From contig NZ_FOFS01000004.1 of assembly GCF_900111015.1 (NCBI RefSeq), positions 1 to 64,000 on the forward strand: a stretch of 64,000 bases of DNA. The letters are read 5' to 3'. Below the pieces are notes generated by a model. The model was given only the letters and a program-made list of their open reading frames with translations. It had not been told where the DNA came from and ran no database searches. Shown piece after piece: positions 1-64,000 of the stretch (positions are counted from its first letter, which is position 1; each line of letters starts with the position of its first letter). Made by a program: the position numbers and the translations under genes. Source of the DNA: Solimonas aquatica (GTDB taxonomy: Bacteria > Pseudomonadota > Gammaproteobacteria > Nevskiales > Nevskiaceae).

Positions 1-172
1 GGCGCCAGAGCCGGGGTGTGCTTTCTCTTGCTTACTTCTCTTTGCACAAGCAAAGAGAAGTGAGTCGTCCGCCGAAGGGCGGACGAATGAGGCAATAGAT
101 CAGGTAGCAAACTTCGCCTAGAACAGCAAAGCCCTGGCGGGTTACGGCGCTGCGCGCCTAACCCGGCCCTAC
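1..172. repeat. Truncated copy (R1) of the dispersed REP-doublet repeat
   Basis: The window opens inside a repeat also present at 35966-36695 and 55207-55904. Positions 35-60 hold a palindrome (CTTCTCTTTGC, ACAA loop, GCAAAGAGAAG). Positions 136-172 hold a REP-like hairpin with a GGCGGGTTACGGCGC core that ends in CTAC, the complement of GTAG. The first 34 bases match the right end of the 55-kb copy. The rest of the copy lies beyond the window edge. No gene is visible before nadA. Confidence 0.8.
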
Positions 173-237
173 GAATCTACGAGACAGCATCGCGAGCGCC
201 ATGTGTGCTAGGCGAAAGCCCGGTCGCGGGCGCTTCT

Positions 238-1335
238 TCAGTCCACCACTTCCAGCATCAGATCCAGCGCCGCTCGCGCCGGCTTGGCCACTTCCATCGG
301 CACGCGGATGCGATTGACGGTGTGGCCGGCGACCAGATTGTCCAGCGTCCAGGCCAGATGCTGCGGGTCGGTGCGGAACATGGTCGAGCACATGCACACG
401 GTCGGCGACATGAATTCCACCGTCACCTGCTTGTCCTTCATCTCGTCAGCCAGACGGTTGACCAGATTCAGCTCGGTGCCGATCAGGAAATGCTCGCCGG
501 GATGCGCGGCACGCACGGTGCGCAGGATGTATTCGGTGCTGCCGACGAAGTCGCTCTTGTTGCAGACCTCGAAGGCGTTTTCCGGATGGCTGATCACCTT
601 GCCGCCCGGCACGCGGGCGCGGAAGGCGTCGATGTGCGCGGGCTGGAACATCTGGTGCACGGAGCAGAAGCCCTTCCAGAGAATCATCTTCGCGCGCCGC
701 AGCTGCTCGGGCGTGTTGCCACCCAGAGGCCTGGTGAAATCCCAGACCGCCATTTCATCGAGGCCAATGCCCATCTTGTAGGCGGTGTTGCGGCCCAGAT
801 GCTGGTCGGGGAAGAACAGCACCTTCCCGCGCCGCGAGAAACTCCACTCCAGCACCGCACGCGCATTGCTGGAGGTGCAGACGATGCCGCCGTGCTGGCC
901 GCAGAAGGCCTTCAGGTCCGCTGCCGAGTTGATGTAGGTGACCGGCGTGACGCATTCATCGGGATTCAGGATTTCCGAGAGTTCCGCCCAGCACTTGCGC
1001 ACCTTCACCAGATTGGCCATGTCGGCCATCGAGCAGCCGGCGGCCAGATCCGGAAGAATCACGGTGCGCTCGCCATTGGTGACGATGTCCGCCACCTCGG
1101 CCATGAAATGCACACCGCAGAACACGATGAACTCGGCATCCGTGGTCGCCGCCAGCTGCGAGAGCTTGAGCGAGTCGCCGGTGAAATCGGCGTGCTGGAA
1201 CACCTCGTTGCGCTGGTAGTGGTGACCGAGAATCTTCAGGCGCGAACCGAGAATCTTCTTGGCAGCGACGATGCGCGCATCGCACTCGCCGTCATCCATG
1301 AGATTGAAGCTGTCGATCTTCAGTGCAGCTGCCAT
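238..1335 (-). CDS. nadA: Quinolinate synthase A
   Basis: NadA condenses iminoaspartate with dihydroxyacetone phosphate to quinolinate, the second step of de novo NAD synthesis, in the cytosol with a [4Fe-4S] cluster. The 365-residue protein has the usual NadA length and repeated-domain layout: GHHYQRNEV near residue 37, AGCSMAD around Cys101, WKGFCSVH around Cys224 and SPTVCMCSTM around Cys314/316; three of these cysteines should hold the cluster. The ATG start directly precedes a typical N-terminus. It follows aspS on the same strand with about 55 bases between. nadC lies 7.5 kb away on the other strand and nadB is not in the window, so the pathway genes are dispersed. Confidence 0.97.
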   Translation of the reverse strand: MAAALKIDSFNLMDDGECDARIVAAKKILGSRLKILGHHYQRNEVFQHADFTGDSLKLSQLAATTDAEFIVFCGVHFMAEVADIVTNGERTVILPDLAAGCSMADMANLVKVRKCWAELSEILNPDECVTPVTYINSAADLKAFCGQHGGIVCTSSNARAVLEWSFSRRGKVLFFPDQHLGRNTAYKMGIGLDEMAVWDFTRPLGGNTPEQLRRAKMILWKGFCSVHQMFQPAHIDAFRARVPGGKVISHPENAFEVCNKSDFVGSTEYILRTVRAAHPGEHFLIGTELNLVNRLADEMKDKQVTVEFMSPTVCMCSTMFRTDPQHLAWTLDNLVAGHTVNRIRVPMEVAKPARAALDLMLEVVD

Positions 1336-1347
1336 GACTCACCTCTC

Positions 1348-1377
1348 CCGAAAGGCCTCGACCAGGGCCGAGGCTTT
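1348..1377 (-). terminator. Possible weak terminator after aspS
   Basis: A GCCTCG...CGAGGC stem (1355-1374) lies between the aspS stop and the nadA start. On the minus strand it is followed only by CTTTC, a poor U-tract, so it may be a partial terminator or just a hairpin. Confidence 0.25.
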
Positions 1378-1390
1378 CGACTACCCGATA

Positions 1391-3181
1391 TTAGTTTGAT
1401 GCCGGCGGCGCCGCCGGTGCCACGGTGCTGCGCACGTGCAGCTCGCGCAGCTGACGCGGTTCCACCTCGCTGGGGGCCTGCGTGAGCGGATCGTGCGCGG
1501 TCTGCGTCTTGGGGAAGGCGATGACCTCGCGGATGCTGGCGCCGCCCGCCATCAGCATCACCAGACGGTCCAGGCCGATGGCCAGACCGCCGTGCGGCGG
1601 CGCGCCGAAGGACAGCGCTTCCAGCAGGAAGCCGAACTTGCTCTGCTGCTCTTCCGGCCCGATGCCCAGCAGATCGAACACCGCCTGCTGCACTTCCGAG
1701 CTGTGGATACGCACCGAGCCACCACCGATCTCGACGCCGTTGAGCACGATGTCATAACCCTGCGACAGCGTCGCACCCGGGTTGGCGCGCAGCGCGGCGG
1801 CGTCGAAGGGCTTGGGCGCGGTGAAGGGATGGTGCAGCGAGACCCAGCGCTTGTCGTCCTCGTCGTACTCGAACATCGGCCAGTCGACCACCCACAGCGC
1901 GCGCCAGCCTTCGCCGGTGAGGCCCAGATCATTGCCGAGCTTCAGGCGCAGCGCGCCCAGGGCATCGCTGACGATCTTGCTCTTGTCGGCGCCGAAGAAG
2001 ATCACATCGCCATCCTGCGCGCCGGTGCGCTCGATGATGCCGGCCAGCGCGGCGTCGTGCAGGTTCTTCACGATCGGCGACTGCAGGCCCTCGCGGCCCT
2101 TGGCCTTGTCGTTGACGACGATGTAGGCCAGACCCTTGGCGCCGTAGATCTTCACGAACTCGGTGCACTTGTCGATCTCGCCGCGCGAGAGCTTCTCGCG
2201 GCCGCCCGGCACGCGCAGCGCGGTGACGCGGCACTTCTCGTCCTTGGCCGGCGCCGAGAACACCTTGAAGTCGACATCGGCGACCAGATCCTTGACGTCC
2301 ACCAGCTCCAGCGGGTTGCGCAGGTCCGGCTTGTCGGAACCGTAGCGGCGCATCGCCTCTTCGAAGCTCATGTGCGGCAGCGTGCCCAGGTCCACGCCCA
2401 GCAGGCTCTGGAACAGATCCTTCACCAGGCCCTCGATCAGGGCCATGATCTGTTCCTGCGTGAGGAACGAGGTCTCCACGTCCAGCTGCGTGAATTCGGG
2501 CTGGCGGTCGGCGCGCAGGTCTTCGTCGCGGAAGCAGCGTGCGATCTGGTAGTAGCGGTCCAGGCCGCCGACCATCAGCAGCTGCTTGAACAGCTGCGGC
2601 GACTGCGGCAGCGCGAAGAACTTGCCTGGATGGGTGCGCGAGGGCACCAGATAATCGCGCGCGCCTTCCGGCGTGGCCTTGGTCAGAATCGGGGTTTCGA
2701 CATCGATGAAGCCCTGCTCATCCATGAAGTTGCGGATGCGCTTGATCACCTCATGACGCAGGCGCAGGTTCTTCTGCAGCAGCGGCCGGCGCAGATCGAT
2801 GTAGCGATACTTCAGGCGCGTGTCCTCGCCCACCGTCTCGTCGTCGAGATGGAAGGGTGGCGTGTCGGCCTTGTTGAGCAGCTCGACTTCCTTGCCCAGC
2901 AGTTCCACCTTGCCGCTGGCCAGACCGGCATTCTCGGTGCCGGCCGGACGCGGCCGCACGCGGCCGACGATGCGCACCACGTATTCCGAACGCAGGCGGT
3001 CGGCGGTGGCGAAGGCTTCGGCGGTGTCAGGGTCGAACACGCACTGCAGCAGACCTTCGCGGTCGCGCAGGTCGATGAAAATCACGCCGCCGTGATCACG
3101 GCGACGGTGAACCCAGCCGCAGACGGTAATGGTCTGGCCGGTCAGCGCTTCGCTGACCTGGCCGCAGTAATGAGTGCGCAT
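1391..3181 (-). CDS. aspS: Aspartyl-tRNA synthetase
   Basis: This class II synthetase charges tRNA-Asp (and possibly tRNA-Asn). The 596 residues carry an N-terminal OB-fold anticodon-binding domain ([20 protein letters not shown]), the bacterial insertion domain, motif 2 ([19 protein letters not shown]) and motif 3 ([13 protein letters not shown] near the C-terminus). I chose the ATG giving MRTHYCGQV because it matches the family N-terminus; an in-frame extension of 12 residues upstream has no support. The C-terminal tail is alanine/proline rich ([10 protein letters not shown]). Whether it discriminates between tRNA-Asp and tRNA-Asn cannot be decided from the sequence alone. Confidence 0.97.
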
Positions 3182-3292
3182 CGTGTCGGTTTCGGAGCGG
3201 CCGGCGAACCCGGCCACTGCTGGCTGAAAAAGGGCGCGTAGTGTAACCGCGCCGCTCTCACCCGACCACGCGCAGCGGATGCCGCGGCGGTT

Positions 3293-3688
3293 TTACGCCG
3301 CCTTGTTCTTCTTGGCGGGCTTGGCCGGCTTGCTGGCCTTGGCGGCCGGCTTGGCAGCGGCCTTGGCGCCGGACTTGGCACTGCTCGCCGGCTTGGCCGC
3401 CTGGCTCTCCGCCGCAGCCGCGCAGCCGGGCTTTTCACAGCCGCCGGGCGCGCAGGCCGGCGCGGCCTCGGCCTTGTCGCCGACCAGATTCTTTTTCTTG
3501 TCCTTGTCAGACTTGAAATCGGTCTCGTACCAGCCGGCGCCGCCCAGGCGGAACCCGGCGGCGGACACGTGCTTGACCAGCTTCAGCTTGCCGCACTCGG
3601 GGCACTTCTTCGGCGGCGCCTCCGAAACACCGTGCAGGATTTCCAGGTCGGCGCCACAGGCATTGCAGTGATATTCGTAAAGCGGCAT
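3293..3688 (-). CDS. FmdB-family zinc-ribbon protein with a lysine/alanine-rich tail
   Basis: The N-terminal 45 residues (MPLYEYHCNACGADLEIL, then CPECG) are the FmdB/CxxC_CxxC_SSSS putative regulatory zinc ribbon, with two CxxC pairs. The function of this family is uncharacterised; members occur as small cytosolic proteins, often just upstream of aspS. That arrangement holds here: the gene reads into aspS with a gap of about 110 bases, so co-transcription is likely. The second half is a low-complexity Ala-Lys-Pro tail of about 45 residues with extra cysteines (CAPGGCEKPGC). The tail resembles histone-H1-like nucleic-acid-binding tails, but that is inference. Total length is 131 residues. Confidence 0.85.
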   Translation of the reverse strand: MPLYEYHCNACGADLEILHGVSEAPPKKCPECGKLKLVKHVSAAGFRLGGAGWYETDFKSDKDKKKNLVGDKAEAAPACAPGGCEKPGCAAAAESQAAKPASSAKSGAKAAAKPAAKASKPAKPAKKNKAA

Positions 3689-3744
3689 GGTCGAGAGCGT
3701 CTTTGCAAAACGATGCCCCGCGTATGAGGGCGACCCTGCTATTT

Positions 3745-4731
3745 TCAAGGGGACTTGGCGGAGGGTCCAGAGGGCAGCGTCAACTGCGCATCCATCTGCT
3801 GCACCACAGGCAGCGCAAAACCGCCGGCGTTCGCGCTCTGCGCGTGGGGCAGAATCAGGTGGATCTGCGCCCCGCCCTCGTGCGGCTCCGCCCAGATCTG
3901 GCCGCGGTGGCGCTGCATGATCTTGCGGCAGATCGCCAGGCCCAGGCCATCGCCCGGAAATTCCTGCTGCTCGTGGAGCCGCTGCAGCGGCAGAAACACC
4001 GTCGCCAGGCGCTGGCGCGGAATGCCCAGACCGTTGTCGGTGAGCACCATATGCCAGTCGTCGCCCCGCCGCCGCGCCGTCATGTGAATGCGCGGCCGCT
4101 GACCCGGCGGCTGGAACTTCAGGGCATTGTCCAGCAGTCGCTCGAAAAGCTCCTCCAGCAGCTGCGGATCGCCTTCGATCTCCGGCAGGGATGCCACCCG
4201 TATTTCGGCCTGCATGGCGGCGATGCGCAGGGCATGCCGCTGCTCCACCAGCTCCCAGACCTGCTGCAGGCGCACCGCCACGAAGCGCGCATCCCGCTGC
4301 CCCGCGGCGCTGAGCTTGAGCATCGCGTCCAGCAGCTGCGCCAGCTGGCCGACACTCTGCTGCAGGTAGTGAAGGTATTCCCCGGCGGGCACCGGCAGCT
4401 GCGTGCCGTACTGGGCGGACAGCAGCTGCGCGAAGCCGCTGGCGTTCTGCATCGGCGTATGCAGGGCCTCCGCGACACGGCCGACGAAGCACTCGAAGTC
4501 GCCGGCGGCGGCGCTCAGGCGCTCCAACTCCTTTTGCAGGGCATGCTCGCGCACCGCGTGGCGCAACAGCTCGCCGCGCAGACCGGCGGCCTCGTTCTGC
4601 TCGGCACGCAGATGTTCGCGTTGGCGCCGCACCCGCGCACGGCAGCGACCGAAATAGATGCCCAGCGCGAGCACAGCCACACCCACGCCCCCACAGAGGA
4701 GGCCGCCGATGAACTGTGCGGCGTGATCCAT
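3745..4731 (-). CDS. Membrane-anchored degenerate histidine kinase (phosphoacceptor His missing)
   Basis: The 328-residue protein has one N-terminal membrane segment (about residues 7-27), a coiled linker, a HisKA-like helix and an intact-looking HATPase domain (N-box RLLDNALKF, G1 DNGLGIP, G2 GDGLGLAICRKIM). The dimerisation helix aligns without gaps to phytochrome-type kinases (pattern VSHDLRAPLRxxxGF) as VAEALHTPMQNASGF, which puts Glu88 where the phosphorylated His should be. It may therefore be a pseudokinase or act as a partner or phosphatase. A start 27 residues upstream is possible; I chose the ATG directly before the membrane segment. No response regulator adjoins it. It is followed by the zinc-ribbon gene. 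Confidence 0.8.
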   Translation of the reverse strand: MDHAAQFIGGLLCGGVGVAVLALGIYFGRCRARVRRQREHLRAEQNEAAGLRGELLRHAVREHALQKELERLSAAAGDFECFVGRVAEALHTPMQNASGFAQLLSAQYGTQLPVPAGEYLHYLQQSVGQLAQLLDAMLKLSAAGQRDARFVAVRLQQVWELVEQRHALRIAAMQAEIRVASLPEIEGDPQLLEELFERLLDNALKFQPPGQRPRIHMTARRRGDDWHMVLTDNGLGIPRQRLATVFLPLQRLHEQQEFPGDGLGLAICRKIMQRHRGQIWAEPHEGGAQIHLILPHAQSANAGGFALPVVQQMDAQLTLPSGPSAKSP

Positions 4732-4842
4732 TTTGCGGCAGCCCCCTGGCCATCCGGTGATCCCAGTACCGCAGTCTAGCGAGGCCAAACCCCCGCCCCG
4801 CGCTCCGTTCACCGGCGCAAAGCTGCCGCTTGGCGATCAGGC

Positions 4843-5104
4843 CCTGTTAACCATCCCTTTGCCCGCTGCGTTGCTGCCAGAAATCGCGCCAGGCAAGGCG
4901 CGAAACGCAGGCCTTGGTTGGTGCCAAGGCCAAGTTTCGCAACGCCGCATGGCGCGATTTCTGGCGCAACCCGAAGGGACGGGGCGGTTTTGGCGCAGCG
5001 CGGCGTTGGCAGCCGCTGGCTTGGAATCACCAAGCGGCGCGTCTGCCGCCTTGCCCTGCGCCAAAACAGCCGCCGTCGCAGCGGGCAAAGGGATGGCTAA
5101 CAGG
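4843..5104. repeat. Structured MITE-like element, copy 1
   Basis: Arms of 28 bases (4843-4870 and 5077-5104) are complementary with a single mismatch. Inside are a 13-bp stem (AGAAATCGCGCCA with TGGCGCGATTTCT), a nested GGCCTTGG/CCAAGGCC stem and a 12-bp GTTTTGGCGCAG/CTGCGCCAAAAC stem with its own inner hairpin. The right end lies two bases from the stop codon of the CinA-like gene. The core matches the copy at 26665-26955 (inverted), but the outer arms do not. There is no coding capacity for a transposase. It fills the 4813-5106 gap. Confidence 0.85.
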
Positions 5105-5106
5105 CC

Positions 5107-5877
5107 CTAAAGCTGCTCAGGCGCGAACAAGTTCTCAATGCGCAGACCCGGCAAGGCCTGCAGACCCGCCAGGAAGTAACCATAGGCGGCACCGGCCTGT
5201 GCGCACTCGCCCTTGAAGCCGAACTCGATGTGCCGCGGCAGGCCCGGCCCGCCGCGTGAAGGCAGGCTGGACAGTCGGATGCCCGGATGCCGCGCCAGTG
5301 TGGCCTGCATCAGCGGCAGCAGATCGCCCTCGCCCGAGCTGCCGACCACCCGCAGACGAAATTCCACATCCGGCTCGGCGCGATGCAGGTGGGCCAGCTG
5401 CGTGTCCAGCACCCATTCCAGCATCGGCCAGGCCATTTCCGGAAAGCCGGGCACGAAATAGCTGCGCCCCACATAAAAACCGGCAACACGGTTGACCGGG
5501 TTGGGAATCAGCCCGGCCTCACGCGGGAAGTCCGCCATCAGCACGCGATTGGGCCAGGCCGCGTCACCGTACTGCGCCACGATCAGCGCCTCGGCCTCGG
5601 GATGCCGCGTCAGCGGCAGGCCATAGGCGCGCGCCGCCGCCTGGCGCGTGCAGTCATCCGGCGTGGCACCAATGCCGCCGCAGGACAGCAGCACATCACC
5701 ACGCGCATGCACGGCCGCGATCGCCTCGGCGATGGCCTGCTCGTCGTCACCGATGAATTGCGCAAAACCCAGCTCCATGCCGCGCGCGCGCAGCAGTTCC
5801 AGCACCTTGGCGAAGTGTTTGTCCTGCCGCTTGCCGCTCAGGATTTCATCACCGATCACGAACAGGCCAAGGGCCAT
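5107..5877 (-). CDS. CinA-like molybdopterin-binding-domain protein
   Basis: The 256-residue protein has the MoCF/MoaB-type fold seen at the N-terminus of CinA: GLFVIGDEILSGKRQD at the start, GDVLLSCGGIGATPDD around residue 70 and a YFVPGFPEMAWPMLEW segment. It lacks the C-terminal nicotinamide-nucleotide deamidase domain, so by analogy it belongs with the short competence/damage-inducible protein A group; some relatives hydrolyse ADP-ribose or recycle pyridine nucleotides. The exact substrate is unknown. The ATG at 5877 has GAGG a suitable distance upstream; an in-frame TTG at 5892 is less likely. The structured repeat begins immediately beyond its stop codon. Confidence 0.85.
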   Translation of the reverse strand: MALGLFVIGDEILSGKRQDKHFAKVLELLRARGMELGFAQFIGDDEQAIAEAIAAVHARGDVLLSCGGIGATPDDCTRQAAARAYGLPLTRHPEAEALIVAQYGDAAWPNRVLMADFPREAGLIPNPVNRVAGFYVGRSYFVPGFPEMAWPMLEWVLDTQLAHLHRAEPDVEFRLRVVGSSGEGDLLPLMQATLARHPGIRLSSLPSRGGPGLPRHIEFGFKGECAQAGAAYGYFLAGLQALPGLRIENLFAPEQL

Positions 5878-6016
5878 GACGCCATTCCTCAAGCAAATTG
5901 GACGGACAATCCGGCATCCTCAGGACATCGCGGCCTCACCGGAATTTGTGCTGGGGATTTTACGCCCGTTATGCTGGGCTCGAAGACCTCATAACAATGA
6001 TCAAGGAGAACGGACG

Positions 6017-6562
6017 ATGACGGTTCTGATTCCGGTTGCCGATGGCAGCGAATCGCTGGAAACCGTAGCGCTGGTCAATGTGCTGCGCCGCGCCGAGCTG
6101 CAGGTCTGCGTGGCCAGCATCGGCGCCAGCCTGGAGATTCAGGCCACCCGCGGCATCCGCCTGCTGGCCGATGCGCGCTATGCCGATCTCGACGGTCGCG
6201 AGTTCACCGCCATCGTGCTGCCCGGTGGCGAGTCCGGGGCTCGCGCCCTGGCCGCGCATGCACCGCTGGTGGAACGCCTGAAGCAGCAGCGCCTCGCGCA
6301 TCGCTGGTTCGGCGGCATCTGCGCGGCGCCCGCCCTGGTGCTGGCCCCGCACGGCCTGCTCGACGGCAAGAAGGCCACCTGCTATCCGTCGTTTCGCGAA
6401 CAGCTGCTGCACTGGGTGGACCAGCCGGTGGTGGTGGATGGCCATTGCATCACCAGCCAGGGCCCGGCCACCGCCATCGCCTTCGGCCTGGAATGGCTGA
6501 CGCAGCTGGCCGGCGAGGAAGTGCAGCGCAAGGTCGCCAGCGCGATGCTGGCCAGCCCCTGA
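6017..6562 (+). CDS. DJ-1/PfpI-superfamily protein (YajL/ThiJ-like)
   Basis: The 181-residue protein has the DJ-1 subfamily pattern: MTVLIPVADGSESLE with the conserved acidic residue near position 15, VLPGGESGA at about 68 and the nucleophile elbow GGICAAPALVL with Cys102. Relatives act as small cytosolic chaperone, deglycase or glyoxalase proteins in oxidative and carbonyl stress. Which activity applies here is not visible. The start is fixed by an AAGGAG ribosome-binding site at about 6003. It is divergent from the CinA-like gene and ends at a strong bidirectional terminator shared with grxD. The nearby glutaredoxin and superoxide dismutase fit a redox-stress neighbourhood. Confidence 0.9.
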   Translation: MTVLIPVADGSESLETVALVNVLRRAELQVCVASIGASLEIQATRGIRLLADARYADLDGREFTAIVLPGGESGARALAAHAPLVERLKQQRLAHRWFGGICAAPALVLAPHGLLDGKKATCYPSFREQLLHWVDQPVVVDGHCITSQGPATAIAFGLEWLTQLAGEEVQRKVASAMLASP

Positions 6563-6584
6563 GCCGGCGCGGACGCCAGCCCAA

Positions 6585-6616
6585 TAAAAAAGCGCCCCGC
6601 GGGGCGCTTTTTTTTG
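6585..6616. terminator. Bidirectional intrinsic terminator
   Basis: A GC stem (AGCGCCCCGCGGGGCGCT) has an A-run on one side and eight T on the other, so it can stop both the DJ-1 gene (+) and grxD (-), which converge here. Confidence 0.92.
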
Positions 6617-6628
6617 CTCGGGAAGACT

Positions 6629-6955
6629 TCAGGCCGCTTTCTTGCCGATGGCCTCGTCCAGCATCTTCTTCAGCTCGCCGGACTGGAACAGATCCAGGGT
6701 GATATCGCAGCCACCGACCAGCTCGCCCTTCACGTACAGCTGCGGGAAGGTGGGCCAGTTGGCGAACTTCGGCAGCGCACGGTAAACCTCTTCGTCCTCA
6801 AAGATGTTCACATAGGCAAAGGGTACGTCGCAGGACTTCAGCGCCTGCACCGCGCGCGAGGAAAATCCGCACTGCGGAAAATCCGGCGTGCCCTTCATAT
6901 AAAGGACAACGGGGTTTTCGGTGACCTGCTTCTTGATGCGTTCCAGAACTTCCAT
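6629..6955 (-). CDS. grxD: Monothiol glutaredoxin (CGFS type)
   Basis: This 108-residue protein is a Grx4-type monothiol glutaredoxin that carries and transfers [2Fe-2S] clusters in the cytosol, using glutathione and Cys29 of the CGFS motif. Key signatures are the GTPDFPQCGFS active site, WPTFPQLYVKGELVGGCDI with the cis-proline loop, and a short Lys/Ala C-terminus. The length is standard for the family. It ends at the shared terminator and is transcribed alone; sodB is divergent from it. Confidence 0.96.
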   Translation of the reverse strand: MEVLERIKKQVTENPVVLYMKGTPDFPQCGFSSRAVQALKSCDVPFAYVNIFEDEEVYRALPKFANWPTFPQLYVKGELVGGCDITLDLFQSGELKKMLDEAIGKKAA

Positions 6956-7200
6956 GACTTTCTCCGTAACGGCGCAACGGTAGCGGCGGGATTATACCCG
7001 TACAGACCGCGCCCGGTTTTGACAGTTCTGCAACATCGATGCCGAGTTCCCGGGCACCGCGCTTGCAAGCTCCATCACCGGCGCTGGGCGAGAAGGCTTC
7101 TCAGTTGAATTCAAGGATTGCGTCGCCTATTCTGCCCCCGTCATCTGCCAGTACTCGCGCCGCCGCACGCGTGCGCCACCAGCCCGAAGAGGAAAACCCC

Positions 7201-7776
7201 ATGGCCCTGATTCACCCCCCGCTGCCTTTTGCCCGCGACGCCCTCGCCCCGCACATGTCGGCCGAAACGCTCGACTATCACTACGGCAAGCATCACAAGG
7301 CTTATGTCGACAACGGCAACAAGCTGATCGCCGGCACCGAATTCGAGAACCTGACCCTGGAAGACATCGTCAAGAAGTCTTCCGGCAAGATCTTCAACAA
7401 CGCCGCCCAGGTCTGGAACCACAATTTCTTCTGGAACAGCCTGACGCCGAACCAGAAGGCACCGGGCGCCAAGCTCAGCGCCGCGCTGCAGAAGTCCTTC
7501 GGCAGCGTCGAGGAGTTCAAGAAGCAGTTCACCGAGGTGGCGATCGGCACCTTCGGCTCCGGCTGGGCCTGGCTGGTGCAGAACCCCGACGGCAGCCTGG
7601 CGATCACCAGCACCAGCAATGCCGCCACGCCGCTGACCACCAACCAGAAGCCGCTGCTGACCTGCGACGTCTGGGAGCACGCCTATTACGTGGATTATCG
7701 CAACGCCCGTCCCACCTACCTGGAACACTTCTGGGCACTGGTGAACTGGGAGTTCGCGGAAAGCAATCTCGGCTAA
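7201..7776 (+). CDS. sodB: Iron superoxide dismutase
   Basis: The 191-residue cytosolic enzyme dismutates superoxide. Metal ligands are visible as His27 (LDYHYGKHH), His74 (VWNHNFFW), Asp156 and His160 (DVWEHAYY). The [11 protein letters not shown] signature with Gln70 is typical of iron enzymes; a cambialistic enzyme cannot be excluded. The start is the ATG of [10 protein letters not shown], preceded by GAGGAAAA. The reading frame is open further upstream but without family similarity. A strong terminator follows. Confidence 0.95.
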
Positions 7777-7798
7777 AATAAAGCCCAGCCGTTGCCGC

Positions 7799-7834
7799 AC
7801 GAGGGCCGCGCCTAGCGCGGCCCTCGTCGTTTTT
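7799..7834 (+). terminator. Intrinsic terminator after sodB
   Basis: An ACGAGGGCCGCG...CGCGGCCCTCGT stem is followed by CGTTTTT, immediately downstream of the sodB stop. Confidence 0.9.
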
Positions 7835-7876
7835 GACGGTCCATTATTCCGAAGCACTGGGGATGCGAGAACTGCA

Positions 7877-8779
7877 ATGATCCGCCACTTCCTGCGACTG
7901 TCCGATCTTTCGCCCGCCGAGGCACGGGCCATCGTGCAGCGCGCCACCGTTCTCAAAGGTCTGCCGGACGCACAGCACCGTCCCTTCATCGGCAAGACCC
8001 TGGCGATGATCTTCACCAAGAACTCCACGCGCACCCGCGTGAGCTTCGAGTCGGGCATGGCGCGCTTCGGCGGTCATGCACTGTTTTTGAGCGCCGGCGC
8101 CACACAGCTGGGCCGTGACGAGCCCTTGTCGGATACCGCGCAGGTGCTGTCCCGCATGTGCCACGCGATCATGATCCGCAATGACTCGCAGCGCGATCAG
8201 GAAGAACTCGCCCGTTATTCGCGGGTGCCGGTGATCAACGGCCTGTCCGATCTGCACCATCCCTGCCAGCTGCTGGCCGATCTGCAGACCTGGTTCGAGC
8301 ATCGCGGCGACCCGCGCGGCAAGATCGCAGCCTGGATCGGCGACGGCAACAACGTCTGCCATTCCTTCATCGAGGCCGCGCAGCTGTTCGGCTTCACCTT
8401 GCGCATCGCCACGCCCAAGGGCTACGAGGCCGACGCACAGCTGGTGGCGCAGGCCGGCAGCGCGGTGCAGCTCAGCGCCAGCGCCGCAGAAGCCGCCAGC
8501 GGCGCCGATCTGATCGTCACCGACACCTGGACCAGCATGGGCCAGGAAGCCGAGCAGCAGAAGCGCCTCAGGGACTTCGCCGGCTTTCAGGTCGATGCCG
8601 CGCTGATGGCGCGCGCCAAGGCCGATGCGATTTTCCTGCACTGCCTGCCCGCGCATCGCGGCGAGGAAGTCAGTGCCGAGGTGATCGACGGCCCGCAGTC
8701 GGTGATCTACGACGAAGCCGAGAACCGCATGTGGGCGCAGCTGGCACTGCTGGAATTCCTGTGGGGCCAGCAGCCCTGA
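7877..8779 (+). CDS. argF: Ornithine carbamoyltransferase
   Basis: ArgF forms citrulline from ornithine and carbamoyl phosphate in arginine synthesis. The 300-residue sequence has the carbamoyl-phosphate loop STRTR (residues 50-54), the HPCQ motif (DLHHPCQLLADL) and the ornithine-binding HCLPAHRGEE loop. Length and motifs are those of the anabolic bacterial enzyme. nadC begins 14 bases downstream on the same strand, so the two are probably co-transcribed although they serve different pathways. Confidence 0.96.
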   Translation: MIRHFLRLSDLSPAEARAIVQRATVLKGLPDAQHRPFIGKTLAMIFTKNSTRTRVSFESGMARFGGHALFLSAGATQLGRDEPLSDTAQVLSRMCHAIMIRNDSQRDQEELARYSRVPVINGLSDLHHPCQLLADLQTWFEHRGDPRGKIAAWIGDGNNVCHSFIEAAQLFGFTLRIATPKGYEADAQLVAQAGSAVQLSASAAEAASGADLIVTDTWTSMGQEAEQQKRLRDFAGFQVDAALMARAKADAIFLHCLPAHRGEEVSAEVIDGPQSVIYDEAENRMWAQLALLEFLWGQQP

Positions 8780-8793
8780 GGCCAGAGCGCGAC

Positions 8794-9651
8794 ATGAAAC
8801 TGCCTGCCTATGTGAAGGATCTGGAAAGCTGCGTCGCACAGGCGCTGGCCGAGGATGTCGGCAGCGGCGATGTCACGGCGCGTCTGGTGGCCGAACCGGA
8901 ACGCGGCCGCGCGCGGGTGATCAGCCGGGAGGCGGCAGTGATTGCCGGCAGGCCCTGGGTGGACGCGGTGTTCCGCCAGCTCGATGCGCGCGTGCAGCTG
9001 CACTGGCAGGTCGCCGAAGGTGACAGCGTGCAGCCCGATCAGGTGCTGTACACGCTCGAAGGCCCGGCGCGCTCCCTGCTCACCGGCGAGCGACCGGCGC
9101 TGAATTTCCTGCAGACCCTGTCCGGCACCGCGACCAGCGTGCGTCGCTACGTGGACGCGGTGGCCGGCACCGGCTGCGCCATCGTCGACACCCGCAAGAC
9201 CCTGCCGGGTCTGCGCAATGCCCAGAAGTACGCGGTGCTCTGCGGCGGCGGCGTGAATCATCGCATCGGCCTCTACGACGGCATCCTGATCAAGGAAAAT
9301 CATGTCGCGGCGGCCGGCGGCATCCGCGCCGCGATTGCCGCCGCCCGCGCCCTGAATGCCGGCGTGCCGTTGATGACCGAGGCCGAGGATCTGGATCAGG
9401 TGCGCGCGGCCCTGGAGGCCGATGTCGATCTGCTGCTGGTCGATGACTTCGACCACCCCACGCTGCGCGAGGCCGTGCGCCTGACCCGCGCGCATCGCGC
9501 CGGCGGCGGCCGCACCGTGATCGAATACTCCGGCGGCGCGACCCTGGAAACCGTGCGCGGCTATGCCGAATGCGGCGTGGACCGCATCGCCATCGGCGCC
9601 ATCACCAAGCACGTGCGCGCGGTGGATCTGTCCATGCGCTTTGTCGAATGA
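8794..9651 (+). CDS. nadC: Nicotinate-nucleotide pyrophosphorylase (quinolinate phosphoribosyltransferase)
   Basis: NadC converts quinolinate and PRPP to nicotinate mononucleotide, the step after NadA. The 285 residues include the N-terminal EDVGSGDVTA motif, TRKTLPGLRNAQKYAV, the GGGVNHRIGLYDGILIKENH substrate loop and the C-terminal ECGVDRIAIGAITK barrel motif. The start ATGAAACTGCC lies 14 bases after argF. It converges with murI. Confidence 0.96.
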   Translation: MKLPAYVKDLESCVAQALAEDVGSGDVTARLVAEPERGRARVISREAAVIAGRPWVDAVFRQLDARVQLHWQVAEGDSVQPDQVLYTLEGPARSLLTGERPALNFLQTLSGTATSVRRYVDAVAGTGCAIVDTRKTLPGLRNAQKYAVLCGGGVNHRIGLYDGILIKENHVAAAGGIRAAIAAARALNAGVPLMTEAEDLDQVRAALEADVDLLLVDDFDHPTLREAVRLTRAHRAGGGRTVIEYSGGATLETVRGYAECGVDRIAIGAITKHVRAVDLSMRFVE

Positions 9652-9679
9652 GCGCTGCGTCTGAGGAAACGTTCAAGAA

Positions 9680-10444
9680 TCACGCGCCCAGCAGGCGCGC
9701 GATCACCGGTGCCACCTGCGCGGCATCGCCGCTGCTGAGCCATTCGAAGCCGCCCGCCGCATCGGCCGGCGCCAGCAGGTTCTCGCGTTCCAGCACGCGC
9801 TGGGTCTGCCGCGCCACGGCCTCGCCGGTGTCGAGGATCGCCACGTGCCGGCCCACCAGCTCGCGGATCACGGGGCGCAGGAAGGGGTAATGCGTGCAGC
9901 CCAGCACCAGGGTGTCCACGCGCAGTTTCAGCAGCGGTTCGATGTAGCGCCACAGCAGGCTGCGCAGCGCCGGGCTGTCCAGCTCGCCGCGCTCGACGAA
10001 TTCCACCAGCCCCGGACAGGGCTGGGTGATCACCTGCACGTTCTGGCCGTGCTGCGCAGTCAGACGCAGAAACTTCTCGCCCGCCAGCGCCGCACCCGTG
10101 GCCAGCACGCCGACATAGCCGCTGCGCGTCTGCGCCACGGCCGGCTTGATCGCCGGCTCGATGCCCACGAAGCTGATCGGATAGGTCGCGCGCAGATGCT
10201 CCACCGCGGCGATGGTGGCGGTGTTGCAGGCCACCACGATCAGCTTGGCACCGCGCGCCAGCAGCTGTTCGGTGATGGCACAGGCGCGTTCACGGATCTG
10301 CGCGCTGCTCTTGCCGCCGTAGGGACAGTGCGCGCTGTCGGCGTAATAGATCAGGCTTTCGGCCGGCAACAGCTTGCGGATCTCGCGCAGCACCGAGAGC
10401 CCGCCGACGCCGGAGTCGAACACCCCGAGCGGATCGCGACTCAC
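9680..10444 (-). CDS. murI: Glutamate racemase
   Basis: MurI makes D-glutamate for peptidoglycan. The 254-residue protein has the catalytic cysteine motifs VVACNTATIAA and VLGCTHYPFLRP, plus the N-terminal GVFDSGVGGLSVL and SLIYYADSAHCPYG segments. The start is GTG, overlapping the stop codon of the upstream hydrolase gene by GTGA, which indicates translational coupling. Confidence 0.96.
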   Translation of the reverse strand: MSRDPLGVFDSGVGGLSVLREIRKLLPAESLIYYADSAHCPYGGKSSAQIRERACAITEQLLARGAKLIVVACNTATIAAVEHLRATYPISFVGIEPAIKPAVAQTRSGYVGVLATGAALAGEKFLRLTAQHGQNVQVITQPCPGLVEFVERGELDSPALRSLLWRYIEPLLKLRVDTLVLGCTHYPFLRPVIRELVGRHVAILDTGEAVARQTQRVLERENLLAPADAAGGFEWLSSGDAAQVAPVIARLLGA

Positions 10445-11247
10445 GCCTGCGCCGCCTCGCGCTGCTCGGCGCCGGCCAGGAAGCGGTCGAGATAATCATT
10501 GACCAGCTGCGGATACTCGCTGGGCAGGCTGTGATGCGCCTCGGGCACGATGTGCAGCTGCGCCTGCGGCAGGGCCTGCGCGAAACGCAGCGTCTCCTCG
10601 CGCGTGAAGTAATCGTGTTCGGAGCCCAGCAGCAGCACCGGCAGCTCGAGCTCGTGCAGACGCGACTGCACCGACCAGCGGCCCAGCGCGGCCAGTGCCG
10701 AGAGATAGCTGAAGCGGCGGTTGCGCGCACCACGCGCGATGCTCTGGGCGCGCAGCGCGGCCTGCTCCGGACGCGGATAGGTGCGCGCGGCGCTGATGCG
10801 CGCCAGCCGCGCCGGGCCCAGCAGGCCCATGGCCAGCCAGCGATAAACGAATTCGGCGTAGTGGCGCAGGGTCTCGGGCCGGAAGCTCGGCACGCTGTTG
10901 GCGATCACCAGACGCTGCACGCGCGGCCCTTCCTCCAGCGCCAGCTGCAGCGAAACCGCGCCGCCCATGGAATGTCCGATCAGCACGAACTGTTCGATCT
11001 GCAGCGCCTGCAGCAGCGCCCGCAGATCGGCGGCCAGACGCGCAATGCCGCCCAGCCGCCAGCCGCGCGTGCTGGCGCCGAAGCCACGCAGGTCCGGCGC
11101 AATCACGCGGTAGCGCTGCGACAGATGCGCGATCTGCGCTTCCCAGTCCTGCCAGCTGCCGCCCAGGCCATGCACGATCAGCAGCGGCGGGCCGCTGCCC
11201 GCCTCCACGTAGTGCAGCGAAAAATCGTCAATCGACAGTATCGGCAC
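10441..11247 (-). CDS. Alpha/beta-fold hydrolase
   Basis: The 268-residue protein is a cytosolic alpha/beta hydrolase: an LLIVHGLGGSWQDWE oxyanion segment, a GHSMGG nucleophile elbow (Ser near residue 93), an acid in LLLGSEHDYFT and a late His in VPEAHHSLPSE. The fold resembles esterases and C-C hydrolases such as BioH or MhpC, but the substrate is not evident. The start is GTG. It overlaps murI and is downstream of sppA by about 20 bases. Confidence 0.85.
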   Translation of the reverse strand: MPILSIDDFSLHYVEAGSGPPLLIVHGLGGSWQDWEAQIAHLSQRYRVIAPDLRGFGASTRGWRLGGIARLAADLRALLQALQIEQFVLIGHSMGGAVSLQLALEEGPRVQRLVIANSVPSFRPETLRHYAEFVYRWLAMGLLGPARLARISAARTYPRPEQAALRAQSIARGARNRRFSYLSALAALGRWSVQSRLHELELPVLLLGSEHDYFTREETLRFAQALPQAQLHIVPEAHHSLPSEYPQLVNDYLDRFLAGAEQREAAQA

Positions 11248-11267
11248 GCGTCGGCTTCGCAGTCGAT

Positions 11268-13136
11268 TCAGTGCGGGCGACGGGCGCCCTGGCTCGGCGC
11301 GCAGAAGCAGCGCGCATACATGCCGCGCGGATCGTTGTAGGCCGCCAGATACTGCTGCACATCCGCCTGCTGCAGGAAACCCTGCAGCCAGCCGCGCATC
11401 GCCGCCGGCAACAGCATGGCGCGGGTCTCGCCGGAGAACCGCGACAGCAGATGCAGGGCAAACTCGTGCGCGGGCTCGATGGCTTCCAGCTCGTAATCAC
11501 CCGGCTCGAAACCGGCCTGCTTGGCCGCGGCGTCCGCCGCCTGCTTGAGTCCGCCGAGCTCATCGACCAGACCCAGCTTGAGCGCCGCCTCCCCACTCCA
11601 CACCCGGCCGCGCGCAATCTGGTTGACCTTCTCCACTTCCAGCTTGCGCGCCTTGGCCACGCCGCCGATGAAATCGCGATAACCCTTGTTGATCTGCGCC
11701 TGCATGATGCGCCCCAGCTCCTCGCTCAGCGGCCGGTCGATGCGCAGCGTGCCGGCCAGCGGCGTGGTGCCGACCCCATCGGTGTGCACACCGAACTTGC
11801 CCAGCGCGCGGTCGATGGTGGGCAGCATGCCGAAGATGCCGATGGAGCCGGTGATGGTGGCGTCGTGCGCGAAGATGCGGTCGGCGTCCATCGATATCCA
11901 GTAACCGCCGCTGGCCGCCAGCGTGGACATCGAGGCCACCACCGGCTTGCCGTCCTCCTTGAGCGCATCCACCGCGCGGCGGATCTGCTCGGAAGCCCAG
12001 ACGCTGCCGCCCGGCGAATTGACACGCAGCACCACCGCACTGATCTGCTCGTCGCGACGCGCCTGATCGAGCAGATCGGCGATGGTTTCGCCGCCGGCCT
12101 GACCGATCTCGCCCTTGCCGTCGACGATCTCGCCCTCCACGGTCACCACGCCGATCTTGTTCTTGTCACTGCTGCTGCCGCGCTCGCGGTCCACGGCGTC
12201 GAGATAATCCAGGTAGTGGATCTGCTTGAAGCTGCCCAGATCGTCATCGAAACCCACCTGCGCGGCCATGCGCTTGCGGAACTGCCGCAGCGTTTCGACG
12301 CTGCTCACCAGTCCGCTCTGCTTGGCATAGGCGGCGCCGTCGCCACCGGCGGCTTCCAGACCATCGGCCAGACGCGCCACGTATTGCGGGACGGCCCCGG
12401 CCGGCAGCTTGCGCGCCTGCGCCACGCCGGCGCCGTAGACCTGCCAGAGATCGCCCAGCCATTCGCGGCTGGCCTGCCGCGCTTCCGGCGACATGTCATT
12501 GCGCGTGAACGGCTCCACCGCCGACTTGTACTCGCCGACGCGGAACACGTGCACTTCCACACCCAGCTTGTCGAGCGCGTCCTTGAAATAGTTGCTGTAG
12601 CTGCTGAAGCCTTCCAGATCGACGCTGCCCATGGGATCGAGCACCACCTCGTCGGCGTGGGCCGCAGCGTAGTACGCGGCCTGATCGTAGGACGGCCCCC
12701 AGGCGATGATCTTCTTGCCGGAGGACTGGAAGTCGTGCATCGCTGCGCTCAGCTCCTGCAGCTGCGGCAGGCCGGCGTCGCTCAGCTCATCGAGCTTGAG
12801 CACCACGAAGGGAATGCGCTTGTCGTCCTTGGCCTGTTCCAGCGCGTCGGTCAGATCGCGCAGCGAGGACTGCGAGGGCGGCTCGCCGCTCAGGCTCTCC
12901 AGCAGATGACGGCTGTCGTCCTGATCGATCTGCTCCACCAGCGTGCCGCTGGGCGCGAGCACCAGTGGCGTGTTGTCGGCGATGTGCACGCCATGCGAGC
13001 CGTGCAAGCCGAACCACAGCACCGCCAGCACCAGCACCACCAGAAAGATGGTCACCAGCTTGAGCAGGCCGGCCACCAGCATCCAGACGAAGTCGAACAG
13101 CCGGCCCAGCAGGGAACGCGAGGGTTTGTCAGTCAT
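11268..13136 (-). CDS. sppA: Signal peptide peptidase SppA, long (67-kDa) type
   Basis: SppA is a membrane-bound Ser/Lys protease that degrades leftover signal peptides in the periplasm-facing membrane. The 622 residues show one N-terminal membrane segment (about residues 14-42) and two tandem ClpP-like repeats. The catalytic Lys lies in the first repeat (FRVGEYKSAVEPF) and the nucleophile Ser in the second (STLAASGGYWISM). SVDLEGFSSY and NSPGGSVWASE are further family markers. The length matches the double-domain enterobacterial form rather than the short SppA36. It heads a gene string with the hydrolase and murI. Confidence 0.94.
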   Translation of the reverse strand: MTDKPSRSLLGRLFDFVWMLVAGLLKLVTIFLVVLVLAVLWFGLHGSHGVHIADNTPLVLAPSGTLVEQIDQDDSRHLLESLSGEPPSQSSLRDLTDALEQAKDDKRIPFVVLKLDELSDAGLPQLQELSAAMHDFQSSGKKIIAWGPSYDQAAYYAAAHADEVVLDPMGSVDLEGFSSYSNYFKDALDKLGVEVHVFRVGEYKSAVEPFTRNDMSPEARQASREWLGDLWQVYGAGVAQARKLPAGAVPQYVARLADGLEAAGGDGAAYAKQSGLVSSVETLRQFRKRMAAQVGFDDDLGSFKQIHYLDYLDAVDRERGSSSDKNKIGVVTVEGEIVDGKGEIGQAGGETIADLLDQARRDEQISAVVLRVNSPGGSVWASEQIRRAVDALKEDGKPVVASMSTLAASGGYWISMDADRIFAHDATITGSIGIFGMLPTIDRALGKFGVHTDGVGTTPLAGTLRIDRPLSEELGRIMQAQINKGYRDFIGGVAKARKLEVEKVNQIARGRVWSGEAALKLGLVDELGGLKQAADAAAKQAGFEPGDYELEAIEPAHEFALHLLSRFSGETRAMLLPAAMRGWLQGFLQQADVQQYLAAYNDPRGMYARCFCAPSQGARRPH

Positions 13137-13161
13137 CGATCAGGTCCGTCGGCCTCACTTC

Positions 13162-14283
13162 TCAGTGGCGCCGGAAAATCACCGAGCCGGCGGAATAGCC
13201 GGCACCGAAACCGCAGAGCACCGCGACATCACCGGCCTTCAGATCGGCGTGGTACTTGTGCATCGCAATCACTGAACCGGCCGAGCTGGTGTTGGCATAT
13301 TCGTCGAGAATCACCGGCGCTTCCTCGCGCGAAGGATCGCGGCCCAGCACCTTGCGCGCAATCAACTCGTTCATGCCCAGATTGGCCTGGTGCAGGAAGA
13401 AGCGGCGCACATCGGCCGGCTTCAGCCCCAGCTCGGCGATATGCCCCAGCAGCAGCTCCGCCACCATCGGCACCACTTCCTTGAACACCTTGCGGCCTTC
13501 CTGGCGGAACAGCACATCGTCCCAGCTGCGGCGCGGCTGCTCGCAGTCGTTGAGGAAGCCGAAATTGTTGCGGATATTGTTGGAGAACTGCGTTGCAAGG
13601 CGCGTGCCCAGCACTTCGAAGCGCAGCGTCGACACCGCGCTGTCCAGCGGCTCGATCAGCATCGCGGTGGCGGCATCGCCGAAGATGAAATGACAGTCGC
13701 GGTTGCGCCAGTTCAGATGGCCGCTGCAGATTTCGGGATTGACCACCAGCGCCGCGCGGGCATCGCCCTGGCGCACGGCGTTGACGGCGGCCTGCACGCC
13801 GAAAGCCGCGGAGGCGCAGGCCACGTTCATGTCATAGGCATAGCCCGGACAGCCCAGCAGGCTCTGCACTTCCACGGCGATGGCCGGATAGGCGCGCTGC
13901 AGGTTCGAGCAGGCCACGATCACCAGATCCACGTCTTCGGGCTTGCGCCCGGCGCGCGCCAGAGCCTGACGCGCCGCCTCGGCGCCCATCTCGGCCAGCA
14001 GGCTGGGCCGGTCGTTGCCGCGCAGCTCGATGCGCGGACGCATGATGTCGATATCCAGCACGCCGCTCTTGTCCACCACGTAGCGCGCCTTGATGCCGGA
14101 AGCCTTGACGATGAATTCGCTGCTGGACATCGGCAGCGCCTCGGCCTGGCCGGCGGCGATGGCCTCGGCCTGTTGCTGGTTCTGGCGCTCGGCGTAAGCG
14201 TTGTAGCAGGCCACCAGCTCGTCATTGCTGATCGACTGTGCAGGTGTGAACAATCCGGTTCCGGTGATAGCAGCGGTTTTCAT
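13162..14283 (-). CDS. Beta-ketoacyl-ACP synthase III-family enzyme (PA3286-like)
   Basis: This 373-residue FabH-like condensing enzyme closely resembles the Pseudomonas PA3286 type, which condenses octanoyl-CoA with malonyl-ACP and so shunts beta-oxidation products into fatty-acid synthesis. That resemblance is from memory of the family. Visible features are the MKTAAITGTGLFTPAQSISN start, the nucleophile region MNVACASAAFGVQ, the catalytic His in FFLHQANLGMN and Asn in DEYANTSSAGS. A roughly 25-residue insert near the N-terminus (AERQNQQQAEAIAAG) is typical of this subgroup rather than housekeeping FabH. The ATG at 14283 is chosen on family length. The upstream gene is a membrane hydrolase that may share its lipid substrate. 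Confidence 0.9.
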   Translation of the reverse strand: MKTAAITGTGLFTPAQSISNDELVACYNAYAERQNQQQAEAIAAGQAEALPMSSSEFIVKASGIKARYVVDKSGVLDIDIMRPRIELRGNDRPSLLAEMGAEAARQALARAGRKPEDVDLVIVACSNLQRAYPAIAVEVQSLLGCPGYAYDMNVACASAAFGVQAAVNAVRQGDARAALVVNPEICSGHLNWRNRDCHFIFGDAATAMLIEPLDSAVSTLRFEVLGTRLATQFSNNIRNNFGFLNDCEQPRRSWDDVLFRQEGRKVFKEVVPMVAELLLGHIAELGLKPADVRRFFLHQANLGMNELIARKVLGRDPSREEAPVILDEYANTSSAGSVIAMHKYHADLKAGDVAVLCGFGAGYSAGSVIFRRH

Positions 14284-14315
14284 GAAAGAAGCCCAAAAGG
14301 CAGTGAGAGAATTTT

Positions 14316-15734
14316 TCAGCCGAGATTCCAGGCGGCCCTGGACAGCGCGAGCTTCAAGAGGTCGCGCGGCTCGTGTTCGTAGCGGATCGACAGATGCGAG
14401 CCCTGATACCACTGCACGGCCACGTCCCAGTGCTGGGCGAGCTGCAGCGGATGCGAAGGCACGACGATGCGATCGGCGGTGGCGGCCACCACGAAGCGCC
14501 GCTCCTGCGGAAGGCGACAGGGTAGCGTCAGCGGCGATACGGGTTTGAGGACTTCGCGATAGCGGGCTTCCGTCACGCCCTGCTGGCGCAGGTAGCTGCG
14601 GTGCGCCGGCGGGGTCACGCTCCACAGCGCATGGGCCACGTCCGCCAGCGGAATGGCGGCCAGCACGAAGTCCAGCTCGGCTTCATGGCAGGACAGCAGC
14701 GCGGCGTTGTAGCCGCCCAGTGATACGCCGTAGACGCCGACGCGCGCGCCCGGCTCGTTGGCGCGCAGCCAGGCCAGGCTGCGGCGCAGATCCCAGAGCG
14801 CCTGCGATTGTGCGTAGAACAGATTGGCCAGATCGCCGTCCAGGTATTCGTCGCCGGAACGCAGGCCGGCGCGGCGCGCCCCGTGCAGCGGCAGCACCGG
14901 CATGATCAGGTTCAGGCCCAGCTTCTGATGCAGGTATTCGGGCGGGAACAGGCTGAAATCCAGCCAGGGCATGCCCATGCGATAGCCGTGGATGCACATG
15001 AGCCAGGGCCGCGGCTTGCCGGGGTGGCGCAGCAGACGCACCTGGCATTCGCCATTGTTGGCCAGGCCGCGCCAGTGCGCGGCATTGGGAAACTCATCCG
15101 GCGGACCATAGGCGCTGTCGAAGCGCAGCACTTCGTAATCGATGCCGCGCAGACGCCCGCGCTCGATATAGGTCTCTTCCGGCGCCGGCGGCGCGCTGTG
15201 CAGGGCCTGCGGATCGCGATCCCAGCCGCGCGCGCGGATCGCGTCGGCAAGCCGCATCACATCCTCGCAGGCACGCGTCGCGGCCTGGCCGCTGGGCAGT
15301 CGCGCGCTGCCCACGAAATAGCCGAGCACCAGTTCGTCGACAGCCACCTTGAGGTCCAGCCGCGTGGACACTTCCGGCGGCGTGGCGCCCAGATACAGCG
15401 GCGCCTGACGCAGCGCCAGCCGCCCGGCCGTGACCAAACTCAGGAAGGACAGGATGCCGGCCAGCAAGGCCACGCCGAAACCCGCCACCCACCAGGCCGG
15501 CAGCAGGAACAGCAGGCCCAGGCCGGCGCCGAGTGCCAGCAGGCCCAGGCTGCGCGCACCGCCCGGCGTGGCCAGCAGATTCACGCCCGCCGCCAGCTGC
15601 AGGCTGCCGGGCAGCACCGCCCAGAGCCACCAGGCCGCGCCCTGCGCTGCCAGCAGCCAGTACAGACCGGAGGCAATGGGCACCCAGGCCAACACTTCCC
15701 ATTGCTTGGGTTTGCGATATTCCAGGTTCGACAT
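14316..15734 (-). CDS. Membrane-anchored alpha/beta hydrolase
   Basis: The 472-residue protein starts with about four hydrophobic segments (residues 13-105, Trp/Leu/Ala rich) followed by a soluble alpha/beta-hydrolase domain with PWLMCIHGYRMG and the nucleophile elbow GVSLGGYNAA. A possible acid lies at ATADRIVVPS and a His at QGSHLSI. Family function is unknown. It sits 32 bases upstream of the ketoacyl synthase gene on the same strand, suggesting a lipid-related role. A 99-residue membrane protein gene precedes it by 9 bases. Confidence 0.8.
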   Translation of the reverse strand: MSNLEYRKPKQWEVLAWVPIASGLYWLLAAQGAAWWLWAVLPGSLQLAAGVNLLATPGGARSLGLLALGAGLGLLFLLPAWWVAGFGVALLAGILSFLSLVTAGRLALRQAPLYLGATPPEVSTRLDLKVAVDELVLGYFVGSARLPSGQAATRACEDVMRLADAIRARGWDRDPQALHSAPPAPEETYIERGRLRGIDYEVLRFDSAYGPPDEFPNAAHWRGLANNGECQVRLLRHPGKPRPWLMCIHGYRMGMPWLDFSLFPPEYLHQKLGLNLIMPVLPLHGARRAGLRSGDEYLDGDLANLFYAQSQALWDLRRSLAWLRANEPGARVGVYGVSLGGYNAALLSCHEAELDFVLAAIPLADVAHALWSVTPPAHRSYLRQQGVTEARYREVLKPVSPLTLPCRLPQERRFVVAATADRIVVPSHPLQLAQHWDVAVQWYQGSHLSIRYEHEPRDLLKLALSRAAWNLG

Positions 15735-15743
15735 GGCGGGGAA

Positions 15744-16043
15744 TCAGGTGCGCAGGATGCGCAGTAACAGGGCGCCACCCAGCAACAGGCTGGCCCACAT
15801 CAGGCCCTGCGCCGGCCAGCGCCAGGATTTTTGCCGCCAGAGGCCGAAGAAACCGGCATAGGAGGTCAGCGACAGCACGGTGAAGATCGCCGTCATCAGC
15901 CCCACCATGCTCCACTCCTCGCGGATGCGCGGCGCGGCGTCCAGATAAAAGCTGTAGATCAGCGTGACCACGCCCAGGGTCAGGGCGAAGGTGACGTTCA
16001 GCGCCAGTATCGAGGCGTTGACGATCTGCAAACCCTTGTTCAT
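15744..16043 (-). CDS. Small three-helix membrane protein
   Basis: The 99-residue protein has three predicted membrane spans (roughly residues 8-32, 45-67 and 77-96) and no motif I recognise. Its start overlaps the stop of the upstream 108-residue gene by ATGA, and it reads into the membrane hydrolase, so these are probably one operon. Confidence 0.7.
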   Translation of the reverse strand: MNKGLQIVNASILALNVTFALTLGVVTLIYSFYLDAAPRIREEWSMVGLMTAIFTVLSLTSYAGFFGLWRQKSWRWPAQGLMWASLLLGGALLLRILRT

Positions 16044-16366
16044 CGCTTGCTCTTGGCCTGCGGCCGCTTCCTGAGCGGCAGATATGGAAACAGTTCGCGC
16101 ACCACGCGCGGCTGCAGCATGGCGGTCTTCAGCAGCAGGCTCAAAAACCCGCGCACGATGCGGTCGCGGTTGACCAGCACGCTGCCCACCATCGGCACAC
16201 TGCGCTGATTGATGACCGTGACATGATCCCTTGGTTCATCGCCGAAGTTGAAGCGCACGGTCAGCTGCACATCGAGCTTTTCCTTGCTGCGGGCAGCACG
16301 ACGGCCGCGTTTGCCGGATAGCGGCGTTTCGGCCTCTTCGGCTTTGCGGCGGGCTTTCATTATCAT
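16040..16366 (-). CDS. Hypothetical basic protein of 108 residues
   Basis: I do not recognise the family. The first 30 residues are very basic (KARRKAEEAE, GKRGRRAARSK), followed by a compact region with VQLTVRFNFGD and RDRIVRGFLSLLLKTA and a basic tail (RKRPQAKSKR). The ATGA overlap with the next gene and consistent codon use support that it is real. An in-frame ATG two codons inside could be the true start. It is divergent from the small hydrolase at 16397. Confidence 0.6.
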   Translation of the reverse strand: MIMKARRKAEEAETPLSGKRGRRAARSKEKLDVQLTVRFNFGDEPRDHVTVINQRSVPMVGSVLVNRDRIVRGFLSLLLKTAMLQPRVVRELFPYLPLRKRPQAKSKR

Positions 16367-16396
16367 GCGGCGCCTTCACTCCAGGGACGAAAAAGG

Positions 16397-16912
16397 ATGA
16401 GCGACAATCTGCTGGTCTTCGCACACGGCAAGGAGAGCGGACCCTGGGGCACCAAGATCAGCCACCTGGCCCGCACCGCGCAGCGCCGGGGCTTCGCGGT
16501 CATCAGCCCGGATTATAGTCACACGCACGATCCCGCCGCCCGCATCGCCCAGCTGCTGGCGCTGCAGCCGCAGGCGCAGCGCCTGGTGCTGGCCGGCTCC
16601 AGCATGGGCGCCTACGTCAGCGCCATGGCCTGCGCGACACTGAAGCCCCGCGCCCTGTTCCTGATGGCGCCGGCGCTGTACTTCCCCTACCCCGGCTGGG
16701 ATGCCGAACCCGAGGGCATCCCGGCGCTGTGCAGCGTGGTGCACGGCTGGCACGACGAGATCGTGCCGGTGGAACGTGCGCAGCGCTTCGCGCGGCAGCA
16801 CGCTGCCGAGCTGCACCTGCTCGATTCCGATCACGGCCTCAACGATCAGCTGGAGATGCTGGACCTGCTGCTGGACCGCCTGCTGCTGCGGGTGCTGATG
16901 CAGGCGCCGTGA
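16397..16912 (+). CDS. Small alpha/beta-fold hydrolase
   Basis: The 171-residue protein resembles short YqiA/YpfH-type esterase-like proteins: LLVFAHGKESGPWG near the start, the elbow AGSSMGAYVSA (Ser near residue 70), HGWHDEIVPVE for the acid and SDHGLNDQ for the His. The substrate is unknown. Its stop overlaps the GTG of the following DUF3293 gene (GTGA). Confidence 0.85.
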   Translation: MSDNLLVFAHGKESGPWGTKISHLARTAQRRGFAVISPDYSHTHDPAARIAQLLALQPQAQRLVLAGSSMGAYVSAMACATLKPRALFLMAPALYFPYPGWDAEPEGIPALCSVVHGWHDEIVPVERAQRFARQHAAELHLLDSDHGLNDQLEMLDLLLDRLLLRVLMQAP

Positions 16913-17319
16913 AGCCCGCGCTGGCCGCCGCCTACGCCGCTGCGCACTACGAGCTGCAGCTGGCCGGGGGTGCGCAGGTCTGCCGCATCGGCCAGCGGCG
17001 GGCCGCAATCGAGCGCGCCCTGCGCCGCGCCGGCTGCCGCCGGCAGTGGGTTCTGATCACCGCCAGCAATCCGCGCTCGCGCCGGCTGTGCGAAAGCCTC
17101 AACCGTCAGCGCCAGCGCGCGCTGGCGCAGGTGCTGCATCGGCACGGCTGGCGCTGCGTGCCGGCACAAAGCAGCGCAGACGACGGCGACTGGCGCGAAC
17201 ACGGCTTTGCGGTTTTCGATGTGCCGCTGCACGCAGTGAAACCACTGGCCCGCCGCTACGGCCAGCTGGCCCTGGTCGGCGCGCGGCTGGGCCGGGCGCC
17301 GCAGCTGCATTGGCTGTAA
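16909..17319 (+). CDS. DUF3293-family protein
   Basis: The 136-residue protein matches DUF3293 by pattern: an N-terminal AAAYAAAHYEL, RIGQRRAAIERAL, WVLITASNPRSRRLCESLNRQR and a C-terminal RRYGQLALVGARLGRAP. No biochemical function is known. The start is a GTG overlapping the upstream stop codon, so translation is probably coupled to the hydrolase. Confidence 0.8.
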   Translation: MKPALAAAYAAAHYELQLAGGAQVCRIGQRRAAIERALRRAGCRRQWVLITASNPRSRRLCESLNRQRQRALAQVLHRHGWRCVPAQSSADDGDWREHGFAVFDVPLHAVKPLARRYGQLALVGARLGRAPQLHWL

Positions 17320-17331
17320 GCCCGCCGCGCT

Positions 17332-17610
17332 TCAGCGCGGCTCCAGTCGCACCCGCCGGTAAGCGGCATTGGCCTGCTCGTCCTCGACCTGCTGCCGGAA
17401 CTGTTGCGCATCCAGCGCCTGCAGCTGGTACTGATGCGGCGGATGATCGATATCGCTGGCGGCTTCTTCCTTCCAGGGCAGTAGATACAGGCCCACCGCG
17501 GCTTCACGATCACCGACAATCACCGTCTCCATCTCCGGCGCCTTCGCCGGTTCGGCGGCGAGCGCGGCGAGCGGCAGCAGCCCCGCCGAGAGCAGCAGCA
17601 GGGTTCTCAT
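17332..17610 (-). CDS. Small exported protein at the end of the TPR operon
   Basis: The 92-residue protein starts with a signal peptide (MRTLLLLSAGLLPLAALAAEP, cleavage likely after AxA) and continues with an unrecognised periplasmic domain containing VIVGDREAAVGLYLLPWKEE. The start overlaps the upstream TPR lipoprotein stop. It is the last gene of the 17.3-22.9 kb operon. Confidence 0.7.
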   Translation of the reverse strand: MRTLLLLSAGLLPLAALAAEPAKAPEMETVIVGDREAAVGLYLLPWKEEAASDIDHPPHQYQLQALDAQQFRQQVEDEQANAAYRRVRLEPR

Positions 17611-18266
17611 GGCCCCGCCCCCGCCACCACGCGATTGCTGGGCGCCGCGCCTGCCAGCTCGATCTCCTTGATCCAGACCGTGACCATGGGCTGCGCCTGC
17701 GCGCCGGCGTATTGCTGGTACAGCCGGTACTGCGACAGCGCCTGCTGCGGACGATGCAGCGAAAGCTCGTAGAGAATCGCCAGGTTCAGATAACTGGGGG
17801 CGTAATCGCGGCGCACGCGCTGCGCCTGCTGGTAGGCCTGCTCGGCGCGCGTGTAGTCGCCCGCCTCGCGGTACAGACCGCCCAGATAGTTCAGCGCCAC
17901 CACATTGTCCGGGTTGCGCTGCAGCGCCTGCGCGAAGCTGGCGATGGCGGCGTCGCGGCGCTGCATTTTGCTGTAGAGAATGCCCAGATCGGTGTAGGGC
18001 CCGGAAAACTGCGGGTAGTCGCGACACAGTGCCTGCAGCGCCGCGACCGCCGCTTCCCGCTGGCCGTCCTGCATCAGCTTCAGCGCCGCCTCGAAGCGCG
18101 TCTGCGCGGCAGCCATGGTGCTCCCGGCCGCCGGCGACGCCGGCGTGGCGGCTTGTGGCGCGGCGGCGCGCGGCGGCGCATCGCTGCGCAGCGGCGGCGT
18201 GCTGCAGGCGCTCAGCAACACCGCGCAGAGCAGCGGCAGCAGACGATCATCAACGCAGCGCTTCAT
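17607..18266 (-). CDS. TPR-repeat lipoprotein
   Basis: The 219-residue protein has a lipoprotein signal (LLCAVLLSACS) followed by a Pro/Ala-rich linker and about four tetratricopeptide repeats (for example YTDLGILYSKMQRRDAAIA, NYLGGLYREAGDYTRAEQA). It should be an outer-membrane or periplasmic scaffold, similar in layout to PilF/NlpI-type lipoproteins. Partners are probably the two large TPR proteins encoded upstream. The start overlaps the end of the 946-residue gene by 17 bases. Confidence 0.8.
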   Translation of the reverse strand: MKRCVDDRLLPLLCAVLLSACSTPPLRSDAPPRAAAPQAATPASPAAGSTMAAAQTRFEAALKLMQDGQREAAVAALQALCRDYPQFSGPYTDLGILYSKMQRRDAAIASFAQALQRNPDNVVALNYLGGLYREAGDYTRAEQAYQQAQRVRRDYAPSYLNLAILYELSLHRPQQALSQYRLYQQYAGAQAQPMVTVWIKEIELAGAAPSNRVVAGAGP

Positions 18267-21090
18267 AACGCTCCTCGCGCAGTTCGCGCTTGCCATACAG
18301 CGCCGGCGCCAGCTCGGCGAGCTGCTGCGCGCTGCGATGCACCCAGTCGTTCCATAAACCCTCGCTGATGCGGCGCAGATTGGCCTCATGCGCGGCGATG
18401 GACTTGCGCTCGAACGGATCGGCCTGCTCTTCCAGCAGGATCTGATACTGCTCGGCGGCATCACCGGACAGCTGCGCCGGTTTCTCCGAAGCCAGCAAGG
18501 CGCGGCCGAAGTCGCGGTAGACGGCGCCGACCTCATAGCTCGCGGCGCTGCTGACTTCCGCATCGCCATAAGCGGCGGCGCGCAGCAGGCCCTCGATGGC
18601 CGTCTGCGTGGCCTGCTTGCGCGCCAGCAGGCTGCGCGCCAGCGGCTCGCTCAGCGGCAGGCTGCGTGCCTTCGCCGCGTCCAGACGGGCCAGCTCCAGA
18701 CTCGCCAGCGCCGCCTCGTGCTGCGAGCCGGCGCTGCGCGCCGCCGCGTCCACGGCCACGATCTCCTGCAGCCAGTGCCGGTAGGCGGATTCATCGTGCG
18801 TGAAATCGCGTGCCAGATCGGCCAGGTGCCGCCGCGCATCCAGCCCGCGCTGCGCGTCCTGCGGATAGCCGGCCACATAGTTTTCATAAGCGCGGACTGC
18901 CGCCGGCTTCAGGCCCGCGCGCTCATAAAGCTGGGCAGCCTGCCAGGCCGCCTGTTCGCGCAGCGGCGTCGCGGTCGCGGCCTGCGCGGCGACGCGCGCA
19001 TAAGCCTGCGCGGCGGCGGCCGGCTGCTGATCCTGCTCATAGGCAAAGGCGAGCTTCTGATCCACCTCATCGCTCAAGGCATGCTGCGGATAGCGCTGCC
19101 GGAAGGCTTCCAGCATCAGCAGGGCCGCCGTCCAGTCCTTCAGCGCTATCAGCGCGGCGGCGGCGTCGTAGTCGGCGGTGGCGGCGATGCGGCTGCCGGG
19201 CGCCAGGCGGTTGACGCGGGCAAACGCCGTGGCCGCCGCGCGCAGATCACCCCCGCTGCGCGCCGCCTCGCCCTGCCGGTAGATGGCCGTCGCCAGATGC
19301 TCGATGAACTCGCGGCGCCGCGAAGGCTCCGCCGTGTTCTGCTGCAAGGCCTGCAGATAGGCCTGCTCCGCCGCCGGATAGTTCTGCGCCGCGTACTGCG
19401 CATCGGCCACCACCGCCAGCAGCTCGCTGCGCTGGCCCGGCGTCAGCGCCCGTGTGCCGGACAACACGCGCTGCGCCAGGGCCAGGGCGCTGGCGTCCTC
19501 ATGTAGCTCGTAGAGATCCTGCGCGCTGCGCGTCATCACCGCCGCCCATTGCGGATGCTGCGGGAAGGCGGCATCCAGGCGCTGCGCCGCCGCCAGCGAT
19601 TCGCGCAGCGCGGCGGGTCGCTCGCTGGCCGCGACCTCCTGGGCCAGACGCTGGTAAGCCTGCACCGCAGCCAGCGCCGCCTCCGGCGCGCGGGCATCGG
19701 GCTGGTCATAAGCCGCGTGCAGATACTGCCCGGCCGCCGCGCGCGTCTGACCGCCATCGAGCAGCGCATCGGCGTACAGCAGCCGGATGGCAACGCGTTG
19801 CGCGGGGTCCTCCTGCAGCTGCAGAAGACGCGCATACGCTTCCGCCGCCTGGGCGAAGGCCGTGCGTCGCGCCGTGTCTTCGCCCGGCGGCAGCTGCTGC
19901 GCCTGCGCGTGGTAATAGCGCCCCAGCTCATCCAGATGCTGGCGCAGGGCCTGCATCACCGCCGCAGCGGGCGCCTGCCCCTGCCAGTACGCCGCGCCGG
20001 GAAAATACTGCTGCACATAGCGCGCCTGCGCCGCACGCAGCGGTTCGCCGAAACCACCCTCGCGATAAGCGCCGATCACCCGCTGCTGGAAGGCCGGCGC
20101 CAGCGCATGCAGCGGATGGCGCTCGATGAAAGCCGTGTAGACCAGGGCCGCATCGCTGTAGCGACGCTGCGCCAGCAGACTCGCGCCCAGCGCGTTGTAG
20201 AGCAGCGTGGCATAGCGCGGCTCACCGTGTGCGGCGAAGTAGCGGTTCATCGCCGTGCCGCCGCCAAGCGCGGCAAAGCAGACGCCCGCGAGGCGCAGCG
20301 ATTCGCGCGCAAATTCCTGCTGCTGGGCCGCCAGTGCATCGAGCACCGCCGGCTCCTCGCTGGCGCCCGGCGGCAGGCTGCGGTCGAGAATCGCCAGGAA
20401 CACGCCCAGCGCCGGCTCGTACTCGTTCTGCCGGTACAGACTCCAGGCGTATTTGTATTGCGCGATGCCGAAGTACGGCGCATTGCCGGCGGCCTGCGCG
20501 CCGCGCGCGACGATGGCCGCGTACTGGCTTGCCGCCTCGGCATAGCGCTGCTGCGCGTAGAGCAGCTCGCCGGCGCGCAGCTGGGCATCGGCCAGCAGCG
20601 TCGATTGCGGATGGCGCGCTGCGATCTGCGTGAGCGCCGTCAGTGCCTGCGCGTTGTCACCGGCCAGCTGCCAGGCGCGCGCCAGCTGATACAGGGCCAG
20701 ATCATTGGCCGGATCATCCGGCAGCTCGCGCAGCAACTGCTGGTACAGGGCGATGGCGCGCCGCAGTTGCGGACCATCACCCTGTTCGCCGACGTCCGCC
20801 AGCCACACGCGCAGATAGGCGGCGCGGCGCAGCGCTTCGGCGCGCAGCGCGGGCGGCGCCTCCGGCAGCTCGATCAGGGCATCGTATTCGGCGATGGCGC
20901 GCTGCAGCTCGGCCTGCTGCGGCGCCGAGGGCGTCGCGCGCAGGATGCTGGGCGTCATCACGATCAGATGCCCGTTCCGGCTCAGACCATTGTTCTGCGT
21001 GACGCTGCCGACGGTGGACTGCGGCTCGGCGCCGCGCGCCTGGCCTGCGCTCAGGATCACCGGCAGCAAGACGGGGAGCAGGCGCTTCAT
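18250..21090 (-). CDS. Large periplasmic TPR-repeat protein
   Basis: The 946-residue protein has a signal peptide (MKRLLPVLLPVILSAGQARGAE) and then almost entirely alpha-helical TPR-like repeats, with recognisable units such as LALYQLARAWQLAGDNAQAL and LADAQLRAGELLYAQQRYAEAA. Long TPR proteins of this kind are found with ExbB/MotA-type energisers or in gliding and secretion loci, but no energiser gene is adjacent here, so the role stays open. It overlaps the preceding 567-residue gene by 4 bases and the following lipoprotein, forming one operon. Confidence 0.75.
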   Translation of the reverse strand: MKRLLPVLLPVILSAGQARGAEPQSTVGSVTQNNGLSRNGHLIVMTPSILRATPSAPQQAELQRAIAEYDALIELPEAPPALRAEALRRAAYLRVWLADVGEQGDGPQLRRAIALYQQLLRELPDDPANDLALYQLARAWQLAGDNAQALTALTQIAARHPQSTLLADAQLRAGELLYAQQRYAEAASQYAAIVARGAQAAGNAPYFGIAQYKYAWSLYRQNEYEPALGVFLAILDRSLPPGASEEPAVLDALAAQQQEFARESLRLAGVCFAALGGGTAMNRYFAAHGEPRYATLLYNALGASLLAQRRYSDAALVYTAFIERHPLHALAPAFQQRVIGAYREGGFGEPLRAAQARYVQQYFPGAAYWQGQAPAAAVMQALRQHLDELGRYYHAQAQQLPPGEDTARRTAFAQAAEAYARLLQLQEDPAQRVAIRLLYADALLDGGQTRAAAGQYLHAAYDQPDARAPEAALAAVQAYQRLAQEVAASERPAALRESLAAAQRLDAAFPQHPQWAAVMTRSAQDLYELHEDASALALAQRVLSGTRALTPGQRSELLAVVADAQYAAQNYPAAEQAYLQALQQNTAEPSRRREFIEHLATAIYRQGEAARSGGDLRAAATAFARVNRLAPGSRIAATADYDAAAALIALKDWTAALLMLEAFRQRYPQHALSDEVDQKLAFAYEQDQQPAAAAQAYARVAAQAATATPLREQAAWQAAQLYERAGLKPAAVRAYENYVAGYPQDAQRGLDARRHLADLARDFTHDESAYRHWLQEIVAVDAAARSAGSQHEAALASLELARLDAAKARSLPLSEPLARSLLARKQATQTAIEGLLRAAAYGDAEVSSAASYEVGAVYRDFGRALLASEKPAQLSGDAAEQYQILLEEQADPFERKSIAAHEANLRRISEGLWNDWVHRSAQQLAELAPALYGKRELREERYEALR

Positions 21091-22790
21091 GGCGCGGCTC
21101 CATAGCTGGGTGCACCGGGCAGACGGTCATTGGCGCGGGCCAGCGCGAAGTGCGCTTCGGCCAGGTACACCTGGCTCTGTGCATCCAGGCTGCGCAGCCA
21201 GCGCTGCGCCAGCGGTGCGAAGCGCGCGTCCTCTTCCCGCAGCCGCGCCTGCAGCTGCGTCTGCATGGCATCGACCTCGCCGAGCAGGGTGCTGGCCTGC
21301 GCCTCCGAACTCGCGCGCAGCCGCTCGGCATCCTGCGCCAGCGCCCGGCTGATCGCCGCCGTGTCGCGATGCGCCTGCATCGCCGCCGCCAGCGCCGCAT
21401 CGCGACGCATCAGGCGCAGCGGCACCGCTTCCTGGTCCTCGCGCCGATCCACCAGCAGCCGCGACCAGCCGCCATCGCGATCCCCGTCACGCGCATCCAG
21501 CAGCGCCAGCAGCTCGCCGCTGTCGAGCTGGGCCTGCGCCGCCGCCAGCCGGGCCCGCAGCGCCTGCAGCTGCACGATGGCGCGCTGGTAATACTGCAGC
21601 GCCTGCTCATGCGCGCCGAAATGATCCAGGGCATAGGGCAGCGCGAGCATGCCCTCCTGCACGGCGGGATCGAGGGTGTCACGGCCGATCAGTTCTTCCC
21701 AGGGCACCAGCGCCCGACGGATGTCCTCACCGCGCTCGCCTTCGGCCACCGCCTGCCGGTAGCGAAACGGCGTCAGCCGCCGCGCCTGCGCCACCGCATC
21801 CTCGCCCACCGGCCGCAGCGACACCGTCGCCTCGCGATCCTGCGCCGCACCCGCCGCGCCGCGCGGCAGCAGATAGGCCCAGCCCAGGGCCAGCAGCGCC
21901 GCGTTGTCGCAAGGTCCGGGACTGCGGATGCGCTGCAGCCGCGCGATCGCCTGTTCACCGCGCCGGGCGCGCAGATCGCGGTACGCCAGGCTGAGATTGG
22001 CCTGATCACGCAGCGCCAGGGCCAGCTCGCTGCGCAGCGGCTCCTGGTTCAGCTGTTCAAGCTGGGCTTCGGCGCCGCTTTCATCTGCGGCCAGTGCGCT
22101 CAGCGCGCGCTGGTAGCGCGCGAGCAAGATGCCGTCGTGGTCCGGGGCCGCAGCGGCGTTTGTGGCCGAGGGCACGCTGTTCTGCATCTGCAGCAGGCGG
22201 CGCTCGGCCTCGGCCGCAAACGACTGGCCGCTGGCGTCCAGGAACGCGGCGTAACGCTGGCGGGCCTCGCTGCGGGCATCGGCATCTTCCAGGCTGCGCA
22301 GCCGCAGACGCGTCGCCGCGAAACTGCCTTCCTGCGTCAGCACCAGCTCCAGCACGCCATCCTGCGCCGGCAGGGTCAGCGACTGCTCCAGCACCGTATC
22401 GATGGCCGCTTCGCGATTCTGGCTGCCGGGCTCGCGCGCCACCGCATGAATGCGCAGCTGGTGCCGCCCCGCCGACAGCGCGTCCAGCGGCAGACGCTGA
22501 CGCATGCCTTCGCGCAGCGCTGCCGCCTCGATCTCGCTGAAGCGATAGCGCTGCGCCGGCACCTGATCGACGAAGACTTCAATCAGGCGCAGCTCGGGCT
22601 GCAGCTCCGGTGCCGCTACATAGAGCACCGCGCCGGGCGCATGCATCTGCTGCCAGCGCAGCACCTGCGCGTGCAGGGACGCGGCCGCGTCGGCCAGCGC
22701 TGCATCCGGCTGCGCCGCTGCGCCGGCGCTCTGCACCAGAACCAGCACGCCAAGCAGCAGGCGCCAGCGCGAGACGATGAACAGGCGCAT
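21087..22790 (-). CDS. Exported helical-repeat protein
   Basis: The 567-residue protein begins with a signal sequence (LLLGVLVLVQSAGAAAQP) and is rich in Ala, Leu, Arg and Gln, consistent with helical repeats; a coiled-coil region lies near residues 500-550 (RALAQDAERLRASSEAQAS). No catalytic motif is visible. It starts two bases after the 37-residue membrane peptide gene and overlaps the 946-residue gene. Confidence 0.7.
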   Translation of the reverse strand: MRLFIVSRWRLLLGVLVLVQSAGAAAQPDAALADAAASLHAQVLRWQQMHAPGAVLYVAAPELQPELRLIEVFVDQVPAQRYRFSEIEAAALREGMRQRLPLDALSAGRHQLRIHAVAREPGSQNREAAIDTVLEQSLTLPAQDGVLELVLTQEGSFAATRLRLRSLEDADARSEARQRYAAFLDASGQSFAAEAERRLLQMQNSVPSATNAAAAPDHDGILLARYQRALSALAADESGAEAQLEQLNQEPLRSELALALRDQANLSLAYRDLRARRGEQAIARLQRIRSPGPCDNAALLALGWAYLLPRGAAGAAQDREATVSLRPVGEDAVAQARRLTPFRYRQAVAEGERGEDIRRALVPWEELIGRDTLDPAVQEGMLALPYALDHFGAHEQALQYYQRAIVQLQALRARLAAAQAQLDSGELLALLDARDGDRDGGWSRLLVDRREDQEAVPLRLMRRDAALAAAMQAHRDTAAISRALAQDAERLRASSEAQASTLLGEVDAMQTQLQARLREEDARFAPLAQRWLRSLDAQSQVYLAEAHFALARANDRLPGAPSYGAAP

Positions 22791-22792
22791 GC

Positions 22793-22906
22793 TCAGGAGC
22801 CGTGCCGGTCCAGCACGTAGAACAGCAGCATGGCCAGCGGCACGCCCTGCGCCAGCAGGGCGATCACATTGGTGATGTAGGGGAACAGCAACGAGGCATC
22901 AGACAT
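22793..22906 (-). CDS. 37-residue single-span membrane peptide
   Basis: The translation runs from MSDASLLFPYITNV to FYVLDRHGS with one hydrophobic span (roughly residues 12-31, VIALLAQGVPLAMLLFYVL). Its stop is two bases from the ATG of the next gene, so it would be the first gene of the TPR operon. The small size makes the call tentative, but the position, a clean membrane span and a reading frame ending exactly at the next start support it. Confidence 0.5.
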   Translation of the reverse strand: MSDASLLFPYITNVIALLAQGVPLAMLLFYVLDRHGS

Positions 22907-23031
22907 GGCGACTCCGGGCAACCCGCTACGGGGCGGGCGCGAATGGTCGCGGGCGTCATTGGCCGCTTGAATGATGGAAGTCGTCTGCGACTTCCTGATC
23001 CGAACTTTTGCAATCAGAGCCGGGGCCGGTT

Positions 23032-23089
23032 ACTGCCAGCCCGCTGCTCAGGTCCGCGTGGCGAACCCGAGCAGCGGGCGCATGGCAGT
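23032..23089. repeat. Long imperfect inverted repeat downstream of nasS
   Basis: ACTGCCAGCCCGCTGCTC pairs with GAGCAGCGGGCGCATGGCAGT across a 19-base loop, within the 22907-23135 intergenic stretch. No clear U-tract follows on the minus strand, so it is not a classical nasS terminator. On the plus strand a T-run (23108-23114) lies 19 bases beyond. It may stall transcription or be an RNA target. Confidence 0.5.
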
Positions 23090-23135
23090 CTCAAACCCCA
23101 AGCAGGAATTTTTTTGCAAGCCTTGTGCCACAGCC

Positions 23136-24350
23136 TCAGGCGCGCGCCACCGCACGCGCCGCCTCACCCGGCCAGCCGCGTGCGGCGAGGTAGGCCGCCG
23201 GATCGGCCGGGTCGAGCACCGGGCCGCGGATGAAGCGCGAGCTGACCGTGGTGCCATCGGCGCCGATCACCACGTAGCCGGCCCCTTCCGTCACGCAATC
23301 CACCGCCGGCCCCGGCATGCCCAGCGCGCGTGCGGCATCGCAATAAGCCTGCATGTCGCAGACGGAGGAAGTGAGTGCGGCCAGCGACAAGGGCTGCTGC
23401 CATTGGCGCCAGCGCAGCATCTGCAGCGCGCACCACATCAGCTGCGAGCGGCGCGGAAACGCTTCCAGACCGGACACGAAGCGCGGCGCGCTGCCCACGC
23501 CCTGCCCGCGCAGCACCGCTTCGATCCAGCTCTCCGGCACCGCCACCACCTGCAGCTTGTGCAGCAGCTGCGTGAGCTCGCGCGCGACATTGCGGCCGCT
23601 CAGCTCCTGCAGGGCGGCGAGAATCGCGGCAATCATGGCGCGATGCGTCTGCGGAAACAGCTGCGCCCATTCCCGCGTCACGCCCAGGACTTTCTCCGCG
23701 CCGCCGTCCCAGATGCGGCTGGTCGGCGTCACGGCAAAACCCAGTCCGCCCTTCACCGCCGCCGTGTTCCAGGGTTCACCCACGCAGAAGCCGTCCACCG
23801 CGCCGGATTCCAGCAGGCGCACCATCTGCGGCGGCGGCGCCACGGAATATTCGATGCCGGGATGGTCTTCGTCGATCCCGCCCAGCGCCAGCCAGTCGCG
23901 CAGCAGATAGTGATGCATGGAAAACGGAAACACATAAGCCAGACGCAGACGGCCGCCGCAGCGCACGTAATCGGCCACCGCCGCGGCACTGACCGTGACC
24001 TCCATGTTTTCCTTCAGGCCGATGCGCGCCGCCATGCTGCGCGAGAAGGTGATGGCCGAACCCCCTTGCGACAGACACAGGCCGGTGACCATGGGCACGC
24101 CCACGCCGTCGGCGCCCAGTGTCGCCGCCACCGGCATCGGTGCCAGGCACTGCGCAGCGTCCAGCGCGCCATAAGCCAGGCGATCCCGCAGGCTCGCCCA
24201 GGACACTTCGCGCACCAGTTCCACATCCAGGCCCGCCGCGCGGAAGTAGCCGCGATGCGCGGCCCAGAGCAGCGGCGCCGAATCCAGCAGCGGCATGTAG
24301 CCGATGGTCAGGCTGCTGATCTCCGGCCGGAACGGCAACATCACATTCAT
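23136..24350 (-). CDS. nasS: NasS-like nitrate-binding regulatory protein
   Basis: The 404-residue protein belongs to the NrtA/NasS substrate-binding family (IGYMPLLDSAPLLWAAHRGYF, DAAQCLAPMPVAATLG, GFCVGEPWNTAAV), but it has no signal peptide, as in NasS rather than the transporter subunit. NasS holds NasT inactive and releases it when nitrate or nitrite is bound. The start overlaps the nasT stop, the expected gene pair. No nitrate transporter or reductase gene is in the window. Residues expected to hold nitrate are not individually assigned. Confidence 0.88.
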   Translation of the reverse strand: MNVMLPFRPEISSLTIGYMPLLDSAPLLWAAHRGYFRAAGLDVELVREVSWASLRDRLAYGALDAAQCLAPMPVAATLGADGVGVPMVTGLCLSQGGSAITFSRSMAARIGLKENMEVTVSAAAVADYVRCGGRLRLAYVFPFSMHHYLLRDWLALGGIDEDHPGIEYSVAPPPQMVRLLESGAVDGFCVGEPWNTAAVKGGLGFAVTPTSRIWDGGAEKVLGVTREWAQLFPQTHRAMIAAILAALQELSGRNVARELTQLLHKLQVVAVPESWIEAVLRGQGVGSAPRFVSGLEAFPRRSQLMWCALQMLRWRQWQQPLSLAALTSSVCDMQAYCDAARALGMPGPAVDCVTEGAGYVVIGADGTTVSSRFIRGPVLDPADPAAYLAARGWPGEAARAVARA

Positions 24351-25063
24351 CAGTTCTCCTCCCGCGCGCCGCTGTCGGCGTCGAGCAGTTCGGCGGCGGC
24401 CAGCACCGTGCGCGCGGCCTCGCCGATGGTCACGCGCCGCGTCATCGCGCTCTTGCGCAGCAGCGCGTAGGCCTGCGCCTCGTCGAGCCTGCGCAGCTTG
24501 GCCAGCAGCGACTTGGCGCGCTCCACGTCACGACGGTCGGCCAGACGCGTGCGCATCTCGTCGAGTTCATTGCGCAGTTTCTGATGCTCGCGAAAACGCG
24601 CGATGGCGACATCGAGGATGGGCTTCAGGCGATGCGCGGCCATGCCGTCGACGATGTAGGCCGAGACACCCGCGCGCACCGCCTGCGAGATGGTGTCGGG
24701 ATCGGCATCGCGGGCGAAGAACACGATGGGCCGCGGCACCTGCAGCGTCACCGCGGCGCAGTTGTCGAGCACGTCGCGCGCGGGATTGTCCATGTCCACC
24801 AGAATCACGTCCGGCCGCACGCGCCGCACGGCGGTGAGCAGGTCTTCGCTGGCCGACAGCCGCGCCACCACATCGTGACCCAGTGCCAGCAAGGCCTGCG
24901 TCACGAAGGCCGAACGCGCCGTATCGTCATCCACCAGCACCACACGCAAACGATCCGCGCGCGCCAGTGCCGGTTTTCGTGGACCGCTCTGCAAATCCGA
25001 TTTGCCGCTGTAATCAGTCGCCACTCGAAGCCCCCCGCTGCCTGCAATCCTTGCGACAGCCAT
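24350..25063 (-). CDS. nasT: NasT-like response regulator with ANTAR RNA-binding domain
   Basis: The 237-residue protein has a receiver domain (RLRVVLVDDDTARSAFV, phosphoacceptor-like Asp in VILVDMDNPA) and a C-terminal ANTAR helix bundle (ERAKSLLAKLRRLDEAQAYALLRKSAM). NasT binds paired hairpins in leader RNA to prevent termination of nitrate-assimilation transcripts. An N-terminal extension of about 37 residues precedes the receiver, so a start further in is possible. It lies 139 bases downstream of hoxC on the same strand, which makes read-through from the hydrogen-sensor operon possible but unproven. Confidence 0.88.
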   Translation of the reverse strand: MAVARIAGSGGLRVATDYSGKSDLQSGPRKPALARADRLRVVLVDDDTARSAFVTQALLALGHDVVARLSASEDLLTAVRRVRPDVILVDMDNPARDVLDNCAAVTLQVPRPIVFFARDADPDTISQAVRAGVSAYIVDGMAAHRLKPILDVAIARFREHQKLRNELDEMRTRLADRRDVERAKSLLAKLRRLDEAQAYALLRKSAMTRRVTIGEAARTVLAAAELLDADSGAREEN

Positions 25064-25202
25064 TCAGTGCTCCGTTTGACCGGGCACTGCTGCTATTTAA
25101 GAGTCAGCGGGAAAGCGAAAGCCGTGCCAGCACCGGTTACAAGCATTAACTCACTGATTGCGGTGAGAATGCGAACGTATTGCAAAAAGCCCTGGCACTG
25201 CT

Positions 25203-26654
25203 TCAGTGCACGGTGCAGACCATGCAGGGATCAAAAGAGCGCACGATGTGCTGCACCAGCACCGGATCTTCTTCGCCGGCGGCCATCGGCACACCCACCA
25301 GCGCCTGTTCCAGGGCACCGGGAACGCCCTGCGCATCGCGTGGGGAGAAATTCCAGGTGGTGGGCGCGATGATCTGGTAATTCGCGATGCGGCCTTTGTG
25401 CACGCGCAGCCAGTGGCCGAGGCTGCCGCGTGCGGCTTCCACCAGGCCCACGCCCTGCGCCTCGATCGGCATCTTGGCGAAGGCGCAGTAAGGCTTGTCG
25501 GACTGCAGCGCGCGCAGCCAGTCCTCCATGGCCAGCAGCACGCGCGCGATTTCCAGCAGACGGGCAATCACCCGCGTGGCGACACTGCCGCCGCCGCGCG
25601 CCACCAGATCGCGGATCAGGCTCTGGCCATCCACCAGCTGCCGCGCCAGCGCGCCCACCTCCATCACCTCGCCATTGAGCCGGGGCGCCTTGCACCAGGA
25701 ATAGGCGCCGGGACGGTTCTCATCCGGATGCGTGCGACCTTGCGCGGGCGGCAGGCTGAGCTTGTCGCCCTGCATCCAGCTGTGCGAGATGTCCTCGGCA
25801 ATCGCCGCCAGATCCAGGCTGCGCGCCGCGCCCCGGTCCCAGACCCCGCGCGCAAACAGGCGCTCCTGCTGCAGCGGATAGGCGCCGTAGCTCAGATAGC
25901 GTTCACTGCCGCGGCCCACCGCGTACAGATCCAGCTGCTCGGCCAGATGCAGGAAGGTGCGCAGATCGCTCTGGTGCCAGGCCGCCTGTGCGCGCCAGGC
26001 CTCCAGCTCCTCGCGACTGCTCAGCGCCGCGATGCGTTCCAGGCTGTCGCCGTAGAGTCTTTGTTCGAGAAAGCGCCGGAACTGCGCCAGCAGCGCCAGC
26101 AGGCGCAGACGCTCGCCAGGCTCCACCGCACGCGAGCTGCCGCCCGGCTGCAGCGTGAGGGTATGCGGCCACTTGCCGGCCAGCGTGCCCATCAGATGCA
26201 GGAATTCGGCGCGCGCGCGCAGCACCTCGGCGGCGGCGCTGCCGCTCAGGGCGCGAAAACGCGCGGCCACGTGTTCATGCCAGGGCCGCGCGGCATAAGC
26301 CTCGCGCGCGAAGTCGGGCATGAAGAACAGATAGAAGTGCGAGAGATGGTCGGCAAGATTCTCGCTGGCCAGAATCAGGTTGGTGACCAGCTCGCCGTTG
26401 CGCGGCATCTGCAGCTGCATGGCGTCGGCCAGCGCGGCAGCGGCGGCCATCGACTGCGCCACCGAGCAGATTCCGCAGATGCGCGGCGTGATCACCAGCG
26501 CATCGCTGGGCGCCTTGCCTTCGAGTATCTGCTCGAAGCCGCGAAACAGCGGCGAATTGACCTGCGCCGCCACGATGCGCTCTTCGCGCACCGCCAGATG
26601 CACCTCCAGATCGCCTTCCACGCGATTGAAGGGCCCCAGTGTGATCTGTCTCAT
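25203..26654 (-). CDS. hoxC: Regulatory (H2-sensing) NiFe hydrogenase large subunit
   Basis: This is the HoxC/HupV large subunit of the cytosolic H2 sensor (group 2b). The 483 residues contain L1 RICGICSVAQS (Cys60, Cys63, with Gln where most uptake enzymes have His) and end exactly at the L2 motif DPCMVCTVH (Cys477, Cys480). The protein thus has no cleavable C-terminal peptide and needs no maturation endopeptidase, as known for regulatory hydrogenases. GSLGHW and NYQIIAPTTWNFSPRD are further family features. It is separated from hoxB by a 291-base repeat element, unusual for partner subunits. The natural partners are HoxB and the kinase encoded at 36712. Confidence 0.95.
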   Translation of the reverse strand: MRQITLGPFNRVEGDLEVHLAVREERIVAAQVNSPLFRGFEQILEGKAPSDALVITPRICGICSVAQSMAAAAALADAMQLQMPRNGELVTNLILASENLADHLSHFYLFFMPDFAREAYAARPWHEHVAARFRALSGSAAAEVLRARAEFLHLMGTLAGKWPHTLTLQPGGSSRAVEPGERLRLLALLAQFRRFLEQRLYGDSLERIAALSSREELEAWRAQAAWHQSDLRTFLHLAEQLDLYAVGRGSERYLSYGAYPLQQERLFARGVWDRGAARSLDLAAIAEDISHSWMQGDKLSLPPAQGRTHPDENRPGAYSWCKAPRLNGEVMEVGALARQLVDGQSLIRDLVARGGGSVATRVIARLLEIARVLLAMEDWLRALQSDKPYCAFAKMPIEAQGVGLVEAARGSLGHWLRVHKGRIANYQIIAPTTWNFSPRDAQGVPGALEQALVGVPMAAGEEDPVLVQHIVRSFDPCMVCTVH

Positions 26655-26664
26655 TTAGCTCTTA

Positions 26665-26955
26665 GAACCTGTCCGTGAATTGCGCGCGTCTGCGACCGAG
26701 CTCGTTTTGCCGCAGGGCAAGGCGGCAGACGCGCCGCTTGGGATTCCAAGCCAGCGGCTGCCAACGCCGCCCTGCGGCCCCAGTAGTCCACCGGGGGCCC
26801 CGTCCCTTCGGGTTGCGCCGAAAATCGCACCGTGCGGCGTTGCGAAACTTGACCTTGGCCCCGTCAATCGCTTTTGGGCCAAGGCCTGCGTTTCGCGCCT
26901 TGCCCGGCGCGATTTTCGGCAGCAATGCAGACGTGCGCAATTCACGGATAGGTTC
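26665..26955. repeat. Structured MITE-like element, copy 2, inside the hoxB-hoxC operon
   Basis: Outer arms of 29 bases (26665-26693 and 26927-26955) pair with two mismatches. Read on the minus strand it has the same internal order as copy 1: a CGAAAATCGC/GCGATTTTCG stem, GCCTTGG/CCAAGG stem, and a GCCGCAGGGC/GCCCTGCGGC stem with the GCTTGGAATC hairpin. It fills nearly all of the 301 bases between hoxB and hoxC, beginning directly against the hoxB stop codon and ending 10 bases before the hoxC ATG. Confidence 0.88.
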
Positions 26956-27960
26956 TCAGTCTTCCGGGCGGTGGATCGCGGGCGGGATGATCGCGCGCGG
27001 CTGCACTGCGTTGAGTTTGACGCGCTTGGGGGTCGCAGCCTTCGACAGGGAGGCCAGCGTCACGAACCAGGCCTTGGGCATGTCGGCGGGCAGGCCGATG
27101 GGAATGCCGGCGATCTTCGGCGTCACCGCAAAGGCATGGCCGGGTTCTTCGAAATTGGGCGCCGTGCAGTTGATGCAGGCATAGCCACCGCGCGTGCAGG
27201 AGCCTTCACCGTTCCACAGGCGCGTGTTGCAGTCGCCATGCGCCTGGGTGCCCTTGCAGCCCAGATGCTCCATCATGCAGCCGATATCGGAGGCCTTCTC
27301 GGCGCTGGCCTTGAATTCGTAATACTCATTGCGCGTGCAGCCGTGATGCACCAGCTGGTCGGCATACATGCGCGGCCGGCCCAGCGCGTCCAGCGCATCC
27401 TCGTCCAGCTCCCGCAAGGCCAGTGCTGCCAGGGTGTCGATGACCCAGCCCGGATGCGTGGGACAGCCCGCGACATTGATCACGCGCAAGCCCTCTTTCG
27501 AGCGGTACTCGGCGCCCAGCGCGCCGCCCAGCTGCGCGCCGTCGTACTGCAGGCCGCAGGCGTCGGACGGGTTGGCACCGGCGGCGGTGACGCCGCCATA
27601 GGCCGCGCAGCTGCCGACCGCCACGGTATAGCGCGCGCGTGCGGCCAGGCTGCGCACCCAGTCCAGCATCGGCCGGCCGCTGCCGCCGAACAGATGGAAG
27701 CGGCCGCTGCCATTGGGCCCCCGCAGCAGCGAGCCTTCCACGCACAGCGCATCCAGGGCCTGCTCACCGGACTCGATGCGCGCCAGCAGCGCCAGCGTCT
27801 CGCGCCCGGACGCTTCGCTCAGGGAGGGATGCCAGAGCAGATCGATGCCGAAACCATCCAGGGTCGAGAGCACGTCCGGCGATTCGGCGCAGAGCAGCGA
27901 CATGGTGCAGCCACCGCAACCCCCGGACTGCAGCCAGAGAACCTTGAAACGCTCATTCAT
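26956..27960 (-). CDS. hoxB: Regulatory (H2-sensing) NiFe hydrogenase small subunit
   Basis: The 334-residue iron-sulfur subunit of the H2 sensor (HoxB/HupU) relays electrons from the NiFe site. It begins MNERFKVLWLQSGGCGGCTMS with no twin-arginine signal, so it stays in the cytosol. Cluster ligands are visible in SGGCGGC, VGSCAAYGG, NVAGCPTHPG, HHGCTRNE, GCMMEHLGCKG and the ACINC segment. Length equals that of known HoxB. I chose the ATG at 27960, preceded by GGGGGAG, over an extension 24 residues upstream. The gene is followed by the structured repeat and then hoxC. Confidence 0.95.
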   Translation of the reverse strand: MNERFKVLWLQSGGCGGCTMSLLCAESPDVLSTLDGFGIDLLWHPSLSEASGRETLALLARIESGEQALDALCVEGSLLRGPNGSGRFHLFGGSGRPMLDWVRSLAARARYTVAVGSCAAYGGVTAAGANPSDACGLQYDGAQLGGALGAEYRSKEGLRVINVAGCPTHPGWVIDTLAALALRELDEDALDALGRPRMYADQLVHHGCTRNEYYEFKASAEKASDIGCMMEHLGCKGTQAHGDCNTRLWNGEGSCTRGGYACINCTAPNFEEPGHAFAVTPKIAGIPIGLPADMPKAWFVTLASLSKAATPKRVKLNAVQPRAIIPPAIHRPED

Positions 27961-28076
27961 CTTTTTTCTCTCCCCCGGATCTTTGGAGGTGAGCGTGGAG
28001 CCAGGACCAGTCCGCCGCGTCTCATCGCCCACATCTCAGCTCTCAGCAACAAGCCTCACACGCCACGATCATACGC

Positions 28077-29006
28077 TCACCGCACCGCCTTCAGCGGCAC
28101 ATGCGGCAGCAGGCCCGGGCCCTTGTCGAGCATGAACTCCCAGAACGAACGCGCGCCCGGGCCCAGCTCGTGATCGGCGCGGCGCACCAGCAGCCAGTGG
28201 CGGCGGATCGGCAGGCCCTGCACATTGAGAATCACCAGGCGTCCGGCACTGAGTTCGGCTTCGATGGTGTGCGCGGAGATCAGCGTGATGCCCAGGCCCG
28301 CAATCACCGCCTGCTTGATGGTCTCGTTGCTCTCGATCTCCATGGCGATGTTGACGCGCTCGCTCTTGATGCGGTCGGCCAGCAGCTCGAACACCGCCCG
28401 GCTGCCGGACCCGATCTCGCGCACCAGAAAGCGTTCACTGGCCAGATCGGAGAGCGCGATGCGGCGGCGCTTGGCCAGGGGGTGATCGGTCGAGGCCGCG
28501 ATCACCATCGGATGCTCGCCGATGATGCGGTGCTCGGTGGGAAAGTCGCTGCTGGGGCGGCCCATGATCGCCAGATCGACCTTGTAATCACGCAGCGCGC
28601 GCATGATCTCGTCGCGGTTGCCGATCACCAGACGGATCTCCACGCCCGGATACTGCTGGCCGAACACCGCCACCGCGCGCGGCGCGAAATACTTGCCGGT
28701 GGAGACCACGCCCAGCGCCACGCGCCCGCCGCGCACCCCGCGCAGCACATCCATCTGCTCCACGCAGCGCTTGATGACGGTGTCCACCTCCTCCACCGCC
28801 GCCAGCATGGTGTGCCCGGCCTCGGTGGCGATCAGTCCGGCGCTGGTGCGGCTGAACAGCTTGATGCCCAGTTCGTCCTCCAGCTGCTTGAGGCGCGCGG
28901 TCAGCGCCGCCGGCGTCACATGCATCTCGCCGGCGGCGCGCGTGATGGTGCCGCAGCGCGCGATCACCGCCACGGTGCGCAATTGCTTGAGGGTCAGATT
29001 GGCCAT
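28077..29006 (-). CDS. cbbR: LysR-type regulator of the Calvin cycle operon
   Basis: The 309-residue LysR-family regulator has an N-terminal winged helix (LTLKQLRTVAVIARCGTITR) and a periplasmic-binding-like effector domain. Divergent placement next to cbbF and overall similarity identify it as CbbR, which activates cbb operons in response to metabolites such as RuBP, PEP or NADPH. It is divergent from the seven-gene cbb operon; the AT-rich 29007-29208 interval should contain its operator. hoxB is downstream on the same strand, 116 bases away. Confidence 0.93.
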   Translation of the reverse strand: MANLTLKQLRTVAVIARCGTITRAAGEMHVTPAALTARLKQLEDELGIKLFSRTSAGLIATEAGHTMLAAVEEVDTVIKRCVEQMDVLRGVRGGRVALGVVSTGKYFAPRAVAVFGQQYPGVEIRLVIGNRDEIMRALRDYKVDLAIMGRPSSDFPTEHRIIGEHPMVIAASTDHPLAKRRRIALSDLASERFLVREIGSGSRAVFELLADRIKSERVNIAMEIESNETIKQAVIAGLGITLISAHTIEAELSAGRLVILNVQGLPIRRHWLLVRRADHELGPGARSFWEFMLDKGPGLLPHVPLKAVR

Positions 29007-29123
29007 GCCGCGATCTTCAAATATTCCTTAATGCCGGGCAATAGGCCTGCAGTTTCGTTGAAAGGCGGCCTGCCGTGGTTATGAAATTATTTTTGATGTA
29101 ATGGCAACAATATTTAGTTTGTT

Positions 29124-29152
29124 TTGAAAACCATCGCTCTCTAAGGTACAGC
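29124..29152 (+). promoter_or_regulatory. Candidate cbb operon promoter
   Basis: TTGAAA (29124-29129), a 17-base spacer and TACAGC (29147-29152) resemble a sigma-70 promoter about 57 bases upstream of cbbF, in a locally AT-rich stretch (29085-29135) that contrasts with the GC-rich surroundings. The -10 match is weak. CbbR sites probably lie in the AT-rich part, but I could not define a convincing TNA-N7-TNA pair. Confidence 0.35.
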
Positions 29153-29208
29153 CCCATAGGCCGGCGCCATGGGGGCGTTGCCGCCGCTGATTCAGGAGAG
29201 ATGAGGCC

Positions 29209-30240
29209 ATGTCGGAACATCTGACGCTGGGCGAATACCTGGCCACCCAGAGCGGGCCGCAGGCGCGCGTGGTGACCGCGACCGTGCAAGCCATCGCCGA
29301 AGCCGCGCAGGAACTGGCCGAGCGCGTCTCACTGGGCGTGCTGGCCGGCGCCATGGGCGATATGCACGGCGGCCGTAACAGCGACGGGGACGCACAGAAG
29401 CAGCTGGACGTGGAAGCGCACGAGCTGTTCCTGCGCCGTCTGCGTGGCGCGCCGGTGGCGGCGATCGCCTCGGAGGAAAGCGATCACCCTGAAGTGCTGC
29501 AGCCGGATGCGCCGCTGGTGGTGGCCATCGATCCGCTCGACGGCTCCTCGAACATCGACACCAATGTCTCGATCGGCACCATCTTCTCGATTCTGCCGGC
29601 GCTGGAGGATCTGCCGCAGAGCTTCCTGCAGGCCGGCAATCAGCAGCTGGGCGCGGGCTTCGTGGTCTACGGACCGCAGACCGCGCTGGTGCTGAGCCTG
29701 CTCCAGGGCACTTCGGTGTTCGTGCTCGACCGTCGCCGCAATGTCTTCGTGCTCAGCCACGCCAAGCTGGAGCTGCCGGCCGGCACCCGCGAGTATGCGA
29801 TCAATGCCTCCAACTACCGGCACTGGAACGCGCCGGTGCGCGCCTTCGTCGACGACTGCCTGCAGGGCACCGATGGTCCGCGCGGCCGTGACTTCAACAT
29901 GCGCTGGATCGCGTCGCTGGTGGCGGACACCTATCGCATCCTGATGCGCGGCGGCGTGTTCCTGTATCCCGCCGATCGCCGTCCTTCGTACCGCCACGGC
30001 CGTCTGCGCCTGGTCTACGAAGCCAATCCGGTGGCGCTGCTGGTGGAACAGGCCGGCGGCGCGGCCAGCGACGGCGTGCGGCGCATCCTGGACATCGAGC
30101 CCGAACAGCTGCATCAGCGCATTCCGCTGGTGTTCGGTTCGGCCGACAAGGTGGAGCGTGTGCGCCGCTATCACCTCGATCCCATCCAGAGCACGCAGGG
30201 CTGGCCGCTGTTTGCGCGTCGCGGCCTGCTGCGCGGTTAA
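29209..30240 (+). CDS. cbbF: Class I fructose-1,6-bisphosphatase
   Basis: CbbF hydrolyses fructose bisphosphate (and often sedoheptulose bisphosphate) in RuBP regeneration. The 343-residue protein shows SEESDHPE and the metal site IDPLDGSSNID, ASNYRHWNAPVR, and the C-terminal YEANPVALLVEQAGG followed by the substrate-binding region. It is the first gene of the operon, with GGAGAG before the ATG, and the phosphoribulokinase gene follows by 24 bases. Confidence 0.95.
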   Translation: MSEHLTLGEYLATQSGPQARVVTATVQAIAEAAQELAERVSLGVLAGAMGDMHGGRNSDGDAQKQLDVEAHELFLRRLRGAPVAAIASEESDHPEVLQPDAPLVVAIDPLDGSSNIDTNVSIGTIFSILPALEDLPQSFLQAGNQQLGAGFVVYGPQTALVLSLLQGTSVFVLDRRRNVFVLSHAKLELPAGTREYAINASNYRHWNAPVRAFVDDCLQGTDGPRGRDFNMRWIASLVADTYRILMRGGVFLYPADRRPSYRHGRLRLVYEANPVALLVEQAGGAASDGVRRILDIEPEQLHQRIPLVFGSADKVERVRRYHLDPIQSTQGWPLFARRGLLRG

Positions 30241-30264
30241 AACCATAAAAGGAGACCACAAGCC

Positions 30265-31140
30265 ATGTCGGCCCTGCATCCCATCATCTCGATCACCGGC
30301 TCCTCGGGCGCCGGCACCACTTCGGTGAAGAACACCTTCGTGCAGATTTTCCGCCGCGAGAAGATCGAGGCGGCGTACATCGAAGGCGATGCCTTTCACC
30401 GCTACGACCGCGCGCAGATGAAGGCCGCGATCGCCAAGGCGACTGCCGAGGGCAACAACCACCTGAGCCATTTCGGCCCGGACGCCAATCTGCTCGAAGA
30501 GCTGGAGACGCTGTTCCGCGACTACGGCAAGAGCGGCGGCGGCCGCACCCGGCATTACGTGCACGACGAGCGCGAGGCGCAGCAGTACAACAGCCCGCCC
30601 GGCACCTTCACCGACTGGGAGCCGCTGCCGGCCAACACCGATCTGCTGTTCTACGAAGGCCTGCACGGCGCGGTGAAGCATGATCCGGTGGATATCGCCA
30701 AGCATGCCGATCTGAAGATCGGCGTGGTGCCGACCATCAACCTGGAGTGGATCCAGAAGCTGCATCGCGACCGCAGCCAGCGGGGTTATTCCACCGAAGC
30801 GATCATGGACACCATGCTGCGCCGCATGCCGGACTACGTGCATTACATCTGCCCGCAGTTCACGCAGACCGACATCAACTTCCAGCGCGTGCCCACGGTG
30901 GACACTTCCAATCCCTTCATCGCGCGCTGGATTCCCACGCCCGACGAATCGATGGTGGTGATCCGCTTCCGCGATCCGCATGGCATCGACTTCCCTTACC
31001 TGCTGTCGATGATCCCCAACAGCTTCATGTCGCGCGCCAATTCCATCGTGATTCCCGGCGGCAAGCAGGATCTGGCCATGCAGCTGATTCTCACCCCGAT
31101 GATTCTGCGTCTGGTGCAGACGCGCCGACGCATGCTGTGA
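30265..31140 (+). CDS. cbbP: Phosphoribulokinase
   Basis: CbbP makes ribulose-1,5-bisphosphate from ribulose-5-phosphate and ATP. The 291 residues are the proteobacterial class I size. Visible features are the P-loop ITGSSGAGTTSV (residues 10-21), YIEGDAFHRYDR, RTRHYVHDEREA, LLFYEGLHGAV and the C-terminal IPGGKQDLAMQLILTPMI. An AAAGGAGA site precedes the ATG. Confidence 0.96.
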   Translation: MSALHPIISITGSSGAGTTSVKNTFVQIFRREKIEAAYIEGDAFHRYDRAQMKAAIAKATAEGNNHLSHFGPDANLLEELETLFRDYGKSGGGRTRHYVHDEREAQQYNSPPGTFTDWEPLPANTDLLFYEGLHGAVKHDPVDIAKHADLKIGVVPTINLEWIQKLHRDRSQRGYSTEAIMDTMLRRMPDYVHYICPQFTQTDINFQRVPTVDTSNPFIARWIPTPDESMVVIRFRDPHGIDFPYLLSMIPNSFMSRANSIVIPGGKQDLAMQLILTPMILRLVQTRRRML

Positions 31141-31181
31141 ATCCCCAGACAACAAGACAACGCACCTGATCAGGAGGCAAG

Positions 31182-33744
<2,563 letters not shown>

Positions 33745-33756
33745 GGAGACCGCACC

Positions 33757-34191
33757 ATGATGACCAACCCGATGCAACGTCTCACCCAGGGCCAGTTCAG
33801 CTTTCTGCCGGACCTGAGCGACGCCGAGATCAAGCAGCAGATCGAATACGGCCTGGAGAAGGGCTATGCCTGGAGCGTGGAGTACACGGATGATCCGCAT
33901 CCGCGCAACACCTTCTGGGAGATGTTCGGCATGCCGATGTTCGATCTGAAAGACGCCGCCGGCGTGATGATGGAACTGGCCGCCTGCCGCAAGACCTTCC
34001 CGAATCACTACATCCGCATGATGGCCTTCGATTCCACGCGCAACGTGGAATCGATCACCATGAGCTTCATCGTCAACCGTCCGCCCAGCGAGCCCGGCTT
34101 CGGCCTGGTGCGCCAGGAAGTGCAAGGCCGCAGCCTGCGTTACACCGTGCAGGGCTACAGCAGCGCCAAGCCAGAAGGTGAGAGGTACTAA
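33757..34191 (+). CDS. cbbS: RuBisCO small subunit, red type
   Basis: The 144-residue small subunit shows the [18 protein letters not shown] start, [16 protein letters not shown] and the C-terminal extension ([20 protein letters not shown]) that forms the central channel hairpin in red-type enzymes. It follows cbbL by 12 bases with AAGGAGA before the start and precedes cbbX by 2 bases. Confidence 0.97.
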
Positions 34192-34193
34192 TC

Positions 34194-35144
34194 ATGGCCA
34201 CCATCGCCGCGAATACCGCCGTGAACGAACCGGGTCCCTCGCAGGACAAGGCCGCGACCGTGGATCTGCAGGCGATCATCCGTGAAACCCAGGTCGGCGA
34301 GGTGCTCGACCAGCTCGATCGCGAGCTGGTCGGGCTGGTCCCGGTCAAGCGCCGCATCCGCGAAATCGCCGCGTACCTGGCGGTGACGCGGGCGCGCAAG
34401 GCGCTGAACCTCGACGCCAGCCCGCCCTCGCTGCACATGTGCTTCACCGGCAATCCCGGCACCGGCAAAACCACCGTCGCGCTGCGCATGGCCGAGATCC
34501 TGCACCGTCTCGGTTATGTGCGAAAAGGCCATGTGGTCAGCGTCACGCGCGACGATCTGGTCGGCCAGTACATCGGCCACACCGCGCCCAAGACCAAGGA
34601 AGTGCTGAAGAAGGCCATGGGCGGCGTGCTGTTCATCGACGAGGCCTACTACCTGTATCGCCCGGAGAACGAGCGCGACTACGGCCAGGAAGCCATCGAG
34701 ATCCTGCTGCAGGTGATGGAGAACAACCGCGATGATCTGGTGGTGATCCTGGCGGGCTACAAGAACCGCATGGACACCTTCTTCCAGTCCAATCCCGGCA
34801 TGTCCTCGCGCATCGCGCATCACATCGATTTCCCCGACTACTCGGCCGAGGAGCTGCTGCTGATCGCACGCAAGATGGTCGAGCAGATGCATTACCGCTT
34901 CAACGCCGGCGCCGAGACCGCGATGCGCGAGTACATCGCCGCGCGTCTCACCCAGCCCAATTTCGCCAACGCCCGTTCGATCCGCAATGCCCTGGATCGC
35001 GCCCGTCTGCGCCAGGCCAACCGCCTGTTCGAAAGCCCTTATGGCATCGACATGGAAGCGCTGATGAGCTTGAGCGAACCGGACATCCGCGCCAGCCGCG
35101 TGTTCACGCAGGGCAGCGGCGGCGAAGCCGAGACCGGCGGCTGA
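34194..35144 (+). CDS. cbbX: Red-type RuBisCO activase (AAA+)
   Basis: CbbX is a hexameric AAA+ motor that pulls the large-subunit C-terminus to release inhibitory sugar phosphates. The 316-residue protein carries Walker [15 protein letters not shown] (near residue 85), Walker [12 protein letters not shown], an arginine finger region [10 protein letters not shown] and a YIGHTAPK pore-loop segment. N- and C-terminal extensions are Ala/Gly rich. It overlaps neither neighbour but is 2 bases from cbbS, so expression is coupled. Confidence 0.97.
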
Positions 35145-35151
35145 GGCGAGC

Positions 35152-35925
35152 ATGCTGCAGGCACTGATTTTCGACGTGGACGGCACGCTGGCCGAGAGCG
35201 AGGAGGCCCATCGCGCCGCGTTCAACGCCGCGTTCGCCGAAGCCGGCCTGGACTGGTACTGGGACCGCGAACTCTATGCGCAGCTGTTGAAGGTCACCGG
35301 CGGCAAGGAACGCATCCGTCACTATCTGCAGCAGGCTCCGCGTCGTCTGGGCGGCGGGGGCGAGGACTGGATCGCGCGCCTGCATCAGCGCAAGAACGCG
35401 CTCTATGCCGCCGCCGTGCGCGGTGGCGCGGTGCCGCTGCGCAGCGGTGTGCGGCGTCTGATCAGCGAGGCCCGCCATGCCGGTCTGCAGCTGGCCATTG
35501 CCACCACCACCAGCGAGGCCAATGTCCGCGAGCTGCTGGAAGCGGCGGAGCTTGCCGGGCATTTCGACTGCATCGTCGCGGGCGATGCGGTGCGCGCGAA
35601 GAAGCCGGCGCCACATGTCTATCTGGAAACGCTGCGGCGCCTGCAGCTGCCGGCGCGCGACTGTCTGGCGCTGGAGGACAGCGAACTGGGCCTGCGCGCG
35701 GCCAGCGCCGCCGGCATCGCCACCGTGGTCACGCTCAGCGTCTACACCCTGCAGCAGGATTTCAGCGGCGCGCTGGCGGTGCTGGATCAGCTGGGCGAAC
35801 CGCAGCAACCGTTCCGCCTGCGCGAAGGTCCGCAAGCTGACGGCGTCTCACACGTCAACCTTGATCTGCTGCGGCGCTGGCATCAACAAGCCAGCCTGCG
35901 CGCAGAAGCCGGCGCAGTGCTGTAA
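35152..35925 (+). CDS. cbbY: CbbY-type HAD phosphatase
   Basis: CbbY degrades xylulose-1,5-bisphosphate, an inhibitory RuBisCO by-product. The 257-residue HAD protein has DxDGT (IFDVDGTLAESEEAHR), a motif II Thr region (LAIATTTSEANV), Lys in RAKKPAPHVYL and motif IV LALEDSELGL. The DVDGTLAESEEAHR signature with a large helical cap is characteristic of CbbY rather than phosphoglycolate phosphatase Gph. It starts 7 bases after cbbX and ends the operon; the R2 repeat follows. Confidence 0.93.
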   Translation: MLQALIFDVDGTLAESEEAHRAAFNAAFAEAGLDWYWDRELYAQLLKVTGGKERIRHYLQQAPRRLGGGGEDWIARLHQRKNALYAAAVRGGAVPLRSGVRRLISEARHAGLQLAIATTTSEANVRELLEAAELAGHFDCIVAGDAVRAKKPAPHVYLETLRRLQLPARDCLALEDSELGLRAASAAGIATVVTLSVYTLQQDFSGALAVLDQLGEPQQPFRLREGPQADGVSHVNLDLLRRWHQQASLRAEAGAVL

Positions 35926-35965
35926 GCATCAGATGCAAGCACTACCGCACCCGAACGGCATGTTC

Positions 35966-36695
35966 GGCGCGGCAGCGCCGTAAGCAGTCGGGCCTTGCTG
36001 TTGCTTGCTTCGTTTTGTTCTTGATCTATTGGCTTCTTCCACCGCCCTTCGGCGGCGGCCGCAGAAGCTCCCCCGTAGGTCGCTTCTGCTCTCTTTGCTT
36101 GTGCAAAGAGAAGTAAGCAAGAGAAAGCACACCCCGGCTCTGGCGCCCGCTACGCCGGTGCCTGAGCTGTGCAACGTGCTCGGGGCCGTTGCGGACACGC
36201 CATCCCTGGCGTGGCCGCAACTGAGCCGCCCTTGCCAAGCGGCTCTCCCCTGCGCGCGCCGCACAGCTCAGCGCCAGAGACGGGGACCCCAAAGTCAAAA
36301 GCCACAGCAACAGCAGCTTCGAGCACGGAGCGTCGCTGCGCTGTTGCTTTTGACTTGCCCCCCTTTGCCTCGCACCGAGCAGCGCAGCGAGCGCAGTGGG
36401 AGAATCGAACAGGAAGTTCGATTCAGTTGCAGCCGCGCCATGGATGGCGCGTCTGCAACGGCCCCGAGCACGTGAGCAGCGCTTACCTGCCGGCGCCGCG
36501 ACAGCGGCGACGGATGCGAGGCGCAGGGCGTGATTTCTCTTGGGTACTTCTCTTTGCACGAGCAAAGAGAGCAGAAGCGACCTACGGGGGAGCTTCTGCC
36601 GCGGGCGCCGACAGGCGCACGAAACCAAAACCATATAAGGCGATTAGCCAAGCAACAAGAACGGCGGGTTACGGCGCTAGCGCGTCTAACCCGCC
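35966..36695. repeat. Dispersed REP-doublet repeat, copy R2
   Basis: This roughly 730-base copy fills the 35926-36711 gap. It has a degenerate REP half at the left (35966-35994), a clear REP (GGCGGGTTACGGCGC) at 36663-36695, palindromes CTCTTTGC/GCAAAGAG at 36091-36110 and 36550-36569, and many internal hairpins. A perfect 38-base inverted pair lies at 36061-36098 and 36562-36599. The same repeat, inverted, is at 55207-55904. Open frames across it are short and hairpin-derived, so I call no gene. Confidence 0.9.
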
Positions 36696-36711
36696 CGACA
36701 GGTCTACCCCT

Positions 36712-38064
36712 TCACGTGCCTTCCGCCGCCGGCAGCGTCATCACAAACACCGCCCCGCCCTGCGGCGCATTCTCCGCGGCAATGCCGCCGCCGTGATCGC
36801 GCACGATCGCATCGCTGATCGACAGGCCCAGTCCGGTGCCCTTGCCCACCGGCTTGGTGGTGAAGAAAGGGTCGAAGATGCGACTCAGGTTTTCCGCACT
36901 GATGCCCGGCCCGTTGTCGGCAAAGCGCAGCAGCACCTGCGCGCCGATGCGCTCCGCACTGATCGACAGCTGCGGATGCGGCGTCTTCTCCATGGCGTCC
37001 AGCGCGTTCTGGATCAGGTTCACCATCACCTGATGCAGAGGGCCCTCATGCCCCAGCGCCTGCAGCGCAGGATCCACCTGCACCTGCACGTCCAGGCTGC
37101 GCGCGGCATTCTGTGTCACCCAGTGGATGGCGCTGTCCAGCGTCGCGCGCAGCGCCACCGGCACCGCCGGACCACGCCGGCTGCCGGTGAAGCGGCGCAG
37201 ATCATTGACGATGTCGCGCACACGCTCGGCACCTTCAAGGGTGCCGGCGATCAGCGGCTCCAGATCTTCCAGCGCGCGGTCCAGACGCAGCTCGCGACGC
37301 AGCGCCGCCAGCTCCGGATGACCTTCCAGACGCTGCGTGGCGTCCAGATAACGGCGGATGCGGTCGCCGTATTTCTTCAGGGTGTGGACATTGGAATAGA
37401 CGAAGCTGATCGGATTGTTCAGCTCATGCGCCACGCCCGCGACCAGACGACCCACGGTGGCCAGCTTCTCCGAATGGATCAGCTGCTGCTGGGTGCGCTT
37501 GAGTTCCATGTGCGCATCGTTGAGCGCGTCGTAAGCGCGGCGCAACTCACCTACCGGACGTCCGATCAGCACGATGCCGGCGAAGCGGTTGCGACGGTCG
37601 TGCCGCCGCGAACAGTTCACCGCCAGCGGCATCGGCCCTTCGCGCCCGGCGAGAATCAGCTCGTAGTCCTTGACCACCTCCAGACGCGCGCGCGTCATCA
37701 GGCTCTGCACCAGCTCGCGATTGCCGGGCACGAACACCTCGTGCAGCGGCCGGCCGTGCAGCTCGTCCTCGGGAATGCCGGTCAGCTCGTTGAGCGCGCG
37801 GTTGGCCTGCTGGATACGGCCCTGCGCATCGCAGGCGATCAGCACATCGAACATCGAGGACAGCACGCCGGAGATGAAGTTGTGCGCGTTCTCCAGCGCC
37901 TGGTTCTTGCTTTCGAGATCGGATTCGTAACGGATCAGGTCGGCGTAGACCTCATCCATCTTGCGCACGACATCAATCCAGACCCCTTCGCTGAAGGCGC
38001 CAGGGGTCTCGCCGGCGATGCTCTTGAACAGACTCGTGACAGCGGGTTTGCGGGTTCGGGCCAT
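36712..38064 (-). CDS. hoxJ: HupT/HoxJ-type sensor histidine kinase
   Basis: The 450-residue cytosolic kinase is the partner of the H2-sensing hydrogenase. It has an N-terminal HoxBC-docking region, a PAS domain (about residues 65-165), HisKA with phosphoacceptor His213 (VAGVAHELNNPISFVYSNVH, the HupT-type signature) and a HATPase domain (NLIQNALDAM, DNGPGI, GKGTGLGLSIS). In known systems HoxJ phosphorylates the NtrC-type regulator HoxA/HupR until H2 binding blocks it. That regulator is not in the window. The gene is the last of the hyp string, 72 bases after the nickel permease, and not adjacent to hoxBC. Confidence 0.9.
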   Translation of the reverse strand: MARTRKPAVTSLFKSIAGETPGAFSEGVWIDVVRKMDEVYADLIRYESDLESKNQALENAHNFISGVLSSMFDVLIACDAQGRIQQANRALNELTGIPEDELHGRPLHEVFVPGNRELVQSLMTRARLEVVKDYELILAGREGPMPLAVNCSRRHDRRNRFAGIVLIGRPVGELRRAYDALNDAHMELKRTQQQLIHSEKLATVGRLVAGVAHELNNPISFVYSNVHTLKKYGDRIRRYLDATQRLEGHPELAALRRELRLDRALEDLEPLIAGTLEGAERVRDIVNDLRRFTGSRRGPAVPVALRATLDSAIHWVTQNAARSLDVQVQVDPALQALGHEGPLHQVMVNLIQNALDAMEKTPHPQLSISAERIGAQVLLRFADNGPGISAENLSRIFDPFFTTKPVGKGTGLGLSISDAIVRDHGGGIAAENAPQGGAVFVMTLPAAEGT

Positions 38065-38136
38065 GCGCGAAAGCCTGTGGACGACAGCCCTATTATGTCG
38101 CCGCGGCGCCGCGATGCACTGCCTTTTTGTGCGTGG

Positions 38137-39303
38137 CTAGTGAAAATGCTCGTGCACGTGGCTGCGCCCCTCACCGTGACTGTGACGATGCTGGTGCAGC
38201 TGGATCTGGCCGTATTTTTCCTCGACACGGGCCAGCTTCCACCACAGCACCGACAGCAGCCAGGCCAGCAGGAACACCGCCACGATCAGATAGCCGAGCA
38301 CGCCGAAGTCCAGATCGGCGATGCGCTGATACCAGGGCCCCTGCAGCGCCAGCAGATGGATCAGCACCTGCATCAGCTCGATGCTGCCGATCACCAGCGC
38401 CACGGCGATCGACAGGCCGGTGGTGCTGATGTTGTAGAAGATCTTGCGCAGCGGATTGACGAAGGCCCAGTCGTAAGCCCCGCACATCAGCACGCCGTCG
38501 GTGGTATCCATGGCCGACATGCCGGCGGCGAACAGCAGCGGCAGCGACAAGGCCGCCGCAGCCGGCATGTCGGCCATGGCGCCGGCCGTCATCGCCAGCA
38601 GCGCAATCTCCGAGGCGGTGTCGAAGCCCAGGCCGAACAGCAGGCCCAGGGGATACATCTGTGCGCTGTGCCGGATGCCCTGGCGCAGCCGCCCGCCGAA
38701 CAGGCGGTTCATCAGGCCACGCTGCGCCAGCAGTTCCTCCAGATGATCATGACTGTGCCGGCCGCTGCGCGCCCGCCGCCAGAGCTTGAGGATGTCCAGC
38801 AGCACGAACAGATTGAGGATGCCGATCAGCCACAGGAACACGCCGGAGACGCCGGCGCCGATCAGATGTCCGTACTGCTGCATCTGCGGCAGCTCGCGAT
38901 GCACGAAGCCGGCGGCGAAGATCACCGCCAGCGCCAGCAGGAACACGATGCTGGAATGCCCCAGCGAGAAGAAGAAGCCAACGCCCAGGGGGCGCTGGCC
39001 ACTGCGCATCAGGAAGCGCACGGTGTCGTCCACCGCCGCGATGTGATCGGCGTCGAAGGCGTGGCGCAGACCGAACATATAGGCCGCGAAGCCCAGGCCC
39101 ACCAGCGGCGGATGACGGGCGGCGTAATACAGATACAGGCCCCAGCCGGCGAGATGCAGCAGGGCGATGAAACCGTAGAAGCCGGCCAGGCGCAGCCATT
39201 CGGCGCGTGTGAAGCCCAGGCGGCGCTCGCCGCGCAGGGGCAGCAGGCTGTCGACGCTCAGGGCCTGCGGCGCCGGCTCGGGTCGGTAAGGTGCGGGTTT
39301 CAT
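38137..39303 (-). CDS. NiCoT-family nickel/cobalt permease
   Basis: The 388-residue inner-membrane transporter has the NiCoT signature GLRHAFDADHIAAVDDT (His81, Asp84, His87), the second motif LFGLGFDTASEIALL, about eight membrane spans and a His-rich C-terminal tail (HQHRHSHGEGRSHVHEHFH). Located between hypA and the hydrogen-sensor kinase, it should supply Ni2+ for hydrogenase; HoxN/HupN-like. Selectivity for nickel over cobalt is inferred from context. The 16-bp and longer spacing to its neighbours is small enough for an operon. Confidence 0.93.
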   Translation of the reverse strand: MKPAPYRPEPAPQALSVDSLLPLRGERRLGFTRAEWLRLAGFYGFIALLHLAGWGLYLYYAARHPPLVGLGFAAYMFGLRHAFDADHIAAVDDTVRFLMRSGQRPLGVGFFFSLGHSSIVFLLALAVIFAAGFVHRELPQMQQYGHLIGAGVSGVFLWLIGILNLFVLLDILKLWRRARSGRHSHDHLEELLAQRGLMNRLFGGRLRQGIRHSAQMYPLGLLFGLGFDTASEIALLAMTAGAMADMPAAAALSLPLLFAAGMSAMDTTDGVLMCGAYDWAFVNPLRKIFYNISTTGLSIAVALVIGSIELMQVLIHLLALQGPWYQRIADLDFGVLGYLIVAVFLLAWLLSVLWWKLARVEEKYGQIQLHQHRHSHGEGRSHVHEHFH

Positions 39304-39340
39304 GCGGCGGTCCTTGCCCCGCTGCCGCCGCGAGTGCCGC

Positions 39341-39682
39341 CTACACGCATGCTTCCACCTCCAGCTCGCGAATCTTCAGTTCCGAACCCGCCAGCAACTC
39401 CACCTGCAGACTGCCGCAGGCCGCACAGCGCCCCACCGGCAGATCCATTGCAAACTCCGCGCCGCAGTCGCTGCAACGGCCGCGCCCTTCGATCTCCTCG
39501 ATCTCCAGCGTGGCGCCGGCCAGCACGGTGTCGGCGGCGCAGACCTCGAAGCAGAAGCGGATCGACTCCGGCATCACCGCCGACAGCTTGCCGATCTGCA
39601 GGCGCACGCAGCTGACGCGCTGACCGCCAGCGTGCTCGCAGGCAATGGCCACGATGCTGCGCGTGATCGACAGCTCATGCAT
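39341..39682 (-). CDS. hypA: Hydrogenase nickel-insertion protein HypA
   Basis: The 113-residue HypA has the nickel-binding start MHELSITRS (His2) and the structural zinc site with paired CSDC and CAAC motifs near residues 74-91. It delivers nickel to the hydrogenase large subunit, normally with HypB, which is missing here. Its start lies within the end of the FmdE-like gene (8-base overlap). Confidence 0.96.
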   Translation of the reverse strand: MHELSITRSIVAIACEHAGGQRVSCVRLQIGKLSAVMPESIRFCFEVCAADTVLAGATLEIEEIEGRGRCSDCGAEFAMDLPVGRCAACGSLQVELLAGSELKIRELEVEACV

Positions 39683-40196
39683 GACTCAGCTCCTGCACGT
39701 CCAGCAGATACAACTCGCGGGCCGGACGCGCCATCAGCTGCGCGGCGATGCTGGCCTTGAGCCCGGTCAGCTGCGCTTCTTCGCGCTCGCTGCGCTGCGG
39801 GCGGCCGGCGAGCGCGAAGAAGCGCGGATCCACCACCCCCTCGCGCAGCGCCAGCTGCACGCGCAGCGCCGGTGTTTCCAGCTGGAAGCGGAAAGCCTGC
39901 TCGCTGCCGCAGTTGCCGCCCGGCCCCAGGCTTTCCTGCCGGTAACGACCGCGACTGACGCAGCGCGTCACGAACTCCAGCGCGTCCACCACGCCCGGCC
40001 CGCTGTGCCAGGAGCACAGCTGCAAGTCGCGGCGATCCCAGGTCTGCGCCTCGGACAGGACCGCCGCGGCGCGCACCATGGCCTGAAAGCCCAGCGCCGC
40101 GCCGGTCAGCGCGCCGCCGCCGTGATATTCGAGCAGGCTCTGGTAATGCAGCTGCAGCGGCCGGCCGTGATCGAGTATCAGCAGGGGCGCGGACAT
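39675..40196 (-). CDS. FmdE-like protein of the hydrogenase cluster
   Basis: The 173-residue protein resembles the FmdE fold (formylmethanofuran dehydrogenase subunit E-like): LLEYHGGGALTGAALGFQAMVRAA aligns with the usual GHLCPGLALG helix start, and SGPGVVDALEFVTRCVSRGRYR with the second FmdE motif. The metal-binding Cys of the first motif is absent (GGGALTG). There are no membrane spans. It sits between hypE and hypA on the same strand, 19 bases after hypE, so a role in hydrogenase assembly or metal handling is likely. Family assignment is by pattern only. Confidence 0.6.
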   Translation of the reverse strand: MSAPLLILDHGRPLQLHYQSLLEYHGGGALTGAALGFQAMVRAAAVLSEAQTWDRRDLQLCSWHSGPGVVDALEFVTRCVSRGRYRQESLGPGGNCGSEQAFRFQLETPALRVQLALREGVVDPRFFALAGRPQRSEREEAQLTGLKASIAAQLMARPARELYLLDVQELSHA

Positions 40197-40215
40197 GTGC
40201 GGGTTCCCGCAGCGC

Positions 40216-41283
40216 TCAGCAGATGCGCGGCAGCTGCTCGCCGACCAGCATGTCCACCACCCGCTCGCCGCCGAAGCCGGTTTCCAGAATCACCGCGCCG
40301 CGCGGCGCCGCCACCACGCGGCCCACGCAGGCGGCGTCGCGACCGGCGGGCAGTGCGCGCATCGCCGCCAGCACCGCCTCGACCGCCTCGCCCGGCACCA
40401 CCGCCACCAGCTTGCCCTCGTTGGCCAGATACAGCGGGTCCAGCCCCAGGATCTCGCAGGCGCCTTTCACGTCTTCACGCAGCGGCAGGGTTTGCTCCTG
40501 CAGCCGGATGCCGACCTGCGAGCTCTGCGCAAACTCGTTGAGCACCGTGGCCAGGCCGCCGCGCGTGGCGTCACGCAGGCAATGGATGTCCGGGCAGGCG
40601 CGCAGCATCGCCGCGACCAGCTCGTGCAGCGGCTGGCAGTCGCTGGGCACCTCGGCCTGCAAGGCCAGCTGGCCGCGGGCGATGAGAATCGCCGCGCCGT
40701 GATCACCCAGCGTGCCGTTGATGATCACCGCATCGCCCGGCTGCGCCCGCGAGGCGGAGATGTTGATGCCGGCCGGCACCACGCCGATGCCGGCGGTGTT
40801 GATGAACAGCTTGTCGGCGCTGCCGCGCTCCACCACCTTGGTGTCGCCGGTGACGATCTGCACGCCGGCGGCCAGCGCCGCCTGGCGCATGCTCTCCACC
40901 ACGCGGCGCAGGGTCTCGATCGGCAGGCCTTCCTCCAGCACCACGCCGCAGGACAGATACAGCGGCCGCGCGCCGCTCATGGCCAGATCGTTGACCGTGC
41001 CGTTCACCGCCAGATGGCCGATGTCGCCGCCGGGGAAGAACAGCGGATCGACGACATAGGTGTCGGTGGTGAAGGCCAGGCGTTCGCCGTGCGTGCCCAG
41101 CTGCTTGAGATCAAATACAGCCTGATCCTCCAGCGCCGACAGCGAGGGATTGTCGAAGGCGCCGACGAACACGTCGGCGATCAGATCGCGCATCGCCTTG
41201 CCGCCGCTGCCGTGCGAGAGATTGACGTGCGTGTCGTTGATGCGCGGCCGGCGCTTGCCGTCGTTTGCCGAGAAATCATTCAT
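40216..41283 (-). CDS. hypE: Hydrogenase maturation protein HypE (cyanide-forming)
   Basis: HypE receives a carbamoyl group from HypF on its C-terminal Cys and dehydrates it to the cyanide ligand of the NiFe site. The 355-residue PurM-like protein has LSHGSGGKAM near the N-terminus, FTTDTYVVDPLFFPGGDIG and a C-terminus ending PRIC, with Cys355 as the acceptor. The ATG overlaps the hypD stop by ATGA. Confidence 0.97.
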   Translation of the reverse strand: MNDFSANDGKRRPRINDTHVNLSHGSGGKAMRDLIADVFVGAFDNPSLSALEDQAVFDLKQLGTHGERLAFTTDTYVVDPLFFPGGDIGHLAVNGTVNDLAMSGARPLYLSCGVVLEEGLPIETLRRVVESMRQAALAAGVQIVTGDTKVVERGSADKLFINTAGIGVVPAGINISASRAQPGDAVIINGTLGDHGAAILIARGQLALQAEVPSDCQPLHELVAAMLRACPDIHCLRDATRGGLATVLNEFAQSSQVGIRLQEQTLPLREDVKGACEILGLDPLYLANEGKLVAVVPGEAVEAVLAAMRALPAGRDAACVGRVVAAPRGAVILETGFGGERVVDMLVGEQLPRIC

Positions 41284-42434
41284 GCGCTCACCTTGTCCTG
41301 GCGGTCTTCACGCAGGCGACTGGTGTCGATGCGTGCATATTGGTAATAGGCGGCGCAGGCGCCTTCGCTGGACACCATCAGCGAACCCAGCGGCGTCTGC
41401 GGCGTGCAGGCGGTGCCGAACACCTTGCAGTCGCGCGGCTTGATGGCGCCCTTGAGCACCTCGCCGCACTGGCAGGACTTGGGATCGGCGATCTTCAGGT
41501 TCGGCACCGGGAACTTGCGCTCGGCGTCGTACTGCGCATACGCCTCGCGCACCCGCACGCCGGAGTGATCGATGGAGCCCAGGCCGCGCCATTCGAAGAA
41601 CTCGCGCAGCTCGAAGACTTCCTGCACCGAACGCAGCGCCACCTCGTTGCCATGCTCGGGCACGATGCGGCCATACTGGTTTTCGATTTCGCAGCGGCCG
41701 TCGACGATCTGCCGTAGCACCATCCACAGCGACTGCAGCACGTCCAGCGGCTCGAAGCCGGCCACCACCAGCGGCTTGCGGTAGTGCTGGGCGATGAACT
41801 GATACGGCGCGGTGCCGATCACCATGCTGACGTGGCCGGGGCCGAGGAAACCGTCCAGCTGCATGCCCGGCGAATCGAGGATGGCCTTGATGGTGGGAAT
41901 GATGGTGATGTGATTGCAGAACAGCGAGAAGTTGTCGATGCCCTGGCGCTTGGCTTCCAGCACCGTCATCGCGGTGCTGGGCATGGTGGTCTCGAAACCC
42001 AGGCCGAAGAAGATCACCTCGCGCCCCGGGTTGTCGCGCGCCAGCTGCAGCGCATCCAGCGGCGAGTACACCATGCGCACATCGGCGCCCTCGGCCTTGG
42101 CCTTGAGCAGGCTCTTGCGCGAACCGGGCACACGCATGGCGTCGCCGAAGGTGGTGAAGATCACCTCGGGACGTTCGGCCAGGGCCACGCAGTCATCGAC
42201 ACGTCCCATGGGCAGCACGCAGACCGGACAGCCCGGACCGTGCACGAATTCGATGGTGTCCGGCAGCAGCTGCTGGATGCCGTAGCGGAAGATCGCGTGG
42301 GTGTGCCCGCCGCAGACCTCCATCACCAGCAGCGGATTGTCGGGGCCGCGCCCGATCTGCCTGGCCAGCTGCCGGATCTCGGCGGCCAGCGCACGCGCCT
42401 TGGCCGGATCGCGGAATTCATCCACATGTTTCAT
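41280..42434 (-). CDS. hypD: Hydrogenase maturation protein HypD
   Basis: HypD is the iron-sulfur scaffold on which HypC and HypE build the Fe(CN)2CO unit. The 384 residues include MEVCGGHTHAIFRYG, HGPGCPVCVLP, GFETTMPSTA and a C-terminal cluster site with EVLKGAIKPRDCKVFGTAC preceded by SCQCG. I chose the ATG at 42434 (MKHVDEFRD) over an upstream extension because it overlaps the SIS gene stop by ATGA, like its neighbours. Confidence 0.97.
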   Translation of the reverse strand: MKHVDEFRDPAKARALAAEIRQLARQIGRGPDNPLLVMEVCGGHTHAIFRYGIQQLLPDTIEFVHGPGCPVCVLPMGRVDDCVALAERPEVIFTTFGDAMRVPGSRKSLLKAKAEGADVRMVYSPLDALQLARDNPGREVIFFGLGFETTMPSTAMTVLEAKRQGIDNFSLFCNHITIIPTIKAILDSPGMQLDGFLGPGHVSMVIGTAPYQFIAQHYRKPLVVAGFEPLDVLQSLWMVLRQIVDGRCEIENQYGRIVPEHGNEVALRSVQEVFELREFFEWRGLGSIDHSGVRVREAYAQYDAERKFPVPNLKIADPKSCQCGEVLKGAIKPRDCKVFGTACTPQTPLGSLMVSSEGACAAYYQYARIDTSRLREDRQDKVSA

Positions 42435-43123
42435 GACGCCGTCTCCGCGCTGCCGCGGTTGTCCGCCAGCAGGGTATGCACCAGATCCCACAGAATGTGA
42501 TAGCAGGCCACATGGGTTTCCTGCACGCGGTGGATGCTGTCGCTGGCCACCACCAGACAGTGATCCAGATGCGGGCTGTGCGCCATGGCGCCGCCGTCGT
42601 GACCGGCAAAGCCGATCGTGGTCATGCCCAGCTTCCTGGCCTGCATGAAGGCATTGAGCAGATTGTCGGAGTTGCCGCTGGTGGACATGCCGACCAGCGC
42701 ATCGCCGCGACGGCCATGGGCGATCACCTGGCGCGCGAACACCTGATCGAAGCCCACATCATTGCCCACCGCCGTCATCATCGCGGTGTCGCCCATCAGA
42801 TTCATCGCCGGCAGCGCCGGCCGCCCGGCCGTGACCGGATGCTGGAACTCCACGGCGATATGCGCGGCATCGCAGCTGGAGCCGCCATTGCCCATGCACA
42901 GCAGCCGCCCGCCGCGCCGGTACACCTCGGCCAGCGCCCGCGCTGCCGCCACCAGGCGCGTGCCGTTCTCGGCGAAGAAGCGGCGCTTGGTTTCGATGCT
43001 GTCCTGCGACTTCTGCGTCACCGATTCCAGCAGCGCCTGCTCCAGACGCTGCGGGTTCTGCGATTCGCCATGCAGGAAGGGATAGAGCCCCTGCAGGGCA
43101 TCACGGATCACCGGCGCGCTCAT
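42431..43123 (-). CDS. SIS-domain (GmhA-like) protein in the hydrogenase cluster
   Basis: The 230-residue protein has the sugar-isomerase fold typical of GmhA phosphoheptose isomerase: CMGNGGSSCDAAHIAVEF, the STSGNSDNLLNAFMQARKLGM phosphosugar loop and a helical N-terminal extension of about 40 residues. It is embedded between hypC and hypD with ATGA overlaps on both sides, so it is likely to function in hydrogenase maturation or glycosyl/nucleotide handling rather than LPS. SIS genes occur in some oxygen-insensitive hydrogenase clusters (recalled from the literature). Its true substrate is unknown. Confidence 0.8.
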   Translation of the reverse strand: MSAPVIRDALQGLYPFLHGESQNPQRLEQALLESVTQKSQDSIETKRRFFAENGTRLVAAARALAEVYRRGGRLLCMGNGGSSCDAAHIAVEFQHPVTAGRPALPAMNLMGDTAMMTAVGNDVGFDQVFARQVIAHGRRGDALVGMSTSGNSDNLLNAFMQARKLGMTTIGFAGHDGGAMAHSPHLDHCLVVASDSIHRVQETHVACYHILWDLVHTLLADNRGSAETAS

Positions 43124-43425
43124 GACAGCCTCGTGCCGACGGCCGGCTCGGCCGCGGACTGGCGCATGGCCTCGATCTCGGCCTGCGCCTCGCCCAGCTG
43201 CGTCAGCAGCTCCAGGGTACGCGCCGCTTCCTCTTCGTCGATGCGGCTCATGGCAAAGCCGACGTGCACCAGCACCCAGTCGCCCAGGCAGGCTTGCGCC
43301 GGATGCGCCTCGTCGACGATGAAGGCGATATTGATGGCGCGCCGCACACCGCCCACCTCGACCACCGCCAGCTTCTGCGCGGCATCGCTGATTTCGACGA
43401 TGCGGCCCGGTATCCCCAGACACAT
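43120..43425 (-). CDS. hypC: Hydrogenase assembly chaperone HypC
   Basis: The 101-residue HypC has the essential N-terminal Cys2 (MCLGIPGRIVEI) and the small OB-fold with GDWVLVHVGFAMSRIDEEEA. It binds HypD and the hydrogenase large subunit precursor. AAAGGAG lies before the ATG, and hypF ends 12 bases upstream; it overlaps the next gene by ATGA. Confidence 0.96.
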   Translation of the reverse strand: MCLGIPGRIVEISDAAQKLAVVEVGGVRRAINIAFIVDEAHPAQACLGDWVLVHVGFAMSRIDEEEAARTLELLTQLGEAQAEIEAMRQSAAEPAVGTRLS

Positions 43426-43437
43426 GAGACCTCTCCT

Positions 43438-45834
43438 TTAATGTATTCCCGCCAGTCCCTGCGCCGCGGCGATCACCGCCTGGCCCAGGGACAGACCGCC
43501 ATCGTTGGCGGGCAGCTGCCGATGCTGCAGCACGGTGTAACCCGCCGCCTGCAGACGCCGCCGCATTTCGCTGAGCAGGACGCGGTTCTGGAACACCCCG
43601 CCCGACAGCGCCACGCAGCGCAGACCCGCAGCTGCCCCCTCACTATCACAAAGCTTTTCCACCATGCGCACCATGACCTGCGTCAGGCCCTTGTGGAAAC
43701 GCGCCGCCATCACCGGCAGCGGCGTGCCCAACACCAGATCACCCAGCAGCGCCTGCCACATCGCCAGCGGCTCGATGTACGGCAGACCGTTCTGCAGGCG
43801 AGGAATCGCGAAGGGATAGGCCAGCTGCTCATCCTCGTGGCGCAGGGTGTGCTGATCGACCAGGGTTTCCAGCTCGATGGCGGCCTGCCCTTCGTACAGC
43901 GCCCGCTCGCGGCAGATGCCCATGGCCGCGGCCACGGCATCGAACAGGCGCCCGCAGGAACTGGCCGGCGGACTGTTGAGCCCTTGTCCGAGCATGGCAT
44001 CGAACACCGCGCGCGGCTGCGCTTCCAGAAAGCGATACAGATCCAGCTCGGCATAGTTCATGGCGAAGCGCGGCCAGCCCAGCTCCGCCATCAGCTGCGC
44101 ATAGGTATTGCGCCAGGGCTCGACCATGGCCTTCTCGCCGCCCAGCATCGCCACCGGCTTGAAACTGCCCAGGCGCCGGCAGCTGCGGTAGTCGGCCAGC
44201 AGAAACTCGCCGCCCCAGATCTCGCCGTTGTCGCCGAAACCCAGACCGTCCAGGGCGATGCCCAGCACTGGCGGCGCATTCAGCGGCACACCGTTATCGG
44301 CCAGGCAGGCGGCGATGTGCGCGTGATGGTGCTGCACGCGGCGCAGGGGCAGCCGGCGCTGCTCGGCCAGTTCGTGCCCGAACTTCGAGGAGTGGTATTC
44401 GGGATGCGCGTCGATCACCACGGCCTGCGGCTGATGTTCGAACAGCTGCAGGTAATCGCCGACCGCGCGCCGGTAATCGGCCTGCGTGCGTGCCTCGCCC
44501 AGATCGCCCATGTGATGCGAGACGATGGCCTCGCCCCGACGCAGCAGGCAGAAGCTGTTCTTCAGCTCGCCGCCCAAGGCCAGCAGCGGCGCGGCCTCGG
44601 CAAAGCCTTGCGGCAGCGGCAGCGGATTGGGGGCATAGCCGCGCGCGCGGCGCAGCAGCTGCACGCGGCCGTCCACCACGCGCGCCACGCTGTCATCGAC
44701 GCGACGCACGATGGCGCGGTTGTGCAGCAGGAAGTAATCGGCGATGCCGGACAGGCGCGCGCGCGCGTCCTCGTCGTCGATGCACTGCGGCTCGTCAGCG
44801 AGATTGCCGCTGGTGAGCACGATGGGCCGCGCCATGCGCCTGAGCAGCAGATGATGCAGCGGCGTGTTGGGCAGCATGAAGCCCAGGCTGCGCAGCCCGG
44901 GCGCCACCGCTTCCGGCAGCGCCTGGCCTTCGGCGTCGAGCAGCACGATGGGCGCCGCCGCGCTCTGCAGCAGCGCGGCCTCGGTATCGCTCAGGCGCGC
45001 GTACTGGCGGATCACGTCCAGATCGCGCGCCATCAGCGCAAAGGGCTTGCGCGCGCGGCGCTTGCGCCGGCGCAGCTCGGCCAGGGCTTCGGCATTGCCG
45101 GCATCGCAGGCCAGCTGATAACCACCCAGGCCCTTGATGGCGAGGATCTGCCCGCGTTGCAGCAGGGTGCAGGCGGCGTCCACCTCGTCGAGCATGCTCA
45201 GCGCCTGCACGCTGAAGGCGGCGCCATCGGCGCGCAGCAGCTGCGCGCGCGGCCCGCAGGCATGGCAGGCGATGGGCTGGGCATGGAAGCGGCGGTCGTC
45301 CGGCGCCTCGTATTCGGCACGGCAGTCCTGGCACAGCGCGAACGCGCGCATGCTGGTGCCGGCGCGATCATAGGGAATGCTTGCGACGATGCTCAGGCGC
45401 GGACCGCAGTGCGTGCAATTGGTGAAGGCGTAGCGGTAGCGGCGCGCATAGGGATCGAAAATCTCGGCGCGGCATTGCTCGCAGCAGGCGGCATCGGCCA
45501 CCACCGCAGTGCGCACCGCGCCGCTGCCGCTGTGTTCGATCTGAAACGCCGGCAGGCTTTCCAGCGCGCAGGTCTGACGTTCGATGCGATCGATGCGCGC
45601 CAGCGGCGGCGCCTGCTCGCGCAGTGCCTGCACGAAAGCGGCGATGGCCTCGGCGCCGCCCTGCACGCGGATCTCCACGCCTTCGCCATCGTTGCGCACC
45701 CAGCCGCACAGCTGCGCGGCGCGCGCCAGGCGCCAGACCGTGGGCCGCATGCCCACCCCCTGCACCAGGCCCTGCACGCGGATGCGTTCGGCCCGCTGCT
45801 CGTCCGCCGCCAGCAGGCTTGCGCCAGGACTCAC
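43438..45834 (-). CDS. hypF: Carbamoyltransferase HypF
   Basis: HypF makes the carbamoyl-AMP-derived group for HypE. The 798-residue protein has, in order, an acylphosphatase domain (VQGLVQGVGMRPTVWRLA), two zinc-finger pairs (CEQCRAEI, NCTHCGPRLS, LCQDCRAEYE, ACHACGP), a YrdC-like domain (IKGLGGYQLACDA) and a Kae1-like carbamoyltransferase domain with VQHHHAHIAACLAD and ALSGGVFQN. The start is GTG overlapping the NHL gene stop (GTGA); reading frames extending further upstream lack similarity. Length is slightly above typical HypF. Confidence 0.95.
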   Translation of the reverse strand: MSPGASLLAADEQRAERIRVQGLVQGVGMRPTVWRLARAAQLCGWVRNDGEGVEIRVQGGAEAIAAFVQALREQAPPLARIDRIERQTCALESLPAFQIEHSGSGAVRTAVVADAACCEQCRAEIFDPYARRYRYAFTNCTHCGPRLSIVASIPYDRAGTSMRAFALCQDCRAEYEAPDDRRFHAQPIACHACGPRAQLLRADGAAFSVQALSMLDEVDAACTLLQRGQILAIKGLGGYQLACDAGNAEALAELRRRKRRARKPFALMARDLDVIRQYARLSDTEAALLQSAAAPIVLLDAEGQALPEAVAPGLRSLGFMLPNTPLHHLLLRRMARPIVLTSGNLADEPQCIDDEDARARLSGIADYFLLHNRAIVRRVDDSVARVVDGRVQLLRRARGYAPNPLPLPQGFAEAAPLLALGGELKNSFCLLRRGEAIVSHHMGDLGEARTQADYRRAVGDYLQLFEHQPQAVVIDAHPEYHSSKFGHELAEQRRLPLRRVQHHHAHIAACLADNGVPLNAPPVLGIALDGLGFGDNGEIWGGEFLLADYRSCRRLGSFKPVAMLGGEKAMVEPWRNTYAQLMAELGWPRFAMNYAELDLYRFLEAQPRAVFDAMLGQGLNSPPASSCGRLFDAVAAAMGICRERALYEGQAAIELETLVDQHTLRHEDEQLAYPFAIPRLQNGLPYIEPLAMWQALLGDLVLGTPLPVMAARFHKGLTQVMVRMVEKLCDSEGAAAGLRCVALSGGVFQNRVLLSEMRRRLQAAGYTVLQHRQLPANDGGLSLGQAVIAAAQGLAGIH

Positions 45835-47030
45835 GGCAGCAGCTCCTGCGCCAGCGGCCAGAGCAGCACGCGGTTGTTGCCGGAATCCGCCACCACCACG
45901 CGTCCCTCCTGCACGCTCAGGCCATAAGGCCAGCACAGGCTGTCGCGCACCGGCATCTGCCAGCGGTTGTCGCCCTTGGCATTGAACTGCAGCTGCCCGC
46001 TCAGCGCGCGCGCCGGCGCGCCGCTGTGCAGATCGCCCCGGTGCCAGGCGATGATCCGCGAGTTGGCGGTGTCGGCGGCCAGCAGCCAGTCGCCGGCGGC
46101 GGCGACGCCATAGGGCATGTTCAGGGTCTCCGCACTGGGCCAGTACAGGGACTGATTGTGATCCACCAGATGCGCCTGCTGCTGGCCCAGCAGGATGTCG
46201 CAGGGCTGCTGGTGCCGGCGGGGCAGCTGCGACCAGACCATGATGCGGTTGTTGCCGGCATCGGCCACGCACAGCGCCTCGCCCCAGATCACGACCGCAT
46301 GCGGCCAGCGCATGCTGGCGGCGCTCGGATCGCCGCCGCCGTTTTCATCGCGCTGCGTGAAGCCGCTCTGCCCCAGCACCAGATCGGCGGCCTGGCCGTT
46401 TTGCTGCGGCAGCCCCTGCCACATCAGCACGCGGCGGTTGCCGCTGTCGGCCACCCACAGGCGCGCACCGTCCCAATGCACGCCGTAAGGCCAGAACAGG
46501 GTATCGGCTGCGGTCTCGCCGCCGCGATTGCCCTGCGCTTCGAGAAAATCGCGCTGCCCCAGCACCAGATCCGCCGGGGTGTGACTGGCACGCGGCACGC
46601 GATGCCAGATCAGCACGCGGTGGTTCCAGGCATCGGCCACCGCCAGACCCTCGCCGCAGGCGCTGATGCCGGTGGGCACGTTGAAGCTGGTGGCACTGGG
46701 CGCGGCCTTGCCATTGCGCCCCTCGCTGTAGAAATCGGGCTGCCCGATCAGCCAGTCGGCGGGCGCATGATCCTGCTGCGGCGGCTGCGCCCAGCCCAGC
46801 AGGCGATGATGTCCGGTGTCGCAGACCCACAGCGAACCGCCGGCCATGCAGGCGCCGCGCGGTCCGAACAGCGTGCCCGGCTCCGGACGCACCGGCACCG
46901 CCAGACCGCAGGCGTCCTCGCGGGCGCCGATGCAGACCTGCGGCCCCTGCGGATCGAGCGCGGCGCGCCCGGCCGGCTCCGGTGCCCGGCTCAGGGCCGG
47001 CGTGAGGTGGACCTTCAGCGCCTGATTCAT
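45831..47030 (-). CDS. NHL-repeat beta-propeller protein
   Basis: The 399-residue protein consists of six or so NHL repeats with recurrent NRVLIW / ADSGNRRVLMW / ADAGNNRIMVW motifs and LVLGQ linkers; it probably forms a beta-propeller. No signal peptide is visible, so it should be cytosolic. NHL proteins accompany oxygen-insensitive NiFe hydrogenases of actinobacterial type, where their function is not known. Its start overlaps the NifU-Rieske stop by ATGA. Confidence 0.85.
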   Translation of the reverse strand: MNQALKVHLTPALSRAPEPAGRAALDPQGPQVCIGAREDACGLAVPVRPEPGTLFGPRGACMAGGSLWVCDTGHHRLLGWAQPPQQDHAPADWLIGQPDFYSEGRNGKAAPSATSFNVPTGISACGEGLAVADAWNHRVLIWHRVPRASHTPADLVLGQRDFLEAQGNRGGETAADTLFWPYGVHWDGARLWVADSGNRRVLMWQGLPQQNGQAADLVLGQSGFTQRDENGGGDPSAASMRWPHAVVIWGEALCVADAGNNRIMVWSQLPRRHQQPCDILLGQQQAHLVDHNQSLYWPSAETLNMPYGVAAAGDWLLAADTANSRIIAWHRGDLHSGAPARALSGQLQFNAKGDNRWQMPVRDSLCWPYGLSVQEGRVVVADSGNNRVLLWPLAQELLP

Positions 47031-47935
47031 GTGCCACCTCCCTCCAGACGCACCTGCACGCGCTCACCGATCACGCGCACCGCATGGCTACACAGCTGCA
47101 CTTCGCTGGCGGTCAGACACTCGCCGCTGTCCAGCAGGTATTCGAAACCGTGGTAGGGACAGCGGATCACGCCTTCGCGCACCTCGCCCATATCCAGCGG
47201 CATGCCCAGATGCGCACAGCGGTTGTCGAAACAGCTCACCGCATCACCCTGCCGCGACAGCAGCAGCGAGCGGCCCTTGAGCGTGCGTTCCAGCACGCCG
47301 CGCTCGGGAATCTCGGTCAGCAGCGCCAGATCCTGCCAGCCACCCTTGGCGTTGAGCGCAAACGGACTGATGTAATGCACGGCAGGGTTGTCGGGGCTGG
47401 CGCAGGCATCCTGGCCACGGCTCACCTGCCGGATGTGCTGGATCTCCGGGCAGTGTTCGCGCAGCGCCTTCTCCACGCCCTGGCTCAGGGTGGTGCTGGA
47501 GGCCGGGCAGCTGTGACAGGCGCCGGTGAGGCGGATCTCCACGGTGTCCGGTGCCTTCACCGCCACCAGTTCCACGCCGCCGCCGTGCGCCGCCATGTAG
47601 GGCTGCACGTCTTCGAGCGCCTTGCGCACCCGCGCCTCCAGCGGTTCGCGCACCAGGCCATGATGCAGCAGCACCGCCCAGATCAGCGGCTCGCCCAGCG
47701 CCTCGCGCAGCGCGGTCGCGGCCGCCGGCTCCTGCTTGAGACGGCGGATCAGCCGGCGCAGCGCTTCCTTGTGCAAGGCCTCGATCGCCTGCTTGAGCGC
47801 CTGCACGCCGGCCTGCTGCGCAGGCTCCCAGCCGGCGACCACCGCCTCCAGACGCGCGATGTCCTGCACCAGAGCGTCGAGCTCGCGCTCGCCGGCTCCG
47901 GATGCTTCGCCCTGCGCTTGCGGCGTGGCGTTCAC
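47027..47935 (-). CDS. NifU-domain/Rieske fusion protein
   Basis: The 302-residue protein joins a C-terminal-type NifU domain (CxxC in TGACHSCPASSTTL, near residue 165) to a Rieske 2Fe-2S domain with ligands in CAHLGMP and CPYHGFEYLL near the end. An Ala/Arg-rich helical region of about 110 residues precedes them. It could carry a cluster or electrons for the hydrogenase. The start is GTG at 47935, eight bases after the stop of the 74-residue gene; a longer frame upstream overlaps it and is unsupported. Confidence 0.85.
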   Translation of the reverse strand: MNATPQAQGEASGAGERELDALVQDIARLEAVVAGWEPAQQAGVQALKQAIEALHKEALRRLIRRLKQEPAAATALREALGEPLIWAVLLHHGLVREPLEARVRKALEDVQPYMAAHGGGVELVAVKAPDTVEIRLTGACHSCPASSTTLSQGVEKALREHCPEIQHIRQVSRGQDACASPDNPAVHYISPFALNAKGGWQDLALLTEIPERGVLERTLKGRSLLLSRQGDAVSCFDNRCAHLGMPLDMGEVREGVIRCPYHGFEYLLDSGECLTASEVQLCSHAVRVIGERVQVRLEGGGT

Positions 47936-47943
47936 GGCCGGCC

Positions 47944-48168
47944 TCAGGCGTACTTCAGATCGCGGAACAGCCAGGGCTGCAGCGCGCCGGCGGCCACCGC
48001 GCTGCACAGCACCACCAGCCAGATCGGCAGGCCCAGCGCGCCCAGCAGCAGCACCGCCAGCAGGCTCAGGGCAAAACCGATCAGCCACTGCCGCAGCACC
48101 GCGCGTGGCTCGCGAAACAGCTTGCCGCGCAAGAACAGCCGCAGCGAGTTCAGGAACATGTCGATCAT
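47944..48168 (-). CDS. Short membrane protein (74 residues)
   Basis: The 74-residue protein has an amphipathic basic N-terminus (MIDMFLNSLRLFLRGKLFREP) and two hydrophobic spans (about residues 28-42 and 46-64), ending FRDLKYA. I recognise no family. The next membrane gene ends 15 bases upstream, and the NifU-Rieske gene starts 8 bases downstream. This suggests a membrane anchor for the iron-sulfur protein or the hydrogenase. Confidence 0.7.
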   Translation of the reverse strand: MIDMFLNSLRLFLRGKLFREPRAVLRQWLIGFALSLLAVLLLGALGLPIWLVVLCSAVAAGALQPWLFRDLKYA

Positions 48169-48183
48169 GGCAGCAGACTCCGC

Positions 48184-48411
48184 TCAGACCAGCTTCAGAA
48201 TCAGCAGACCCAGCAGCACGCCAGGCACCGCCGCCACCGGGCCGAACAGCGCGCCCATCAGCGCCGCCAGCTCCTTGCCCAGCGCCGAAGCGCCCAGGCG
48301 CAGGCCCATCAGCGCACCACCGGCGATGGCCAGCACAAAGGCCAGCAGGGTCCACACCAGGATGCTGCCGAGCGCCAGAGGCTCGCTACCCAGCTGCTGC
48401 AGAATCGCCAT
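48184..48411 (-). CDS. Short membrane protein (75 residues)
   Basis: The 75-residue protein has two spans (about residues 15-36 and 51-74; GSILVWTLLAFVLAIAGGAL and AAVPGVLLGLLILKLV) separated by a short loop. No known family. It lies between the TPR gene (35 bases away) and the 74-residue membrane protein; the two short membrane proteins probably act together. Confidence 0.7.
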   Translation of the reverse strand: MAILQQLGSEPLALGSILVWTLLAFVLAIAGGALMGLRLGASALGKELAALMGALFGPVAAVPGVLLGLLILKLV

Positions 48412-48446
48412 GTTCTCTCTCCTCGCTGTTTTGGCTTTGTAATGAT

Positions 48447-49418
48447 TCAGTCCGCGCCGCCCAGCTCGGTGTCGATATCGGCCAGGGCCTCCTCGACCAC
48501 GGCAACGGCGTCCTCCCGCGACAGGCGCGCGAAGATTTCGCCCGCCTCTTCGTAGAGCTTGCGCGCACTGCGCAGCGCGGACGCGCGGCCGGACTCGGCC
48601 TGCTGCGGGTCCTGCGGCAGATTGCGCAGCACATTGGCCTTGTTGGCGAGGGTGTTGGCGTATTCCAGCGGCGTGTCGCTGGCGTTGCGCACCTTCAGGG
48701 CTTCGTCGTAGGCACTCAGCGCACGCAGCCGGTTGTCCAGCGGATGCCCGCTGCGCGCGTACTGCAGCGCGTTGCCGAGGTTGTTCTGGATCATCGCGTA
48801 CTCGCTGGGATGATCGATCAAATTCACCACCTTGAGCACTTCCTCGAAGGACTGCACCGCCAGCGCCTCGCGCATCGGCGCGCGCTCGTCGCTGACCGGA
48901 ATGGCCAGATAGGCGACAGCGAGGTTGTTGTGCAGAATCGCGTATTCCTGCGCGTATTGCTCACGGTTGAAGACGCGCAGCGCGCGGTGGTAGCTGGCGA
49001 TCGCGTCCTGGATGCGCGCCACCCCCTGCCCTGCGAGGCCTTGCAGGCACAGTCCATGATTCAGATGCAGCTCCGCCTCTTCGGCCGGCAGCCGGGCCGC
49101 CTGCAGCCGCGGCAAGGCCGCTTCGTAGCAGGCGCAGGCCTCGCGCAGTGCCTGTCGCCCGCCTTCCGGCAGGGCCTGCAAGGCGGTGCCCAGACGTGCC
49201 TGGATGCGGGCGTGCAGCAAGGCGCCTTCGTCGAGTAGGGAGAGCGCGCGCCGGTACAGCTCGACCGCGCGTTGCAGATCTTCCAGCTGGCGCGGCCGGC
49301 TCTGCATGCCCATGGCGATCTCCATGAGCATCTCGGCCTTTTCCGATGCGCTGACTTCGGCTGATTCCGCCGCCCGAAGAGCGACCTCGTACTGGGTCTC
49401 GGATAAAACCTGTCCCAT
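48447..49418 (-). CDS. TPR-like protein of the hydrogenase cluster
   Basis: The 323-residue protein has about five tetratricopeptide-like helical repeats (AVELYRRALSLLDEGALLHAR, EYAILHNNLAVAYLAIPVS, SEYAMIQNNLGNALQYAR, LEYANTLANKANVLRNL). No signal or membrane segment is visible. A TPR protein of this kind is a recurring but uncharacterised neighbour of NHL and Rieske/NifU genes in oxygen-insensitive hydrogenase clusters. It is the first gene of the string, with a comparatively AT-rich upstream region that should hold the promoter. Confidence 0.8.
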   Translation of the reverse strand: MGQVLSETQYEVALRAAESAEVSASEKAEMLMEIAMGMQSRPRQLEDLQRAVELYRRALSLLDEGALLHARIQARLGTALQALPEGGRQALREACACYEAALPRLQAARLPAEEAELHLNHGLCLQGLAGQGVARIQDAIASYHRALRVFNREQYAQEYAILHNNLAVAYLAIPVSDERAPMREALAVQSFEEVLKVVNLIDHPSEYAMIQNNLGNALQYARSGHPLDNRLRALSAYDEALKVRNASDTPLEYANTLANKANVLRNLPQDPQQAESGRASALRSARKLYEEAGEIFARLSREDAVAVVEEALADIDTELGGAD

Positions 49419-49583
49419 CCGCTCCTCCCGCGCCCCATGGCTGCGACAGCGCTCTCCAGGGGGTGTCTTGATTTATGGGCGAAGGCTACGCGGCCTGTAT
49501 CGTAAACGTCAATCAAAATTTCATTGTGAAAACTTTGTTTGCACTTTTAGCGAATAAGCGGGCAAAAAAACGACGGACAGCAG
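49419..49583 (-). promoter_or_regulatory. AT-rich leader upstream of the hydrogenase-assembly operon
   Basis: This interval between the TPR gene and the ferredoxin terminator is clearly less GC-rich than its surroundings (49495-49560). It is the likely promoter for the 13-kb minus-strand string. I looked for a GG-N10-GC sigma-54 element, as used by HoxA/HupR systems, and found none I could defend. Confidence 0.35.
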
Positions 49584-49616
49584 AAAAAACCGCCGTGACC
49601 CGGTGGCCACGGCGGT
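49584..49616 (-). terminator. Intrinsic terminator after the ferredoxin gene
   Basis: On the minus strand a CCGCCGTG...CACGGCGG stem is followed by six T (A-run 49584-49589), separating the ferredoxin gene from the hydrogenase-assembly operon. Confidence 0.9.
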
Positions 49617-49666
49617 GTTCTGGAAAGCAGGGAAACGGCGCGCGGTGCCGGCGCGCCTGACTGTTC

Positions 49667-49987
49667 TTAGAACTGTCTTTCGGGCGTGCGCAGGATCAGA
49701 CCGTCCAGCTCGGGACCGATCTGGATCTGGCAGGTGAGACGGCTGTTGGCTTTCACCTCCAGCGCACCTTCCAGCATCATCGCCTCGTCTTCGCTGGGCG
49801 GCTTGAGCTTGCCCTGCCAGCGCTCGTCAACATAGGCATGGCAGGTGGCGCAGGTGCAGCAGCCGCCACAGTCACCGACGATGCCGGGAATCAGATTGTC
49901 CACGGCGGCCTGCATCACGGTCTTGCCGTCCTCTGCCTCGATGACGCGCTCACTGCCGTTGTGCGCGATGAAAACGATTTTGGTCAT
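49667..49987 (-). CDS. 2Fe-2S ferredoxin, adrenodoxin/putidaredoxin type
   Basis: The 106-residue soluble ferredoxin has ligands in VGDCGGCCTCATCHAY with the fourth Cys in NSRLTCQIQIG. The MTKIVFIAHNGSERVIEAEDGKTVMQAA start and DELRTPERQF-like tail fit the P450-redox/putidaredoxin group. No P450 or ferredoxin reductase is near; its own terminator argues that it is a separate unit, although it could serve the hydrogenase Rieske protein. Confidence 0.93.
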   Translation of the reverse strand: MTKIVFIAHNGSERVIEAEDGKTVMQAAVDNLIPGIVGDCGGCCTCATCHAYVDERWQGKLKPPSEDEAMMLEGALEVKANSRLTCQIQIGPELDGLILRTPERQF

Positions 49988-50089
49988 GGCTAATCAAATC
50001 CGGCCTCACGCCGGACACAGTCATTGCGGTTGGAAGACTGCGCATTGTAAGTCAGCACGCGCTGCAGGCACGAGCGCCGATACAGCGGC

Positions 50090-51520
50090 TCAGAGACTTG
50101 CGTAGAGCGCGCGATACTGGCGTGCCGAGGCGGCCCAGGAGCAGTCGCGGCTCATGAGCAGGCGCCGCAGGGCCTGCGCGGTATCGGCCTCGCGCAGCAG
50201 CTGCAGGCCGCGCTGCACGCCGTAGCTCAGGCCGGCGCCGTCGGCGTCGCGAAACTGCACACCGCCCGCGCGCTGCGACTGCAAGGTCTCCGCCGTGGTA
50301 TCGACCACAGTGTCGATCAGGCCGCCGGTGGCGCGCACCACCGGCACCGTGCCGTAGCGCTGCGCGTAGAGCTGATTGAGTCCGCAGGGTTCAAAGCGAG
50401 AGGGCATCAGCAGCAGATCGCCGCCGGCGTAGAGCTGGTGCGCCAGCGTCTCGTCATAGCCGATGCGCACCGCCACCTGCCCCGCCGGCGCGCGCGCCGC
50501 CCAGGCGCGCAGCGCGTCCTGCAGCGCGGCATCGCCGGCGCCCAGCAAGGCCAGCTGCGCGCCGCTGGCCAGCAGCGCCGCGCCCGCCGCCAGAATCAGG
50601 TCCGCGCCCTTCTGCTCGGTGAGCCGGCCGATGAACACCAGCAGCGGTGCATCATTCCCGGCCAGTCCCAGCTGCGCCTGCAGCGCGCGCTTGTTGGCGC
50701 GCTTGCCGGCCGCCACGCTGGCCAGGCTGTAGCGCTGCGCCAGCAAGGGATCGGTGCCCGGATCCCAGACCTGCGTGTCGATGCCGTTGACGATGCCGTG
50801 CAACACGCCGCGCCGCCATTGCAGCACGCCTTCCAGGCCGCAGCCGAATTCGGCGCCGAGAATCTCCTGCGCATAGCTCGGACTCACCGTGCTCAAGGCG
50901 TCTGCATAGACCAGACCCGCCTTGGCGAAGGACCACTGCCCCCAGAACTCCAGGCCCTGCGGCGTCCACCAGCGCCAGGGCAGCTGCAGGGCCTCGTACT
51001 GCGCGCGCGGGAACAAACCTTGATACGCGAGATTGTGGATGGTGTAGAGCAGGCGCGGTCGCTGCAGCTGCTCGTGCAGCCAGGCGGCGGCCAGGCCTGC
51101 CTGCCAGTCGTGCAGATGGGCGAGCTGCGGCGTGAACTCCGGATCCAGACCGGTGGCCAGGCGCGCGACCATTTCGCTGAAGCAGGCGAAGCGCTCGGCG
51201 TTGTCGCTGAACTCGCGGCCCTGGGCATCGCGATACGGATCGCCCTCGCGCTCATACAGCGCTGCGCACTGCACCAGATACAGCGGCAGGCCGGAGTCGA
51301 GCCGACCGCGCAGCAGCTGCAGCGTACGGCCGCGTATCGCGACCGTGGCCAGCGTGTGCAGCTCCCGGCACTTCGCGGCCAGACCGCGATACGCCGGCAG
51401 GATCACGCGCGCATCGTCGCCCTGCGCACGTTGCGCCAGCGGCAGCGCACCCACGACATCGGCCAGGCCGCCGGTTTTCACCAGCGGCACGCACTCGGAA
51501 GCGGCGTGCAGGATTTTCAT
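50090..51520 (-). CDS. glgA: Glycogen synthase
   Basis: GlgA (GT5) adds glucose from ADP-glucose to glycogen. The 476 residues show the N-terminal [13 protein letters not shown] site, [25 protein letters not shown] and the C-terminal [16 protein letters not shown] segment with the catalytic Glu. I chose the ATG giving [13 protein letters not shown]; another ATG lies two codons upstream. The gene is divergent from glgC. Confidence 0.96.
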
Positions 51521-51547
51521 CGGCATGAAATGTGTATGGTCAATTTT

Positions 51548-51575
51548 GGGGCAAGGACAGGCATGACCTTGTCCC
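51548..51575. promoter_or_regulatory. Dyad in the glgA-glgC divergent interval
   Basis: GGGGCAAGG (51548-51556) and CCTTGTCCC (51567-51575) form an imperfect dyad near the glgA start. It may be an operator or a 5' hairpin of the glgA messenger; no regulator can be named. Confidence 0.3.
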
Positions 51576-51664
51576 AGGGAAGATGAAGCAAGTTTAAGAT
51601 CAACACGAAAAGATCACGACCGCCGGGCACGAGCCGGTGGCGACACAGCGAGAAAGAGAGAAAC

Positions 51665-52918
51665 ATGACTGCAGGTGATACCCGATTCGTCAGCCGCCTC
51701 ACGCGCGAAACCCTGGCGCTGGTGATGGCCGGCGGACGCGGTTCGCGTCTGATGCAATTGACCAGCGCCCGCGCCAAGCCGGCGGTGCCCTTCGGCGGCA
51801 AGTTCCGCATCATCGACTTCACCCTCTCCAACTGCATCAACAGCGGCATCCGCCGCATCGGCGTGCTCACGCAATACAAGAGCCAGTCGCTGATCCGGCC
51901 CTTGCAGACCGGTTGGAGTTTCTTGCGCGGCCAGTTCGGCGAGTTCGTGGAACTGCTGCCCGCCGAGCAGCGCTCGGAAATCGCCTCCTGGTATTCCGGC
52001 ACCGCCGATGCGGTGTATCAGAACCTGGAGTTCATCAAGGAGCATCAGCCGGCCTATGTGCTGGTGCTGGCCGGCGATCACGTCTACAAGATGGACTACG
52101 GCCGCATGCTGGCGCATCACGCCAGCACCGGCGCCATGCTCACCGTCGGCTGCCTGGAAGTGCCGCTGGACGAGGCGCGCAGCTTCGGCGTGATGCAGAT
52201 CGACAACAGCACGCGGGTGCTGCGCTTCGATGAAAAGCCCAAGCATCCCGAGCCGCTTCCCGGCAAGCCGGACCGCGCCCTGGCCAGCATGGGCATCTAT
52301 GTCTTCGACGCGCTGTTCCTGCTGCGCCGCCTGATGGCCGATGCCGGCGTGGCCGAATCCAGCCACGACTTCGGCAAGGACATCGTGCCCAATGCCATCA
52401 AGGAAGGCTCGGTGTACGCCTATCCCTTCACCGATCTCTACGACAGCCGCAAGCAGGGCTACTGGCGCGACGTCGGCACCATCGATGCCTACTGGCAGGC
52501 CAATCTGGAACTGGTGGACGTGCAGCCCGAACTCAATCTCTACGACAACGACTGGCCGATCTGGACGCATCAGCTGCAGGCGCCGCCGGCGAAGTTCGTG
52601 TTCGATGAACCCAACCGTCGCGGCAGCGCCATCGACTCCATGGTCGCCGGCGGCTGCATCGTCTCCGGCGCGCAGGTGATCCGCAGCGTGCTGTTCTCCA
52701 ATGTGCGCGTGGAGTCCGGCAGCCATGTCGAGAAGACCCTGCTGCTGCCCAATGTCACCGTCGGCCGCAACTGCCGCATCCGCAATGCCATCATCGATGA
52801 AGGCTGCGTGATTCCCGACGACACCGTGATCGGCGAAAACCCCGAGCGCGACCGCAAGCTGTTCCACCTGAGCGAGGGCGGCGTCACCCTGGTCACGCGT
52901 GAGATGCTGCTGAGCTGA
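51665..52918 (+). CDS. glgC: ADP-glucose pyrophosphorylase
   Basis: GlgC makes ADP-glucose, the regulated step of glycogen synthesis. The 417 residues have the nucleotide-binding start [17 protein letters not shown], allosteric-region residues [18 protein letters not shown], the [13 protein letters not shown] catalytic region, SMGIYVFDA and the C-terminal beta-helix ([20 protein letters not shown]). GlgB follows by 43 bases. Confidence 0.97.
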
Positions 52919-52961
52919 AGTCCCGTCCGGCCCGCTGGCACTCCTTCATCACAAGGCTCCC

Positions 52962-55157
52962 ATGCCCGTTCCGCATTCCGCGTCGCTGCCTGACGATATC
53001 GCCCATGCGCTGGCCGAGGGTCGCTGCGAGGATCCCTTCGCCTGGCTGGGCCCGCATGGTCGCGGCCAGGCCCGGGTGATCCGCGCCTATCTGCCTTCGG
53101 CACGCGCGGTGGAGGTCATCGCGCACCACAGCGATCTGGTGCTCGCCAAGCTGGCGCCGCAACAGCTGGACGGTCTCTACGCCGGCGCGGTGCCGGGCGA
53201 TGCGCCGTATCGTCTGCGCATCCACTGGCCGGAGGCGATCCAGGAAACCGAGGACCCCTACAGCTACGGTCTGCTGCTGGGCGATCTGGATCTGCATCTG
53301 TTCAACGAAGGCCGCCACTACCGGCTCGGACACTGCCTGGGCGCGCAGCTGCTGCGCATCGGCGAGGTGCCGGGCGTGCGCTTCGCGGTCTGGGCGCCGA
53401 ATGCCCGGCGCGTGTCGGTGATCGGCGACTTCAACAGCTGGGACGGGCGTCGCCATCCGATGCGCCGGCGCGGCGACTCCGGCGTCTGGGAGCTGTTCAT
53501 CCCGCGCCTGAGCGCAGGCTGCCTCTATCAATACGAGATCCGCGGCGCGCAGGGCCTGCTGCCGCGCAAGGCCGATCCGCTGGCGCGGCAGGCCGAGGCC
53601 GCGCCCGGCTGCGCCTCGGTGGTCGCGGGCAACCAGGATTACGACTGGCAGGACCAGGATTATCTGGCGCAGCGCGCGCAGCGCCAGAGCGCGCAGGCGC
53701 CGATCAGCATCTACGAGCTGCACGCCGCCTCCTGGCGCCGCCGCTGGGATCCGGGCCGGCCTTCGCTGCAATGGGACGAGCTGGGCGATCAGCTGATTCC
53801 CTATGTGCAGCAGCTGGGCTTCACGCATATCGAGCTGCTGCCGGTGATGGCGCATCCTTTCGGCGGCTCCTGGGGCTATCAGCCCCTGGGGCTGTTCGCG
53901 CCACAGGCCAGCTTCGGCGAGCCGGAGGCCTTCAAGCGTTTCGTGGACCGCTGCCATCAGGCCGGCCTCGGCGTGATTCTCGACTGGGTGCCCGCGCATT
54001 TCCCCACCGATGCGCATGGCCTGGCGCGCTTCGACGGCACCGCGCTCTACGAGCACGAAGACCCGCGCGAAGGTTTTCATCAGGACTGGAACACCCTGAT
54101 CTACAACCTCGGCCGTCGCGAGGTGATGGGCTTCATGATCGCCAGCGCCCTGCACTGGCTGCAGGAGTACCACATCGACGGTCTGCGCGTGGACGCCGTG
54201 GCCTCCATGCTCTACCGCGATTACTCGCGCAAGTCCGGCGAGTGGGTGCCCAATCAATACGGCGGCCGCGAGAACCTGGAGAACGTGGCCTTTCTGCGCG
54301 AACTCAATCGCGTGGTGCGGCAGCGCTGTCCGGGCGCGATCATGATCGCCGAGGAATCCACGGCCTGGCCGGGCGTATCCAACGATATCGAGCACGGCGG
54401 CCTGGGCTTTCACTACAAGTGGAACATGGGCTGGATGCACGACAGCCTGCGCTACGCACAGCGTGATCCGGTGCATCGCCGCCATCATCACCGCGATCTC
54501 AGCTTCAGCCTGCTCTACGCCTTCTCCGAAAGATTCGTGCTGCCGCTCTCGCACGATGAGGTGGTGCACGGCAAGGGTTCGCTGATCAACAAGATGAGCG
54601 GCGATGAATGGCAGCGCTTTGCCAATCTGCGCACGCTGTTCTGCTGGATGTGGACGCATCCGGGCAAGAAGCTCTTGTTCATGGGCGGTGAGTTTGCGCA
54701 GGCCCGCGAGTGGAATCACGACACGGAGCTGGACTGGCCCTTGCTGGCGCAGGCGCCCAATGCCGGCGTGCAGCGCTTGATTGGCGACTTGAACCGTCTG
54801 TATCGCGAAGAGCCGGGCCTGCATGCACGCGATGCGCAAGGCGATGGTTTCGCCTGGCTCAGCGCCGACGATGCCGCGCACAGCCTGTATGCCTACGCCC
54901 GTTATGCGCAGGACGCACCGGCCATCGTGGTGCTGCTCAACTTCACACCGGTGCCCCGTCCGGGCTATCGCCTGGGCGTGCCGGCGGCGGGCAGCTGGCG
55001 CGAACTGCTCAACAGTGATTCGCAGCATTACGGCGGCAGCAATCTGGGCAATGGCGGGCTGCTGCACAGCGAGGCGGTGCCCAGCCATGGGCAGGCGCAA
55101 TCGCTGGTCCTGAACCTGCCGCCGCTGGCGGCGCTGATTCTGCGGCATGGCAGCTGA
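52962..55157 (+). CDS. glgB: 1,4-alpha-glucan branching enzyme
   Basis: GlgB (GH13) introduces alpha-1,6 branches. The 731-residue protein has N-terminal carbohydrate-binding domains and the catalytic barrel with [26 protein letters not shown] (nucleophile Asp), [11 protein letters not shown] (acid Glu) and [15 protein letters not shown]. The length is usual for the full two-N-domain form. The R3 repeat separates it from glgX. Confidence 0.97.
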
Positions 55158-55206
55158 GATGCAGATGCAGATGCAGATGCCAGACCGTGCCACACGCGCA
55201 GCAATC

Positions 55207-55904
55207 GTAGGGCGGGTTAGGCGCGCCAGCGCCGTAACCCGCCATGGCTTTGCTGTTGCTGCTCGGTGTGATGCTCGATCTGCGCTTGGTTTCGTGCGCC
55301 CTCCGGCGCCCGAGGTACTTCTCTTTGCTCGTGCAAAGAGAAGTACCCAAGAGAAAGCACGCCCTACGCCTCGCATCCGTCGCCGCTGTCGCGGCGCCGG
55401 CAGCCTGCGCTGCTCGCGTGCTCGGGGCCGTTGCAGACGCGCCATCCATGGCGCGGCTGCAACTGAATCGAACTTCCTGTTCGATTCTCCCACTGCGCTC
55501 GCTGCGCTGCTCGGTGCGAGGCAAAGGGGGTTAAAGGCAACAGCAAAGCAGAGCTTCGCGCGCGAAGCTGCTGTGGCTTTTGACTTTGGGGTCCCCGTCT
55601 CTGGCGCTGAGCTGTGCGGCGAGCGCAGGGGAGAGCCGAACAGGAAGTTCGGCTCAGTTGCAGCCACGCCAGGGATGGCGTGTCTGCGACGGCCCCGAGC
55701 ACGTTGCACAGCTCAGGGACCGGCGCAGCCGGCGCCAGAGCCGGGGTGTGCTTTCTCTTGCTTACTTCTCTTTGCACAAGCAAAGAGAAGTAAGTCCGCC
55801 GCCGGAGGGCGGTGGAAGAAGCCAATCAATCGAGAGCCAAACCCAGCAGCAAACAACAAAGCCAAAGCGGCGGGTTACGGCGCTGCGCGCCTAACCTGCC
55901 CTAC
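55207..55904. repeat. Dispersed REP-doublet repeat, copy R3 (inverted relative to R2)
   Basis: The copy is bounded by opposing REP hairpins (GTAGGGCGGGTTAGGCGC at 55207-55243 and its complement at 55869-55904). Palindromes CTTCTCTTTGC/GCAAAGAGAAG are at 55318-55343 and 55775-55800. Between them the sequence is the reverse complement of R2 over most of its length, including stems built on GTTCGATT and GCCATCCATGGC. It fills the 55158-55964 gap between glgB and glgX. I call no gene in it. Confidence 0.9.
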
Positions 55905-55964
55905 GGTTGGCGTCATGGTTGACGCTAGCTTTGCGCGCAGCGTCAGCATCGGAGGCCACGCGCC

Positions 55965-58091
55965 ATGATGGACCTGCCCGACCGCCTCCTGCCTCCCGAC
56001 CGCAGCCACTACGGCGCCCCGCTCGGCGCACAGTGGGACGGTCGCGGTGTGCTGTTCTCGCTGTTCTCGCAACACGCCGAACGCATCGAACTTTGCGTGT
56101 TCGATGCCGCCGGGCGTCATGAGCGTCGCTATGCCATGCCCGATTGCAGCGATGGCATCTGGCGCGGCTACCTGCCCCAGGCACGGCCGGGCCTTGCATA
56201 CGGCTATCGCGCTTACGGGCCCTACGAGCCCCTGCATGGTCATCGCTTCAATGCCCACAAGCTGCTGCTCGATCCCTACGCACGCCAGCTGCAGGGCACG
56301 CTCAGATGGCATGACGCGCTGTTCGCCCATCGCATCGGCTCGCCCAAGGGCGATCTGTCCTTCGACCGCCGCGACAGCGCCGCCTTCATGCCCAAGGCCG
56401 TGGTGGTGGACGACTACTTCGACTGGGGCAACGAGCACGCGCCGCGTACGCCCTGGTCGGACACCGTGATCTACGAGATGCATCTGCGCGGCTTCTCCAT
56501 GCGCCGCGAAGAAATCCTGCCGCATGATCGCGGCACCTTCGGCGCCCTGGGCCATCCCGCCAGCATCGAATATCTGCAGCGCCTGGGCGTGACGGCCGTT
56601 GAACTGCTGCCCGTACACGCCTTCGTGCATGACCGCTTCCTGGTGGAAAAGGAACTGGTCAATTACTGGGGCTACAACACCCTGGCCTATTTCGCGCCGC
56701 ATCCGGCGTATCTGTCCGACGGCACCCTGGGCCAGCTGAAATGGGCGGTGAGACAGCTGCACGCCGCCGGCATCGAAGTCATTCTCGATGTGGTCTACAA
56801 CCACACCGCCGAAGGCAACGAGCTGGGACCGACGCTATCCCTGCGCGGCCTGGACAATGCGAGCTACTACCGCCTGCTGCCCAATGAGCCGCGCTACTAC
56901 ATCAACGACACCGGCTGCGGCAACACCATCAACAGCTCGCATCCGCAGGTGATCCGCCTGGTCATGGACTCGCTGCGCTGGTGGGTGAGCGAGTTTCATG
57001 TCGATGGCTTCCGCTTCGACTTGAGCTCCACCCTGGGCCGCGAGCCGCTGGGCTTCGACACCGGCGCGGGCCTGTTCGACGCGATGATGCAGGACCCGCT
57101 GCTGAGCCGCTGCAAGCTGATCGCCGAGCCCTGGGACCTGGGGCCCGGCGGTTATCAGCTGGGCCGGCATCCCGCCGGCATGGCGGAGTGGAACGACAAG
57201 TTCCGCGATGAGGTGCGCCGCTACTGGCGCGGCGACGCCGGCATGCGTCCGGCGCTGGCGGCGCGTCTGCAAGGCTCGGCGGAACTGTTCGATCATCATC
57301 GCCGCAAGCCCTGGGCGAGCCTCAACTTCATCACCGCGCATGACGGCTTCACCCTGCGCGATCTCACCAGCTACAACGTCAAGCACAATCTCGCCAACGG
57401 CGAGGACAACCGCGACGGCAACGACCGCAACGACAGCTACAACTGGGGCATCGAAGGCGAAACCGGCAACGAAGCAGTGCTGGCACAGCGCGCGCGCATC
57501 CAGCGCGCCATGCTCGCCACCCTGCTGTTCTCGCAGGGCACGCCCATGCTGCTGGCCGGCGATGAGTTCGGCCACACGCAGCAGGGCAACAACAACGCCT
57601 ACTGCCAGGACAATGAGCTGAGCTGGCTCGACTGGTCGCTGCCGGACTCGCCGCCGGGCGCGGAACTGCTGGAATTCAGCCGCCGCCTGCTGGAGCTGCG
57701 CCGCAGCCAGCCCCTGCTGCGCGCCGACTACTTCCAGCACGCCCGCCTGGAACTGGCCGAAGATTTGCGTGATGTGCACTGGTTCGACGAGCGCGGCCAG
57801 GCCTTGAGTTCTGGCGACTGGCACAACGCCAATGCGCGCCTGCTGGGGCTGCGGCGCGCGGCGGCGCGCGAGGACGAGCGCATCGAGCTGCTGATCGTGC
57901 TGTTCAATGCCGACAGCGGCGCGCATCGCTTCCAGCTGCCGCCGCCGCTGGCCGAGTATCAGCTGCTGCTGGACAGCGCGCAGCCCGGGCGCGGCGTCGA
58001 AGCAGTCGCGGACATGCAGATCGAAATCGTCGGTCACAGCCTGATGCTGCTGACCGCCACCTATCTTCCGAGTCGCGGAGTCGCGTCATGA
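55965..58091 (+). CDS. glgX: Glycogen debranching enzyme (isoamylase type)
   Basis: GlgX (GH13_11) cleaves alpha-1,6 branches of phosphorylase-limit glycogen. The 708-residue enzyme has GYNTLAYFAPHPAYLSDG, HVDGFRFDLSSTLGRE (nucleophile), KLIAEPWDLGPGGYQLG (acid/base), NFITAHDGFTLRDL and GDEFGHTQQGNNNAYCQDNE. It may be transcribed through the repeat from glgCB or from its own promoter. malQ overlaps it by 4 bases. Confidence 0.96.
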   Translation: MMDLPDRLLPPDRSHYGAPLGAQWDGRGVLFSLFSQHAERIELCVFDAAGRHERRYAMPDCSDGIWRGYLPQARPGLAYGYRAYGPYEPLHGHRFNAHKLLLDPYARQLQGTLRWHDALFAHRIGSPKGDLSFDRRDSAAFMPKAVVVDDYFDWGNEHAPRTPWSDTVIYEMHLRGFSMRREEILPHDRGTFGALGHPASIEYLQRLGVTAVELLPVHAFVHDRFLVEKELVNYWGYNTLAYFAPHPAYLSDGTLGQLKWAVRQLHAAGIEVILDVVYNHTAEGNELGPTLSLRGLDNASYYRLLPNEPRYYINDTGCGNTINSSHPQVIRLVMDSLRWWVSEFHVDGFRFDLSSTLGREPLGFDTGAGLFDAMMQDPLLSRCKLIAEPWDLGPGGYQLGRHPAGMAEWNDKFRDEVRRYWRGDAGMRPALAARLQGSAELFDHHRRKPWASLNFITAHDGFTLRDLTSYNVKHNLANGEDNRDGNDRNDSYNWGIEGETGNEAVLAQRARIQRAMLATLLFSQGTPMLLAGDEFGHTQQGNNNAYCQDNELSWLDWSLPDSPPGAELLEFSRRLLELRRSQPLLRADYFQHARLELAEDLRDVHWFDERGQALSSGDWHNANARLLGLRRAAAREDERIELLIVLFNADSGAHRFQLPPPLAEYQLLLDSAQPGRGVEAVADMQIEIVGHSLMLLTATYLPSRGVAS

Positions 58092-60172
58092 GTTCGCCGC
58101 AGCTGCAGGACCTCGCCGCCATCGCCGGCATTGCCACGCAGTGGACCGATTATCGCGGCGTCTCGCGCAGTGTCTCCGACGACACCCTGCGCACCCTGCT
58201 CGAAGCGCTGGAGCTGCCCTGCGCCAGCGCGCAGCAGCTGGCCGATTCGCATGCCCGCGCCCGCGCCGAGCAGAGCCAGTCACAGCTGCCGCCGCTGCTC
58301 ACCGCCAGCAGCGACGCCGAGCTGCTGCTGCCCGCCGGCGAACTCGACGAGGGCGCGCAGCTGCCGGTGCTCTGCGAGGACGGGCAGCGCCTGCTGCTGA
58401 AGCTGCATCGGCGTGACGCTGCACATCTGGCGGCGGACACGCGCCTGCCGCCGGGTTATCACCGCGCGCAGCTCGCGGATCGCGAAATCACCCTGGCGGT
58501 GGCGCCGCCGCGCTGCCATGCCATCGCCGACATCGCGCCGCAGTCGCGGCTCTGGGGCATCGCCACGCAGCTCTACGCGCTGCGCGCGCCGCAGTGCACG
58601 GGCTTCGGCGACTTTGCCGCGCTGCGCGGTTTCGCACAGGCCGCCGCTGCGCGCGGCGCCGATGCCGTGGCGATCAGCCCGGTGCACGCGCAGTTCGCCG
58701 CCGACGTGAATCACTACAGTCCTTATGCGCCCTCCAGCCGCCTGCTGCTCAACACGCTCTACGGCGACCCGGCGGAACTGATCGGCGAAGCCGGCCTGCA
58801 GCTGCTGCTCAGCGAGGCGCGCCTGGCCACCGAGCGCGAACGTCTGGAACAGCTGACGCTGATCGACTGGCCGGCAGCCGCGCGCCTGCGCCTGCAGCTG
58901 CTGCGCACGGTGCACGCGCAGCTGCGCGAGAGCCTGCGCGAAGGCGGCCGCCATCACAGTGAGTTCAGCGCGTTCTGCAAGGCCGGCGGCGAGGCGCTGC
59001 TGGACCATGCGCGCTTCGAAGTGCTGCATGCGCGCGAGCTGGCGCAGGGGCGCTGGCACTGGCGCGACTGGCCGGCGCCGCTGCGGGATGCGCGCTCGCC
59101 GGCGGTGGCGCGCGCGGTGGCCGGCGATACCGAGGAACTGGAGTTTCATCTCTTCGCGCAGTGGCTGGCGGCGCGCAGCCTGTGCAGCGCGCAGGCGGCG
59201 GCGCTGGACAGCGGCATGCGCATCGGCCTGATCGGTGATCTGGCGGTGGGCACCAGCAGCGGCGGCAGCCATGCCTGGAGCCGTCAGCACGAAATGCTCA
59301 GCGGCATCTCGGTGGGCGCCCCGCCCGATCTGCTCAATGCCCTCGGCCAGAGCTGGGGCCTCACCGCGTTCTCGCCGCGCGCGCTGCGCGCGCATGGCTA
59401 CGCGCCCTTCATCGAACTGCTGCGCGCCAGCCTGCGCCAGGTCGGCGGCCTGCGCATCGATCACGTGCTGGGCCTGCGCCGCCTGTGGCTGGTGCCGGAA
59501 GGCGCGCAGGCCACGGCCGGCGCCTACCTGCAGTATCCGCAGCAGGATCTGCTGCGCCTGATCGCACTGGAGTCGGCGCGCCACCGCGCGGTGATCATCG
59601 GCGAAGACCTCGGCACCGTGCCCGAGGGCTTCCGCGAGCAGCTTCAGGAAAAAGCCCTGATGGGCATGCGCGTGCTGTGGTTCGAACGCGATCATGGCCT
59701 GTTCGTGGAGCCCGGGCGCTGGAGCGCCGAGGCCATGGCCACCACCACCACGCACGATCTGCCCAGCGTCGCCGGCTGGTGGTATGGCCGCGATGTCGAC
59801 TGGCGGGTGAAGCTGGATCTGCTGGAGCCGGGCGTCACGCCCGAACAGGAACGCGCCGTGCGGGCGCGGGATCGTCAGACACTATGGGCGGCGCTTCGCT
59901 ACGCCGGCGTGGCCCAGGGCAGCGATGCCGCGCCGGAATCCGCCGAGCCGGCCATCGATGCCGCGCTGCGCTTCGTGGCGCGCACCCCGGCGCCGCTGGC
60001 GATGGCGCCCATCGAAGATCTGGCCGGGCTCAGCGAACAGCCGAACCTGCCCGGCACCATCGCCGAACATCCCAACTGGCAGCGGCGCCTGCCGCAGGAG
60101 AGCGAGGCGCTGCTCAATGGCGCATCGGCGCGCCTGGCGCTGCTGCGCGAAGAACGCCCGCGCCACGACTAA
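58088..60172 (+). CDS. malQ: 4-alpha-glucanotransferase (amylomaltase)
   Basis: MalQ (GH77) transfers maltodextrin segments and recycles products of glycogen debranching. The 694 residues carry the GH77 barrel with RIDHVLGLRRLW (nucleophile Asp), IIGEDLGTVPEGFRE (acid Glu) and TTTHDLPSVAGWW (transition-state Asp). The extended N-terminal region (about 150 residues) is of the enterobacterial-long type. It overlaps the glgX stop by ATGA, so the two are coupled. Confidence 0.95.
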   Translation: MSSPQLQDLAAIAGIATQWTDYRGVSRSVSDDTLRTLLEALELPCASAQQLADSHARARAEQSQSQLPPLLTASSDAELLLPAGELDEGAQLPVLCEDGQRLLLKLHRRDAAHLAADTRLPPGYHRAQLADREITLAVAPPRCHAIADIAPQSRLWGIATQLYALRAPQCTGFGDFAALRGFAQAAAARGADAVAISPVHAQFAADVNHYSPYAPSSRLLLNTLYGDPAELIGEAGLQLLLSEARLATERERLEQLTLIDWPAAARLRLQLLRTVHAQLRESLREGGRHHSEFSAFCKAGGEALLDHARFEVLHARELAQGRWHWRDWPAPLRDARSPAVARAVAGDTEELEFHLFAQWLAARSLCSAQAAALDSGMRIGLIGDLAVGTSSGGSHAWSRQHEMLSGISVGAPPDLLNALGQSWGLTAFSPRALRAHGYAPFIELLRASLRQVGGLRIDHVLGLRRLWLVPEGAQATAGAYLQYPQQDLLRLIALESARHRAVIIGEDLGTVPEGFREQLQEKALMGMRVLWFERDHGLFVEPGRWSAEAMATTTTHDLPSVAGWWYGRDVDWRVKLDLLEPGVTPEQERAVRARDRQTLWAALRYAGVAQGSDAAPESAEPAIDAALRFVARTPAPLAMAPIEDLAGLSEQPNLPGTIAEHPNWQRRLPQESEALLNGASARLALLREERPRHD

Positions 60173-60213
60173 CGGTCGGTTGCGCGCAAAGTGAAGGTCA
60201 ACAGGCCCTGGCT

Positions 60214-61704
60214 TCAGCGCCGTCGCCAGGCGTTTTCCTTGACGGGCGAGCGCAGCAGCCTGCCACCGCTGAGGGATGCGCGCTTGGCGTTGCCTGGGCA
60301 GACGCCGCTTTGCCGATAGCTCAGCGCCGCTGCCAGCATGCCTTCCCCGGCATCACCCGGTTCGTGGCTGTAATCGTCATCGACCGCGCAGGTCGGCGTG
60401 AACCCATCGGCGTAATCACCAAAGCCCTTGGCATTGGTGCCGGAGAACTCGATGGCGAAATAGCTGATGCCGCAGTTGTCCTGGGCGTAGAAACCATAAG
60501 GCTTGCCGCAGCTGGTCTCGCCGATCAGCACCACGTCCACATCGACGCCGCGCAGGCTGTTGATCACCGCCTCGCTGGCCGAGCAGGTGTCGCCGGTGAG
60601 CAGCACATAGAGGCGCTGCAGATTCAGCTGTGGCAGCGCGGTGCCCTCCGGCAGCGAGGCATCGAAGCCCTGCGCCGTGGCGTGAAACGGCGTGGCCGCA
60701 TCCCCCGCCGCGCGCGGATTCTTGTCGTTGAAGCTGAGCCGTTCGAAGACCTTGTTCTGCGTGGCGCTGGCGCCGGCGATCATGTAGGCCAGCTCGCTGG
60801 CGATATCCAGATAACCGCCGCCGTTGTAGCGCAGGTCCAGCACCAGATCCTGGATGCCGGCGGCGGACAGCTGCTGCACCGCCTCGTACAGCGCACCCTC
60901 GGCGGTGGCGATGTGATCGTTGAACAGGATGTAGCCGACCTTGCCACTGGCGGTTTCCAGGGTTTTCACCAAAGGCACCGGCCGCTCGGTAAAGGACTGC
61001 GCGGTGAGCACCAGCTCGCGCGTGCCGCTGCTGCCGAAGTCCTGGATGTTGAAGCGGTGCTGCTCGCCGGCACTGGCCGGAAACAGGCCGGCGTTGAGCG
61101 TGTCCACGCCCGCCTGCGTGCCGTCATTGACCATATCCACGCCGTCGATGGCCAGAATCTGCGCTCCCCGGGCGATGCCCTGCGCGTCCGCCGAGGTGCC
61201 GGCATCCACCGCCACCACCACCGCCTGACGCGGCGGCCGGTTCGCCACCAGACGGATCTGCATGCCATACCCCACACTCAGGCCCTCGCTCGACTGCGCG
61301 TTCCACTCGTCCGTGGGATAGACGAAGCTGAACGGGTCCTTGCGCTTGCCGCTGCTGGTGATGGCGGGCGTGCGCAGCGCCTTGAAGTAGGCCGCCATCG
61401 CGTCGTAGACCGAGCCATAGGCGGCCAGGCTGTAGGCACTGGCGTTGACGCCGGGAATCTCCGGATACCAGAGATAGATCTCGTGCATGTAGGCATCGAG
61501 CCAGCGCTGCTCGCTGCCCAGCGTGCCGGCGCGATCCGTGTAGCGCTTGCCGGTGTAAGGATCGACACCGCTGCGCGGCGCCATGCAGATCTGCGCCAGC
61601 TTGTCGGAAGCCAGCTGCGCACCGCCACCACCCCCGCCACAGGACGACAGCAGGCCCGCCAGCAGACAGGCCAGGCAGCCGACAGCGGTCTTGAGCCTCA
61701 GCAT
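60214..61704 (-). CDS. S41-family peptidase lipoprotein with PDZ-like domain
   Basis: The 496-residue protein is predicted to be a lipoprotein (LLAGLLSSCGGGGGG signal and glycine linker). An S41/CtpA-like core follows: a PDZ-like region (GIARGAQILAIDGVDM), KVGYILFNDHI, LVLDLRYNGGGYLD and a catalytic Ser in TGDTCSASEAVIN. The lysine partner of CtpA is not certain. It is probably a periplasmic or outer-membrane protease with unknown substrate. I chose the ATG at 61704 because it puts the lipobox at the usual place. It is divergent from rsmE. Confidence 0.85.
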   Translation of the reverse strand: MLRLKTAVGCLACLLAGLLSSCGGGGGGAQLASDKLAQICMAPRSGVDPYTGKRYTDRAGTLGSEQRWLDAYMHEIYLWYPEIPGVNASAYSLAAYGSVYDAMAAYFKALRTPAITSSGKRKDPFSFVYPTDEWNAQSSEGLSVGYGMQIRLVANRPPRQAVVVAVDAGTSADAQGIARGAQILAIDGVDMVNDGTQAGVDTLNAGLFPASAGEQHRFNIQDFGSSGTRELVLTAQSFTERPVPLVKTLETASGKVGYILFNDHIATAEGALYEAVQQLSAAGIQDLVLDLRYNGGGYLDIASELAYMIAGASATQNKVFERLSFNDKNPRAAGDAATPFHATAQGFDASLPEGTALPQLNLQRLYVLLTGDTCSASEAVINSLRGVDVDVVLIGETSCGKPYGFYAQDNCGISYFAIEFSGTNAKGFGDYADGFTPTCAVDDDYSHEPGDAGEGMLAAALSYRQSGVCPGNAKRASLSGGRLLRSPVKENAWRRR

Positions 61705-61850
61705 GGCGCATTTCCCGTCAGACCAGAACCGGAAGGCAGTGTAGTTTGCCGGCGGCGGTCCGGGCACTCGGGCAAACCCGCAAGGCGATCCAGCGCACGC
61801 CTTGTCCCGGCGCATGGCGGCAGCCACGCGCGCTGATTATCCTTGCGCCC

Positions 61851-62600
61851 ATGAGCCAGCCCCGCATTCATTTCCCCGTCCCGCTGCAGAGCGATACCAC
61901 GCTGACGCTGCCCGAGGACGCCTATCGGCATCTGGTGCAGGTGCTGCGCCTGCGCCAGAACGAGCGCTTCATAGCCTTCGACGGTCGCGGCGGCGAGTAT
62001 GAAGCCGAGATCATCGAGATCGGCAAGCGCGAAGCCCGTGCGCGCATCGGCGCCTTCGTGAACGTGGCGCGCGAATCGCCGCTGGACCTGATGCTGGCGC
62101 AATGCATCGCCAAGGGCGAGCGCATGGACTACACCCTGCAGAAAGCCGTGGAGCTGGGCGTAACGCGCATCGTGCCCCTGCTGTCCTCGCGCAGCGTGGT
62201 GCGTCTGGACGCCGAGCGCTGGGACAAGAAGCTGGAGCACTGGCGCGGCGTGATCGTCAGCGCCTGCGAGCAATCCGGCCGCACCCGGGTGCCGCAGCTT
62301 GCGGACGTTGAAGCCTTGCCCAGCTGGCTGGATCGCGAGGATGCGCACGGCGAGCGGCTCACGCTCGATCCGCTGGCACATCACGGCCTGCGCGAGCTGC
62401 CGCCGCCGCGCGGCCCGCTGACGCTGCTGGTGGGTCCGGAGGGTGGTCTTTCCGAACACGAACTGCATCGCGCCCACGAAGCCGGCTTCACCGGCATCCG
62501 CATGGGCCCGCGCGTGCTGCGCACGGAGACAGCAGGCATTGCGGCGCTGGCCGCGATGCAGGCAATGTGGGGCGACTGGGGCGGCACCCCACCACCATAA
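61851..62600 (+). CDS. rsmE: 16S rRNA m3U1498 methyltransferase RsmE
   Basis: RsmE methylates U1498 of 16S rRNA as a SPOUT-fold dimer. The 249-residue protein has an N-terminal PUA-like domain (YRHLVQVLRLRQNE) and the knotted C-terminal domain with QKAVELGVTRIVPLLSSRSV, LLVGPEGGLSEHEL and GPRVLRTETAGIAAL. The start ATGAGCCAGC follows a short spacer from the divergent peptidase gene. Confidence 0.95.
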   Translation: MSQPRIHFPVPLQSDTTLTLPEDAYRHLVQVLRLRQNERFIAFDGRGGEYEAEIIEIGKREARARIGAFVNVARESPLDLMLAQCIAKGERMDYTLQKAVELGVTRIVPLLSSRSVVRLDAERWDKKLEHWRGVIVSACEQSGRTRVPQLADVEALPSWLDREDAHGERLTLDPLAHHGLRELPPPRGPLTLLVGPEGGLSEHELHRAHEAGFTGIRMGPRVLRTETAGIAALAAMQAMWGDWGGTPPP

Positions 62601-62641
62601 GCGCCGCTGCCGCGACGCGAACGCCAGTCACACTCGAAGCA

Positions 62642-62837
62642 GTAGGGCGGGTCAGGCGCGATAGCGCCGTAGCCCGCCGGGCTTTGCTGTGGTCTTTGAA
62701 TGGTTGCTCTTGATCCGATGGTCGTTTCGTCCGCCGCCGGAGGGCGGCGGAAGAAGCCAATAGATCGAGCAGCACACGCAGCAACAATCAGCAAAGCCAT
62801 GGCGGGTTACGGCGCTGGTGCGCCTGCCCCGCCCTGC
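62642..62837. repeat. Minimal REP-doublet, copy R4
   Basis: Two opposing REP hairpins (62642-62678 starting GTAGGGCGGGTCAGGCGC, and 62801-62837) flank about 120 bases. The interior keeps a CCGCCGCCGGAGGGCGGCGG hairpin also present next to R1-R3, but lacks the long central part and the CTTCTCTTTGC palindrome. It fills the gap between rsmE and the YCF48-like gene. Confidence 0.85.
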
Positions 62838-62876
62838 AGGTCTACGATTTACGATTGATGCGCGGAGAACTGCGGT

Positions 62877-63851
62877 TCAGCGTTGCGCGGTGCTCAGGGC
62901 TTGCACGCCGCGCTCGCCCACGACCAGCAGTCCGCTTGCGCCTTTCACCACCGCCGACAAGGAGCCCTCGCCTGCGCGGCCCAGTTGCGCCTGGCTTTGC
63001 GCACAGCCCGCCACGCGCAGGCTCAGGCCATCGGCGCCGACCAGCAGCAGCTCCTCGGCGCTCAGCGCCGTGCCGCCGAAAATGGAGCGCGTGGTCTGCG
63101 TGGCGACGCTGTTCCAGTCCTGCGTGCCCGGCGCGGCGCTGCAGAACACATTGCCCCGCAGGCCATAGGCCACAGCACCGTGCTCACCGAAAGGCAGCAC
63201 GCCGAACAGCGAACCCTGATAAGGAATCGTCAGTGCCGACCACTGCCTGCCATCCTCCGACTGCGCGGCAAAACCCGCCTCGCCCACCAGCACGAAGCGC
63301 CCGTCGGCCAGCCGCGTGATGGCATTGAGATGACGCCCGGCTTCGGCGAACAGACCGGGATCGGCGTTGCGCCAGTGCTCGCCGCCGTCCTGCGTGTACA
63401 GGAACAGACCGAAGCTGCCGATGGCATAGCCTTCCGTCGCGGACAGGAACAGCACGTCCAGCAGCGGCTTGTGCTCCTCCGGCTGGAAGTTCTGCAATTG
63501 CCAGCTCTGCCCGCCATCACGGCTGCGCAGAATCACGCTGTCATGACCCACGGCCCAGCCGTTCCGGTCATCGACAAAACTCAGCGCCGTGAGCAGCGCA
63601 TCCACCGGCACCCTGGCTTGCAGCCAGTGCTTGCCGTCATCGGAATAGACGATATGCCCGCGCTCACCCACCGCCACCAGACGCGCGCCGGCCCGCGCGA
63701 TGTCCAGCAGCAGACCTTGCGCCGCCAGCGGCGAGGGATCGGAAGGCTGCGGCGCAATCGCCGCGCGCGCCGACTGCATCAGCGCCACGCCACCGCCCAG
63801 AACCGCCAGCGCCAGACTCATGCCCAGAACCACCGTGCGAAGGGATTTCAT
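62877..63851 (-). CDS. YCF48-like exported beta-propeller protein
   Basis: The 324-residue protein has a signal peptide (LGMSLALAVLGGGVALMQSARAA) and BNR/YCF48-type repeats with RSRDGGQSWQLQN and YTQDGGEHWRNA motifs. Such proteins are found next to RND transporters with DUF1302/DUF1329 genes in lipid- or hydrocarbon-using gammaproteobacteria. Its ATG overlaps the RND stop by ATGA, supporting an operon. Confidence 0.88.
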   Translation of the reverse strand: MKSLRTVVLGMSLALAVLGGGVALMQSARAAIAPQPSDPSPLAAQGLLLDIARAGARLVAVGERGHIVYSDDGKHWLQARVPVDALLTALSFVDDRNGWAVGHDSVILRSRDGGQSWQLQNFQPEEHKPLLDVLFLSATEGYAIGSFGLFLYTQDGGEHWRNADPGLFAEAGRHLNAITRLADGRFVLVGEAGFAAQSEDGRQWSALTIPYQGSLFGVLPFGEHGAVAYGLRGNVFCSAAPGTQDWNSVATQTTRSIFGGTALSAEELLLVGADGLSLRVAGCAQSQAQLGRAGEGSLSAVVKGASGLLVVGERGVQALSTAQR

Positions 63852-64000
63852 GGCGCGGACACTCCGGCGGCCGGCACCATGGGGGCGGGCGCGCGACGCA
63901 GCAGGAAGGCAGCGAAGGCCGGCAGCAGCAGCACGGCGGCCACGGCATTGGCGAGGAACATGATGGTCAGCAGAATGCCCATGTTGATCTGGAACTGCAG
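63848..64000 (-). CDS. RND/MMPL-family transporter, C-terminal end only
   Basis: The visible 50 residues (INMGILLTIMFLANAVAAVLL, LPAFAAFLLRRAPAP) match the last membrane span and tail of YCF48-associated RND exporters. The gene continues beyond the right edge, so the start is not visible and the exact substrate is unknown. Confidence 0.65.
   Translation of the reverse strand: MQFQINMGILLTIMFLANAVAAVLLLPAFAAFLLRRAPAPMVPAAGVSAP

Follow-up and report, generated by a model that had tools for sequence, protein, structure and literature searches.

A putative MITE-like element family of ~270 bp with changeable ends and a multi-branched architecture kept by Watson–Crick covariation across genera

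The element in the window, its fold and its family

The window, by which we mean the whole 64,000-nucleotide stretch of Solimonas aquatica DNA that was analysed (contig NZ_FOFS01000004.1, positions 1 to 64,000), contains two copies of an element with extensive internal pairing. Copy 1 (end type A1) occupies 4840–5107 on the forward strand, and copy 2 (end type B, GAACCTRTCCGTGAATTGCGC) lies inverted relative to it at 26665–26955 on the reverse strand, between the genes for the large (25203–26654, −) and small (26956–28032, −) subunits of a NiFe hydrogenase. It adjoins the small-subunit stop codon and lies ~10 bp ahead of the start of the large-subunit ORF. The initial annotation had placed copies with common internal sequence at 4843–5104 and, inverted, at 26665–26955, and both are present there; its description of a two-copy element did not hold, as a search of the 4.43-Mb S. 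aquatica genome with copy 1 returned 85 matching pieces, representing ~40 family sites when counted by eye.

The consensus fold resembles a cloverleaf and comprises an outer arm helix of ~30 pairs, a large hairpin (X), a 9-nt mini-hairpin and a second large hairpin (Y). In copy 1, with all features on the forward strand, the left outer arm is a type-A end beginning GGCCCTGTTAACC (4840–4869) and the right outer arm spans 5076–5107. Hairpin X (4871–4969) is closed by TTGC/GCAA and has the bulges GCAAGGCG and CAACGCCG; it is followed by the mini-hairpin CCC-GAA-GGG (4970–4978), two of whose three pairs are invariant in 44 sequences, and by hairpin Y (4980–5075), in which the bulge motif of X recurs as its reverse complement. 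Folded as single-stranded DNA, copy 1 (as 4839–5108) gave −121.9 kcal/mol (z = −13.8) and copy 2 −111.1 kcal/mol (z = −11.1), and none of 200 shuffled sequences folded as well as the window copies. By motif scoring, X and Y are in the standard orientation in 30 of the 33 S. aquatica copies, one hairpin being flipped in the other three (L026, L029 and L032), and were scored as standard in 54/73 elements from relatives and 61/68 from genome contigs, the remainder being flipped or undecided. Palindromes made of arms only were also found, in S. aquatica (L097, 57 bp; L112 and L117, about 48–55 bp) and in genome G036 (L235, 62 bp).

Within this frame, individual modules vary. In copy 2 a small extra hairpin in one arm of Y replaces GTTTTGC and leaves a stretch unpaired, a feature that the initial annotation lacked. 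A 20–25-nt hairpin like GGCCCCAGTAGTCCACCTGGGGCC replaces one Y arm in several of L016, L027, L030, L031, L033, L034 and the window copy at 26665–26955, a longer loop, CCCAAAAGCGATTGACGGGG, is present in some copies instead of the short X loop, and the two modules are swapped between sub-families. Extra palindromic sequence inside both X and Y was seen in L245 (G026, about 1500–1915), which measures ~410 bp in all. The exact motif of tandem G·A pairing within the inner stems is limited to 27 of 174 elements and was not taken as a family trait. A higher conservation of unpaired bases than of paired ones was proposed and then dropped; mean conservation is 0.698 in paired and 0.667 in unpaired columns, and from this similarity it follows that the bulges are conserved only as islands.

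A core match (E 0.001) was obtained in 29 of 41 genomes (S. aquatica and 40 relatives), and a pattern scan of a wider genome-contig collection found at least 115 stretches matching the core. Hosts among the listed matches include Azotobacter, Stutzerimonas, Pseudomonas, Vreelandella/Halomonas, Salinicola, Chromohalobacter, Salinisphaera, Stagnimonas/Nevskiaceae, Chromatiales, Candidatus Tenderia, Nitrococcus, a zetaproteobacterium MAG and others; matches in Planobispora and a planctomycete MAG (L415, L421) gave no arms and were left out. Among the 115 genome-contig stretches listed, 80 are the element with paired arms, 27 are cut at an end and 8 gave none, while the loci from relatives or plasmids have paired outer arms in 87 of 108 cases, with some overlap between loci and perhaps a few spurious matches. 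At least 6 of 369 genomes sampled from the class contain the strict core pattern, and this count is a minimum, as the pattern misses G032, which carries the element by alignment. Four plasmid records contained the element and a scan of viral contigs with the pattern gave one matching contig; searches of phages with two element copies gave no match. No prior description of the family was found in Rfam or in the open-licence literature searched.

The median length of 174 elements is 270 bp (5–95% range 266–285). This set, from which identical elements were dropped, combines 33 S. aquatica copies (unfiltered) with 73 elements from relatives and 68 from genome contigs, the last two groups having been pre-filtered to 255–300 bp. 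For S. aquatica, 34 of the ~40 sites were extracted, with partial copies L028 and L035–L039 omitted; the cut-off copy L022 was dropped from the S. aquatica counts, and the three copies with a flipped hairpin from the S. aquatica alignments. L155, which has a large insert, was excluded from the set of 36 representatives. The family is thus below ~500 bp, multicopy and mostly intergenic, as is typical in size and location of MITEs, and its paired outer arms constitute terminal inverted repeats. With a crude ORF caller, a called ORF lies within 250 bp on both sides for 77% of 119 placed elements.

The window also contains matches to the Rfam motif TwoAYGGAY (RF01731) at 36398–36465 (+), 55424–55491 (−) and 55585–55754 (+). 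Two of the three are near-identical and inverted, and represent another repeated palindromic element.

Insertion sites and transposon-like ends

Copy 2 is absent from the same site in relatives. The same two hydrogenase genes occur in five of them (G004–G008) with flanks 33–100 bases apart and no element, and in G006, where the site is empty, the sequence continues from TCAGTC, the stop codon bordering copy 2 here. The TCA flank of copy 2 (26956–26958), which is the small-subunit stop codon in complement, aligns to TCAGTCCTCC in the G006 site, and is proposed to form a 3-bp target duplication with the TTA flank at 26662–26664, from which it differs at one base. Copy 1, for which only the right flank was matched in relatives, has CA at 4838–4839 facing TA at 5108–5109, and sister copies point to a 2-bp target duplication. 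Counted by eye, 16 of 26 type-A copies are flanked by TA at each end, and 4 of 7 type-B copies have an identical TTA or TAA at the two ends. Since TA is self-complementary, a target duplication at type-A ends is indistinguishable from an inverted repeat.

In genome G024, an IS of ~1.2 kb apparently lies in the TTAA of an element arm (L203, about 998–2484), and 840-bp IS elements stand at the TA end of other elements (L295 and L302). Element ends appear to serve as insertion targets for IS elements in this genome.

Candidate IS elements were found by PF13340/PF01609, and for the G genomes the term IS5-type is a reading from these domains, length and ends, ‘IS5 family’ being an annotation of plasmid records only. 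In some hosts, the outer ~20 bp of the element are the same, or almost the same, as the terminal inverted repeats of 862–866-bp IS5-type IS elements. G029 has an IS of 862 bp with ends CTAGGGCGTGTTGCCGTTT, and the element arms of its genus mates G032 and G038 are CTAGGGCCTGTTGCCGTTTC; the element extracted from G029 itself differs at three places. One end of an 866-bp IS in G035 is identical to the element arm of that genome over 20 bases, the other end showing two differences, and an Aeromonas caviae plasmid carries an 862-bp element, annotated ‘IS5 family transposase’, with CTAGGGGCTGTTGACGTTT at both ends. This sharing is confined to type-A-like arms (the genus of G029, G035 and the Aeromonas plasmid). 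No IS partner was found among the searched genomes for type-B and TAGGGAA-type ends, the IS elements in G009, G024 and G036 differ in their ends from the elements of the same genomes, and S. aquatica has no IS with matching ends (two PF01609 matches, neither fitting, and none to PF13340). Provisionally, the element behaves as a MITE with IS5-type ends, an IS partner having been found for part of the family. An origin of the arms from the target, which the initial annotation had offered, is contradicted by arms that are common within sub-families and in some cases equal to IS5-type ends.

Covariation across the family and the behaviour of paired positions

According to their ends, the S. aquatica copies form sub-families A1 (TAGGGCCTGTTAACAATCACTTTG...), A2 (TAGGGCCTGTTAACGCTATGG...), A3 (TAGGGTCTGTTGACATTCAC...) and B (TTAGAACCTATCCGTGAATTGCGC...). 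The window copies belong to different sub-families (A1 and B), so that their arms look unrelated and the core is common to both. Their left arms are 0.33 identical over 24 bases (best of 7 shifts), as expected from the unlike outer arms noted initially, and the match of each left arm to its own right arm is 0.92 in copy 1 and 0.88 in copy 2. By eye, one mismatch in 28 positions (copy 1) and two in 29 (copy 2) were confirmed, and the reported stem changes AGAAATC/GATTTCT versus GAAAATC/GATTTTC and the flipped G-C pair by CGCAG/CTGCG are likewise present. The view of nearly unrelated arms is correct for these two copies but not as a general rule, arms being conserved within a few sub-families of the genome; many copies with conserved outer arms, the observation named as decisive against the initial view, are thus seen inside sub-families and not across the family. 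For 174 elements (best of 7 shifts), a left arm has a median match of 0.917 to its own right arm versus 0.50 to the left arm of another element.

Covariation was examined in 44 elements, each with <80% identity to the others. Of 3,929 cells, 94.2% were paired, and two-sided changes were seen in 85 of 90 pairs. Shuffling gave 66.7% paired cells and 62.4 two-sided pairs, with the observed values reached in 0/500 shuffles, and moving the partner by 1–3 columns left 37–41% of cells paired. The covariation score was 0.681, versus 0.170 when shuffled and 0.095–0.118 when slid, and two-sided cells numbered 1004 versus 254 in shuffles; one-sided wobble cells, summed by hand from the 44-element table, came to 56. 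Covarying pairs are found throughout, in the arms (30/31), the outer X helix (helix 2, 19/20) and the outer Y helix (helix 6, 20/20). Predicting the structure from the same alignment as was tested favours this result, but hardly to the degree observed. One architecture is kept by Watson–Crick covariation across genera, and the earlier statement that pairing rather than sequence is kept holds far above both controls. This suggests that the fold of the DNA, and not its sequence, is what is preserved.

Covariation is usually read as a sign of functional RNA. Selection on an RNA fold should leave more G·U than A·C on the functional strand, and this was measured on strand-neutral pairs, chosen by Watson–Crick content on both strands. 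In overlapping sets, G·U:A·C was 39:53 (30 S. aquatica copies), 97:125 (the 44 elements), 102:100 (36 representatives), 200:197 (71 relatives) and 305:349 (144 elements). An RNase P RNA control from 30 of the genomes gave 76:38 by cells and 13:12 by columns, and its separation by cells but not by columns implies a limited power of the strand test. For 73 co-directional insertions, the coding-strand ratio was 133:134; a first coding-strand count (86:101), superseded by this one, had used a measure with a failed control. That measure, based on Watson–Crick-only folds, gave 88:89 (73 relatives) and 30:51 (33 S. aquatica copies) and was abandoned, as RNase P was also unbiased (8:14). Consensus folding that permits G·U leans to G·U on whichever strand is read, with 261:248 and 274:231 on the two strands for relatives, 87:56 and 101:60 for S. 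aquatica, and 122:118 versus 167:108 for the 36 representatives (36:34 and 35:34 by columns); RNase P gave 192:82 on the true strand and 175:111 on the other.

We also followed how individual pairs change. Among 30 S. aquatica copies, copy-specific pair states were 67 one-sided, 7 two-sided Watson–Crick and 10 other two-sided (7/84 compensated), and states present in at least two copies were 38, 26 and 11, respectively (26/75). Single copies therefore decay, and compensated states are more frequent among those that have spread, one-sided states still being more numerous. For the 36 representatives, shared states were 75 one-sided and 145 two-sided Watson–Crick. In 69 independent sister pairs there were 114 two-sided Watson–Crick changes versus 6.3 expected from independent changes, together with 20 two-sided changes that were not Watson–Crick on both sides. 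Transitions make up 69 of the 114 Watson–Crick changes (0.605), a share that equals the one among single changes (0.620) rather than the 0.839 predicted for two independent steps and so speaks for a single step in which one arm is copied from the other. Grouped by identity of the sister pairs, the share was 11/15 (≥0.95), 34/52 (0.91–0.95) and 24/47 (0.86–0.91), and 11/14 in pairs from S. aquatica.

Interpretation and relation to known systems

The best explanation, to which we assign a probability of about 0.58, is that the family consists of MITE-like mobile DNA elements, ~270 bp long and non-autonomous, with changeable ends and a fold that acts as DNA. IS5-type transposases may move the element in trans by binding its ends. 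The fold would act at the DNA level, as a cruciform or as a single-stranded hairpin, for example on the lagging strand, a proposal that stems from departures from pairing without a G·U preference on either strand. Loss of the fold would reduce the spread of a lineage, and templating of one arm by the other while the element is folded may also help to keep the arms matched; both ends could thus change together on passage to a transposase with different ends.

Several other readings account for part of the data. Hairpin-templated copying alone, during replication or repair of a folded strand, would turn one mutation into a matched pair and dispense with selection on the fold; we regard this as rather doubtful. 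The initial annotation had raised hairpin-templated repair, which is possible on the present data, as the excess of two-sided changes in the 69 sister pairs and their single-change transition share are what copying predicts, and the flipped hairpins in 3 of 33 S. aquatica copies point to exchange between arms. However, copying should erase the asymmetric bulges (GCAAGG / CAACGCC), which by eye are kept across genera in most rows, and copy-specific changes are mostly one-sided. The spectrum is, moreover, undecided in the closest sister pairs (11/15, which both models fit) and nearer to two steps in the S. aquatica pairs, recombination or repeated hits may affect the older pairs, and the near-identical L001 and L002 are mixed, with two arm positions at which only L001 pairs and one at which only L002 does. 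It is unlikely that the family is an ordinary MITE, whose long inverted repeats reflect transposase recognition only and whose inner hairpins are passenger palindromes: the match of the outer ~20 bp to IS5-type ends in some hosts and the arms-only palindromes of about 48–62 bp would suit such an element, but X and Y, away from the ends, covary as fully as the arms.

A structured RNA that rides on a mobile element, with selection acting on its RNA fold, whether a small RNA, an mRNA stabiliser or a terminator, seems less likely again. The very stable fold and strong covariation agree with it, copy 2 would be included in the mRNA of the hydrogenase gene pair, transcription of bacterial MITEs is reported in PMC10969869 and PMC3733652, and with G·U-permitting folds G·U outnumbers A·C in some sets on the strand read; the near two-fold symmetry of the element also leaves room for an RNA role indifferent to strand. 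Against this stand the lack of any G·U excess on strand-neutral pairs or the coding strand, in a test whose RNase P control was clear by cells only, and the results at the elements themselves. No Rfam family reached its gathering score at the window elements or at 13 further loci (at the latter, tRNAs only), and all 16 matches of a relaxed scan of copy 1 fell under their cut-offs, the best by E-value being isrG (0.00048; 22 bits versus 100). Likewise, the 119 placed elements are without bias to gene ends (77 tandem, 18 convergent and 24 divergent, by the same crude ORF caller). Where the initial annotation had left selection on an RNA or a DNA fold as alternatives, DNA is preferred, with a caveat for the limited power of the strand test. 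Mobilization as a REPIN-like element by a RAYT (Y1 tyrosine transposase) is highly improbable. Two inverted hairpins and compensatory changes would fit, and 12 of 15 genomes searched have Y1_Tnp (RAYT-like) genes, at one to four per genome, but element sequence was found at 0/21 Y1_Tnp loci (flanks up to 1.5 kb) versus 1/30 control loci, and S. aquatica, G005 and G033 have the element with no Y1_Tnp match.

Beyond the preferred reading of a MITE-like element with a DNA-level fold, we tentatively raise a further possibility, that of a self-matching fold-back transposable DNA in which the multi-branched fold serves to copy one end from the other, keeping the two terminal repeats identical even as they drift, such that the core switches between IS5-type transposases and persists across bacterial orders. 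Such a mobile element would, in that case, pass on a DNA shape and not a sequence. The strong covariation without a wobble signature points to DNA, and calls for caution in covariation-based discovery of RNAs. The family offers a natural, many-copy record of how the arms of inverted repeats stay matched; it makes hairpin-templated correction and selection for DNA cruciforms, both old ideas, testable, and is relevant to the way in which non-autonomous elements keep up with changes of transposase.

Among known systems, bcr1, NEMIS and ERIC are mobile intergenic repeats with stable predicted folds, as in this family, but they have other hosts. Bacterial MITEs related to IS5-family IS elements are similarly short and multicopy, with terminal inverted repeats and, in some hosts, ends common to a full IS, and their short target duplication resembles the one proposed here. 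Unlike these, the present family has a constant multi-branched core while the end type changes, and Watson–Crick covariation through its whole length. REPINs (REP doublets), for which PMC3116915 reports compensatory hairpin changes and mentions a clover configuration, are also small mobile DNA hairpins and represent the nearest idea found in print; the present element, in contrast, is ~270 bp long with transposon-like ends, TA or TNA flanks and no RAYT link in the tested loci. Finally, PMC3733652, which also names bcr1, NEMIS and ERIC, describes GTAG/CGTC REP dimers within longer palindromes, and these similarly nest a hairpin pair in a palindromic frame, whereas here the frame is a transposon-like pair of ends and the whole unit is constant in length.
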